Below are positions 1 through 45,295 of a stretch of 45,295 nt of DNA, piece by piece. The notes below the pieces were generated by a model, which saw only the letters and a list, made by a program, of their open reading frames with translations, was not told the DNA's origin and ran no database searches. Where the stretch lies: NCBI GenBank assembly GCA_024762835.1, contig JANTGP010000005.1, forward strand, positions 1 to 45,295, written 5' to 3'. This DNA is from Bacteroidota bacterium. GTDB taxonomy: Bacteria; Bacteroidota; Bacteroidia; Bacteroidales; M50B96. Position numbers and translations under genes: made by a program. The first letter of the stretch is position 1; each line of letters starts with the position of its first letter.

Positions 1-288
1 CAATCTGTGAACGTGCTTTGTTGTTTCAGATTCTTTATATTCAGAAAAAGACAATGTCCAATTTAAATCATCTCCTAATTTATCTTTCCACCGTTCTTCT
101 TTTGTTTTATTATTTTATTGATAATACTCCAATAAGTCTTCTTTAAAAACTTGTGTATTTCCATTATCTCCAATCTTAGACACTCTTCCATATTGGATTA
201 AGTATGAAATATTTGAAGTCGTTACCTTTTTTTTTAGGTAATTTGTTGCCCATTTACTGGCTTCCTTTATTGTTAATAATTCTGGCAT
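1..288 (-). pseudogene. DNA methyltransferase, N-terminal part, interrupted by an in-frame TAA; 3' part outside window
   Basis: Reading leftwards from an ATG at 288-286, an open frame of 57 codons (starts MPELLTIKEASKWATNYL, contains NISYLIQYGRVSKIGDNG) ends at a TAA at 117-115. Exactly the same frame then continues open for 38 codons to the window edge (contains DDLNWTLSF and ends ETTKHVHRL). The two halves together look like the N-terminus of a known type of DNA methyltransferase that starts with a small helix-turn-helix segment and continues into a KHVHRLHPYKGKF-like stretch before the catalytic domain. This family match is from memory, and the catalytic motifs lie outside the window. The ATG overlaps the stop of the upstream XRE gene by one base (TAATG), which implies coupled translation. 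A run of nine A's in the coding strand (235-227) is a possible slippage site, though the frame is intact across it. The gene is either a nonsense pseudogene or affected by a sequencing error; restart at a later codon is also possible. Confidence 0.62.
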
Positions 289-614
289 TAGAAATTAAAT
301 TTTGACTGTGTTAAATTCTTTTGTTTTAAGTACTCAATTTTTTGTTCGGCTAAAACAAAAACTTCATTGTTGCAATTCGTCGCGTAAAGTTTTTTGGCAA
401 TAAAATCACTGTAAAATTCTGCTTTGAGTATCGCTAAGTCAAGTTTAAATGTCATTGCTAATTTTTCTAAACGTTTTTCATCAAACTCACGTTTCCCATT
501 TTCAATTTTACTTAAATTTGCAGAATCTAAATCAAGTTTAGCCGCAAGTTGAGTTAAGGTTAACTCGTTTTCATTTCGTAGTTTTCTTATATATTCTCCA
601 AATGTTTCTTTCAT
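288..614 (-). CDS. XRE-family (C-protein-like) helix-turn-helix regulator
   Basis: The product is a 108-residue DNA-binding protein. Residues about 5-60 form a Cro/C1-type helix-turn-helix (EYIRKLRNENELTLTQLAAK, then LSKIENGKREF), followed by a short tail of unknown function. The frame can be extended upstream to a TTG at 650. That TTG lies inside a consensus Bacteroidetes -7 promoter element (TATATTTG, 655-648), so transcripts would start downstream of it; the ATG at 614 is therefore the better start. The gene is followed with a 1-base overlap by a methyltransferase frame, the usual order for a controller protein of a restriction-modification system. It probably represses or tunes its own operon through the palindrome at 634-650. 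That role is inferred from context. Confidence 0.85.
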   Translation of the reverse strand: MKETFGEYIRKLRNENELTLTQLAAKLDLDSANLSKIENGKREFDEKRLEKLAMTFKLDLAILKAEFYSDFIAKKLYATNCNNEVFVLAEQKIEYLKQKNLTQSKFNF

Positions 615-633
615 TTGACTTTTTATTTTTGAC

Positions 634-655
634 TTGTCAATATTTGACAAATATA
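634..655 (-). promoter_or_regulatory. Promoter -7 element with overlapping perfect palindrome (candidate XRE operator)
   Basis: On the minus strand TATATTTG (655-648) fits the Bacteroidetes -7 consensus TAnnTTTG. Overlapping it is a perfect 7-bp inverted repeat, TTGTCAA-TAT-TTGACAA (634-650). Further TTTGAC copies occur at about 614-619 and 628-633. A regulator binding here would cover the promoter of its own gene. No convincing -33 box was found. Confidence 0.55.
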
Positions 656-1044
656 CATTAATTTTTTAACTTAATTTGTTTGGTGGTGAAAATTTTACTC
701 TTTTATTTTTTCAAGGTTGGGTTTTGTGTGATAGCAAAAAATAAATGTGTAGAATGTGCTGTGGGCTTTAGATATTCTCTTGTAGCAAATTTATCATTCT
801 GTTTCCTTTATCCTTATTATTACCAACAGCGGTCCCTCTATAAACCGCCACAATTTACTAAATATTGGCTCAAAATAAGGCTTTTTATGCTATTATCTTT
901 ATTTGTTACCAGATTTCATAGTTAAATTTATTGCACTTATCAACTCTAAATGAGATTTAGTGGTTCGATATATAAAACCGGAATTTGTTCTTTAAGTATT
1001 CTTGATAAATTGTTTTAACTTTGATAAAATTTAATTGTTGAAAT
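656..1044. other. Intergenic region, no supported gene
   Basis: About 390 bases separate the XRE gene from the histidine kinase. A plus-strand frame at 680-925 has no recognisable domain, a composition typical of random AT-rich DNA and no good start context. A weak hairpin (GCGGT...ACCGC) lies near 829-850. The right end contains the probable promoter of the two-component operon. Confidence 0.5.
1016..1023 (+). promoter_or_regulatory. Candidate -7 promoter element of the histidine kinase operon
   Basis: TAACTTTG matches TAnnTTTG and lies 21 bases before the kinase ATG, giving a short leader. A TTTG at 984-987 could be a -33 box, but the spacing of 28 is long. Confidence 0.4.
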
Positions 1045-2088
1045 ATGAAATTTACTTCACCCAAAAGTATGGCTTTGTTTTTGGCAACTGTATTTGCCAT
1101 ATTAACAGTTGCTATTACTTGTATATTCAGTTTTACCGAGCTTTCAGGCGTATTAGAACTTTGGATAATTTATGTGCTTTCAATGTTTATTATCTTTTAT
1201 ATTATCATCTATTACGCATTTTATAATTTTATTATCCAAAAAATAAATCCTATTTATAAAACTATCTACAAAACAAATATATCAAAAAGCGAGCTACTTG
1301 AGAAGCTTGAAAGTCGCGATATTTTTACAGCTGTAGAACAGGATGTTGACACATGGGCTCAAAATAAAACAAGCGAGATAATACAATTACAAAAACTTGC
1401 CAATTACAGGAAAGAGTTTTTGGGCAATGTCTCACACGAGCTTCGTACACCTGTTTTTGCAATTCAAGGTTATATTTCAACTTTGCTTGACGGAGGAATA
1501 GAGGATGAAAGTATAAACACCAGATATCTTGAAAAAAGTGATAAAAATATAAATCGTATGATAACAATAATTAACGATTTGGAAACTATCTCTAAGTTAG
1601 AAACATCTGAATTACAGTTGGACTTTTCTGATTTCGACATTGTTCAGTTAATTAAAGAAGTGTTTGATATGCATGAGGTTCAAGCCGCTAATAAAAATAT
1701 TAGCTTAAGCTTTAAAAAAGCAATTCACAAGGAAATAATGGTAAATGCAAATCGTGAAAAAATATATAATGTATTGTCGAATCTGATAATAAATTCGATT
1801 AAGTACGGAAAAGAAACCGGCCATACAACTGTTGATATCATGGATATGGATAAAAACCTGCTGATTGAAATTGAAGACAATGGAATTGGGATTGATAATA
1901 ACGATGTCCCGAGAATATTCGAGCGTTTTTTCAGGGTAGACAAAAGTCGCTCAAGAGAGGCAGGTGGCACCGGATTAGGATTGGCAATTGTTAAACATAT
2001 AATTGAAGCACATAGGCAAACAATAAATTGCCGAAGTAGTCTGGGTAAAGGAAGCTCTTTTGCTTTTACTTTAATGAAATCAAAATAA
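1045..2088 (+). CDS. Sensor histidine kinase, PhoR-like
   Basis: This is a 347-residue membrane kinase. Two hydrophobic helices at about 9-31 and 38-62 anchor it and leave almost no periplasmic loop. The dimerisation/phosphoacceptor domain has SHELRTP with the phosphorylated His131. The ATPase domain has the N box (NLIINSIKYG, about 246-255), the G1 box (EDNGIGI, about 277-283), the F box (IFERFFRVDKSRS) and the G2 box (GGTGLGLAIVKH, about 308-318). It should autophosphorylate and pass the phosphate to the response regulator encoded 18 bases downstream. The layout and sequence are PhoR-like, so phosphate sensing is plausible. A PiT phosphate transporter lies 7 kb away, but no pst/phoU genes are adjacent. 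With so little periplasmic sequence, sensing is probably through the membrane or a partner. Confidence 0.93.
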   Translation: MKFTSPKSMALFLATVFAILTVAITCIFSFTELSGVLELWIIYVLSMFIIFYIIIYYAFYNFIIQKINPIYKTIYKTNISKSELLEKLESRDIFTAVEQDVDTWAQNKTSEIIQLQKLANYRKEFLGNVSHELRTPVFAIQGYISTLLDGGIEDESINTRYLEKSDKNINRMITIINDLETISKLETSELQLDFSDFDIVQLIKEVFDMHEVQAANKNISLSFKKAIHKEIMVNANREKIYNVLSNLIINSIKYGKETGHTTVDIMDMDKNLLIEIEDNGIGIDNNDVPRIFERFFRVDKSRSREAGGTGLGLAIVKHIIEAHRQTINCRSSLGKGSSFAFTLMKSK

Positions 2089-2106
2089 ATTAAACAAATA
2101 CTATAA

Positions 2107-2808
2107 ATGGAAAAGGCAAAACAAAAAATACTAATTGTAGATGATGAGCCTGATATTATTGAGTTTTTAAAGTATAACTTAAAAAAGGAAGGTTATAAGG
2201 TTTTTTCTGCCAGCAATGGCATAGAAGCAATTGAAATTGCGTCGAAAAAACTGCCTCAGTTAATAATTCTCGACCTTATGATGCCCGGGATTGACGGACT
2301 GGAAACCTGCGAACGAATACGAAACATTCCGAAATTATCAAACGTTCTTATTACTTTTCTGTCAGCCCGTGGCGAAGATTATTCTCAAATCGCGGGTTTT
2401 GAAAAAGGTGCCGACGATTATATAACAAAACCCATTAAACCAAAACTTTTAGTTAGCCGCATAAAAGCCTTGTTAAAACGATATAACAATAAAGCCACTG
2501 ATTCGAGCAGTTTAAAAACTATTAAAATAGAAGATCTGATTATCGACAGGGAAAAATATTCGGTAATAAAAAGCGGCACTCTTGTTCAGTTACCAAAAAA
2601 AGAATTTGAGCTTTTGGTTTTATTAGCCTCAGCTTCGGGAAAGGTATTTGACAGAGATGAGATATTTTCAAAAATTTGGGGTGACGATATAATAGTCGGC
2701 GAACGGACAATTGATGTACATATAAGGAAACTAAGAGAGAAAATTGGCGATGAGTATATAAGCACGGTTAAAGGAGTAGGATATAAATTCATGAAAATTT
2801 CGAAATAA
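2107..2808 (+). CDS. OmpR/PhoB-family response regulator
   Basis: The product is a 233-residue two-domain regulator. The receiver domain (about 7-120) has the acidic pair Asp12/Asp13 (VDDEPD), the phosphorylated Asp56 (ILDLMMPGIDG) and the conserved Lys108 (ITKPIKP). The C-terminal winged helix (about 135-230) has the typical LPKKEFELLVLLA and TIDVHIRKLREKIG segments. It is the partner of the kinase encoded immediately upstream and would bind promoter DNA when phosphorylated. The PhoB-type assignment rests on overall similarity and the PhoR-like partner; the target genes are not shown by the sequence. Confidence 0.94.
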   Translation: MEKAKQKILIVDDEPDIIEFLKYNLKKEGYKVFSASNGIEAIEIASKKLPQLIILDLMMPGIDGLETCERIRNIPKLSNVLITFLSARGEDYSQIAGFEKGADDYITKPIKPKLLVSRIKALLKRYNNKATDSSSLKTIKIEDLIIDREKYSVIKSGTLVQLPKKEFELLVLLASASGKVFDRDEIFSKIWGDDIIVGERTIDVHIRKLREKIGDEYISTVKGVGYKFMKISK

Positions 2809-2884
2809 TACTTTTTCTTAAGTTGCCGACATAAACATAATGCCGTAAAATTTGTTGTTAACTAACAGCAAATAAAAAACAACT

Positions 2885-3319
2885 ATGGCAAGAATTGCAT
2901 CATGTCCGATATCATATGATTTAGTTAATGAGAAATTAACCAGAATATACTCAGCTTTTACTTTTGTATCATTACTTATTTACGTTGTAACACCATTTAA
3001 ATGGTTTCTTCTTATAAGTGCATTTGACTTTATTATAAGAGTTACTTTAGGTGTGAAATACAGTCCGGTATGTTTCTTTATCAGAAAATCTTTACTTTTA
3101 TTAAATACTAAGCCTCATCTTGTAAATGCAGGGCCTAAAAAGTTTGCTGCAAAAATTGGTTTGGCTTTTACTGTTTCCATGTCGGCAGTTTATATATTGA
3201 ATATGCCTGAGATTATTGGTTCTGTACTTGGCGTTTTTTCTCTTATTGCAGTTGGAGCCGAGGTGTTTTTTAAATATTGTATTGCATGCAAGATATATAG
3301 TTGGTTTGTGAAATCTTAA
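2885..3319 (+). CDS. DUF4395 family membrane protein
   Basis: This 144-residue protein has about four hydrophobic helices (roughly 22-38, 40-55, 90-108 and 110-128). The N-terminal CPI followed by VNEKLTR, and the C-terminal CIACKIYSWF, are the hallmarks of DUF4395. Its cysteine pair (KYCIAC) is conserved in the family and suggests redox or thiol chemistry, but no function is established. It stands alone, 76 bases after the response regulator and 136 bases before hflX, and could be read from the upstream operon. Confidence 0.8.
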   Translation: MARIASCPISYDLVNEKLTRIYSAFTFVSLLIYVVTPFKWFLLISAFDFIIRVTLGVKYSPVCFFIRKSLLLLNTKPHLVNAGPKKFAAKIGLAFTVSMSAVYILNMPEIIGSVLGVFSLIAVGAEVFFKYCIACKIYSWFVKS

Positions 3320-3428
3320 TCCAATGAATATTTGTTTTTCATAAGGTGGGTTGTATGTGTTTTCATTATTCCTTTTTTTTTCCAAATATCAAACAAATCA
3401 CTTGTAACAATTTATTCGCTATTTCTTA

Positions 3429-3436
3429 TATATTTG
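3429..3436 (+). promoter_or_regulatory. Candidate -7 promoter element of hflX
   Basis: TATATTTG fits TAnnTTTG and lies 19 bases before the hflX ATG. A TTG at 3402-3404 is a possible but rather distant -33 element. Confidence 0.45.
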
Positions 3437-3455
3437 CCGAAATTGAAAATTAATT

Positions 3456-4646
3456 ATGTCGGGATACTTAACATCAAAAGAACAAGAGAAAGTTGTACTT
3501 GTTGGAATTATTACACAAACGCAAAAAGAGCAACAGGTAAAAGAATATTTGGACGAACTATCGTTTTTAACCGAAACGGCTAATGGGATAGTTGTTAAAA
3601 CATTTGTTCAAAAGCTTGAGTTTTCTAACCCCAGATATTTTGTAGGACCGGGCAAACTCGATGAAATAGCCGAGTATATTAAAGTTCATGAAATAGACAC
3701 TTTAATTTTTGACGACGAGCTGACAGCAACACAAATACGTAATATTGAGACAAAAGTAGAATGTAAATTACTTGACAGAACGAATCTTATTCTTGATATC
3801 TTTGCTCAAAGAGCACGTACGGCACATGCAAAAGTACAGGTTGAACTTGCTCAATATCAATACCTGTTGCCACGTCTTACCAGAATGTGGACTCACCTCG
3901 AAAGACAACGTGGAGGAATTGGTTTAAGAGGTCCGGGCGAAACTGAGATCGAAACCGACCGCCGGATAATAAGAGATAAGATAAGCAAACTGAAAAGTCA
4001 GCTTAAACGTATTGATAAGCAAATAGCCAATCAGCGTAACAATCGTAGTGGATTGGTTTCCGTTGCCTTGGTTGGGTACACAAATGTTGGCAAATCGACA
4101 ATTATGAATATGCTTAGCAAATCGGATGTATTTGCCGAAAACAAACTTTTTGCAACACTCGACACAACGGTAAGGAAAGTTGTTATTGAAAATTTGCCTT
4201 TCTTGCTAATTGATACAGTAGGTTTTATACGTAAGCTGCCACACGGGATTGTTGAGTCTTTTAAATCAACTCTCGATGAGGTACGAACAGCTGATATTCT
4301 TTTACATGTTGTGGATATTTCTCACTCTAACTTTGAAGAGCAAATTGATGTTGTAAACCGCACTCTTCAAGAAATCGACTCAGCAGATAAACCACTTTAT
4401 ATGGTTTTTAATAAGATAGATGCATTCAGCTATGTGAATAAAGATGAAGATGATTTATCGCCTAAGCTAAGAGAAAATTACAGTCTTGACGAATTAAAAA
4501 ACAGCTGGATGGCAAAAAGCAACGAAGTAAGTATTTTTATCTCGGCAAAACAAAAAACCAATTTAGCAGAATTCAGAGATACTATATACCAACATGTTAA
4601 AAAGATTCATATTAAAAGATATCCTTACGAGAACTTTTTGTATTAA
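3456..4646 (+). CDS. hflX: GTPase HflX
   Basis: HflX is a ribosome-associated GTPase that rescues or splits stalled 70S ribosomes under stress. This 396-residue protein has the N-terminal nucleotide-binding domain with the glycine-rich GGIGLRGPGETEIETDRR signature (about 153-170) and a coiled linker. The G domain follows, with G1 GYTNVGKST (about 207-215), G3 DTVGF and G4 NKID. The length is normal for Bacteroidetes HflX. Its stop codon TAA (4644-4646) shares bases with the stop of the convergent HU/SPOR gene, so the two coding regions overlap by 4 bases. A promoter-like TATATTTG precedes it. Confidence 0.96.
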   Translation: MSGYLTSKEQEKVVLVGIITQTQKEQQVKEYLDELSFLTETANGIVVKTFVQKLEFSNPRYFVGPGKLDEIAEYIKVHEIDTLIFDDELTATQIRNIETKVECKLLDRTNLILDIFAQRARTAHAKVQVELAQYQYLLPRLTRMWTHLERQRGGIGLRGPGETEIETDRRIIRDKISKLKSQLKRIDKQIANQRNNRSGLVSVALVGYTNVGKSTIMNMLSKSDVFAENKLFATLDTTVRKVVIENLPFLLIDTVGFIRKLPHGIVESFKSTLDEVRTADILLHVVDISHSNFEEQIDVVNRTLQEIDSADKPLYMVFNKIDAFSYVNKDEDDLSPKLRENYSLDELKNSWMAKSNEVSIFISAKQKTNLAEFRDTIYQHVKKIHIKRYPYENFLY

Positions 4647-5776
4647 TCCATGGGGTAATATAAATACCATGCACTTTTTTTCTTCGATTTAAGATTTTCT
4701 AGTTCTTTCAAAGCAGCTTCTTTTGTTTCATAAGAGCCGTACGATACACGAAAGTGTCCGTTTTTTTCATTTATAATTTTTGATTCGTAACCCTGAGCTT
4801 TAAGCTTGGCAACATACTTATCTGCAACCTTCTTGCTGTTGCAACTTGCAGCAATAAGATGGAAAGGCTTGGGAACAGCTTTTTCAATTATCTCAGACTT
4901 ATTTTCATTGCTGTTTACTATCGAATCACTATCTTCTACTATGTTTTCTGAGCTGCTTTCTCTTTGTTCAGTATCCTCAACCAAAGTGTCCTTTTCTGTT
5001 AGTTCAGAATTTATGTTTTTTGCTATTCCGGCAGGGGTATTTGTTTCAGGTGAATTATTAAGGTTTACGGATTTGTCATGATTAACAGCCTTATTATTTG
5101 CACTATCGCTTAGCCGGTTGCCATTAAAGAATCCGGCAAGATATAAAGCGGTAATTACCAAAATAACAAATAAAAGAATACTGAATATCCATTTCCCTTT
5201 TGACGATTTGCTGTCCTTATTACCAATCTCCACTTCATGCCTAACCGGTGCTTCGGCCTTGGTAAAAACTTTTTCTTCTTTTTTCTTTTCAACAACCGGC
5301 CTTGGCTCTTTCTTATCTTCGGCTTTGACAGAAACTTCTTCCTTTGGCAAAACACCTTCAGCCGATGAACTTATTACAGTAGACTTCTTTGGTTTAGATA
5401 CATCTTTTTTATTATCACCATATCCTGTTTTACCAATTTCTTGAGAAAACCTAATAACAGCTTTGTCGTCAGTGAATAATTTGCCCACACCATCAATAAT
5501 ATAAAAACCTTTATCTTTTAGCTGAGAATTTATTTCCTGAATAAAGTCATTTACAATATTACCGGCTTGAAGCTTGTTGATTTTTTGCTTTTGTGCAATA
5601 TAATCAATTAAAACACCATCATTAAATTTAAGAAAATCGTTAAATGAAATAGTAATATTCTGGCCACTATCCGCATTGCTGATTTTTGCTTTATCTTTTA
5701 TTAAAAAAGCTCCAAAATTCGGAATAATTACTCTGCTGTGTTTCTGTAATAATTCATAAATATAATTGCGTTCCAT
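4643..5776 (-). CDS. HU-CCDC81 and SPOR domain protein
   Basis: This 377-residue protein is of a type typical of Bacteroidetes. Residues 1-110 form a HU/CCDC81-like domain (SRVIIPNFGAFLIKDKAK, later GFYIIDGVGKLF). A charged, low-complexity linker (about 120-190) is followed by one membrane helix (about 196-216), an acidic, Asn/Ser-rich periplasmic linker and a C-terminal SPOR domain (last ~75 residues). SPOR domains bind denuded septal peptidoglycan, while the HU-like domain would stay in the cytoplasm, so the protein may link the division site or cell wall to nucleoid or cytoplasmic partners. That role is inference. It is convergent with hflX and 39 bases downstream of a lipoprotein gene on the same strand. 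Confidence 0.9.
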   Translation of the reverse strand: MERNYIYELLQKHSRVIIPNFGAFLIKDKAKISNADSGQNITISFNDFLKFNDGVLIDYIAQKQKINKLQAGNIVNDFIQEINSQLKDKGFYIIDGVGKLFTDDKAVIRFSQEIGKTGYGDNKKDVSKPKKSTVISSSAEGVLPKEEVSVKAEDKKEPRPVVEKKKEEKVFTKAEAPVRHEVEIGNKDSKSSKGKWIFSILLFVILVITALYLAGFFNGNRLSDSANNKAVNHDKSVNLNNSPETNTPAGIAKNINSELTEKDTLVEDTEQRESSSENIVEDSDSIVNSNENKSEIIEKAVPKPFHLIAASCNSKKVADKYVAKLKAQGYESKIINEKNGHFRVSYGSYETKEAALKELENLKSKKKSAWYLYYPMD

Positions 5777-5815
5777 TTCAATAAAATTTTAAATAACCGG
5801 TATAAAAAGCTAAAA

Positions 5816-6361
5816 CTATTTTTCTTTAAGTTGTAAACTCAGGATTGTATCTTTAAGTTGATTCATATCGCCGGAAACAAGTTTATAAAGTTCAATTTTT
5901 TCATCAATCCATTCTTCGCTTTGCATAAAATCACTATCCAATTTTTCGAGTATGCTTTTTTCTGTCAAATAGTAGTTGTTATACAACGAGTCTGTTAAAA
6001 GCTTTTCGTCAACATCATGTCTTAATGCCTCTAACTGATGTTTGGAATAAGTTAGTTCCTTCTGAAAAGAACTGTATTTACTTAAAAACTTCCTGCAAGC
6101 TTTATTTATTGCTGAAGCATATTCCATGTTTTTAATAAGCTTATTTCTTTTAAACCTGTGAGTAGTTTTCTTATAAACCTTAATTATTTCATTGGTATTG
6201 TCGTAAATATGACTTATAGAGTCAATATTAATCTTAACCAAATTAATATTAAGACTGTCAATTACTCCAATCAAACTATCAATTTTTTGAACTCTTATTT
6301 CGGTTTTCTTATCTGTACATGAAATAAGTGTGAGTAATAATAAAATTGTCAGTATTCTCAT
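5816..6361 (-). CDS. Small coiled-coil lipoprotein, function unknown
   Basis: The 181-residue product begins with a lipoprotein signal (LTLISC lipobox, lipidated Cys15). The rest is highly charged and predicted mostly helical, with likely coiled-coil stretches (about 25-60 and 95-170). No domain is recognised. It probably sits on the periplasmic side of a membrane. It is upstream of and co-oriented with the HU/SPOR gene (39-base gap), so the two are probably one transcript and may act together at the cell envelope. Confidence 0.72.
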   Translation of the reverse strand: MRILTILLLLTLISCTDKKTEIRVQKIDSLIGVIDSLNINLVKINIDSISHIYDNTNEIIKVYKKTTHRFKRNKLIKNMEYASAINKACRKFLSKYSSFQKELTYSKHQLEALRHDVDEKLLTDSLYNNYYLTEKSILEKLDSDFMQSEEWIDEKIELYKLVSGDMNQLKDTILSLQLKEK

Positions 6362-6699
6362 TTATTTGTCAATTATGAAATTTACTTAAAAGCTGCTTCA
6401 TCAATGTGATATTAATTCCCGATAATATAAAAAAAAGTTGAATTTTAAAAGTTTTAAATCTCTGAAAATATTTTAGTCCTTTAACAAAGTTCACAAATAA
6501 CATTTTACTAATTGTGACAATTGAGTTACAGCACAAGATTCAGAGTGTTTTATAAATTTTTCTATCATTACCAAAATCAATTTACTAAATTAAGCCTAAT
6601 TTTTATATATTAGTGCAAATTTTTTTAAAATAAGAGAAAGCGTATTTATTATTGAGAAAATTATAGGGCAAATAGTAAATCCATGAATTAATACAGCAC
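6362..6699. other. Intergenic region between divergent genes, no gene seen
   Basis: These 338 very AT-rich bases lie between the divergent lipoprotein gene and lpxK and must carry both promoters. No TAnnTTTG element at a suitable distance, RNA gene or convincing repeat was recognised. Confidence 0.5.
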
Positions 6700-7827
6700 A
6701 TGAATAAAGAGAAAAGTTTTATAATAAAAATACTCTTATATCCTCTTTCAATCTTATACGGGATAGGCGTTTCGTTACGAAACAGATTTTTCGATTATAA
6801 TATTTTTTTCCATTCAAAAGAGTTTGCAATACCTATAATCTCGGTTGGAAACATTACTGTTGGAGGAACAGGCAAAACTCCTCATATTGAATATTTGATT
6901 TCGATATTAAAAAATGAATGTAAAATAGCCACACTAAGCAGGGGCTATAAAAGATCGACAAAAGGCTTTTATCTTGCAAATGAAAGTTCAACGGTATATG
7001 ATATTGGCGATGAACCAAAGCAGATAAAGCACAAGTTCCCTAAAATTGATGTTGCAGTTGATGCAAATAGAATACATGGAATAAACCAATTGCTCGAAAA
7101 GGGAAATCCTGAGCTAAACACTATTTTACTTGATGATGCATATCAACACAGGTATGTAAAACCGGGTTTATCAATATTGCTAATTGACTATACACAGCCA
7201 ATGTTTAATGATAAGCTACTTCCTCTTGGAAGACTTAGAGAAGACAGGCATGAAAAAAGAAGAGCCAATATTATTATTATTACAAAAACACCTAATGATA
7301 TAAGACCTATTAGCAAGCGAATATTAATGAAAAATTTAAAACTGTTTCCTTATCAAACTCTTTATTTTACAAGCCTGAAATATGAACCATTAAAACATTT
7401 GTTTGATGCGGCAAAAGATGAAGCGGCCAATAATATAACTCCTAAAGATAATTACAGTATCCTTTATTTATCGGGCATTGCAAGACCCGAACTCCTTAAA
7501 AAGCACCTTGAAAAATACTCTAACGATATTCAAAGCCTGAGATATCCCGACCATTATACATACAAAGTAAAAGATGTAAGTAAAATAATTCAGACTTTCA
7601 TAAATATCAGAAATGATAAAAAAATTATTATTACAACAGAAAAAGACTATATGCGCTTGCTCGATGTTGAAAATATTTCTGAATTAATGAATCTTCCTAT
7701 ATTTTTTGTTCCTTTGAAAATTGAATTTTCGGAAAAAGAAAAAAAAGAATTTGATAACCACATTATTGAATATGTTAGAAAAAATAAAAGAAACAGTAAC
7801 ATTTATAGAGAGCAAAAGAGATTTTAA
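6700..7827 (+). CDS. lpxK: Tetraacyldisaccharide 4'-kinase (lipid A synthesis)
   Basis: LpxK phosphorylates the 4' position of the lipid A disaccharide precursor at the inner membrane. The 375-residue product has an N-terminal hydrophobic segment (about 8-25), the Walker A motif GGTGKT (about 55-60) with the family-typical ISVGNITVGGTGKTPHIEY context, and the LLDDAYQHR segment that corresponds to the DDGFQHR motif. The length fits Bacteroidetes LpxK. Its last 56 bases overlap the start of the purine nucleoside phosphorylase gene in another frame, so the two are translationally linked. Confidence 0.95.
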   Translation: MNKEKSFIIKILLYPLSILYGIGVSLRNRFFDYNIFFHSKEFAIPIISVGNITVGGTGKTPHIEYLISILKNECKIATLSRGYKRSTKGFYLANESSTVYDIGDEPKQIKHKFPKIDVAVDANRIHGINQLLEKGNPELNTILLDDAYQHRYVKPGLSILLIDYTQPMFNDKLLPLGRLREDRHEKRRANIIIITKTPNDIRPISKRILMKNLKLFPYQTLYFTSLKYEPLKHLFDAAKDEAANNITPKDNYSILYLSGIARPELLKKHLEKYSNDIQSLRYPDHYTYKVKDVSKIIQTFINIRNDKKIIITTEKDYMRLLDVENISELMNLPIFFVPLKIEFSEKEKKEFDNHIIEYVRKNKRNSNIYREQKRF

Positions 7828-8587
7828 TGCAAAAATAGGAATAGTTTTAGGCACAGGTTTAGGAGGTCTTGTTAACGAAATAAATATTGAGTATGAACTT
7901 GACTATAAAGACATCCCAAACTTTCCGGTTTCAACCGTTCACGGACATCAGGGAAAATTAATCTATGGTAAACTTGCCGGCAAGTATGTGCTTGCAATGC
8001 AAGGTAGATTTCACTATTACGAAGGCTATTCAATGCAGGAAGTCACATTCCCGATAAGGGTAATGAAATTGCTTGGAATAGAATCGCTGCTTGTTTCAAA
8101 TGCTGCAGGTGGTGTAAACCCCGGTTTTCATGTAGGCGATATGATGATAATTAAAGACCACATTAATCTTTTTGGCAATAACCCTTTGATTGGGAAAAAT
8201 ATTGCTGAACTTGGTACAAGATTTCCTGATATGACAGAGGTGTATGATTCAAAGCTGGTAAACAAAGCTAATGAGATATGCAAAAAACACAACTTCCCTG
8301 TTCAACAGGGTATTTATGCAGGTGTTACAGGTCCAACCTTTGAAACAATTGCCGAATATAAATATATTCATATTATTGGTGCTGATGCTGTTGGGATGTC
8401 AACTGTGCCCGAGGTAATTGTTGCAAAACATATGCAGATGACCTGCTTTGCAATTTCTATTATTTCCGACCTGGGTGTTGGCGATAATGTTGCTGTGGTA
8501 ACACATCAGGAAGTTCTTGATGTTGCAGGTAGTGTTGAGCCAAAAATGACAATACTTTTCAAAGAGCTTATTAGCTTTATTGATTAA
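7772..8587 (+). CDS. punA: Purine nucleoside phosphorylase (PNP-I, PunA type)
   Basis: This enzyme cleaves purine nucleosides with phosphate to base and ribose-1-phosphate (salvage). The ATG at 7772 gives 271 residues starting MLEKIKETVTFIES, the normal start for the family; an upstream ATG at 7721 would add 17 lysine-rich residues that belong only to the lpxK overlap. Seen motifs are the phosphate-binding GIVLGTGLGGL, STVHGHQGKLIYG, SNAAGGVNPGF and the purine-site region VGMSTVPEV. The gene overlaps lpxK by 56 bases. A hairpin terminator follows at 8651-8678. Confidence 0.94.
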   Translation: MLEKIKETVTFIESKRDFNAKIGIVLGTGLGGLVNEINIEYELDYKDIPNFPVSTVHGHQGKLIYGKLAGKYVLAMQGRFHYYEGYSMQEVTFPIRVMKLLGIESLLVSNAAGGVNPGFHVGDMMIIKDHINLFGNNPLIGKNIAELGTRFPDMTEVYDSKLVNKANEICKKHNFPVQQGIYAGVTGPTFETIAEYKYIHIIGADAVGMSTVPEVIVAKHMQMTCFAISIISDLGVGDNVAVVTHQEVLDVAGSVEPKMTILFKELISFID

Positions 8588-8650
8588 AACCGGGTTTTAT
8601 AAGAGAGTTATTAATAATTGCCGCTTAAGCCGTATTATACATAGAAATAG

Positions 8651-8678
8651 AAAGGGCCGCCATAACTGACAGCCCTTT
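8651..8678 (+). terminator. Rho-independent terminator after punA
   Basis: A 7-bp stem AAAGGGC (8651-8657) / GCCCTTT (8672-8678) with a 14-base loop is followed by T-rich sequence. Confidence 0.65.
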
Positions 8679-8717
8679 TATTCATTATTATTATTATTTT
8701 AGTATGTGCATAATATC

Positions 8718-8886
8718 CTAGTTTTAAGTCAAGTATAAAGTTTCGGTTAAGACAAAGTTATTTTTTTGTGTTTTGTAAAATTAGAAAAAGTAAGCATAGC
8801 CGTAGCTATGTAAGTCTTTTTATAATGAAGCAAAAACGAAAAAGAACAAGTATTCGGGCGTAAGTTTATGCTTGACTTGACACTAG
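8718..8886. repeat. MITE-like 169-bp imperfect palindrome
   Basis: The whole segment is one long imperfect inverted repeat. The left arm is 8718-8800 and the right arm 8805-8886, meeting at CATAGC-CGTA-GCTATG (8795-8810). The outer 28 bases of the arms (CTAGTTTTAAGTCAAG... and, on the other strand, CTAGTGTCAAGTCAAG...) match at 23 of 28 positions. It has no coding capacity. The right tip (CTAG, 8883-8886) contains the stop codon of the PiT transporter, so the element abuts and probably replaced the original gene end. Copies elsewhere in the genome would prove mobility; none is seen in this window. It could also act as a 3' hairpin for the pit transcript. Confidence 0.6.
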
Positions 8887-11120
8887 TTTAATCTTTTTTC
8901 GCTAAAGTCTCTATGAGCTTTCAATAAGTTGATTGAATGCAGTAAGAAACTTCTAATTTCGTATATCAAACCAAAATAAAGCATACTGTTACGAGTCCCT
9001 GCCTCGTCTGCTTTAATCTTATTTATTTGCTCCTTTCTGAGTTTATTCAGTGTGTTCAATAGTTCTTGCTGATGCTCGATTATATTGTTTACATCCGAAT
9101 AATCATCAGCCTCAATTGCTTGAATAATGTTTGCAAATAAGTTTGAAAGTTCCGTTTGAATATATGAAAGATTTTTAATCTGATACCCACGTAATTTTTT
9201 ATGATTATTATTAACATGTTGATATGCCGGCTTAGATATAAAAGTTAAACAGTGAGCCATTTCTCTCAAATAGTCTAATACCTGAACATAATAAGGGCCT
9301 GTTTCAATTGAGTCACCTTCAAGCTTATGAATTGTTTTAAACACTTTATCTTTCAAATGCTTGGCCGTTAAGTTTAAATCTGTCACCTTATCATTGGCTT
9401 TGGCCAAAATCTTCCTGTCTTCGTTTGAAAGTCCTTGAAGTATTTGCTGAAGCACACCCGAGAAATCAGTTAAATTATCAACAATTGTGTTTGAGCACTT
9501 AATATAAATATTTTGTGATTTAATCTCAGCTTCGGCGTCTTCTGCCTCTTTCTCTGCATTTTTTGTTTTATGAAACGCATGTGTACGAATTAAAACAAAA
9601 ACAACAATAATTACGAATATTGCAAGAACATAAATCCCGCCAAAATGTAATGCAGTTGCAACAAGAAATGCAACCGAGAAAGCAATAAATGCAGTAAAAA
9701 ACCATCCACCGATAACAGCAATAACCCCTGTAATTCTATAAACAGCACTTTCGCGTCCCCATGCACGGTCGGCTAAAGATGTACCCATGGCAACCATAAA
9801 TGTAACATAAGTGGTTGATAGTGGCAATTTATATGAAGTTGCAAAAGCAATAAGTATACTTGCCACAACTAAATTTACCGAAGCACGTAACAAATCAAAT
9901 GATACAGCCTCCGAACTATCCTGCATTTCCTGAAAATGACTCTGATTGAAGCGTCTGTTAACAAAACTTGTTACAGAAGAGGGTACAACTTTATTTAATC
10001 CATTACTCATTTTTACCGATGCACGAACTAAGGAACGAGCCATAAAACTTGAACCGAAACGTTCATCAACAGCATCCTGACTACTTAAATCAATTGATGT
10101 TTTTACAACAGATTTTGATTTACGCGATAGCCACAATGTGATAACCATTATTAAACCTGCAATAATTAGATACAGGGTAGGTGTTTTTACCTTGCCTGCA
10201 AGAACAGCCATCGAGAATAAATCAGGATTGCCCGTACCCGATTCGATATAAGCTTTAAATGCTTCAAAACCGGCCAAAGGTACACCAATGAAGTTAACTA
10301 AATCATTTCCGGCAAAAGCCATTGCCAAAGCAAATGTTCCGGCTAAAACAATTATCTTAAGTATATTGACTTTTGTCAACCAATCAATTAGTTGTAAAAT
10401 AATTGTCCAAACGAAAAAGCTTACCAGCAATATTAGATTTGCGTTATTTTTTATTTGCAGCTTTAGTTCTTCATCCATAAAAGAAGCTCCTTTTGCTCCC
10501 TTTATTAAAATAAAATAAGTAATTGCTGTAATTGCTAAACCTCCATATATTGCACCAAAATATTTCATGCTTTTTTTAATATTAAAAGAAAAAGCAAGAC
10601 GTGTAAAAAACTGAACAATTGCACCAACAATAAATGCAACTACAACCGATAATAATATACCCGAAATAATTGCAAGTGCTTTGGCAGAGTTTATATATTC
10701 TTGTAATTCAAGAGCATTGGGGTCGGTATTTACTTTAATAACAGAAATTGCAACGGCTGCTCCCAGCAATTCAAATACAATTGATACCGTAGTAGATGTT
10801 GGCATTCCAAAAGTATTGAACAAATCAAGCAAAATTACATCAGTAATCATTACTGCTAAAAAAATGTACATAATTTCAGAAAACTGGAAGAACTCAGGGT
10901 GAAAAATACCCTTTCGTGCTACTTCCATCATTCCGCTTGAGAATGTTGCACCAATTAAAACTCCCAAACTGGCAATTAACATTATTGCCCAAAACGGGGC
11001 AGATTTTGAACCAATAGCAGAGTTAAGAAAATTAACAGCATCATTACTTACTCCCACTATTAAATCTGAAACTGCTAATACTATTAGCAACACAACCATG
11101 AAAATAATAATTGTATCCAT
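8883..11120 (-). CDS. Inorganic phosphate transporter, PiT family, with C-terminal PhoU-like region
   Basis: This 745-residue integral membrane protein imports phosphate with a cation. It carries the two PiT signatures: an N-terminal GVSNDAVNFLNSAIG (about 23-37) and the internal AGNDLVNFIGVPLAG repeat (about 270-285). About ten to twelve hydrophobic helices are visible. After the last helix pair (about 470-515) comes a charged cytoplasmic helical region (about 520-745) resembling PhoU-type helical bundles, a fusion common in Bacteroidetes and probably regulatory. The stop TAG lies inside the tip of the MITE-like palindrome, so the last residues may have been altered by that element. It stands alone, so a link to the PhoR/PhoB-like pair is only a suggestion. 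Confidence 0.92.
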   Translation of the reverse strand: MDTIIIFMVVLLIVLAVSDLIVGVSNDAVNFLNSAIGSKSAPFWAIMLIASLGVLIGATFSSGMMEVARKGIFHPEFFQFSEIMYIFLAVMITDVILLDLFNTFGMPTSTTVSIVFELLGAAVAISVIKVNTDPNALELQEYINSAKALAIISGILLSVVVAFIVGAIVQFFTRLAFSFNIKKSMKYFGAIYGGLAITAITYFILIKGAKGASFMDEELKLQIKNNANLILLVSFFVWTIILQLIDWLTKVNILKIIVLAGTFALAMAFAGNDLVNFIGVPLAGFEAFKAYIESGTGNPDLFSMAVLAGKVKTPTLYLIIAGLIMVITLWLSRKSKSVVKTSIDLSSQDAVDERFGSSFMARSLVRASVKMSNGLNKVVPSSVTSFVNRRFNQSHFQEMQDSSEAVSFDLLRASVNLVVASILIAFATSYKLPLSTTYVTFMVAMGTSLADRAWGRESAVYRITGVIAVIGGWFFTAFIAFSVAFLVATALHFGGIYVLAIFVIIVVFVLIRTHAFHKTKNAEKEAEDAEAEIKSQNIYIKCSNTIVDNLTDFSGVLQQILQGLSNEDRKILAKANDKVTDLNLTAKHLKDKVFKTIHKLEGDSIETGPYYVQVLDYLREMAHCLTFISKPAYQHVNNNHKKLRGYQIKNLSYIQTELSNLFANIIQAIEADDYSDVNNIIEHQQELLNTLNKLRKEQINKIKADEAGTRNSMLYFGLIYEIRSFLLHSINLLKAHRDFSEKRLN

Positions 11121-11266
11121 TTTTTTTTATTTTAAATAAATAATGAGCTAAAGATATAATCAAAATAAATATCTCAATGTTAAGTTTGAATTAATTTTTT
11201 CAACCGCTTATTAATAATTATTTTAAGCAAAATGGATAAATGTTTTTCAAATGAGTAAATTATTAT

Positions 11267-11274
11267 TATCTTTG
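11267..11274 (+). promoter_or_regulatory. Candidate -7 promoter element for the initiator tRNA
   Basis: TATCTTTG fits TAnnTTTG and lies 80 bases before the tRNA. A T-rich segment near 11242-11247 sits at a plausible -33 distance. Confidence 0.45.
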
Positions 11275-11353
11275 CAGCCGCTTAATCTAAAAGCTTTATA
11301 CATAAAAAGAATTAAGCAAAACTTAAATAAGTTCATTACATATAAAAATATAT

Positions 11354-11426
<73 letters not shown>

Positions 11427-11430
11427 CTAC

Positions 11431-11459
11431 GAAAGCCGACATAATTCGGCTTTCTTTTT
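11431..11459 (+). terminator. Rho-independent terminator of the tRNA
   Basis: A perfect 9-bp stem GAAAGCCGA (11431-11439) / TCGGCTTTC (11446-11454) with a 6-base loop is followed by TTTTT. Confidence 0.88.
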
Positions 11460-11465
11460 ATTATT

Positions 11466-11550
11466 TACCGGTAGCTTGGGGCTCATATCCGCCGCGGCGG
11501 ACGCAGGTTCAGGTTCCGTCCCTACCACTAATAAGCCGACTTTAGGCAGT
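11466..11550 (+). pseudogene. Decayed tRNA-fMet-like copy with GC-rich palindrome
   Basis: From GGTAGCT (11470) to CTACCACTA (11530) the sequence follows the 3' two-thirds of the preceding tRNA: GGTAGCT, TGGGGCTCAT, CGCAGGTTCA and a GTCCC...ACTA end, then a degraded GCCGAC...GGC terminator with T-run. The anticodon stem region is replaced by a perfect 14-bp palindrome TCCGCCGCGGCGGA (11488-11501), very GC-rich for this genome. It cannot form a normal cloverleaf. It looks like a tandem duplicate of the tRNA plus terminator that has decayed; a small structured RNA (GGTAG/CTACC closing stem) is an alternative. Confidence 0.5.
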
Positions 11551-11572
11551 TTTTTATTTACAATAATCTATA

Positions 11573-11677
11573 ATGTTTTCAGTTTACGTTTTATATTCTT
11601 CAAAATACGATAAAATATATATTGGATATACATCTAGTCTTGTACAACGATTCCTGCCTCATTTTTTAATTGTTTGA
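11573..11677 (+). pseudogene. Truncated GIY-YIG nuclease (UPF0213/YhbQ-like) fragment
   Basis: An ATG at 11573 opens 34 codons. Their product begins MFSVYVLYSSKYDKIYIGYT and continues SSLVQRFL, which is the N-terminal half of small GIY-YIG domain proteins: VYVLYS corresponds to the GIY strand, YIGYT to YIG, and the Arg in the following helix is conserved. The family is normally about 80-100 residues. Here the frame ends at TGA 11675-11677 just after the catalytic Arg helix, and nothing resembling the missing half follows. This is probably a remnant deleted at its 3' end. Confidence 0.65.
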
Positions 11678-12070
11678 ATATATGAGAACTGAGGAAGTCC
11701 TCTTTTAGTTTTATCAATAACCTATATTGAAATTACACACTTTCAATTTTGAAATTGTACCTTTTTCCTCATTCCGTACAGTTGTCGAAACACTGATACT
11801 TAAGCATCACTTTATTTCAAAAAAGCAAAAATCTCATCAAAAAATTTATTTTGTAAAAGCCAACCGTTTTATTGCTGCCACTATATTTATCAAAGCAGTA
11901 GTGACTAAAAGCATCCTTGCCCAAATGCTTCAATCAAACAGGTCTTAAGATAATTCCAAACTCCTTGTTTAAAAAACATATAGTTTTAAAAATCTTGTTA
12001 GTTTTGTAATTGTATTTTTGTAATAAACTTTTTTCAAGATTTTGTTACAAAACATTGAAAATTAAGAGAA
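11678..12070. other. Intergenic region upstream of pdxA, no supported gene
   Basis: About 390 bases lie between the GIY-YIG remnant and pdxA. A plus frame at 11727-11948 encodes 73 residues with no recognised family, and the reverse strand has only broken frames. It may be eroded DNA from an old insertion or duplication next to the tRNA. The right end holds the pdxA promoter. Confidence 0.45.
12013..12020 (+). promoter_or_regulatory. Candidate -7 promoter element of pdxA
   Basis: TATTTTTG fits TAnnTTTG, 50 bases before the pdxA ATG. A TTG about 15 bases upstream is a weak -33 candidate. Confidence 0.4.
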
Positions 12071-13147
12071 ATGAGAAAAGATAAAGTAATAGTAGGTATA
12101 AGTCAGGGCGACATAAATGGTATTGGTTACGAGGTAATAATCAAAACATTGTTAGATAATCGTATTTACGAAATATGTACTCCAATAGTTTATGGTTCGC
12201 CAAAAATTGCAGCCTATCACCGCAAAGCATTAAACATAAACAATTTCAGTTTAAACATTATAAAACATGCTTCGGAAGCAAATCTTAAGCGTGCAAACAT
12301 AATAAATTGTAATGACGAAAATGTTCGTGTTGAGCTGGGAAAATCAACCAAAACAGCCGGCGATGCAGCGTTTCAGGCTCTCGACCGTGCAGTAAGAGAT
12401 TTAAAAAACGGCGATATTGATGTTCTTGTTACAGCACCAATAAACAAAAAAAACATTCAATCCGAAGCATTTAATTACCCGGGACATACAGAGTATCTTG
12501 AAGAAAAATCTGACGAAGGTTCTGCAATCATGTTAATGGTTAGCGATGTAATGAGAGTTGGAGTTGTAGCCGGACATGTACCTGTTTTTAAGCTTTCAGA
12601 ATACATCACAAAAGATAATATTTTAAAGAAACTACGTCTGTTAAATCAAACATTGATTCAGGACTTTGGAATAAATAATCCTGTAATTGCAGTTTTTGGA
12701 TTGAACCCTCATGCAGGAGATAATGGTTTGATAGGAACAGAGGAAAATGAAATTATTATTCCTGCCATTAACACAGCAAAAGAAGAAGGGATAGTGGCAA
12801 TTGGTCCATATCCTGCTGATGGTTTTTTCGGTGCTACCGGAATAAATAAATTTGATGCAATATTGGCTATGTATCACGACCAGGGTTTAGCTCCGTTTAA
12901 AGCAATTTCCTTTAAAGATGGCGTTAATTACACCGGTGGTTTATCCTTTGTCAGAACTTCTCCTGCCCATGGCACTGCTCTTGAGATTGCAGGTAAAAAT
13001 GTGGCTTCCGAGAATTCATTCCGTCAGGCTCTTTATCTTGCTGTTGATTCTTTTAAAAAAAGAAAAGAATATTTTGAATTAAAGAAAAGCTCACTTACCA
13101 AGGATAAAGAATCAAATGTAAAAAAACAGGCAGATAAATATGTATAG
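12071..13147 (+). CDS. pdxA: 4-hydroxythreonine-4-phosphate dehydrogenase
   Basis: PdxA oxidises 4-phosphohydroxy-threonine in the DXP-dependent pyridoxal 5'-phosphate pathway. The 358-residue product shows the family motifs GISQGDINGIGYEV at the N-terminus, APINKKNI, the metal-site FPGHTEYL-like YPGHTEYLEE (His), GLNPHAGDNG with LIGTEE, MYHDQGLAPFKAI and TSPAHGTALEIAG. The length is slightly above the usual ~330 because of a lysine-rich C-terminal tail. It has its own promoter-like element and no close operon partner; the next gene is convergent. Confidence 0.96.
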   Translation: MRKDKVIVGISQGDINGIGYEVIIKTLLDNRIYEICTPIVYGSPKIAAYHRKALNINNFSLNIIKHASEANLKRANIINCNDENVRVELGKSTKTAGDAAFQALDRAVRDLKNGDIDVLVTAPINKKNIQSEAFNYPGHTEYLEEKSDEGSAIMLMVSDVMRVGVVAGHVPVFKLSEYITKDNILKKLRLLNQTLIQDFGINNPVIAVFGLNPHAGDNGLIGTEENEIIIPAINTAKEEGIVAIGPYPADGFFGATGINKFDAILAMYHDQGLAPFKAISFKDGVNYTGGLSFVRTSPAHGTALEIAGKNVASENSFRQALYLAVDSFKKRKEYFELKKSSLTKDKESNVKKQADKYV

Positions 13148-13166
13148 CTCTTTTAGTCAGGCTCTG

Positions 13167-14390
13167 TTAAAAAGCTGTAATCAATAAGTTAATATCCTGA
13201 CTTGCAATATCGAAGTAATTTCCGATAAAATTATTTGTTAAAATACCTTTGTATAAATAAATTCCTTTTCTTAACCCCTCATCTTCACGAATTAATGAAG
13301 CTATTCCGCCCGAATCTCCAATTCTGCTTAATATTGGAGCAAAAATATTGCTTAATGCATAGGATGCTGTACGTGCAACCGAAGATGCAATATTAGGAAC
13401 ACAATAGTGAACTATTCCATGTTTAACAAAAACAGGCTTATCGTGTGAAGTAAGTCTTGAGGTCTCGAAACAACCACCCTGATCAATACTAATATCAATA
13501 ATAACAGCTCCTTTCTTCATTTGCATAAGCATATCTTCGGTTACTATATAGCCCGATTTGTGCTCCATAAGATTAACTGCACCAATAACAACGTCTGCTG
13601 TTCTTAGTGAGTTTGACAATATGTTTGGCTGAAGAATGGACGAAAAAACATGCTGACTAACACTTTGTTGCAAATTCTTTAAACGAAAAACCGAGTTGTC
13701 AAATATTTTAACCAAAGCACCTAAGCCCAGGGCTGTTTTTGCTGCATATTCACCGGCAGTTCCGGCACCAATAATTACAACCTCCGATGGATTTACTCCT
13801 GTAATACTTCCAAGGATTTTTCCCATGCCAATTTTCTCGTTACTTAAATATTCCGAAGCAATAAGTATAGACATACGTCCGGTTATCTCACTCATCGAAC
13901 GCATTACGGGAAGACAATTATCGTTATCTGTCAAAAGCTCAAAGGCTAAAGCAGTAAGCTTTTTTTTCATCAATAAACGTATCTCTTCATTTGTTAATAT
14001 ACCTATATTTAAGGCCGAAATAACCAGCTGGTTTCCTTTTAGCAACTCAATCTCTTCTTTGTTAAAAGGCAAAATTTTCAGTACAACATCAGCTTGAAAA
14101 ACTTCTTCTCGTTGTTTTGTGATTATCGCTCCAGCGTCGCTAAACGACATATCTGTGAAGTTTGCATCTAAGCCCGCACCTTCTTCTACAATTACCTTGT
14201 GCCCGTTCTTTGCAAGTACCTCAACAGATAATGGAGTGATAGCTATTCGCTTTTCATTTTTATCTCTCTCTTTGGGTATGCCTATGCTTATTTGCTTTCT
14301 TTTCTTTTTTACTTCTAACATTTCCTCTTGAGGGAGAAGATTTTTATGAAAGATAGTAACAGTTTGCTGAGATTTTTCTTGTCTTGTCAT
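13167..14390 (-). CDS. ald: Alanine dehydrogenase
   Basis: The product (407 residues) belongs to the alanine dehydrogenase / transhydrogenase alpha-subunit N-terminal family, which converts L-alanine and NAD+ to pyruvate and ammonia. It has the N-terminal GIPKERDKNEKRIAITP, KILPF and ALNIG segments of the substrate domain. The NAD-binding Rossmann motif is VVIIGAGTAGEYAA, with the adenosine-ribose acidic residue at KIFDN. The catalytic His/Asp region is around LMEHKSGYIVTEDML and IDISIDQGGCFETS. A non-conserved leader of about 30 residues precedes the domain; a start at the internal ATG of MLEVKKKRKQ (codon 24) is possible. Confusion with PntA is unlikely because no transmembrane segment follows. 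Confidence 0.88.
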   Translation of the reverse strand: MTRQEKSQQTVTIFHKNLLPQEEMLEVKKKRKQISIGIPKERDKNEKRIAITPLSVEVLAKNGHKVIVEEGAGLDANFTDMSFSDAGAIITKQREEVFQADVVLKILPFNKEEIELLKGNQLVISALNIGILTNEEIRLLMKKKLTALAFELLTDNDNCLPVMRSMSEITGRMSILIASEYLSNEKIGMGKILGSITGVNPSEVVIIGAGTAGEYAAKTALGLGALVKIFDNSVFRLKNLQQSVSQHVFSSILQPNILSNSLRTADVVIGAVNLMEHKSGYIVTEDMLMQMKKGAVIIDISIDQGGCFETSRLTSHDKPVFVKHGIVHYCVPNIASSVARTASYALSNIFAPILSRIGDSGGIASLIREDEGLRKGIYLYKGILTNNFIGNYFDIASQDINLLITAF

Positions 14391-14518
14391 AGCTAAAAAA
14401 AGAATTCATTTATGGTAAAATTACATAATATTAAGCAATAAAAAAAGGCTGGCAGCCAAATTTTACACAATTAAGCTGTCAATTAATTATTTAATAATTA
14501 CAAATTCTAAAAAAATAC

Positions 14519-14526
14519 TATATTTG
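14519..14526 (+). promoter_or_regulatory. Candidate -7 promoter element of the lipoprotein gene
   Basis: TATATTTG fits TAnnTTTG, 43 bases before the ATG at 14569. It covers the TTG at 14524 that would otherwise be a possible start, which argues for the later ATG. Confidence 0.5.
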
Positions 14527-14568
14527 CCCACGAATAATGATATTATTAACCTATATAAAACTAATACA

Positions 14569-15114
14569 ATGAAAAACAGAATTACCAAATTAAGCTTATT
14601 TCTATTAGTAGGAATTTTGGCAATTACCGGATGTAAGAAGGGTGCAAACGATCCATTTTTATCACTACTTTCACGAGATGCAAGAATTACAGGAACATGG
14701 AAATTATCAGCTGAGGATTACACAAGAATTACGACTTATGCTTCGAGTGGGACAACATCTTCCTCTACAGTAACAAACAGTTACGATGGAAATATTATGA
14801 CAGTTGTTACACCTGCCGGAACAACAACTTATTCTTACTCATGGACAATTACTATTGATAAAGATGGTACCTATAGCATGACTAAAATTGAAGATGGAAC
14901 TCAAGATGATTACACCGGAAATTGGTGGTGGCTTGAAGATACAAAAGACAAAACACGTATTGCTTTTGATGATGATGTTGAGTCATATCTCATCGACCAG
15001 CTAAAAAACAAAGAAATGGTTCTTACACAGAATACTTCTTATAAAACAACTAATACTGCAAATGATTATTCTGAAACTGTAATTACTTCTACATTTACAT
15101 TTACAAAAGAATAA
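14569..15114 (+). CDS. Lipocalin-like lipoprotein
   Basis: Starting at the ATG at 14569 gives 181 residues with a lipoprotein signal (LAITGC lipobox, Cys about 22). The mature part begins with ITGTWKLSAEDY, the opening strand motif (G-x-W) of lipocalin-like domains common in Bacteroidetes lipoproteins. The middle is rich in Thr, Ser and Tyr in alternating beta-strand patterns (DGNIMTVVTPAGTTTYSYSW). Its ligand and role are unknown. It is a single gene between a divergent alanine dehydrogenase and a strong terminator at 15137-15165. Confidence 0.75.
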   Translation: MKNRITKLSLFLLVGILAITGCKKGANDPFLSLLSRDARITGTWKLSAEDYTRITTYASSGTTSSSTVTNSYDGNIMTVVTPAGTTTYSYSWTITIDKDGTYSMTKIEDGTQDDYTGNWWWLEDTKDKTRIAFDDDVESYLIDQLKNKEMVLTQNTSYKTTNTANDYSETVITSTFTFTKE

Positions 15115-15136
15115 GGATTTAATTTATCACATATTT

Positions 15137-15166
15137 AAAAAGCCCGGTCAATGATCGGGCTTTTTT
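15137..15166 (+). terminator. Strong rho-independent terminator
   Basis: A 10-bp stem AAAAAGCCCG (15137-15146) / CGGGCTTTTT (15156-15165) with a short loop ends in a T-run. It can act on both strands, serving the lipoprotein gene and the convergent leucine-rich-repeat gene. Confidence 0.9.
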
Positions 15167-15226
15167 GTTTTATCTTTCTAGGAAATTCATTCTATCTGTT
15201 TCTTGAAAGGTATTATCAGAACCATC

Positions 15227-16060
15227 CTATAATAAATTCACATTAGGGAAAGTGTCTTTCAGATATTTAATGTTTTTTTCAGTAAGCAGGTTCTCGTCTA
15301 AACGCAAAATGCTTAGTGAGGGCAAATCCTTAAAATAACCGGGGATATCTTCTATATTATTGCTTCTTAAATCAAGGTTTCTAAGCATTTGCAAGTGACT
15401 CAACTCTTTGGGGATGCTTGTAAAATTACAACTACGCAATGATAACTCTGTGAGATGTTGTAGTTTACTAAAACTATTAGGCAACGAAGTTAGCTTAGTA
15501 TTTACCATATAAAGTTTCTTGAGATTTGTAAGCTCCCCAAACTCTTCTGGTAATACAAGGCCTTTGTTATTTCCAATATTTATTATTTCTAATTTCTTCA
15601 ATTTCTTAATTTCAGCCGGTAGAGTTTTCAATTGATTACAAAATAAATCCAAGTTCTCCAGATTCTTCAATTTTCCTATTCCGGCAGGAAGCTCTTTAAG
15701 CTGAAGCTTGCTTATGCTTAGCACTTTAAGATTTTTCAGTTGCCAAAGCTCATCGGGTAAAACTAATTGTTGATTTCTCTTCAGTTTTAACACCTCAAGA
15801 TTTTTTAGCTTTTTAATTTCGGCCGGTAATTTCTTAAGTTTATTTTGCTCAAGATTTAAATAAATTAAGTTTTTCAATTTTCCAATATCCGAAGATAACT
15901 CAGTTAAGTTTTGGATACTTAAATCTAATTTATAAACTTCAAGTGGATTTTTTAAAGCCTCCTCGAGAGAGGTATACTTTTTTGCCTTCTCATGAGTTTG
16001 GGAATAACTATTTAAACTTCCCAACATTAGAATGCCAATAAATAAGACCAGGTTTTTCAT
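15227..16060 (-). CDS. Exported leucine-rich repeat protein
   Basis: The product is 277 residues from the ATG at 16060; a TTG at 16063 is directly before it. After a signal peptide (LVLFIGILMLGSLNSYSQ) it consists of about nine leucine-rich repeats of 22-24 residues with the pattern LPxEIxxLKNLxxLxLxxNxL, e.g. KLKNLENLDLFCNQLKTLP. Such solenoids bind proteins, and no enzyme domain is attached. It lies 37 bases after a TlpA-like gene on the same strand, with its own -7-like TAACTTTG (16100-16093) across the end of that gene, so it may be transcribed both ways. Confidence 0.87.
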   Translation of the reverse strand: MKNLVLFIGILMLGSLNSYSQTHEKAKKYTSLEEALKNPLEVYKLDLSIQNLTELSSDIGKLKNLIYLNLEQNKLKKLPAEIKKLKNLEVLKLKRNQQLVLPDELWQLKNLKVLSISKLQLKELPAGIGKLKNLENLDLFCNQLKTLPAEIKKLKKLEIINIGNNKGLVLPEEFGELTNLKKLYMVNTKLTSLPNSFSKLQHLTELSLRSCNFTSIPKELSHLQMLRNLDLRSNNIEDIPGYFKDLPSLSILRLDENLLTEKNIKYLKDTFPNVNLL

Positions 16061-16092
16061 CAAGTATTTAATTAGTTTGTGATAATAAATGT

Positions 16093-16100
16093 CAAAGTTA
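16093..16100 (-). promoter_or_regulatory. Candidate internal -7 promoter element of the LRR gene
   Basis: Minus strand TAACTTTG fits TAnnTTTG and lies 33 bases upstream of the LRR ATG, overlapping the last bases of the upstream gene. Confidence 0.4.
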
Positions 16101-17507
16101 TGTTCTTTTATTTAGTATTCCATAAAATTGATTCTCAAAATTTTCACTTGGCATTAAAGCAGGCGAAAGAATTATTTTCCCGTAAGGATCAATTAAATAA
16201 AAGCTCGGGTATTTTTTTACTCTATAATCTATGATAACATCTTTTCTGTTTTTGTAACTAAGTAATGTCCAATTGTAGTTATTCGCTTTCATAAAACTAG
16301 AAAAGCTCTCAAATGATGTGTCAATTGAGATTGATATAAACTCCATTTTTTTATTAAACTTTGAATACAGCTTTTGCATTATCTCAAACTCATCTTTACA
16401 TGCCGTGCTTTTATATGTACAAAAGTTTAAATAAACATACTTACCTCTGAAATCCTTAAGATTAACCATTATTGAATCAGCATCTACAAGATTAAGTGGG
16501 GGAGCTGTACTTCCCTTTGCCAGCCAATTTTCTTTTGCTTTTATATTGCTGATAATTAATTTGTGTTGATTAATATTTGTTTTAGAAGATAAAGAATCCA
16601 GAATAATATCCAGAGCCTCATAAAAATAATTATCAGAATAGTAAGCATCATACAATCCTTTAATAATAATCAAGTCTACAAGGCTATCACCCATTTCGGG
16701 AAATTCAACAGAAACAAAAGACCTTAAGGCTGTGATGCTTCTTTGTTTATTAATGATATTAACAGGATTTGTTCTATGTTTACCAAAAGGGAATACATCA
16801 AAAAACTTGTCAAATACTTGATTAAACAACATCATATATGCTTCGTGATTATATTGTATGCTTTGATGTGCAAAGTACTTATTAATAAGTTTACCGGGAT
16901 TAGTATATTGAATAAGATACTCGAGTTTACCAAGTTGGTATTTTTTATAATTGACGAAGTATGAGCTCTCAATAGAAGAGTATTTTTTGTTGAGAAATGT
17001 AATAAAACTATCAATTTTGCTTTTACGCAATCTCCTAAATACTATTTCCCGCTCATGTTGTGAAATAAATTTCTCAATATCAATCTGCAATTCCTTAATA
17101 TTATTTGTAAGATTTTGTTCTGAAGTATCTTTAATCTGCAAAAATATTTCTCTGCTCTTAAAATAAGGATTTATTAAATCGGTAAAGCTTTTGTCTTGCT
17201 TTGGGGGTAAAATAACTTCGTATTTTTTGCCTAATTCGGCATACAAAAATGCTTTATAAACACCTAGTTGGGTAAATAAAGGAACATCTTGGCCTGCATT
17301 AATATTTATGGAAAAATTGCCTGTATCCGAGACCTTACATTTAGCTATGTCAGTCACCGTATGTGTGATAAAGTCAGAATAAGTTTTAAAAACAATCTCT
17401 GAATTTGAATATTCGGGAGCCGAGCCAAATACCAAAATATTACCTGCATTGATAAGAGAAAGTTTAAAAATGATTATTAAAACTAAAGTTATTTTCTTGA
17501 ACTTCAT
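16098..17507 (-). CDS. Exported thioredoxin-fold (TlpA-like) protein with an incomplete CxxC site
   Basis: This 469-residue protein has a signal peptide (ITLVLIIIFKLSLINAG), an N-terminal region of the kind found in Bacteroidetes TlpA-type proteins (SAPEYSNSEIVFKTYSDF, beta-rich), a long helical middle and a C-terminal thioredoxin/AhpC-like fold from about residue 330 (KGSTAPPLNLVD, then LKDFRGKYVYLNF, later YPSFYLIDPYGKI with the cis-Pro). At the active-site position where the family has WCxxC the sequence is CTYKSTACKDEF. The first Cys of the CxxC pair is replaced by Ser (STAC), so classic disulphide exchange is unlikely unless the earlier Cys takes part. It may be a binding or non-redox member. 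It probably forms an operon with the LRR gene. Confidence 0.8.
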   Translation of the reverse strand: MKFKKITLVLIIIFKLSLINAGNILVFGSAPEYSNSEIVFKTYSDFITHTVTDIAKCKVSDTGNFSININAGQDVPLFTQLGVYKAFLYAELGKKYEVILPPKQDKSFTDLINPYFKSREIFLQIKDTSEQNLTNNIKELQIDIEKFISQHEREIVFRRLRKSKIDSFITFLNKKYSSIESSYFVNYKKYQLGKLEYLIQYTNPGKLINKYFAHQSIQYNHEAYMMLFNQVFDKFFDVFPFGKHRTNPVNIINKQRSITALRSFVSVEFPEMGDSLVDLIIIKGLYDAYYSDNYFYEALDIILDSLSSKTNINQHKLIISNIKAKENWLAKGSTAPPLNLVDADSIMVNLKDFRGKYVYLNFCTYKSTACKDEFEIMQKLYSKFNKKMEFISISIDTSFESFSSFMKANNYNWTLLSYKNRKDVIIDYRVKKYPSFYLIDPYGKIILSPALMPSENFENQFYGILNKRT

Positions 17508-17661
17508 AATAGCACAAAATTATAATATTGTCATTAATAATGCCGGATAGATACCTATAAAAATAACTATAAGCACAACAAATCAAAAGCAATCATTATT
17601 ACCAATTACATTAAAGAACGAAATCTTTTTAAAAAATTATAATAATTTACATGATAAAACT

Positions 17662-17669
17662 TACATTTG
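17662..17669 (+). promoter_or_regulatory. Candidate -7 promoter element of nadB
   Basis: TACATTTG fits TAnnTTTG, 39 bases before the nadB ATG at 17709. This makes a TTG start at 17691 unlikely, because it would sit almost at the transcription start. Confidence 0.42.
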
Positions 17670-17708
17670 CCGAAACCTTTATAGAAGATTTTGAGTCTTA
17701 TACACAGT

Positions 17709-19277
17709 ATGGATAGAAAAGTTGATTTCTTAGTAATTGGATCCGGCATTGCAGGTTTAAGTTTTGCACTTAAAGTAGCAGAACACGGCAGCGTTTGTAT
17801 TATTAGTAAAACAAGCCTTGATGAAACAAATACCCGCTATGCTCAAGGAGGAATAGCAGCCGTTACTTATTTGCCCGATTCATATAACAAACACATCAAC
17901 GATACGCTTATTGCAGGAGCAGGTTTATGCGACCGCAAAGTTGTGGAGATGGTGGTTAAAAAAGGACCTGAACAAATAAAAGAGCTTATAAAATGGGGTA
18001 CTTCTTTTGATAAAAAACCAAACGGCGATTACGATTTGGCAAAAGAAGGAGGACATTCCGAACAACGTATCTTACATCATAAAGACAATACCGGTTTTGA
18101 AATTCAGCGTGCCCTTACAAAAAAAATTATTAGTCATAAAAATATTATTACCCTCGAAAAACATTTTGCAATCGACCTGATTACTCAACATCATTTAGGT
18201 GAAGAGATGAACAGACACAAGGGAGGAATCGAATGCTACGGGGTATACTCTCTTAACCTAAAAACCAATGCAATAGATACTATTCTTGCAAAAAACACTT
18301 TTGTAGCTACAGGAGGAGCAGGAAATATTTATCAAACAACTACCAATCCGCCAATTGCTACCGGCGATGGTATTGCAATGGTTTACAGAGCCAAAGGAGT
18401 AGTAGAGAATATGGAATTTGTTCAATTTCATCCGACAGCCTTATATAATCCGGGCGAAAGACCATCTTTTTTAATAACTGAAGCCTTACGTGGTTTCGGT
18501 GCAATTCTTCGTACAGTCAAAGGGAAAGAGTTCATGCATAAGTACGATAAACGTGGGTCTTTGGCTCCCAGGGATATTGTTGCCAGGGCAATCGACCAGG
18601 AAATGAAACTATCAGGTAGCGATTTTGTTTATCTTGATGCACGCAGCTTAGATGAAAAAGATGTTGAAACCCATTTCCCTAATATTAAAGAGAAATGCCT
18701 AAGTCTTGGTATTGATATTAGTGCAGACTTAATTCCTGTTGTGCCGGCTGCTCATTATTTTTGTGGTGGAATAAAGGTTGATCTCACGGGACACAGCTCA
18801 ATTAAATATTTATATGCTGCCGGCGAATGCTCATGTACAGGGCTTCATGGTGCAAACAGATTGGCAAGTAATTCATTAGTTGAAGCATTGGTTTATGCAA
18901 ACGAAGCAGCTAAAGCTTCAATTAAAAATATTTCTGAAATCAAAGAATTTATAGATATTCCACAATGGAATTTTGAGGGTACGTCTCACCCCGAAGAAAT
19001 GGTTCTCATAACACAAAATATCAAAGAGCTACAACAAATCATGAGTAATTATGTTGGTATAGTACGGTCTAATCTCAGATTAAAAAGAGCTCTTGACAGA
19101 TTAGAGATTATTTATAACGAAACAGAAGAGCTTTATAAGAAATCTACTGTTTCGCAAAAAATATGTGAATTAAGAAATGCAATTAACGTAGCATATCTTG
19201 TAATAAAGATGGCTGCAAGAAGAAAAGAAAGTAAAGGATTACATTATACGATTGATTATCCCGAAAAGCTTTCTTAG
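17709..19277 (+). CDS. nadB: L-aspartate oxidase
   Basis: NadB oxidises L-aspartate to iminoaspartate, the first step of de novo NAD synthesis. The ATG at 17709 gives 522 residues beginning MDRKVDFLVIGSGIAGLSFA, the FAD-binding dinucleotide motif. Further family segments are NTRYAQGGIAAV, EGGHSEQRILHHKDNTG, the active-site region FVQFHPTALYNPGERPSFLI, LRGFGAIL, PRDIVARAID and the C-terminal GLHGANRLASNSLVEALVYA. The length is normal. nadA/nadC are not adjacent. The C10 protease gene begins only 13 bases after the stop, an unusual neighbour. Confidence 0.96.
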   Translation: MDRKVDFLVIGSGIAGLSFALKVAEHGSVCIISKTSLDETNTRYAQGGIAAVTYLPDSYNKHINDTLIAGAGLCDRKVVEMVVKKGPEQIKELIKWGTSFDKKPNGDYDLAKEGGHSEQRILHHKDNTGFEIQRALTKKIISHKNIITLEKHFAIDLITQHHLGEEMNRHKGGIECYGVYSLNLKTNAIDTILAKNTFVATGGAGNIYQTTTNPPIATGDGIAMVYRAKGVVENMEFVQFHPTALYNPGERPSFLITEALRGFGAILRTVKGKEFMHKYDKRGSLAPRDIVARAIDQEMKLSGSDFVYLDARSLDEKDVETHFPNIKEKCLSLGIDISADLIPVVPAAHYFCGGIKVDLTGHSSIKYLYAAGECSCTGLHGANRLASNSLVEALVYANEAAKASIKNISEIKEFIDIPQWNFEGTSHPEEMVLITQNIKELQQIMSNYVGIVRSNLRLKRALDRLEIIYNETEELYKKSTVSQKICELRNAINVAYLVIKMAARRKESKGLHYTIDYPEKLS

Positions 19278-19290
19278 TATATTCGAAAAT

Positions 19291-21390
19291 ATGAAAAACA
19301 AATACTTTAAAATCACAAGCTTATTATTAGGTTTTATCATAATAGCTAATTTTACTTTTGCCAAAAAAGTTACAATTAAGAAAGCAAGTCTGGTTGCCAA
19401 GAATTTTTATTACCAAAAATCCGGAGTATCAGTAAAAACATCTTACAATAAATTAAGCATCAATCTCTCGTATGTTGGTACTGATATGCTTGACACCACT
19501 TATTATGTGTTTTCGGATAATGTAAATAAAGGCTTTATAATTGTTTCTGCAGATGATAAGGTAAAACCTGTTCTTGCTTATTCTAATGAAGAAACATTTA
19601 ACAAAAACGATATTCCACCATCATGTAAATATTTTATCGATGGTTTTAGCGAACAAATTGCTTATGCTAAAAGAATAAACTACAGAGCAACAGAAGAAAC
19701 AAATAAGGATTGGGTTAAATATTCAGCCAATAACTTTAAAGATATAAGTGCAACAGAAGTACCAACAGCACCTCTCTTATTGACAAATTGGAATCAGGGC
19801 TTTCCTTATAACGAGTCTTGTCCGGTTGATAATGCCGGTCCGGGAGGTCACGCACTTGTTGGATGCGTAGCAATATCCATGAGCCAGATAATGAAATACT
19901 ATAATTATCCGGAACAAGGCTCCGGCTTTCATTCATATGGCTCGTCGGGATACGGAACACAATCGGCTAATTTTGGCAATACTCATTACGAATTCTCAAA
20001 TATGCCTTTTGTTGCTACAGAAAGCAATTCTGATTTATCAATGTTCTTATATCACTGCGGAGTAGGTGCCGAGATGCATTATGGAGTGGAAGGTTCAGGT
20101 GCATCAACAAATACAGCTCTGCACGCAATGCAAAATTACTTTAACTTTTCGTCAAATTGGGATTTTGACCTGCGTAGCTGGCACTCTGATTCTCAATGGC
20201 TGAATATTATAAAAAACGAAGTCGACCATTTGCGTCCAATGATTTATGTTGGCTATGACGGTCAGTCGGGTCATGCATGGAATTGTGACGGATACCAAAA
20301 TGATTTGGTTCATATGAACTGGGGCTGGGGAGGTTCGGCAAACGGTTATTTTAATGTAAGCAATTTATTAGCCGGAGGTTATAACTTTAGCTCAGGGCAA
20401 AAACTAGCTTATCATTTATATCCGGGTGGCAACTATCCATCGTATTGCAATTCTGTTAGTGACATTTATGGTGTTGAAGGTAATTTTAATGATGGAAGCG
20501 GACCTGAGAATTATCAAGATAACAGCAACTGCTTTTGGACAATATTGCCGGAATGCGGACAAAATATATATTTGTCTTTTGATTATTTTGATGTAAAATC
20601 CGGAGACACTTTAATAATATATGACGGAACAACTTTAAGCGACCCCATTCTGGCTAAGCTGTCAAACGAAATGGAATTACCCGCAGATTTATTTAGTGAT
20701 AAGGGTGGTGTATTATTAAACTTTGTAACAAACAGCTCAGAAACAGGTGGTGGATGGACAATAAGTTATTCGGTTGATTTTTGTAAAGGAGAAAAATATT
20801 TAACAGAGCCTAACGGTACTCTTACAGACGGTAGCGGTAACTGCGACTATAAAGATGCAAGCCTTTGCAGGTGGACTATTAACCCTGCCGGAGCTCTTTC
20901 AATTAGTTTGGACTTTTCTGAATTTGATCTATCACCCGGGATTGATAATGTGAAGATTTATAAAGATGAAATAAGTTCTGATAATTTGGTCGAGAAATTT
21001 AATTTCTTAAACCCGCCACAGCCTCTGACAATTAACTCTGACAAGGTGGTTGTTTATTTCTTTTCCGATTCTGAAAACCATTCTGGAGGCTGGTCTTTGG
21101 TTTACAGCTCATATCTTGACCCAAACGAAATTAACAATATCAAATCAATAGACAATATTAACTTATGGCCAAATCCGGCAAAAAACACCCTATATGTTTC
21201 TTTTGACTCAGACTTTAATAAACCTACTAAAGTTATTTTAATTAACACTTTAGGCGAAGTTGTTTACAATAATATTGTAGAAGATAATAATAAAATGCAA
21301 ATCGATATTAAATCTTTCCCGCAAGGAATTTACTTTGTTAAATTAACTTCAGGAAATAGTTTAATATCAAAAATGTTTGTAAAAAGATAA
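19291..21390 (+). CDS. Secreted C10-family (streptopain-like) cysteine protease with two CUB domains and T9SS sorting domain
   Basis: The product is 699 residues from the ATG at 19291; an upstream ATG at 19252 lies inside nadB and would disrupt the signal peptide. Parts in order: signal peptide (1-24), Spi/C10 propeptide (about 28-130, FIIVSADDKVKPVLAYS), catalytic domain with GHALVGCVAISMSQIMKYY (Cys192), GQSGHAWNCDGY (His328) and NWGWGGSANGYF, two CUB-like beta domains (about 386-500 and 502-612, each with paired cysteines and GGGWTISYS or GGWSLVYS), and a type A T9SS C-terminal domain (LWPNPAKNTLYV... to ...KMFVKR). It should be exported through the outer membrane by T9SS and activated by removal of the propeptide. 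All catalytic residues are present. It likely cleaves extracellular proteins; the CUB domains may direct it. Confidence 0.93.
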   Translation: MKNKYFKITSLLLGFIIIANFTFAKKVTIKKASLVAKNFYYQKSGVSVKTSYNKLSINLSYVGTDMLDTTYYVFSDNVNKGFIIVSADDKVKPVLAYSNEETFNKNDIPPSCKYFIDGFSEQIAYAKRINYRATEETNKDWVKYSANNFKDISATEVPTAPLLLTNWNQGFPYNESCPVDNAGPGGHALVGCVAISMSQIMKYYNYPEQGSGFHSYGSSGYGTQSANFGNTHYEFSNMPFVATESNSDLSMFLYHCGVGAEMHYGVEGSGASTNTALHAMQNYFNFSSNWDFDLRSWHSDSQWLNIIKNEVDHLRPMIYVGYDGQSGHAWNCDGYQNDLVHMNWGWGGSANGYFNVSNLLAGGYNFSSGQKLAYHLYPGGNYPSYCNSVSDIYGVEGNFNDGSGPENYQDNSNCFWTILPECGQNIYLSFDYFDVKSGDTLIIYDGTTLSDPILAKLSNEMELPADLFSDKGGVLLNFVTNSSETGGGWTISYSVDFCKGEKYLTEPNGTLTDGSGNCDYKDASLCRWTINPAGALSISLDFSEFDLSPGIDNVKIYKDEISSDNLVEKFNFLNPPQPLTINSDKVVVYFFSDSENHSGGWSLVYSSYLDPNEINNIKSIDNINLWPNPAKNTLYVSFDSDFNKPTKVILINTLGEVVYNNIVEDNNKMQIDIKSFPQGIYFVKLTSGNSLISKMFVKR

Positions 21391-21444
21391 GCAACTTTAT
21401 TAAAGATAGGCTCTGAAAATCTCACACACTAAAAATAAAATGAA

Positions 21445-21481
21445 GGTAAAACTTTAAAGTATACTTACTCAAAGTTTTACC
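21445..21481. terminator. Bidirectional hairpin between convergent genes
   Basis: A perfect 11-bp stem GGTAAAACTTT (21445-21455) / AAAGTTTTACC (21471-21481) with a 15-base loop lies between the convergent protease and SprB-repeat genes. A T-run at 21491-21496 follows on the plus strand. Confidence 0.6.
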
Positions 21482-21519
21482 CTCATCAATCTTTTTTATA
21501 TAAAAGGTAAAAATAGTAG

Positions 21520-23604
21520 TTATTGAATCACTATCTTCTTTAATATGACATTGTTGTCAATAAATACCCTTGCATAATAAACACCTGGTGCATATTTACT
21601 AAAAGAAAACTCCTGATTGATTGAGTTTTGGTCTTCAAATAACAGTCTTCCGGTTGCATCAGATAATTCAATCTTATATGGTTCTTCAATAGGCATACTG
21701 AAACTTAAAGTAAAGTTACCTTTATTGGGATTTGGGAAAATTGTAATTTCAATATTATCATTTGTCAATAAACTAATATCACCGGCAAAACTAAGTTTAT
21801 CTTTACTGAACTTGTTATCACCCTCAATCCAGTTGTCAATATTAAAAGAACTCTCTATTCCATCATGCCAGAGTACAAAATCTAAAATATCGTTATAATC
21901 TGCACCATCTTTAGTGTCTGTTGTTTCGTCATTCCCAAACACAGGAATTACCATAACATCGTCATTATAAACTGTACTCCCAACAAGCATGTTATCAGCA
22001 TAAACAGCAACTTCATCACCTTTTTCTATTACATTATTCCAAGCTTCTACCGGAATAATTATAGTATGATTATTGCCCGTATTTATATGTTGAACAAAAT
22101 GCTTAGGAACTAATAATTCTTCGTTGTAAGGAACAGCTTTAGAACCACCCGGAATAGAATCAGGATAGTAAAGAATTACGTTATTTCCGGCTAATATCTT
22201 TATTTTGTAGCCATCACCCGGATACATATCCTGGATGGTATTTATTGGTGGCCCGGATGGAGGATTTGGAATATAAACATTTCCATTCTTATCTTTCACA
22301 ATTTCAATTGCAGTATCAATACTTGCAAGCATTGTTTCAATTGGATAAACATCACGGTGGAGGTAACCAAAAATATTCCATCCTTCGTTTAGTTCAATTC
22401 CTGCATCAGGATCGACTTTAACTCCATTTACATATAAAACGAAACTACTTTTTAATCCGCCCGAATTGTTCATCTTAAGCTCATACCCCTCACCTATTTC
22501 CAATGAGCCAATAAGGTTTAAATCCCATGGTGGATAATACAATAAGCCCATTTCATTTTTCATGATGATAATATCTTGTTGCAAATCAAAGAATACGATT
22601 TCAACATCCGGCTCAAAAGGATTAATAAAAGTTGAAATAATGCTCCATCCGGAGGCCAGATTAAGCTCTTGGTCAGAATATCCATGAATTGATTGTATAC
22701 CGCTTATTCCATTTGTTTCGTATGATCCCTCATTAGGAAATAAGATTGTATTATATACCACATCGGCTTCTAAAAGCTCTTGTCTTGAGGCATCCCACAT
22801 TTTCCAAATAAAGTTTTCGCCATTATTAAAACCGTCTATCTCCGGTGTTGTTGGGTCATTACCAAAAGCAGAAACTACAGTTGTTGCACCAGTCCATATT
22901 ATATAACCGCCATTTTTTAAAGTTCCTAGCGAGTCATAAAAAACACCAATATAGTCTCCTTGTTCAATTGGCTCTCCATTAACTAAAACATCAGCAGAGT
23001 CGGGAATAAATATGGTATGGTTCTCGTTTGTAATAATAAATTCCCAATTAGGCCCCGGACCAAACCAGTTATAATTTGAAGTTGCAGTACATCCATTTGC
23101 ATCAGTAACTGTAACCGAATAAGTATCGGCCGTAGTAACAGAAATTGATTGAGCGGTTTCTCCATTCGACCATAAATAAGTATATGGCAATACACCTCCA
23201 CCGGCTATTGCTTTAAGCGAATCAAAAGCCTGTTGAATAATTACAGTATTTAATGGTATAGGACCACTTATTGTTATATCAGCTGTTGCCGTTTGCAGTA
23301 AAGCGTCAGTAACAGTAACGGAATAGTTCCCCTGACCTAAACCGGAAAGTTCCTGAGATGTTGCACCATTACTCCATTCAAATGAATATGGTGATAAACC
23401 TCCAACAACATCAATAATTACCTCTGCATCCGATGATTGAGAACAGCTCAAGGGATAACCGTTATAATCAGACAAAATAAATATTTCTACTGAAGTGATT
23501 GGATCTGAACTTGCCTTTTTTAAACCTGAATTGTTAGCTAATACACTTATATATAAAACACTAAGCAATATACTAAATGTTGTTTTGATTGATAAATTTT
23601 TCAT
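21520..23604 (-). CDS. T9SS-exported SprB-repeat protein
   Basis: This 694-residue exported protein has a signal peptide (about 1-24), then two SprB-type repeats (about 43-175) with the pattern GGLSPYSFEWSNGATSQEL...GNYSVTVTDA. A long middle region of two similar beta-domain pairs follows (NHTIFIPDSADVLVNGEPI and, later, NNHTIIIPVEAW, each followed by FGNDxTTxxxDGxN), with LASGWSIISTFINP and LNEGWNIFGYLHRD segments between. It ends in a type A T9SS sorting domain (ITIFPNPNKGNFTLSFS... to ...ILKKIVIQ). It is probably a surface or secreted adhesin-like protein. The repeated SDYNGYPLSC segment resembles the repeats of the large adhesin at 42399-45295. Convergent with the protease gene. Confidence 0.88.
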   Translation of the reverse strand: MKNLSIKTTFSILLSVLYISVLANNSGLKKASSDPITSVEIFILSDYNGYPLSCSQSSDAEVIIDVVGGLSPYSFEWSNGATSQELSGLGQGNYSVTVTDALLQTATADITISGPIPLNTVIIQQAFDSLKAIAGGGVLPYTYLWSNGETAQSISVTTADTYSVTVTDANGCTATSNYNWFGPGPNWEFIITNENHTIFIPDSADVLVNGEPIEQGDYIGVFYDSLGTLKNGGYIIWTGATTVVSAFGNDPTTPEIDGFNNGENFIWKMWDASRQELLEADVVYNTILFPNEGSYETNGISGIQSIHGYSDQELNLASGWSIISTFINPFEPDVEIVFFDLQQDIIIMKNEMGLLYYPPWDLNLIGSLEIGEGYELKMNNSGGLKSSFVLYVNGVKVDPDAGIELNEGWNIFGYLHRDVYPIETMLASIDTAIEIVKDKNGNVYIPNPPSGPPINTIQDMYPGDGYKIKILAGNNVILYYPDSIPGGSKAVPYNEELLVPKHFVQHINTGNNHTIIIPVEAWNNVIEKGDEVAVYADNMLVGSTVYNDDVMVIPVFGNDETTDTKDGADYNDILDFVLWHDGIESSFNIDNWIEGDNKFSKDKLSFAGDISLLTNDNIEITIFPNPNKGNFTLSFSMPIEEPYKIELSDATGRLLFEDQNSINQEFSFSKYAPGVYYARVFIDNNVILKKIVIQ

Positions 23605-24110
23605 ATCGTTGATATATTATAAGAATAACTATTCCATTTTTAATATTAAGCAATTAATATGTATCTAAAATTGATTAAAGGTAACTAAATAATCCTACTA
23701 AAAACAAATTATATTTAATAACAATTTGCTTTGTTTATTCACCATATTCATTTTACATTTATTTTTCTCAAGAGAATTAATGTCTACTCAATAGTAATTT
23801 ATGCAATTCTTATTCTTTGGCAAACAATGTTTATCCAAAAGAAGACACAAAGTTGCAAAAAAAGTTGCAAAAAGAAATTATTAATAATAAAATGCCGGTA
23901 ATATGATTTAAACATATAAATAATAATTATGATTATACGGTATGATTTAATGACTTACACATTATTTTTTCTACAGAAAAAATAATAATATGTTGCCTAA
24001 TTTTTAATAAAGACTTATTAGAAAATTCTTTATAATTTTACCAAAATAAGATTTTTTACAAATTTAGGTTACCTTTAGGCAATTTATTATACAAACCAAT
24101 ACAAAAACAG
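23605..24110. other. Intergenic region upstream of the sigma/CHAT module, with inverted repeats
   Basis: These 506 very AT-rich bases lie between the divergent SprB-repeat gene and the sigma gene. They contain a perfect 12-bp inverted repeat with a 2-base spacer (ATTATTTTTTCT-AC-AGAAAAAATAAT, 23961-23986), a pair of inverted 8-mers TTGCCTAA (23993-24000) and TTAGGCAA (24075-24082), and tandem AAAGTTGCAAAA copies near 23850-23875. No classic TAnnTTTG element was found before the sigma gene (TACCTTTA near 24070 is one mismatch away), which would suit control by an alternative sigma factor. Confidence 0.5.
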
Positions 24111-24722
24111 ATGCTTAATATAATTTTTACTGATAAAAAGATTATTGAAGACATCCGCTCTGACAACGTCAAGCAAAGAGATAATGCATTAAAATATCTT
24201 TACGAAAGACATTATCAAATGGCCTTAAACATTGTCAGGCGAAAAGGAGGAACAGAATATGAAGCAGAGGATGTATATCAGGAGTCAATTATTGCGTTGT
24301 ACGAAGCTATTAGAGGAAATAAGTTTAGGGGCGAATCAAAGATTAGCACATGGCTTCACTCAACCATATTTAATCAATGGTCGCTTGCTACACGAAAAAG
24401 TAAAAAACAAAAGACAAATAATATAGAAGATTACTCAAAAGAAATTAGTACAGAGGATGATTCTTACAAGCATGATGAGACAGAATTGTTAAAGGTAATA
24501 TGGGAAATATTAGAAAATATTGGAACAACATGTAAACAAGTATTACTTGATTATTATTACCATAAAATGACAATGAAAGATATAAAAGAGAAGATGGGTT
24601 TTAAAAACGAACAGGTTGCAAAAAATAAAAAGTATAGATGTAAAGAGAAATTTGATACTTATATAAAAGGAAAAAAAGGTTTACAACAATATTTAAATAA
24701 GTTGTATTATGATAGATATTAG
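24111..24722 (+). CDS. ECF-type RNA polymerase sigma factor
   Basis: The 203-residue product has sigma region 2 (about 35-100: EAEDVYQESIIALYEAIRG, then FRGESKISTWLHSTIFNQW) and a region 4 helix-turn-helix (about 140-180: LLDYYYHKMTMKDIKEKMGF, NEQVAKNKKYRCKEKF). There is no region 1 or 3, so it is an ECF-like group IV factor, of the variety in which region 4 resembles the CHAT/TPR-associated Bacteroidetes factors. It overlaps the next gene by 14 bases, as expected for a sigma/anti-sigma pair made together. Confidence 0.9.
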   Translation: MLNIIFTDKKIIEDIRSDNVKQRDNALKYLYERHYQMALNIVRRKGGTEYEAEDVYQESIIALYEAIRGNKFRGESKISTWLHSTIFNQWSLATRKSKKQKTNNIEDYSKEISTEDDSYKHDETELLKVIWEILENIGTTCKQVLLDYYYHKMTMKDIKEKMGFKNEQVAKNKKYRCKEKFDTYIKGKKGLQQYLNKLYYDRY

Positions 24723-25506
24723 AAATACAGATAACATAGAGGCCTACATAGATAATAATTTAGAAGGCAAAGAACTGGAAGAATTTGAAATGCTTTTGGA
24801 ACAAGATGAAGAATTTGCAGAAATTGTTTCAAATATAAAAGCAGGCATTGTGGCTATTGAGGTAATTGGCCATAACGAAATGAAAAAGAAAATAAAAAAA
24901 ATACATCGCAATATGAAGCAACGGAATAATACTAAGATTCCATATTTGTTAAAGATTGCTGCTATTTTTGTTGGAATTGCTTCTATTGCCATTTTATCAT
25001 GGTACTCTTTTTCGGCAAAACATAATTACAATAATTTATTTGCCGATAATTTTGAACCTTATACAAATCTACTTACAATTAAAGGTGAAACTCAGGCTTA
25101 TAACGAACAATCATTAATTAATAATGCAATGTATCAATACGATTTACATGATTATACAAAAGCTAATGAATCATTTAAAAAACTTTTAACATACAAAAAG
25201 GATAATGACACAGTATTATTTTATTATGGTATAAGTAAGTTGGGAGCCGGAGAAGTTGACGATGCAATTGTATTATTAAACAGGTTACTTGAAAAAGAAA
25301 ATAGCTTGTTTTCAAGATTCGGTCATGTAAAATGGTATTTAGCCCTGGCATATTTAAATGATGCCGGCGAACTTCAAAAAGCAGGAAAACCGGAAAAAGA
25401 AATCAACGAAAAATTATCAAAAAGCAAAAAACTACTTAAAGAAATTGTTGCAGATAATGATGATTTTGCAGATGATGCTCGCAAAATATTAAAGAAATTA
25501 AATTAA
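24709..25506 (+). CDS. Membrane protein with anti-sigma-like N-terminus and TPR-like C-terminus
   Basis: The product has 265 residues. Residues 1-75 are acidic then basic (YIDNNLEGKELEEFEMLL, KKKIKKIHRNMKQRNN) and look like the cytoplasmic sigma-binding segment of Bacteroidetes anti-sigma proteins, without a zinc-binding motif. One membrane helix (about 79-100) follows. The C-terminal half (about 125-262) is helical with at least two TPR-like repeats (YDLHDYTKANESFKKLL, LLFYYGISKLGAGEVDDAI). By the positive-inside rule the TPR part is periplasmic. The 14-base overlap with the sigma gene supports a sigma/anti-sigma pair. Its TPR part could bind or be cleaved by the convergent CHAT protein; that is a hypothesis. 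Confidence 0.72.
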   Translation: MIDIRNTDNIEAYIDNNLEGKELEEFEMLLEQDEEFAEIVSNIKAGIVAIEVIGHNEMKKKIKKIHRNMKQRNNTKIPYLLKIAAIFVGIASIAILSWYSFSAKHNYNNLFADNFEPYTNLLTIKGETQAYNEQSLINNAMYQYDLHDYTKANESFKKLLTYKKDNDTVLFYYGISKLGAGEVDDAIVLLNRLLEKENSLFSRFGHVKWYLALAYLNDAGELQKAGKPEKEINEKLSKSKKLLKEIVADNDDFADDARKILKKLN

Positions 25507-25507
25507 T

Positions 25508-28500
25508 CTACGATTTTTTTATCTTAATACGCCAAACAAAAAATACAATAAGAATTACGAAAGCTCCAATCCACCAATAATCCGGATTATCTTTTTCGTC
25601 AGCGTTTAAAGCATCTGTATTTCCTATATTAACAAATCCAGCCCAAAAATATGGGTTAGCTTTTAAATTATCTGCCTGTTCAAGGTAGTCAAGTTTTGCC
25701 TTTTGTAATGCAATATTTTTGGGAAAACCGTCTTTCAAATATTTATAAAACTTTTCAACTATCATTACAGATGTTCCGTCAGGGACACACCAAAGAGTCA
25801 TTACAATACTAGGGACACCGGCATAAAGAAAGCCTCGTGCAAGACTAATTATCCCTTCGCCTTTTTCAAGTTTCCCACATCCTGTATTACATGCACTTAA
25901 CACGGCAAGGTCGGCGTTAAGTCGCATGTTAAATAGCTCGTAAGTATAGAGATCTCCATCTTGCAGGCTATCATCATTTCGATAAAACAATAAACGCGAA
26001 TTCATAGGGTCCTCATCGTCAATAATACCATGAGTTGCGATATGAAGAATCTTATAATCTGATGCGAAATGTTTAAAATTTGCTTCTGTAGCAACACTGT
26101 CTAGATATTTCTCTCCCTTAAATATCTTATTAATACTATTAACTTCCAGTTTAGAACCTATTAAATCAACAAATTCCTCGCCTCTTTCTGTAAGAAATGC
26201 CGGCAAATAATCATTCATATTAAACGAGGGAGCAATAGCAAGCAACTCTTTATCCGGCTTTCTCTCGTGCTTTTTATACGAATTAAAAAGTAAAGTTGCC
26301 GAGTAGGCATAAGATACAGCGTGCTCTTTTATCAGATAAGGAGAGTCTTTATAGTAAGTTTTATCGGGGTTTATCTTATGTGTCAGTAAAGTTTCAAAAG
26401 GTATATATCCTAATAGTCCATCAGGGATAATAATGAGGTTCTTAGCTTTTATATGCTCCCTGATATTACTGAGAACTTTATTGTAAACCACATATGAGCT
26501 TTCGGAGAATTTTCTAAATATCTCAGGTGATTGGTACATTTCGGATTGAAAATGTTGAATATTCAATATCGATTCAAAAAAACTGCTGTCAATTCCTTCT
26601 TGCGTGAAAAAGACAGAATCTCTTAATATTACAAACTGATACAGCCTGTTATCAACTATATTATATTCAATTAAAGCATCACTTTTACTTAAATGATTTT
26701 GTACTGATTTAATGTCTAAAATACTATTATCGTATTTCAATTGATAATACTTTGGATAATTCTCGTCAAGATATTTTTTAAGTTTTTCCAATTGCTGAAA
26801 TTTCTTGTCAAAAAGTTCTTCTTTTAAAGCGGTTACTATTGAATCATTTGGTATTGAATCTGCCTCTTCTATACTTAGCTGTTTCTCCAAATCAAATATA
26901 TCGGCTTTTAGTACCTTTTCCACCAACAACATCGAATCAGGAATATTTGAATATAGCTTAGCTTCATTTTCGCGAATTAACTCGTACAAATAAGCCGCTT
27001 TACTCATTTCAGTAACTTTATATGCCCTTTCAATATATTTATAGTCATTACTAATCTTATATAATTTGTAGGCTATTGAAACAGCTTTTTCGTAACTCTC
27101 ACTTTCATCATTACTTAATTTCAACTTATCTTGTGAGTAATAACTCAAATGCATGCGGTCAATCAGTCTAACTGCTAAACAATAATTATCAAGACTTGCA
27201 TTCAAAGTCTTTAGATTCTCTTGGGATATTAGCCAAAGCCGGTAAAAAACTTGTGCTTTATTTTTAATTGCTTTCAATAATTCCTTCTCTAAAGGCAACT
27301 TGGTATAATCCGGTACAATAAAAACATCTTCTTCGTCAAAATTATGAATGAGACTTGTCATTGCTTTTTGAAAATATTCTAATGCTCTTTTATAATCTGA
27401 CTCCTCAAAATAAATCATCCCAAGATTATTATAGTTACTTGCAATACCTTGAGGAATATTCAGCTCTTTGTTAATCTTTATTGCTTTTTCATGACAAATA
27501 ATTGCTTTTTTAATATTTGCTGTTCTGGTATAAAGCAAACCTTGATTATTCCAATTAACAGCCTCAGCCTTCTTTTGTCCTGCATCAAGAAAGATTTTAT
27601 TTGCCTGTTTTAATGTTTTTTCAGCTTTCTTAAATAAACCGGTTTCTCTATATAAATCGCCAAGATTATCAAGGCACTTTGCATAACTAATATGATTGTT
27701 TGATTTTTGAAAAATATCAGCAGCTATTTTAAATTTTTCTATGGCTTTGTTGTAATTATTATATTCCTTTTCAATCCATGCTATATTATTGTAATCGGTT
27801 GCAACTTGTTCGGGTACATTTCTTTGCAAATCAATTTCAAGTGCACGATTAAAATACTCCAGTGCTTTGTCGTATTGTCCAAGTTTTAAAAAGCTATTAC
27901 CTATGTTGCTTAGGTATATGGGTATATCCCTGTTTTTTTTCTGTAATAAATCAATATTAATAGCCTGTTCGATGTAATCAATTGATTCTTTGTATTGTCC
28001 TATTGCCTGATATAAAGCACCCAAATTATTAAGGTTAGTAACCAAACCGCCAAGATTATTAGATTTCTTATTAATTATTAATGCTTGACGGAAATAATAT
28101 ATGGTTTTATCGTATTTACCCAGAAAATAATATGCACTCGCAAGGTCATTGTAAATTGAAGCAAGATTCTCATACTCATCGATATCTAATGTATTAATTA
28201 TTGATAAGCTCTTTTCTAATATATTTACCGATTCGCTAAACTTATTCTTGTATAAGTAAATGCTACCCTGTAGCTTAAAAATATCGGCTAACAAAAACTT
28301 ATTTTCCGAACACTTATCTTTGTTAAGCTGCTTTGCACTATTAAGTAATTTCTGCGATTCATTATAATTTGACTTAGACAGTTCAATTTCCGATTTTTTT
28401 AAAAGTACTGATACTTGTGCTTCCCAATTTTTACTGTTTTTAAATTCTTGTTCGGCTTTTAGATAGTAGCTCAGTGCATCGTCAATATTGCCTTTTTTAT

Positions 28501-28624
28501 AAAACTCTTCGGCTTTTTTAAAGTTATCATTATCAATAGTCCACCTGTTATTTGCAATACATATATTTAATAAAACAGAAATTATAATTAAGGTAGTAAA
28601 AGCTTTTTTAAAAAAATATTTCAT
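25508..28624 (-). CDS. Exported, membrane-anchored TPR-CHAT protease-like protein
   Basis: This 1038-residue protein has an N-terminal signal sequence (about 8-26), roughly ten tetratricopeptide repeats (about 30-430, e.g. NNLGALYQAIGQYKESIDYI), a helical linker (about 440-680) and a C-terminal CHAT domain (about 720-1000). The caspase-like dyad is visible: His865 in ILHIATHGIIDDEDP and Cys912 in LAVLSACNTGCG, followed by GEGIISLARGFLYAGVPS. A final membrane helix (about 1012-1031) and a basic tail (RIKIKKS) anchor it, so TPR and CHAT parts should face the periplasm. An AGGAG ribosome-binding-like sequence precedes the ATG. Its stop is one base from that of the anti-sigma-like gene (convergent). 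CHAT proteins are Cys proteases of the separase/caspase clan; the substrate is unknown. Confidence 0.88.
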   Translation of the reverse strand: MKYFFKKAFTTLIIISVLLNICIANNRWTIDNDNFKKAEEFYKKGNIDDALSYYLKAEQEFKNSKNWEAQVSVLLKKSEIELSKSNYNESQKLLNSAKQLNKDKCSENKFLLADIFKLQGSIYLYKNKFSESVNILEKSLSIINTLDIDEYENLASIYNDLASAYYFLGKYDKTIYYFRQALIINKKSNNLGGLVTNLNNLGALYQAIGQYKESIDYIEQAINIDLLQKKNRDIPIYLSNIGNSFLKLGQYDKALEYFNRALEIDLQRNVPEQVATDYNNIAWIEKEYNNYNKAIEKFKIAADIFQKSNNHISYAKCLDNLGDLYRETGLFKKAEKTLKQANKIFLDAGQKKAEAVNWNNQGLLYTRTANIKKAIICHEKAIKINKELNIPQGIASNYNNLGMIYFEESDYKRALEYFQKAMTSLIHNFDEEDVFIVPDYTKLPLEKELLKAIKNKAQVFYRLWLISQENLKTLNASLDNYCLAVRLIDRMHLSYYSQDKLKLSNDESESYEKAVSIAYKLYKISNDYKYIERAYKVTEMSKAAYLYELIRENEAKLYSNIPDSMLLVEKVLKADIFDLEKQLSIEEADSIPNDSIVTALKEELFDKKFQQLEKLKKYLDENYPKYYQLKYDNSILDIKSVQNHLSKSDALIEYNIVDNRLYQFVILRDSVFFTQEGIDSSFFESILNIQHFQSEMYQSPEIFRKFSESSYVVYNKVLSNIREHIKAKNLIIIPDGLLGYIPFETLLTHKINPDKTYYKDSPYLIKEHAVSYAYSATLLFNSYKKHERKPDKELLAIAPSFNMNDYLPAFLTERGEEFVDLIGSKLEVNSINKIFKGEKYLDSVATEANFKHFASDYKILHIATHGIIDDEDPMNSRLLFYRNDDSLQDGDLYTYELFNMRLNADLAVLSACNTGCGKLEKGEGIISLARGFLYAGVPSIVMTLWCVPDGTSVMIVEKFYKYLKDGFPKNIALQKAKLDYLEQADNLKANPYFWAGFVNIGNTDALNADEKDNPDYWWIGAFVILIVFFVWRIKIKKS

Positions 28625-28712
28625 AACAACTCCTATTTATTTTTTTGAACAATAAAATTAATAAAAATATCCGATATAAATTACCCAAATAAATTAAACT
28701 AATAAATTAAAC

Positions 28713-29840
28713 TCAAACCAGAAATAAATCGGAAATTACTTTGTCTGAAATAAAAAGTCCCGATTGTGTAAGCCGTATTCTTTTACCATCGTTTATTGCA
28801 TAATTCTTAACAATATAGTTTCCTATTACAGAATTAAAATGCTGCACATCCTGCTTGTCAAATGTATTGTTCAAATACTCAAGGTCAATACCCCAAACGG
28901 TTCTTAACGAAGTCATTATATATTCATTATACTTTGTCTTACTGTTTAGGTATTCCGTTTCAATCTTTGGTTTTCCGTTTAAAACATTCCTAATGTATTC
29001 CCCATTGTTTGAGATATTCCATTGCCTTGATTTGGTATTATACGAGTGAGCAGAGGGACCGAGTCCCAGATATTTTTCTTGTTTCCAGTAACTGCTGTTA
29101 TGATTTGAAAAATAACCCGGTAATGCGAAATTTGAAATCTCGTAATGAATAAATCCGGCAGTTTTTAATAAATCAATTAGTAATTTAAATTGATTCAGAC
29201 TTTCTTCGTCATTTAGTTTATGATGCTTTCCCGTTTTTAAGTAATGGTAAAATACGGTTCCTTCTTCGTATGTTAAATGGTACGAAGATATATGTTGTAT
29301 ATTTAGTGATAATGCCGTTTGTATCTGTTCTTTCCAATCTTTAATCGACATTTCATTTAAACCGTATATTAAATCAATGCTAATATTATTAAAGTCGGCT
29401 GCCTGACAATTTTTTATCGCTTCTATCGCTGTTTTTGAATCATGTCGTCTATGCATTATCATTAATTGCTCATCTGAAAATGACTGTATACCAATACTCA
29501 GCCGGTTAATCCGGGAATCTGATAATTCTGATATATATTCTTTGCTAAGGTCATCAGGATTTGCTTCAAGAGTTATTTCAGCATCAGTAGCAACAGAATG
29601 AAGTTTATGTATTTGGTTTAAAATATCTTTTATCTCTTTTATCGAAAGTAAAGAAGGCGTACCTCCCCCAAAATAAATTGTATTAATCTCTTCATTGTCC
29701 AGATAGTCCTTTTGTAGTTCAATTTCCTTTATCAATGCATCAATAAACTTTGGTTTAATTTTGAGATTAATACTCGTATGAAAATCGCAATAATAGCAAC
29801 GTTGCTTGCAAAAAGGTATATGTATATATATTCCGGCCAT
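28713..29840 (-). CDS. hemW: Radical SAM heme chaperone HemW
   Basis: HemW belongs to the radical SAM family and was long named oxygen-independent coproporphyrinogen oxidase-like; it delivers heme to respiratory proteins. The 375-residue product has the cluster motif CKQRCYYCDFH (Cys11, Cys15, Cys18) after AGIYIHIPF, then YFGGGTPSLL, LEANPDD, RLSIGIQSF and GLGPSAHSY. The motif CxxxCxxCDF, rather than the extended N-terminal Cys of HemN, favours HemW. It is upstream of prmC in reading position but reads the same way, with 35 bases between the prmC stop and this start, so the two form an operon. Confidence 0.93.
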   Translation of the reverse strand: MAGIYIHIPFCKQRCYYCDFHTSINLKIKPKFIDALIKEIELQKDYLDNEEINTIYFGGGTPSLLSIKEIKDILNQIHKLHSVATDAEITLEANPDDLSKEYISELSDSRINRLSIGIQSFSDEQLMIMHRRHDSKTAIEAIKNCQAADFNNISIDLIYGLNEMSIKDWKEQIQTALSLNIQHISSYHLTYEEGTVFYHYLKTGKHHKLNDEESLNQFKLLIDLLKTAGFIHYEISNFALPGYFSNHNSSYWKQEKYLGLGPSAHSYNTKSRQWNISNNGEYIRNVLNGKPKIETEYLNSKTKYNEYIMTSLRTVWGIDLEYLNNTFDKQDVQHFNSVIGNYIVKNYAINDGKRIRLTQSGLFISDKVISDLFLV

Positions 29841-29875
29841 TATTTAATTGAATATCCAAATATAGCTATTTATTG

Positions 29876-30733
29876 TTACTTTGAAAACCATGTTGCCTTT
29901 ATCATTCTGTCTTTTCCTTCAATATCTTTTTTTAGAATAATATCACTAAAGCCCTTAGATTTTAGCAATTGTATTACCTGCTTGCCATACTGCTCATTAA
30001 TTTCAAAATACAAATTACCTGCTGAATTTAGATTCTCCTTTGCAAATAAACATATCTCACGATAAAAAAGTAATGCATCTTTATCCGGTACAAATAAAGC
30101 TTTATATGGCTCAAATTTTAAAACATTATCTGCCATTTGCTTTTTTTCAACCTCAGTAACATAAGGAGGATTACTAACTATTACTTCAAATTTCGATCCT
30201 TTACAAAAATCTTTTTCCTTTAAGATATCCGCTTCAATAAAATCAATGTTAACATTATTATTCTTTGCATTTATCTTTGCTATCGATAAAGCATCTTTTG
30301 AAATGTCAACAGCTGCAACATTTGAAAGCTGCATATTCTTTTTTAATGCTATGGCAATACAGCCACTTCCGGTCCCAATATCAATAATATTTGCAGTAAT
30401 ATCTTTATAGTCACTAATAATCCATTTAACAAGTTCCTCAGTCTCCGGACGAGGAATCAACACCGAAGGATTAACACTTATTTTAAGACTAAAAAATTCT
30501 GTTTCGCCAAGAATATATTGTATTGGTTTTTCTTTTTTCAATGATTCAATATATCTGCCTATTTCCGCTAAAAAATTATCGGAAAGCGTTTTATTTAAAT
30601 TTTGATAAAGTTTTATGCCGGACATATTTAGCAAGTGGTCGAATATCAATTGAATAAAACTTTCAATTTCGTTTTGAGAATAAATTGCTTTTAATTCCTT
30701 TTTTATTAAATTTATGCTGTCTTGAATTATCAT
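29876..30733 (-). CDS. prmC: Release factor glutamine methyltransferase
   Basis: PrmC (HemK) methylates the GGQ glutamine of peptide release factors. The 285-residue product has an N-terminal helical domain (1-85), the SAM-binding loop IDIGTGSGCIAIAL, the catalytic NPPY (in VIVSNPPYVTEVEK), and the PIQYILGETEFFSLKISVNP and LIPRPETEELV segments typical of the family. It reads divergently from ribD with only 33 bases between the two starts; a TATCTTTG element for prmC lies in this gap. hemW follows on the same strand. Confidence 0.95.
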   Translation of the reverse strand: MIIQDSINLIKKELKAIYSQNEIESFIQLIFDHLLNMSGIKLYQNLNKTLSDNFLAEIGRYIESLKKEKPIQYILGETEFFSLKISVNPSVLIPRPETEELVKWIISDYKDITANIIDIGTGSGCIAIALKKNMQLSNVAAVDISKDALSIAKINAKNNNVNIDFIEADILKEKDFCKGSKFEVIVSNPPYVTEVEKKQMADNVLKFEPYKALFVPDKDALLFYREICLFAKENLNSAGNLYFEINEQYGKQVIQLLKSKGFSDIILKKDIEGKDRMIKATWFSK

Positions 30734-30752
30734 TACTTACTTGTTAATTTTT

Positions 30753-30760
30753 CAAAGATA
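30753..30760 (-). promoter_or_regulatory. Candidate -7 promoter element of prmC-hemW
   Basis: Minus strand TATCTTTG fits TAnnTTTG, 20 bases before the prmC ATG. Its -33 region would fall inside the 5' end of ribD. Confidence 0.5.
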
Positions 30761-30766
30761 TAAAAG

Positions 30767-31807
30767 ATGCATGATAAATATATGAATAGGTGTTTAGAAT
30801 TAGCTCGTTTGGGATTAGGAACAGCAGCACCAAACCCGATAGTTGGCTCTGTAATAGTACATCAGGGTAAGATAATTGGTGAGGGCTATCATAAAAAAAG
30901 TGGTGAAGCACATGCAGAGGTAAATGCAATAAATTCAGTAAAAAACCCAAGACTCCTTAAAGAGTCAACTCTTTACGTAAACTTAGAGCCATGTGCTCAT
31001 TTCGGTAAAACTCCGCCTTGCTCTAAGCTTATTGTTGAAAAAAAAATACCTAAAGTAGTGATTGGCTGTATTGATACATTTGCGAAAGTTGCCGGAAAAG
31101 GAATTGAAATGTTAAAAGCCGGTGGCTGTGATGTAACAACCGGTATTCTTGAAAAAGAAAGTCGCGAATTAAATAAGCGTTTTTTCACTTTTCACGAAAA
31201 GAAAAGACCTTACATAATTTTAAAATGGGCACAGTCGCAAGATGGCTTTATTGATAAAATAAGAAATGACAAGAACGATAAAGCTGTATGGATTACCAAT
31301 CAGCCGGCAAAGATGTTGGTTCATAAATGGCGTTCTGAAGAAGCAGCAATAATGATTGGAACAAATACCGCCAAGCTCGACAATCCACAACTTAATGTAA
31401 GAGAATGGACCGGCGAAAATCCTATTCGTATTGTCATTGACAAAGAATTAAGACTAAACAATAATCTTCATGTTTTTGATAATAGTACTCAAACTATTGT
31501 TTTCACAGACAAACAAAAGCAAGCAAAAAGTAAAACAGAATACGTTCAAATTGATTTTAATAAAGATATTCTCAATCAAATATTTAACGAACTTTATATT
31601 CGCGAAATTCAATCTTTAATTATTGAAGGTGGTGAAATATTATTAAACTCTGTAATTGATTCAGGATTATGGGACGAAGCAAGAGTTTTTACCGGAAATA
31701 AACAATTTGGAAAAGGAATCAATGCTCCTAAAATAAATAATACTGTTGTTTCAAAAGAAATGATTGGCGATAGTGAACTAAAAATAATAATTAATCAAGG
31801 GAATTAA
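30767..31807 (+). CDS. ribD: Riboflavin biosynthesis deaminase/reductase
   Basis: RibD carries out deamination then reduction of the GTP cyclohydrolase II product. The 346-residue two-domain protein has the zinc deaminase site HAEVNA (His49, Glu51) and PCAHFGKTPPC (Cys76, Cys85). It also has the reductase domain (about 145-346) with ILKWAQSQDGFI, the NADPH-site segment SEEAAIMIGTNTAKLDNPQLNVR and LIIEGGEILL. All zinc ligands are present. It is the first gene of a plus-strand run (ribD, cls, PNGase-like). Confidence 0.96.
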   Translation: MHDKYMNRCLELARLGLGTAAPNPIVGSVIVHQGKIIGEGYHKKSGEAHAEVNAINSVKNPRLLKESTLYVNLEPCAHFGKTPPCSKLIVEKKIPKVVIGCIDTFAKVAGKGIEMLKAGGCDVTTGILEKESRELNKRFFTFHEKKRPYIILKWAQSQDGFIDKIRNDKNDKAVWITNQPAKMLVHKWRSEEAAIMIGTNTAKLDNPQLNVREWTGENPIRIVIDKELRLNNNLHVFDNSTQTIVFTDKQKQAKSKTEYVQIDFNKDILNQIFNELYIREIQSLIIEGGEILLNSVIDSGLWDEARVFTGNKQFGKGINAPKINNTVVSKEMIGDSELKIIINQGN

Positions 31808-31821
31808 TTTAACATAATAAA

Positions 31822-33297
31822 ATGAATTTTGATATTTTCAATATCTTTAATTTTGAAGGTCCATGGCCTTACATAATTGATTTTGTTATTGTTATTATTA
31901 TTGCATTTCCATTGATTGTAATTTTGCTAGAGAACCGCAACCCTATAAAATCAATTGCATGGATAATGGTTCTTATTCTTCTGCCTGTTTTAGGAATTTT
32001 CCTGTACCTCTATTTTGGGCGTAATCTGCGTAAGCAAAAGATATTTTCAAAAAAAGAGTTATCAGATGCCGAAAGCTACAGGCAGTTGCATAAAGATTTT
32101 GGGATAAATATAGAACGTGTTCAAAGTCTTGGAAATGAGAAAATAAGTAGTAAAATTAAAATAATGAAGCTGCTTATTAAAAACAGCCGCTCTCGTCTTA
32201 CTGAAAACAACAAGGTTAAAGTTTTAAATAACGGAAAAGAAACTTTCGACTCAATAATTGATGCACTTATTAATGCAAAAGACCATATCCATCTTGAATA
32301 TTATATTATTGAAGATGATGAGATTGGAAACCGGATCAAAAATATTCTTATCGATAAGGCAAAAGAAGGGATTAAAGTAAGACTAATATATGACGATGTT
32401 GGGAGTTGGGGTCTGGGTCATGATTTTATTCTCGACCTTATTGAATTTGGGGTTGAGCTCTTTAGCTTTATGCCGGTACGTACATACCGTTTTGCAAACA
32501 AAATAAACAACCGCAACCACCGGAAAATTATTGTAGTTGATGGAACAATCGGATTTGTTGGCGGACTAAATATTGCTGACCGCTATTTGAAAGGACGCGA
32601 TGGAAAAGGTTTTTGGCGTGATACCCATCTAAAAATTGAAGGTGATGCCGTTAAGAGTCTTCAGGAAATATTTCTTATCGATTGGTATTTTATGAGCAGT
32701 AAGATGCTCAAAGAAAAACGCTATTTCCCAAGTCACTCAATTTCTGAAAAACATTTAATACAGATAAGTCCAAGTGGTCCGGATTCAGATTGGTCGTGCA
32801 TAATGCAAACTTTTTTTGCTGCCATCACAACTGCAACAAACTACATCTTTATCTCAACTCCGTATTTTTTACCTAACGAAAGCATACTTACGGCAATACG
32901 TACAGCCGCACTAAGTGGAGTTGATGTAAAAATAATTTTACCCGAAAAAAATGACTCTTTCCTAACAAATTACAGCTCACGTTCTTATGTTCAGGGATTA
33001 CTGGAAGCAGGCGTTAAAGTCTATTTTTATCACAAAGGTTTCACTCATAGTAAACTATTAATGGTTGATGATGTTTTTGCAACAGTAGGAACTGCCAATA
33101 TGGATATTCGCAGTTTCGATCAAAATTTTGAAGTTAATGCACTAATATATGATGAAGAAATTACACTACAATTAAAAACTGCTTTCACTAATGACCTTGA
33201 GAACAGCAAATTGGTTTTATTAGAAACATTTAAAAACAGAGCTCTGTTAGACAAACTAAAAGAATCATTTGCCCGATTATTCAGTCCTTTACTTTAA
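31822..33297 (+). CDS. cls: Cardiolipin synthase (phospholipase D family)
   Basis: The 491-residue product joins two phosphatidylglycerols to cardiolipin at the inner membrane. Two N-terminal membrane helices (about 17-36 and 42-62) precede two PLD catalytic repeats with the HxKxxxxD motif: NHRKIIVVDG with GFVGGLNIADRY, and THSKLLMVDD with ATVGTANMDIRSF. Both motifs are intact. It begins 14 bases after ribD and ends 23 bases before the PNGase-like gene. Confidence 0.95.
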   Translation: MNFDIFNIFNFEGPWPYIIDFVIVIIIAFPLIVILLENRNPIKSIAWIMVLILLPVLGIFLYLYFGRNLRKQKIFSKKELSDAESYRQLHKDFGINIERVQSLGNEKISSKIKIMKLLIKNSRSRLTENNKVKVLNNGKETFDSIIDALINAKDHIHLEYYIIEDDEIGNRIKNILIDKAKEGIKVRLIYDDVGSWGLGHDFILDLIEFGVELFSFMPVRTYRFANKINNRNHRKIIVVDGTIGFVGGLNIADRYLKGRDGKGFWRDTHLKIEGDAVKSLQEIFLIDWYFMSSKMLKEKRYFPSHSISEKHLIQISPSGPDSDWSCIMQTFFAAITTATNYIFISTPYFLPNESILTAIRTAALSGVDVKIILPEKNDSFLTNYSSRSYVQGLLEAGVKVYFYHKGFTHSKLLMVDDVFATVGTANMDIRSFDQNFEVNALIYDEEITLQLKTAFTNDLENSKLVLLETFKNRALLDKLKESFARLFSPLL

Positions 33298-33320
33298 TCC
33301 TAAATAAACTCAAATTTACC

Positions 33321-35003
33321 ATGACTAAACACTTATTCCGATTTATATTTTTTTTTAGTCTTTTTCATTTTGCTCATCCTGCAAAAGCCCAATTGCAAGA
33401 TGGTGATACATTAATAATTCATCCTGTCAGTTTTGCAACACCAAGCCCAGAAGGCTGGGGTGCCCAATACAAAGAAAGCGTTTCGTTTCCGGAAGGAAAT
33501 ATTCAATGGGCAAAAATAATTTTGGTTCAAAGTCTTAAATGCGACTCATCAACCAAAGCTGACAAATACCCATGCGGCGAATGGGATTATATTTGGAATA
33601 CCTTTGTAAAAGTTCCAACAAAAGATTCATTTGAGTTATTTACTATCGGAAGCTTTGTTACGCCTTACGGAAAACGCCTTTGGCTTGGTGGCGAAAAAGG
33701 ATGGCAGTGGGAATATGACGTAACAGACTATGCACCAATTTTACATGGTAAGTTAGATATTATCACAGGCAATAATCAAGAATTACTCGACTTAAAATTT
33801 CTATTCATAAAAGGAAAACCAATAAGAGATGTCCTTTCTGTTGAAAATATTTATCCTTACGGAAACTATAAATACGAAGATTTGGCAAATGATAGCGTGC
33901 TGAAAACAAAAAAGATATATCTGCGACCTGATGCAAAATCATATAAGCTTAAAGCTATTATTTCCGGACACGGACATGCAGGCCCGCGTAATTGCTGCGA
34001 GTGGGATAGTAAAACTCATTCGTATTACATTAACGACTGGGATCATTTTAGATGGAACGTATGGAAAGATTGTGGCAATAACCCAATTTACCCCCAAGGT
34101 GGGACATGGCCCTTTGATAGAGCCGGATGGTGTCCGGGAACTAAAGTTGATGAACATGAATTTGAATTAACACCTCTTGTAAAACCGGGAGACACTATCG
34201 ACTTTGATTATGGCATTGAATATTTTTCGGATAACGGAGAAAAAGACGGGACATTTCGCATGTCGCATCAGCTTATTTCTTACGGCAAAACAAATTATTA
34301 CAATGATGCAGCTATTGTCGATATTATTACCCCAAGCTCAGCCGATAAATACAGCCGACTTAATCCCGATTGTGCCAACCCAAGAATAATAATTCAAAAC
34401 ACCGGTTCATATTCGCTCAAAACCTTAATAATTAATTATGGTTTAAGAAATGGCAGCATGTCTACTTTCAGGTGGAATGGCAATCTTAATTTTCTCGAAA
34501 AAGAAGAAGTATGGCTCCCTATCCCCGACTGGAAAAATCTATCAAAAAACAATGAATTTGTTGTAAATATAAGCAACCCTAACAATTCAGACGACGTAAA
34601 TATTTTAAATAACAAGCTTTCTTCAAAAGTAAGAATACCTGTTACTTTCCCATCAGAATTTATACTTCAGATAAAAACAAATAACCTGGGTAGAGCAGCT
34701 GAAAATTCTTATACAATTACTGATACAAATGGTAAAGTTTTATTTTCGCAAGATTCTTTCGAAGATGACAAAGAGTATAATATTAATATAAAGTTAGATT
34801 CGGGATGTTATAAGTTTTTGTTTAGCGATAAAATGGAAGATGGAATATCATTACATTGGTGGAATAGAAACGATGCACCCAAGCAAGTCGGAATTAGTGG
34901 TAAAGTTAGAATTATTAGCAATGATGGTAGCGAGCTATATAGTTTTCCTTCCTCTTTCGGTCAAGAATTATTATTAAATTTTAAGATTGGAGAATTTAAA
35001 TAG
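33321..35003 (+). CDS. Exported peptide-N-glycosidase F-like protein
   Basis: The 560-residue product has a signal peptide (about 1-23). The next ~320 residues strongly resemble the two eight-stranded beta-sandwiches of flavobacterial PNGase F, which cleaves N-glycans from asparagine: CGEWDYIWNTFV, TPYGKRLWLGGEKGWQWEYD, GHGHAGPRNCCEWDSKTH, FRWNVWKDCGNNPIYPQGGT and FDRAGWCPGTKVDEH. Catalytic-type acidic and Trp residues are in the expected places, and cysteines are paired. The C-terminal part (about 345-560) is an extra beta region that is not part of the classic enzyme and lacks a clear T9SS sorting domain. Whether it hydrolyses glycans cannot be read from the sequence. Confidence 0.85.
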   Translation: MTKHLFRFIFFFSLFHFAHPAKAQLQDGDTLIIHPVSFATPSPEGWGAQYKESVSFPEGNIQWAKIILVQSLKCDSSTKADKYPCGEWDYIWNTFVKVPTKDSFELFTIGSFVTPYGKRLWLGGEKGWQWEYDVTDYAPILHGKLDIITGNNQELLDLKFLFIKGKPIRDVLSVENIYPYGNYKYEDLANDSVLKTKKIYLRPDAKSYKLKAIISGHGHAGPRNCCEWDSKTHSYYINDWDHFRWNVWKDCGNNPIYPQGGTWPFDRAGWCPGTKVDEHEFELTPLVKPGDTIDFDYGIEYFSDNGEKDGTFRMSHQLISYGKTNYYNDAAIVDIITPSSADKYSRLNPDCANPRIIIQNTGSYSLKTLIINYGLRNGSMSTFRWNGNLNFLEKEEVWLPIPDWKNLSKNNEFVVNISNPNNSDDVNILNNKLSSKVRIPVTFPSEFILQIKTNNLGRAAENSYTITDTNGKVLFSQDSFEDDKEYNINIKLDSGCYKFLFSDKMEDGISLHWWNRNDAPKQVGISGKVRIISNDGSELYSFPSSFGQELLLNFKIGEFK

Positions 35004-35040
35004 TGTTATCTTTTTCTTTTCAATAATTGAATCATAAACC

Positions 35041-35048
35041 TATCTTTG
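35041..35048 (+). promoter_or_regulatory. Candidate -7 promoter element of pyrH-frr
   Basis: TATCTTTG fits TAnnTTTG and lies 20 bases before the pyrH ATG. Confidence 0.5.
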
Positions 35049-35068
35049 CTAAAAATTAAAAAAATATT

Positions 35069-35779
35069 ATGATAAAATATAAACGTATTCTTCTAAAATT
35101 AAGTGGCGAGGCTCTTATGGGAAACAGGCAATCAGGTATTGACGAAATACGCCTGATGGAATATGTAGAACAGATAAAAGAAATTTGCAAACTAGGTGTT
35201 GAAGTAGGAATAGTAATTGGTGGTGGAAATATTTTTCGTGGAATGCAAGGAATCGAAAAAGGATTTGACAGGGTAAAAGGCGATTATATGGGTATGCTTG
35301 CTACTGTAATTAACGGACTGGCTTTGCAATCGGCATTTGAAAGTGTCGGACAAAAAACCCGTTTATTTACCGCCATAAAAATGGAACCTGTTGGTGAAAG
35401 GTTTAATAAACAAAAATGTATCGCAGGTTTTTCGCAAGGAGAAATTGCAATTTTTACATTTGGCACAGGTAACCCGTTTTTTACAACAGATACAGCCGCT
35501 TCGCTTAGAGCGGTTGAAACAGAAGCTGAAGTACTGTTAAAAGGAACTCGCGTTGATGGCATCTACACTGCCGACCCCGAAAAAGACCCGGCTGCAAAAA
35601 AATTCGACGAACTGAGTTTCGATGAAGCATATTCAAAAGGTTTAAAAATTATGGATCTCACTGCTGTTACAATGTGCAAAGAGAACAATCTTCCTTTGCT
35701 TGTATTTGATATGAACACTAAAGGAAATCTAATAAAAATAATTTTAGGAGAAAAAATTGGAACCTTAGTAAATAATTAG
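35069..35779 (+). CDS. pyrH: UMP kinase
   Basis: PyrH phosphorylates UMP to UDP with ATP. The 236-residue protein of the amino-acid kinase fold has KLSGEALMG at the N-terminus, GIVIGGGNIFRG, the LATVINGLALQ segment, GTGNPFFTTDTAA and the ADPEKDPAAKKF loop. The length is standard. It precedes frr by 37 bases, the usual pairing in many bacteria. Confidence 0.97.
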   Translation: MIKYKRILLKLSGEALMGNRQSGIDEIRLMEYVEQIKEICKLGVEVGIVIGGGNIFRGMQGIEKGFDRVKGDYMGMLATVINGLALQSAFESVGQKTRLFTAIKMEPVGERFNKQKCIAGFSQGEIAIFTFGTGNPFFTTDTAASLRAVETEAEVLLKGTRVDGIYTADPEKDPAAKKFDELSFDEAYSKGLKIMDLTAVTMCKENNLPLLVFDMNTKGNLIKIILGEKIGTLVNN

Positions 35780-35816
35780 ATATATTTAGCCTCAATAATT
35801 ATTAAATATTGCAATC

Positions 35817-36380
35817 ATGGAAGAAGAAGTAAAAATGCAATTAGAACTTGCTGATGACAGTATGAAAAATGCCATTGATCATTTAAAGAAACAACTGGTT
35901 AAAATACGTGCAGGAAAAGCAAATGTTCATATTTTAGATGGTATAATGGTTGATTATTATGGAACTAATACACCTTTAAACCAAGTGTCGAATATCAATA
36001 CCCCTGACCCAAAAATGATTACCATTCAACCATGGGAAAAATCATTGATTGAGATTATTGACAAAGCTATTATGAAAGCTAATATTGGTATTACACCTGT
36101 TAACGATGGCGAAATGATTCGTTTAAATATTCCACCTTTAACCGAAGAGAGAAGAATAAATCTTGTTAAACAGGTGAAAAGTGAAGGTGAAAATACCAGA
36201 ATAAGTGTTCGTAGTACCAGACGTGATGCTAACGAAGAATTTAAAACAATGAAGAAAAACGGTTTATCCGAAGATATGGAAAAAGATGCTGAAGCAAGTA
36301 TCCAAAAACTTACGGATAAATACATGAAAATTATTGATGAAATTGTTTCTGAAAAAGAAAACGATATAATGACAGTTTAA
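35817..36380 (+). CDS. frr: Ribosome recycling factor
   Basis: Frr, with EF-G, dismantles the post-termination ribosome. The 187-residue product shows KIRAGKANVHILDGIMVDYYGT, PLNQVSNI, IQPWEKSLIEIIDKAI, LNIPPLTEERRINLVK and the long helical domain with the conserved Arg-rich RISVRSTRRDANEEFK. It is normal in length and follows pyrH. Confidence 0.97.
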   Translation: MEEEVKMQLELADDSMKNAIDHLKKQLVKIRAGKANVHILDGIMVDYYGTNTPLNQVSNINTPDPKMITIQPWEKSLIEIIDKAIMKANIGITPVNDGEMIRLNIPPLTEERRINLVKQVKSEGENTRISVRSTRRDANEEFKTMKKNGLSEDMEKDAEASIQKLTDKYMKIIDEIVSEKENDIMTV

Positions 36381-36417
36381 CAATAGAATTTACTTCTTCC
36401 TAAATTATATAATTGAG

Positions 36418-37128
36418 ATGAGACTATTACTGATAAGCAATTCTACAATGGCCGGTGAGCCGTATTTAGATTATCCTAAAAATAATATTAAAGAGTTTCT
36501 TGGAACCAAAATAAAGAAAACACTTTTCATACCATATGCAGGTGTTACTTTTTCTTTCGATGATTATGCTGAAAAAGTTCAAGAACGATTTACCGAAATT
36601 GGATACGATGTTGACCCAATACATAAACATGCAGACCCTGTAAAAGCTGTTAACGAAGCTGAAGCAATAGTTGTTGGTGGCGGAAATACTTTCAATCTGG
36701 TTCATCTGCTACATAAGAATAACCTGGTTGATGCAATAAGAAACAAAGTTCAATCCGGTACACCATTTATTGGTTGGAGTGCAGGTTCAAATGTAGCTTG
36801 TCCGAGCCTTCGTACAACGAATGATATGCCAATTATTGAACCGGCAAGTTTTAACACAATAAATCTTGTGCCATTCCAAATTAACCCACACTATCTTGAT
36901 GCAAATCCCGAAGGACATGCAGGAGAAACCCGCGAAGCCCGAATTGAAGAGTTTATTGAAATTAATCAGGATATTTATGTTGCCGGATTGCGTGAAGGCT
37001 GTATGTTTCTTGTAGAAAATAACACCATGAAACTAATAGGTGCAAAATCATGTCGCATCTTTAAGAAAGGTATTGAAGCTTACGAATTAATGCCGGGTGA
37101 TAATTTTGACTTCTTATTAAATTCTTAA
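36418..37128 (+). CDS. pepE: Dipeptidase E (alpha-aspartyl dipeptidase)
   Basis: PepE is a peptidase family S51 serine hydrolase that cleaves Asp-X dipeptides in the cytoplasm. The 236-residue product has the nucleophile elbow FIGWSAGSNVACP (Ser121), the glycine-rich VVGGGNTFNLVHLL loop and the NPHYLDANPEGHAGETREARI segment that carries the catalytic His. It starts 37 bases after frr. Confidence 0.95.
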   Translation: MRLLLISNSTMAGEPYLDYPKNNIKEFLGTKIKKTLFIPYAGVTFSFDDYAEKVQERFTEIGYDVDPIHKHADPVKAVNEAEAIVVGGGNTFNLVHLLHKNNLVDAIRNKVQSGTPFIGWSAGSNVACPSLRTTNDMPIIEPASFNTINLVPFQINPHYLDANPEGHAGETREARIEEFIEINQDIYVAGLREGCMFLVENNTMKLIGAKSCRIFKKGIEAYELMPGDNFDFLLNS

Positions 37129-37207
37129 GATTTATTGCTTCCTTTTACTTTTATTCTGTTACAATAACAACGTCTGTTGCTAAGTTTATCAGATATTGAT
37201 TAGAATT

Positions 37208-37226
37208 TTTTGCACATATTGCAAAA
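37208..37226. promoter_or_regulatory. Inverted repeat upstream of the second ECF sigma gene
   Basis: A perfect 7-bp inverted repeat TTTTGCA-CATAT-TGCAAAA lies 47 bases before the sigma start. It could be an operator or part of a sigma-dependent promoter; no TAnnTTTG element is nearby. Confidence 0.4.
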
Positions 37227-37272
37227 GTAATTGTAAATAAAAACGACTAAGATTTAAAGTAAAAACAAAACC

Positions 37273-37839
37273 TTGGGGGAGTCTGAAATAATAAATAAAA
37301 TTTTATCAGGTAATAAATCTGCATTCGGTACGATTGTTAAGAAATATCAAGGCATGATTACAAACACTTGCTACGGTTTTCTAATGAATAATGAAGATGC
37401 CGAAGATGTTGCCCAAGAAACATTTATTGAAGCATACACATCAATTGGTAAGTTTAAACAAAACTCAAAACTATCAACATGGTTGTACAGAATAGCTGTA
37501 AATAAATCAATTGATTATCTCAGAAAAAAGAAGAGAATAAAAAGATTTGCTTTAACATCAAACATATTTTCAGAAGATATTGAAATAACTGATTATAACA
37601 CAAATAACCCACAAGAAGAAATAGAATCAAAAGAGCGACTTGCAATTTTAAATTTAGCACTAAACATGTTAAGTAAAAATCAAAATATAGCTTTTCGTCT
37701 AAGCAAATTTGAAAAACTTTCGGGTAAAGAAATCTCTGAAATAATGAATCTAAGCTTATCATCTGTAGAATCATTAATTCATAGAGCTAAGAATAATTTA
37801 AGAAAAATATTATTTAAGTATTATAATGACAAAATTTAA
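37273..37839 (+). CDS. ECF-family sigma factor with TTG start
   Basis: The 188-residue product has region 2 (AFGTIVKKYQGMITNTCYGF, EDAEDVAQETFIEAYTSIGKF, STWLYRIAVNKSIDYLRKKKR, about 15-90) and region 4 (about 125-180: AFRLSKFEKLSGKEISEIM, SLSSVESLIHRAKNNL). The only start that keeps the conserved N-terminus is a TTG at 37273; a stop lies five codons before it, and the next Met would remove region 2. A weak start may limit the protein's amount. It heads a cluster with a small membrane protein and two Spy-like proteins. Confidence 0.9.
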   Translation: MGESEIINKILSGNKSAFGTIVKKYQGMITNTCYGFLMNNEDAEDVAQETFIEAYTSIGKFKQNSKLSTWLYRIAVNKSIDYLRKKKRIKRFALTSNIFSEDIEITDYNTNNPQEEIESKERLAILNLALNMLSKNQNIAFRLSKFEKLSGKEISEIMNLSLSSVESLIHRAKNNLRKILFKYYNDKI

Positions 37840-37893
37840 TGCAAGTTTTTTAAATAAATGTCGACATATAACTGAAGTCTTAATTTTATACTG

Positions 37894-38253
37894 ATGAAAA
37901 AAAATAAGATAATTGAAGAAATAGATAAAACACTTGATAGTGTCAGCTCTTTTGAGAGATACGAAGGAAATCCATTCCTATTTACCCGTATTGAAGCAAA
38001 AATAAATAATATGAAAGAAGGCTCTGTTAATTATAACCATGCAAGAAAGTATTTACTTCGCGTGCAACCAATAATACTGCTTTTAATTCTATCATTGAAT
38101 ATTTGGACAGCTACAACATTTTTTTTCGACAAGTCTAATTCATCTTCTGAAAGAGATTATGAATTAAACAATATTATTGATGAGTATTCTCTTACAACAA
38201 GCAATTATGTTATTTCGGCTTTTGATGAACAAAAAACAAACAATTATGAATAA
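37894..38253 (+). CDS. Small single-helix membrane protein, candidate anti-sigma factor
   Basis: This 119-residue protein has a charged N-terminal part (1-52, with SFERYEGNPFLFTRIEAKIN), one membrane helix (about 55-78) and a short acidic periplasmic tail. Its N-terminal pattern is like that of short membrane proteins coded after ECF sigma factors in Bacteroidetes. No zinc motif is seen. It overlaps the following Spy-like gene by 8 bases. Anti-sigma function is inferred from position and topology. Confidence 0.6.
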   Translation: MKKNKIIEEIDKTLDSVSSFERYEGNPFLFTRIEAKINNMKEGSVNYNHARKYLLRVQPIILLLILSLNIWTATTFFFDKSNSSSERDYELNNIIDEYSLTTSNYVISAFDEQKTNNYE

Positions 38254-38785
38254 AAACACTTTATACTGGATAATTGCTTTACTGGTATTGTTAAATATCT
38301 TCACGATGTTTATGTTATGGCAAGACCATTGGGATAGAAAGGCTGATTTTCATAATCAAAGACTCGGAATGTTCCATCAGGCAGGCGATAATAAACCGGA
38401 ATTTATTCAACGAGAATTAGATTTAAGTAAAGAACAAACAACAAGATTCAGAAGATACAAGAAAGAACATCTAAAAAGAGTAAATCAGATTTCTGAAAAA
38501 ATACATAAAACTAAAACACTTTTATTGGATGAAACTTTTTCAAATAATCCGGATAGCCTAAAGATTGATAGTTTAATAACTAAAATTGGTAATCTTCAGA
38601 AAAGACTTGAAGAATCAAACATTACTCAGATAAATAAAATGAAGGAAATATGCAATCCAGGGCAATTGAAAAAGCTTAAAATTTTATTTAATGAAGTAAT
38701 GCTAAAAGCAGAACCAAATGGAAGGAAACGTCCGGTTCATAATAAACAGGGAATGCATAAATCAAAAATAAAAAGTATAAAATAA
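38246..38785 (+). CDS. Membrane-anchored Spy/CpxP-like periplasmic protein
   Basis: From the ATG at 38246 the product is 179 residues; an ATG at 38177 lies inside the upstream gene and would put a poor sequence before the membrane helix. The helix at about 6-24 is uncleaved-signal-like, followed by a highly charged helical periplasmic domain with the Spy/CnrX/ZraP layout: RELDLSKEQTTRFRRYKKEH, then a long second helix (LITKIGNLQKRLEESNITQI) and CNPGQLKKLKILFNEV. The LTxxQ-type motif appears as LSKEQ and PGQLKKL. Such proteins sense envelope stress or metals and act on an ECF sigma/anti-sigma pair. Confidence 0.78.
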   Translation: MNKNTLYWIIALLVLLNIFTMFMLWQDHWDRKADFHNQRLGMFHQAGDNKPEFIQRELDLSKEQTTRFRRYKKEHLKRVNQISEKIHKTKTLLLDETFSNNPDSLKIDSLITKIGNLQKRLEESNITQINKMKEICNPGQLKKLKILFNEVMLKAEPNGRKRPVHNKQGMHKSKIKSIK

Positions 38786-38797
38786 TTGCTTACTTAA

Positions 38798-38805
38798 TAA
38801 GTTTG
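38798..38805 (+). promoter_or_regulatory. Candidate internal -7 promoter element before the second Spy-like gene
   Basis: TAAGTTTG fits TAnnTTTG, 31 bases before the ATG at 38836; it may allow separate expression of that gene. Confidence 0.35.
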
Positions 38806-38835
38806 CATAGTAATAATCAATTAAAATTAATTAAA

Positions 38836-39348
38836 ATGAAAAAAGTAAAATTTCTAAACACAGTAATGTTGGCTTCATTACTAATTGTATTTAGTGCACT
38901 AAATTTAACAGCACAAAACAAAAGAGGAAACAAAGGTCACATGAAAGGAGATAAGCCAAGAATGGAGCAACAGGATTCTAAGAGACAAGGAATTCCTAAT
39001 TTAACTGAAGAACAAAGAGATAAAATTAAAGAAATCAGAATTAGCTTTAAGCAAACATCTCAGGAATTAACAAATAAACTAAAAGAATTGGAAGCAAAGC
39101 TGCATAGTTTAAAAACAACAGAGAAACCGGACATGAAAGCTATTTATGCCCAGATTGATAAAATAAGTGGTGTAAAAGTAAAGATTGAAAAGAAACGTGC
39201 TGATATGGAACAGGATATTAGGAAACTGTTAAACAAAGAGCAAAAATTATTCTTTGACAATCACCTTAATAAAGATGGCCGTAAAGATAAAATTAGAGAC
39301 CGAAAAGAAAAGCCTAAAGGCCCTCAAAGAAGAATGGAAGGTAAATAG
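38836..39348 (+). CDS. Exported Spy/LTxxQ-family protein
   Basis: The 170-residue product (ATG at 38836; a TTG at 38803 would be preceded by no signal) has a signal peptide (about 1-26, ending LTAQ). The mature part is very basic and helical: NLTEEQRDKIKEIRISFKQT (the LTxxQ-like motif), then a long coiled helix and KLLNKEQKLFFDNHL, a second copy of the motif. This is the Spy/CpxP family of periplasmic chaperone-like or metal-binding proteins. It is the last gene of the sigma cluster and ends before a strong bidirectional terminator. Confidence 0.82.
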   Translation: MKKVKFLNTVMLASLLIVFSALNLTAQNKRGNKGHMKGDKPRMEQQDSKRQGIPNLTEEQRDKIKEIRISFKQTSQELTNKLKELEAKLHSLKTTEKPDMKAIYAQIDKISGVKVKIEKKRADMEQDIRKLLNKEQKLFFDNHLNKDGRKDKIRDRKEKPKGPQRRMEGK

Positions 39349-39368
39349 TCAACATTTCTCAAAACATT

Positions 39369-39406
39369 AAAAAATGCCCTCTTAAATGAATAAGAGGGCA
39401 TTTTTT
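39369..39406. terminator. Bidirectional rho-independent terminator
   Basis: A perfect 16-bp stem AAAAAATGCCCTCTTA (39369-39384) / TAAGAGGGCATTTTTT (39391-39406) with a 6-base loop lies between convergent operons. Confidence 0.95.
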
Positions 39407-39425
39407 AAACAACATATAGAGTCAA

Positions 39426-40985
39426 TTACTTTTTATAGATATGAACCCAAGAATCGGAGTATTCACCTTTACGGGTTTCACGCATTTTTTCAAGAGCAGG
39501 TTGTAAATCATCATATTTGTATGTATAAATATAATACCACTTTCTATCCTTGTTATACAATATGCTGGATTTAATTCCCTTTTCAGCCGTCATCTTAACA
39601 GCTCTCTTTGCATAATCCAATTTACGGAAAGAATAAATTATTACATAGTTCCCATTTTCCAATGGTGTTTCAACTAAGTTATTATTTCCATCAGATTTTA
39701 ACTCAACAACATCTTCACCAGTGATTTGAAGTACATATTTTTTCAATTCATCAAGCTCTTTTTGTAATCTGTTAATATGGTCGTTATCCGATTCAAAGAT
39801 AACAGAACCGTCAGCATTTGTAGTTTTCTTACCATTAATTTGGTTACGTAAACTATCAATCTCTGATTTAAGTTCTTGTTCAAGCATCTCGAGTGCACCG
39901 CCTGGTTTCTCTTTACTGTTTTCTTTCAGCTCATCAACACTCTTATTAAGATTATCTAATTGACCTTTCATGTTTTTCTGATTTTCCATCAGGTTCATCA
40001 AATCTTTATTAAGATTGTCTTCCTCTTCTTTGGCTTTCTTAAACTTATAAGATATCATTACCTCATGAGTACCATTTGAGTACATTGTTAATGGTGTATT
40101 GGCAATTTGATAAGCATAAGCAATGTTTAAGTTATAAACATTGATTCCTGCAGCAATAACAAAGCTATTGTTTGTAGGACGGTATGTTACTCCTGCCCAT
40201 TGGTCGTTGCTATTTCCAACCACAAGATTAATATCTAACTGAGATGGAGCACCTGGCAACAACTTATACAGTAATGATGGTTTAATATAGAACCTTTCAT
40301 TATCAGTTTTTACCTTTTCCATATTTTCATTCATCTCTTTTTCAAAAAATCTAAAATTATAAGAAGTAAAGAATACATAATGACGTTTCAATGCAAAATC
40401 ATACTCATTATAGCCATTTCTATTATAATTAATATCATTATCTAAAATCTGTGGTATACTTGCTGCAAATTCAAAATCTTTAAAATCGTATTTTAAACCA
40501 AACCTTGCATCAAAAGCAAAACCATCATAACTTCCTAATGCAAATACAGGATCGCTATAATCCGTTGCTCTAACACCGCTAAAGTCAATTTTATTCTCAA
40601 GAAAGCCTAATCCTAATCCAAATGTAATAAAATGTCTTTTCGCATCGGATATTCTAAGCTTATATGAATAATTTAAACTTCCTGATAATCTTTCAATCAT
40701 GCCGGCTTTATCAGATGTGATTAGCATTCCTAGTCCAACCTTATCATTAAAAGAATCGTGGATTCCAAACGCAGATGTGGAAGGTGCTCCTTCAATACCC
40801 GACCATTGTTTTCTTGTATCAAAAAACACTTGCATAAAATCCTGATCACCTGTATTTGCAGGATTCAGCAGAAATAAATTCTGATGATACAAATTAAACA
40901 TTGGCTCTTGTTGTGCCATGCCTATTTTTGCAATTACTAAAAATAGAATGACTACTAAAATATTACGTATGTTTTTCATCTTCAT
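39426..40985 (-). CDS. PorP/SprF-family T9SS protein with coiled-coil and SPOR-like tail
   Basis: The 519-residue product has a signal peptide (about 1-24). An outer-membrane beta-barrel of the PorP/SprF type (about 25-312) opens with QQEPMFNLYHQNLFLLNPANTG and contains RKQWSGIEGAPSTSAFGIH. Then comes a coiled-coil, charged segment (about 315-420) and a C-terminal ~80-residue domain (NGNYVIIYSFRKLDYAKRAV, KWYYIYTYKYDDLQPALEKM) that looks like a SPOR-like peptidoglycan-binding fold. Typical SprF proteins are about 300-350 residues, so the tail is extra. SprF-like proteins are needed for export of partner adhesins with type B C-terminal domains, as in the two genes upstream. Separated by 12 bases from the PKD gene, so one operon. 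Confidence 0.9.
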   Translation of the reverse strand: MKMKNIRNILVVILFLVIAKIGMAQQEPMFNLYHQNLFLLNPANTGDQDFMQVFFDTRKQWSGIEGAPSTSAFGIHDSFNDKVGLGMLITSDKAGMIERLSGSLNYSYKLRISDAKRHFITFGLGLGFLENKIDFSGVRATDYSDPVFALGSYDGFAFDARFGLKYDFKDFEFAASIPQILDNDINYNRNGYNEYDFALKRHYVFFTSYNFRFFEKEMNENMEKVKTDNERFYIKPSLLYKLLPGAPSQLDINLVVGNSNDQWAGVTYRPTNNSFVIAAGINVYNLNIAYAYQIANTPLTMYSNGTHEVMISYKFKKAKEEEDNLNKDLMNLMENQKNMKGQLDNLNKSVDELKENSKEKPGGALEMLEQELKSEIDSLRNQINGKKTTNADGSVIFESDNDHINRLQKELDELKKYVLQITGEDVVELKSDGNNNLVETPLENGNYVIIYSFRKLDYAKRAVKMTAEKGIKSSILYNKDRKWYYIYTYKYDDLQPALEKMRETRKGEYSDSWVHIYKK

Positions 40986-40997
40986 AGTGTTTTGAAT

Positions 40998-42353
40998 TTA
41001 TCGTAAAAGAGTTATTGCACCGGTATAAGAAATTCCATCGTGCTTTATCACATAATAGTATGCTCCTTCCGGAAGCTTTGCGCCTTCAAAATTACCATCC
41101 CAATCGTTTTGATAACCTTTTTGGTTTAGAACAATTTCCCCAAGTCTGCTAAATATTGTTAACTCAAAATCTTCGCTAAGAGGTTTACGAGCAACAATCC
41201 AAACATCATTTTTGCCATCGGCATTTGGAGTAATAATATTGTTGGGCTTAATGTCTACCTCAACAAGTATTTCGCCGCTATTCTTACATCCAAATTCATC
41301 AACCACCGAAACATTAAATAAAGTTGTCTGGTCAATAAGAGCAATAGGGTCAGCAGAGAATGGATCTGTCATATCATCAACAGGAATCCATACAAATTCT
41401 GTTAGATTAGCATTATCACTAGTAACTGATAATTGAACTTCATCACCCGGAATAACAACTTCATCACTTGCCGTAACATCAATATAGGGTGTTGGATGAA
41501 TTGTAATCTCAATAATATCATTATCCGAACAAACAGCAGGTTCTCCACTTGTTTCATTTACTTCATAAACAGTAGCTTCAAACAAAAACACCTGTGTTTG
41601 GGTACTATCTGTTAGTGTTGTATCAACGGTTATACTATATGAAGTAATGTTAGGTGTTGTATTCACCGGTAATGTTCCCCATACTACAGATTGATACTGA
41701 TTTGACACAGACAAATGAATTGGCTGATTAGCACAAAACTCAGTATTATCAGCAGTAATAGTTGCATCGGGCAACTGGAATATCATAATGGAATCACTAC
41801 TTGTTCCTGTACATCCATAAGATGAAGTAACAGTTAGATTAACATAATAAGTTCCCGGATTAAGATACAAATGAGAAGGATTTTCTGTTAAATCAGACTC
41901 ACCTGTTCCATCTCCAAAAGTCCATTGATAACTTACTATATCTCCATCAGAAGAAGTCGAAGTATTCGTAAAATCCGACTCTGTACCCAAGCATCCGTGG
42001 TCAAAAGTAAATGAAGCAACAGGATTATCATAAATCGCAACATTTTTACTTTTGCTACCAACAAGTGAATCACCGGGTAAAGCATTATTAAACACTTCTA
42101 AAGTGACATAATATACTCCGCTTAAAGCAAAGCTGTGGTATGCTTCCGAATCGAAAGCATACGCACTACCATCATTAAAGTTCCATCTGTACGATGTTAT
42201 TCCGGCAGGGTAGCTGGAGGTACTAACAAAGTGTGTCTCCGAAACCATACATGAATTATAGTACTCAAAATCTACAACCTGTGCATTTAAGCTAATAGCA
42301 AGTATTGCAAATAATGACAGGGCGAGACCTATTTTTCTAATTAAACGTTTCAT
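40998..42353 (-). CDS. PKD-domain protein with gliding-motility type C-terminal domain
   Basis: The 451-residue product has a signal peptide (about 1-24), PKD-like domains (about 30-110 and 111-190; ITSYRWNFNDGSAYAF and FTNTSTSSDGDIVSYQWTFGDG), a further Ig-like region and a C-terminal domain of the gliding motility-associated (CHU_C, type B) family: NIITPNADGKNDVWIV, then ELTIFSRLGEIVLNQKGYQND, WDGNF and LPEGAYYYVI. This domain sends the protein through T9SS and needs a PorP/SprF-like partner, which is the next gene. It starts 45 bases after the SprB-repeat gene. Confidence 0.92.
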   Translation of the reverse strand: MKRLIRKIGLALSLFAILAISLNAQVVDFEYYNSCMVSETHFVSTSSYPAGITSYRWNFNDGSAYAFDSEAYHSFALSGVYYVTLEVFNNALPGDSLVGSKSKNVAIYDNPVASFTFDHGCLGTESDFTNTSTSSDGDIVSYQWTFGDGTGESDLTENPSHLYLNPGTYYVNLTVTSSYGCTGTSSDSIMIFQLPDATITADNTEFCANQPIHLSVSNQYQSVVWGTLPVNTTPNITSYSITVDTTLTDSTQTQVFLFEATVYEVNETSGEPAVCSDNDIIEITIHPTPYIDVTASDEVVIPGDEVQLSVTSDNANLTEFVWIPVDDMTDPFSADPIALIDQTTLFNVSVVDEFGCKNSGEILVEVDIKPNNIITPNADGKNDVWIVARKPLSEDFELTIFSRLGEIVLNQKGYQNDWDGNFEGAKLPEGAYYYVIKHDGISYTGAITLLR

Positions 42354-42398
42354 AAACTTATATTTTTTTCATCATTAATAATTACAGTTCACAAAAGG

Positions 42399-45295
42399 CT
42401 ACCTCCTATCAAGAATAATAGGTTTAACCTGAATACCATCCTTCGTAATTAACTGAAGCATATATGTACCATACTCGTAAATTGAAAGATCATAGTCTTT
42501 TTGTAATAATACATCATTTACATAAAGCTTATCATCAATTAACAATCTACCGGAAACATCATAAATCCTTATAATTACATCACCTACCATGTGAGAGGTT
42601 TCATAATTAACAGTAAATAGTCCTGTTGTAGGATTAGGGTAGAGAGAGATTGAAACATTATTATCCAATTCATCAATTTCAGTTAATCTAACATCTATTG
42701 TTATTGTTAGCGAATCTGAGCCACATTCATTGTATACAATAAGTGTAACATCGTATAATCCTGAAGCTCCATAAACATGAATAATACCATCATTACCAAA
42801 TGTTAACTCATAAGGTGAACCATCACCAAAATACCATATACAGCTGTCTGATTGATTAATTCCGGATGAATAGTTAATAAATGAAACGGAGCCACCTGCA
42901 TCAACATATGTAAATGCAGCAATTGGTGGATCGATTCCAGGAATTACGGTATATGATTCAATAAATTCACATCCATTTGCGTCAATGATAGTTACTGTAT
43001 AAACACCAGCTGCAACACCCGAAAGATCTTCGGTTGTTTCTCCATTTGACCATGTATAACTATAGGCCGGAGTGCCACCGTTTACTGTAAGGTCGATTGC
43101 TCCGGTATTATCATTTGAACATCCTGTATGTGTAATATCTGCACTTACAGCTAATTCAAGAGGTTGTACAATTGTTGCACTTCCCGTAACAACACAACCG
43201 TTGGCATCAGTTACAGTTACAAAATATTCACCTGGGCCTAATTGTTCTATATCTTCAACAATTGCAGTATTCGACCATATAAAGGTATAAGGTGTAACAC
43301 CGCCTGTTACTGTTAAATCAATCTGTCCATCATAAACACCAAAACAGTTAATATCTGTTGCTACCATTGTTTGAGCAAGTTCATCAGGCTCGATTAATGT
43401 AACACATTCCATAGCTGTACATCCATTTGCATCAGTCACTGTTACACAATATGTACCTGCAGGTATATTTGTAAGGTCTTCTGTTGTTTCGCCATTATCC
43501 CACATATAAGTATATGGAAGAACACCGCCATCAACTGTTAGGTCAAATGCACCGTCACTAGAACCATTACAACTTATTGAATATCCGTTATAATCTGTTG
43601 TAATTACAATGGCTGAAGTCAATAATGGAGGCTCGGTAAGTGTAACCTCAGCAGTTGAGGTACAATCATTAGCATCCGTTACAGTTACATTATATGTACC
43701 TGCTCCAATACCTGATAAATCCTCAGTAATATAAGTATTTGTTCCATCAGTCCAATTATAAACATAAGGAAGAACACCGCCACTTACAGTCAAATCTACC
43801 TCACCATCTGTTGAGCCATTACAACTTATTGAATAACCATTATAATCTGTTGTTACAACAGCTGTTCCTTCTAATTGAACAGGTTCTGTTATTGTAATAA
43901 ACAAGGTAGCATCACAACCATTAATATCTGTAATTGTAACAGAATAGGTACCAGCACCAAGTCCTGAAATATCCTCTGTTACTTCACCGCTATTCCAAGA
44001 ATATGTATATGGTAAAGTACCACCAACAACAGAAACATCGATTGAACCATCAGTTGAACCATTACAACTAACGCCATATCCATTATAATCAGATTGTATA
44101 AAGGTTCCAACTAATAAATCAGGTTCAGTTAGTGTAACACTTGCATTTAGGATACAACCATTAGCATCAGTTACTGTTAAATCATAAGTTCCTGCACCAA
44201 TACTGGCCAAATCTTCAGTAGTATAATTATTAATACCATCAGTCCAATTATAAACATATGGTAATACACCTCCTGATACAGCTAAATCAATCCAACCATC
44301 TGTTGAACCATTACAACTTACACCACTTCCATTATAATCACTTTGCGAAACTGTATTACTTAAGGCATCAGGTTCTGTAATTACGATAACTTCAGTAAAG
44401 TTACATCCATTTGCATCAATTACTGTCACACTATAAGAGCCTGCAGTTATTCCAGTAAGGTCTTCAGTTACTTCACCATTATCCCATGTATATGTATATG
44501 GTAATACTCCGCCATTAACAGTTAAATCAATAGAACCATCTGTTGAACCGTTACAGCTTACTCCGTAACCATTATAGTCACTTGCAATTAGTGTATAGGT
44601 TAGGGCATCAGGTTCTGTAATTGTAATAAACTGAATTGCAAAACATCCATTTGCATCAGTTATAGTTACAGTATAAGAACCAGCTGAAACATTTGTTAAA
44701 TCTTCATCAGTATCACCTGTATTCCATAAATAAGAATATGATCCAACGCCACCTGTCACTGTAATATCAATTGAACCATCTGAAGAACCATTACAGCTTA
44801 CGCCATATCCATTATAGTCTGAAATAACAACTGTACTAATAACTAAATCAGGCTCTGTCAAGGTAATACTTGCTGTTACTGTACAACCATTAGCATCTGT
44901 TAATGTTAAATCGTAAGTACCTGCACCAATATTACTAAGGTCTTCGGTTGTAATACCACCTGTCCAATTATATGCATATGGTAAAACACCACCTGAAACT
45001 GTACTGGTTATTAAACCATCCGTTGAGCCATTACAACTTACAGAATAACCATTGTACATATTAAAACCGGCATCTGTCAATGACAACCCAAGTACATCAG
45101 GTTCGGTTAAAGTAACCATATCCGTTACTATACATCCATTTGCATCTGTTACTATAACTGAATATGTTCCTGCTCCTATTCCGCTTAAGTCTTCTGTAGT
45201 TTCTCCATTATCCCATGTATATGTATATGGTAAAACACCACCATTAACCGTTAAGTCAACTGAACCATCTGTTGAACCGTTACAGCTTATTGAAT
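42399..45295 (-). CDS. Large SprB-repeat surface adhesin, 5' end outside window
   Basis: The frame is open to the window edge (965 codons), so the gene begins upstream of 45295. An ATG at 45119 is internal. Ten SprB repeats (nine complete) of about 80 residues carry DYNGYGVSCNGSTDGSIDLT, GGVLPYTYTWDNGEVTEDL, AGSYSVTVTDANGC and ITEP. They are followed by a PKD-like domain (PPIAAFTYVDAGGSVSF, IWYFGDGSPYEL) and a type A T9SS sorting domain (SLYPNPTTGLFTVNYE to IQVKPIILDRR). It should be displayed on the cell surface, by analogy with SprB of flavobacterial gliding, and is first in an operon with a CTD type B protein and a PorP/SprF protein. Confidence 0.92.
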   Translation of the reverse strand, partial: SISCNGSTDGSVDLTVNGGVLPYTYTWDNGETTEDLSGIGAGTYSVIVTDANGCIVTDMVTLTEPDVLGLSLTDAGFNMYNGYSVSCNGSTDGLITSTVSGGVLPYAYNWTGGITTEDLSNIGAGTYDLTLTDANGCTVTASITLTEPDLVISTVVISDYNGYGVSCNGSSDGSIDITVTGGVGSYSYLWNTGDTDEDLTNVSAGSYTVTITDANGCFAIQFITITEPDALTYTLIASDYNGYGVSCNGSTDGSIDLTVNGGVLPYTYTWDNGEVTEDLTGITAGSYSVTVIDANGCNFTEVIVITEPDALSNTVSQSDYNGSGVSCNGSTDGWIDLAVSGGVLPYVYNWTDGINNYTTEDLASIGAGTYDLTVTDANGCILNASVTLTEPDLLVGTFIQSDYNGYGVSCNGSTDGSIDVSVVGGTLPYTYSWNSGEVTEDISGLGAGTYSVTITDINGCDATLFITITEPVQLEGTAVVTTDYNGYSISCNGSTDGEVDLTVSGGVLPYVYNWTDGTNTYITEDLSGIGAGTYNVTVTDANDCTSTAEVTLTEPPLLTSAIVITTDYNGYSISCNGSSDGAFDLTVDGGVLPYTYMWDNGETTEDLTNIPAGTYCVTVTDANGCTAMECVTLIEPDELAQTMVATDINCFGVYDGQIDLTVTGGVTPYTFIWSNTAIVEDIEQLGPGEYFVTVTDANGCVVTGSATIVQPLELAVSADITHTGCSNDNTGAIDLTVNGGTPAYSYTWSNGETTEDLSGVAAGVYTVTIIDANGCEFIESYTVIPGIDPPIAAFTYVDAGGSVSFINYSSGINQSDSCIWYFGDGSPYELTFGNDGIIHVYGASGLYDVTLIVYNECGSDSLTITIDVRLTEIDELDNNVSISLYPNPTTGLFTVNYETSHMVGDVIIRIYDVSGRLLIDDKLYVNDVLLQKDYDLSIYEYGTYMLQLITKDGIQVKPIILDRR
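42960..45295 (-). repeat. Tandem SprB-coding DNA repeats, period 240-252 bp
   Basis: The DYNG-coding point recurs at 43585, 43837, 44080, 44329, 44569, 44809 and 45049, spacings of 252, 243, 249, 240, 240 and 240 bases. All spacings are multiples of three, so copies can be gained or lost by recombination without frameshift. The two units nearest the 3' end are more diverged. Confidence 0.9.

Follow-up and report, generated by a model that had tools for sequence, protein, structure and literature searches.

Genes and domains of the locus

The window analyzed here, a stretch of 45,295 nucleotides from a member of the Bacteroidota (contig JANTGP010000005.1), contains a forward-strand gene (24111-24722) whose 203-residue product matches both Sigma70_r2 (41.8 bits; cut-off 24) and TIGR02937 (78.9 bits; NCBIfam cut-off 42.9), with a match to region 4 that falls under its cut-off (E 0.012). 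Judged from its sequence, the protein qualifies as an ECF sigma factor: a short member of the sigma-70 family that comprises only regions 2 and 4. TPR columns from a fusion protein had entered our own sigma HMM, so sigma calls throughout use ORF position, length and Pfam; Pfam Sigma70_r2 was found in 15 of the 25 sigma proteins checked.

Overlapping this gene by 14 bases is a second forward-strand gene (24709-25506), which encodes a 265-residue, anti-sigma-like TPR protein with a single transmembrane (TM) helix, as indicated by its ORF, Pfam, hydropathy and a family alignment. Members of this family, referred to here as the small protein, have in common a motif in the N-terminal part, a single TM helix, a linker and a TPR domain. 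In the window protein, hydropathy locates a hydrophobic segment at residue 80, corresponding to a helix at about residues 80-98 (24946-25002, forward strand), and the TPR domain occupies about residues 136-250 (25114-25458, forward strand; Pfam TPR and family alignment). The score of TPR_19 (28.3 bits; cut-off 25) bears out the TPR-like C-terminus proposed in an earlier note on this DNA.

The N-terminal part of the small protein (residues 1-75; 24709-24933, forward strand) carries the family motif and resembles anti-sigma domains. Among 23 family members, 10 match the NCBIfam model NF052375 ("anti-sigma factor"; best 5.9e-8), all under its curated cut-off, and 6 match the anti-sigma model NF047528, again all under cut-off; the window protein itself matched neither in the NCBIfam search. 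The anti-sigma-like character that the earlier note had ascribed to residues 1-75 is thus upheld by relatives, below threshold, and not by the window protein. One family member (L069) displays an H-x3-C-x2-C pattern (HIENCELC), which is the layout of zinc-type anti-sigma factors, and Pfam zf-HC2 was not called for this protein. As in the class I anti-sigma layout, the gene adjoins a sigma gene, its product has a single TM helix, and a natural fusion is known: an in-frame union of an ECF sigma factor and a TPR anti-sigma-like protein, 448 residues long (L070:3146-4492). The structure model of this fusion is too poor (pLDDT 70, pTM 0.35, with a bad sigma part) for any claim on the sigma-anti-sigma interface; the small protein is presumed to bind the sigma factor.

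Convergent with the small-protein gene, and separated from it by a single base between the stops (25507), is a reverse-strand gene (25508-28624) for a TPR-CHAT protein of 1038 residues, predicted from its ORF, Pfam and hydropathy to be an exported, membrane-anchored protease. From the N-terminus, its reverse-strand features are a signal peptide (about residues 1-24; 28553-28624; hydropathy and sequence), a TPR array (about residues 40-425; 27350-28507; Pfam), the CHAT domain (residues 714-1002; 25619-26485), assigned by fold and by PF12770 (199.3 bits; cut-off 24) alongside many TPRs, and a C-terminal membrane anchor (about residues 1017-1035; 25520-25576; hydropathy) followed by a basic tail. 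Residue read-out and alignment identify the catalytic His865 (26030-26032) within ATHGI and Cys912 (25889-25891) within SACNT. The gene overlap, the one-base convergence, the intact dyad, and the signal peptide and anchor (hydrophobic segments at residues 5 and 1017) had all been read correctly in the earlier note.

An AlphaFold2 model of the window CHAT protein is confident (pLDDT 87.8, pTM 0.86). In a Foldseek search, its best matches are the TPR-CHAT chains of Craspase (E 2.3e-17 to 8d9f), and separases, eukaryotic enzymes whose substrate is cohesin, appear from E 2.4e-10. With its profile match, its His-Cys dyad and a modeled fold like those of separase and Csx29, the protein is predicted to be a CHAT peptidase. 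An alignment used only for PDB searches and identities (A7) contains one erroneous row (L241:1-1).

Several other genes in the window are worth recording. Adjoining the three genes are SprB-repeat genes with matches to T9SS sorting domains (21520-23604). A second small-protein homologue in the same genome likewise adjoins a long SprB-repeat protein with a T9SS sorting domain (L195:1-2421), and these adjoining genes are possible targets of the sigma factors. A further gene (19252-21390) encodes a streptopain-like Peptidase_C10 with an Inhibitor_I69 propeptide, CUB domains and a T9SS tail. Elsewhere, a second ECF sigma gene (37273-37839) is followed by a gene for a single-TM protein of the Metal_resist family (38177-38785), possibly a separate sigma/regulator pair.

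Conservation of the gene trio in the Bacteroidota

Small-protein homologues and CHAT domains were mapped separately, first in 60 relatives and later across 296 genomes of Bacteroidota, with 80 bits or more taken as a strong small-protein match. In the 296 genomes, a CHAT gene resides within 10 kb of 52 of the 70 strong homologues; by chance, given the CHAT counts and the sizes of the genomes, 0.86 would do so. Random adjacency is thereby ruled out, which settles the neighborhood check suggested in the earlier note. The 52 linked pairs are divergent (24), on the same strand (15) or convergent (13), so the link is kept even though gene order is not. The sigma gene, on the other hand, lies directly upstream of the small-protein gene on the same strand in all 61 complete trios, with a gap of less than 30 bases in 56 of them and an overlap in 27. 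Evolutionary distances among the three proteins are also matched (Mantel r of 0.72 for small protein and CHAT, 0.69 for sigma and CHAT, and 0.76 for sigma and small protein; maximum of 5000 permutations, 0.15-0.18), in part reflecting shared species history. A single-protein search returned 14 loci from named Bacteroidales, Lentimicrobiaceae and Bacteroidetes, 10 of which have a CHAT near the small-protein gene.

The remaining 18 strong homologues lack a CHAT gene within 10 kb, 6 of them in genomes for which none is listed at all. In the closest relative (G002), which belongs to the same family as the window genome, orthologues of the sigma/small pair (53-57% identical to those of the window; L061) and of the CHAT protein (52%; L062) are on different contigs. 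In its own genome (90% complete), no CHAT match besides the window CHAT was found.

The His/Cys dyad is intact in all 82 CHAT proteins that have aligned residues there, of which 48 are linked and 34 unlinked. A C-terminal TM helix is more frequent in linked CHATs (38 of 49) than in unlinked ones (7 of 30; Fisher 4.5e-6). Together with the export signal, this helix locates linked CHATs on the side of the membrane where the small protein has its linker and TPR domain.

A reading of the trio as a defense system was rejected: the sigma factor and small protein have no PADLOC match, and the hits of the CHAT protein are confined to a TPR model and another, weak model. On viral contigs, no relative was found. 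Individual loci show further variety. In one, the CHAT gene appears as two convergent ORFs (a C-terminal part of 250 residues and one of 855 residues; L233:7580-10896), perhaps through an inversion or an assembly fault. In another, a Peptidase_C14 (caspase) gene (L080:7943-8836) is directly upstream of the sigma factor, small protein and a 1362-residue CHAT, all on one strand, bringing two clan CD proteases together. Peptidase_M28 genes reside beside the sigma/small genes at two distant (f80) loci (L214:7584-9296 and L226:6681-8345), both of which also have a CHAT.

A candidate cleavage site and its covariation with the protease

The linker between the TM helix and the TPR domain of the small protein is variable overall. 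Among 63 linkers from proteins less than 50% identical, Arg-[Ser/Gly] occurs in 46 (mean 13.8 and maximum 22 in 500 shuffles), and Arg/Lys-[Ser/Gly] occurs in 50 (shuffle mean 23.4, maximum 33). The window linker has Lys125-Gly126 (25081-25086, forward strand), about 27 residues past the TM helix and predicted to be periplasmic. The conservation of this basic-[Ser/Gly] motif, its position and the covariation described below make it a candidate cleavage site. A minority of linkers carry Met-[Gly/Ser/Asp] at the equivalent place. Homologues from CHAT-less genera mostly have, by eye, neither the basic nor the Met motif at this position, and a loose automatic motif test gives a modest difference (23 of 26 linked versus 5 of 11 CHAT-less; p 0.011).

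Met-class linkers were assigned by eye before the CHAT sequences were viewed, and the CHAT columns were then ranked. Residue 827 ranks first and separates the linker classes completely: it is Glu in 48 of 48 CHATs paired with Arg/Lys linkers and in none of the 17 paired with Met linkers, in which it is Ala, Leu, Ser, Val or Thr. In the window, this residue is Glu827 (26144-26146, reverse strand). Asp949 (25778-25780, reverse strand) is found in 48 of 48 partners of Arg/Lys linkers versus 9 of 17 partners of Met linkers, and unlinked CHATs have Glu827 in 35 of 35 cases. A second set comprises 20 further loci of another family. Here, 15 loci have Arg-type linkers and 17 CHATs, all with Glu827 and Asp949; one locus (L317) has a Leu-type linker and a CHAT with Phe827; and 4 loci have no CHAT in range. 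Two genomes (G351 and G395) contain one module of each class, and in both genomes the linkers are correctly matched to residue 827.

In the AlphaFold2 model, Glu827 is on alpha1, the helix that comes after strand one of the catalytic half. In other clan CD proteases, residues of alpha1 read a P1 Arg (Asp365 in MALT1, Asp163 in RgpB), whereas in MARTX-CPD, a protease that cleaves after Leu, this helix has Ala47 (PMC4357240); separases also retain an acidic residue at alpha1 (PMC4626109). Glu827 is therefore presumed, from the model and the linker covariation, to be the S1 residue that reads P1. From the alignment columns, Asp949 is probably the counterpart of separase Asp2151, which is replaced by Lys670 in Csx29 (PMC9729208).

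A single origin of the Met class is not rejected by an AU test (p 0.66), and independent origins are unsupported by it; thus, the covariation may go back to a single change that has since been retained. The Met class takes in f68 loci and also loci from other families. Met-class modules, several f68 loci among them, often have a Peptidase_S8 (subtilase) gene between the small-protein gene and the CHAT gene (L292-L301 and L229; for example, L292:2598-4178 and L301:2362-3864), recalling the context of the ECF54 group. At such loci, the linker could be cut by the subtilase.

Proposed mechanism and alternatives

A class I anti-sigma factor is encoded nearby for only 6% of Bacteroidetes ECF sigma factors (PMC7406223). 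The module described here would supply a means of control for one group that recurs, and for it a single cut site and a single specificity residue can be predicted. The small protein would be a membrane anti-sigma factor that keeps the ECF sigma factor bound through its cytoplasmic N-terminus and, in the periplasm, has the TPR domain at the end of a short linker. The TPR-CHAT protein would be a cysteine protease like separase and Csx29, exported and anchored in the inner membrane so as to face the periplasm. When either TPR part, or both, senses a cue from the envelope, the CHAT protease may become active and would cut the linker after its basic residue (Lys125 in the window), so that the TPR domain is removed. 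Release of the sigma factor would follow through a site-2 protease and proteases of the cytoplasm, by analogy with the pathway of RseA and DegS, the latter a PDZ serine protease; the genome of the window encodes a Peptidase_M50 site-2 protease. The earlier note had already suspected a proteolysis-controlled sigma module, and the linkage, the matched distances, the intact dyad and the covariation of linker and S1 residue are consistent with that reading at the sequence level. The arrangement recurs across the Bacteroidota: a caspase-like CHAT protease, positioned on the periplasmic side of the inner membrane, probably cleaves the membrane protein by which a sigma factor is restrained. With moderate confidence, we take the trio to be a real module for proteolysis-controlled ECF signaling, in which the CHAT protein cuts the anti-sigma linker after a basic residue.

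The gene order is loose, and in the window the CHAT gene comes after hemN, which is transcribed in the same direction, so that the two may be co-expressed. These features, the 18 homologues without a nearby CHAT and the occurrence of some anti-sigma homologues in genomes with no listed CHAT would suit a CHAT protein that is an effector in the regulon of the sigma factor, or a co-inherited stress protease acting on other envelope proteins, with the anti-sigma protein controlled by another protease. Such an arrangement is unlikely, because an unrelated effector would have no need for a linker class that covaries with the presumed S1 residue, and linked CHATs are preferentially anchored. The TPR domains in both partners could instead build a sensing complex that frees the sigma factor by conformational change without proteolysis, and the presence of an anti-sigma factor and a CHAT domain in the single chain of DdvA is compatible with this idea. 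The invariably intact dyad argues against it, as does the covariation of linker motif and Glu827, which cutting explains and docking alone does not, and we consider it quite improbable.

A more local alternative applies to the Met-class loci, where the interposed Peptidase_S8 genes and the unrejected single origin of the CHATs would fit a subtilase that cuts the linker in place of CHAT, leaving the correlation of residue 827 with the linker as only a clade marker. Yet this residue is the single best separating column and is on the very helix that sets P1 specificity (PMC4357240), and loci of other families are also in the Met class; this explanation, too, has little probability. Cleavage of the linker by the CHAT protease is the reading that we prefer.

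Comparison with known systems

In the open-access literature searched, no description of the sigma/small/CHAT trio was found. Its parts have analogs in several known systems. In the sigma-E pathway, the single-TM anti-sigma factor RseA is cut by DegS in the periplasm near the membrane and then by the site-2 protease RseP (PMC8103513), whereas the window has a caspase-like CHAT protease and a periplasmic TPR domain. Separase (peptidase family C50), a fold match to the window CHAT, uses an acidic residue after LWxV and another near alpha1 for P1 Arg (PMC9729208, PMC4626109). The ECF54 group has a gene context with CHAT and subtilase proteins, and proteolytic control has been proposed for it; some Met-class loci share this context with subtilases, but ECF54 is described as lacking an anti-sigma factor, unlike the trio (PMC8999054). 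DdvA is a transmembrane anti-sigma factor tied to a CHAT domain with aligned conserved His and Cys (PDB 8rot, 8rw5). It is one chain of 991 residues, whereas the anti-sigma-TPR and TPR-CHAT proteins of the window are encoded by separate genes, and no true fusion of the two was found among the ORFs examined. By analogy, DdvA is a fused counterpart that lends independent support to the link between anti-sigma factor and CHAT.

The closest parallel is Craspase of type III-E CRISPR, in which the TPR-CHAT protease Csx29 likewise cuts Csx30, an inhibitor of the ECF-like CASP-sigma (PMC10028731, PMC9729208). In line with the earlier note, no CRISPR array was found in the window, there being no direct repeats of at least 20 bases within 200 bases, and the window sigma factor scores only 25.7 bits against the III-E sigma model NF041236 (cut-off 100). 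In contrast to Craspase, the protease and inhibitor of the window are membrane-bound or periplasmic, and the inhibitor is a TM-TPR protein. Csx29 resembles the Met class, since the separase Asp for P1 Arg is absent (K670) and it cuts near Leu407 or Met427, whereas the window site is of the Arg/Lys type. The chances seem about even that the phylum as a whole possesses periplasmic, anchored, caspase-like CHAT site-1 proteases, each cutting its own TPR anti-sigma protein at a P1 residue, Arg/Lys or Met, that has co-evolved. These would make up a separate branch of regulated proteolysis and an envelope counterpart of the Csx29/Csx30/sigma switch. If so, the CRISPR-linked Csx29 switch would stand among many CHAT-sigma systems that operate without CRISPR.
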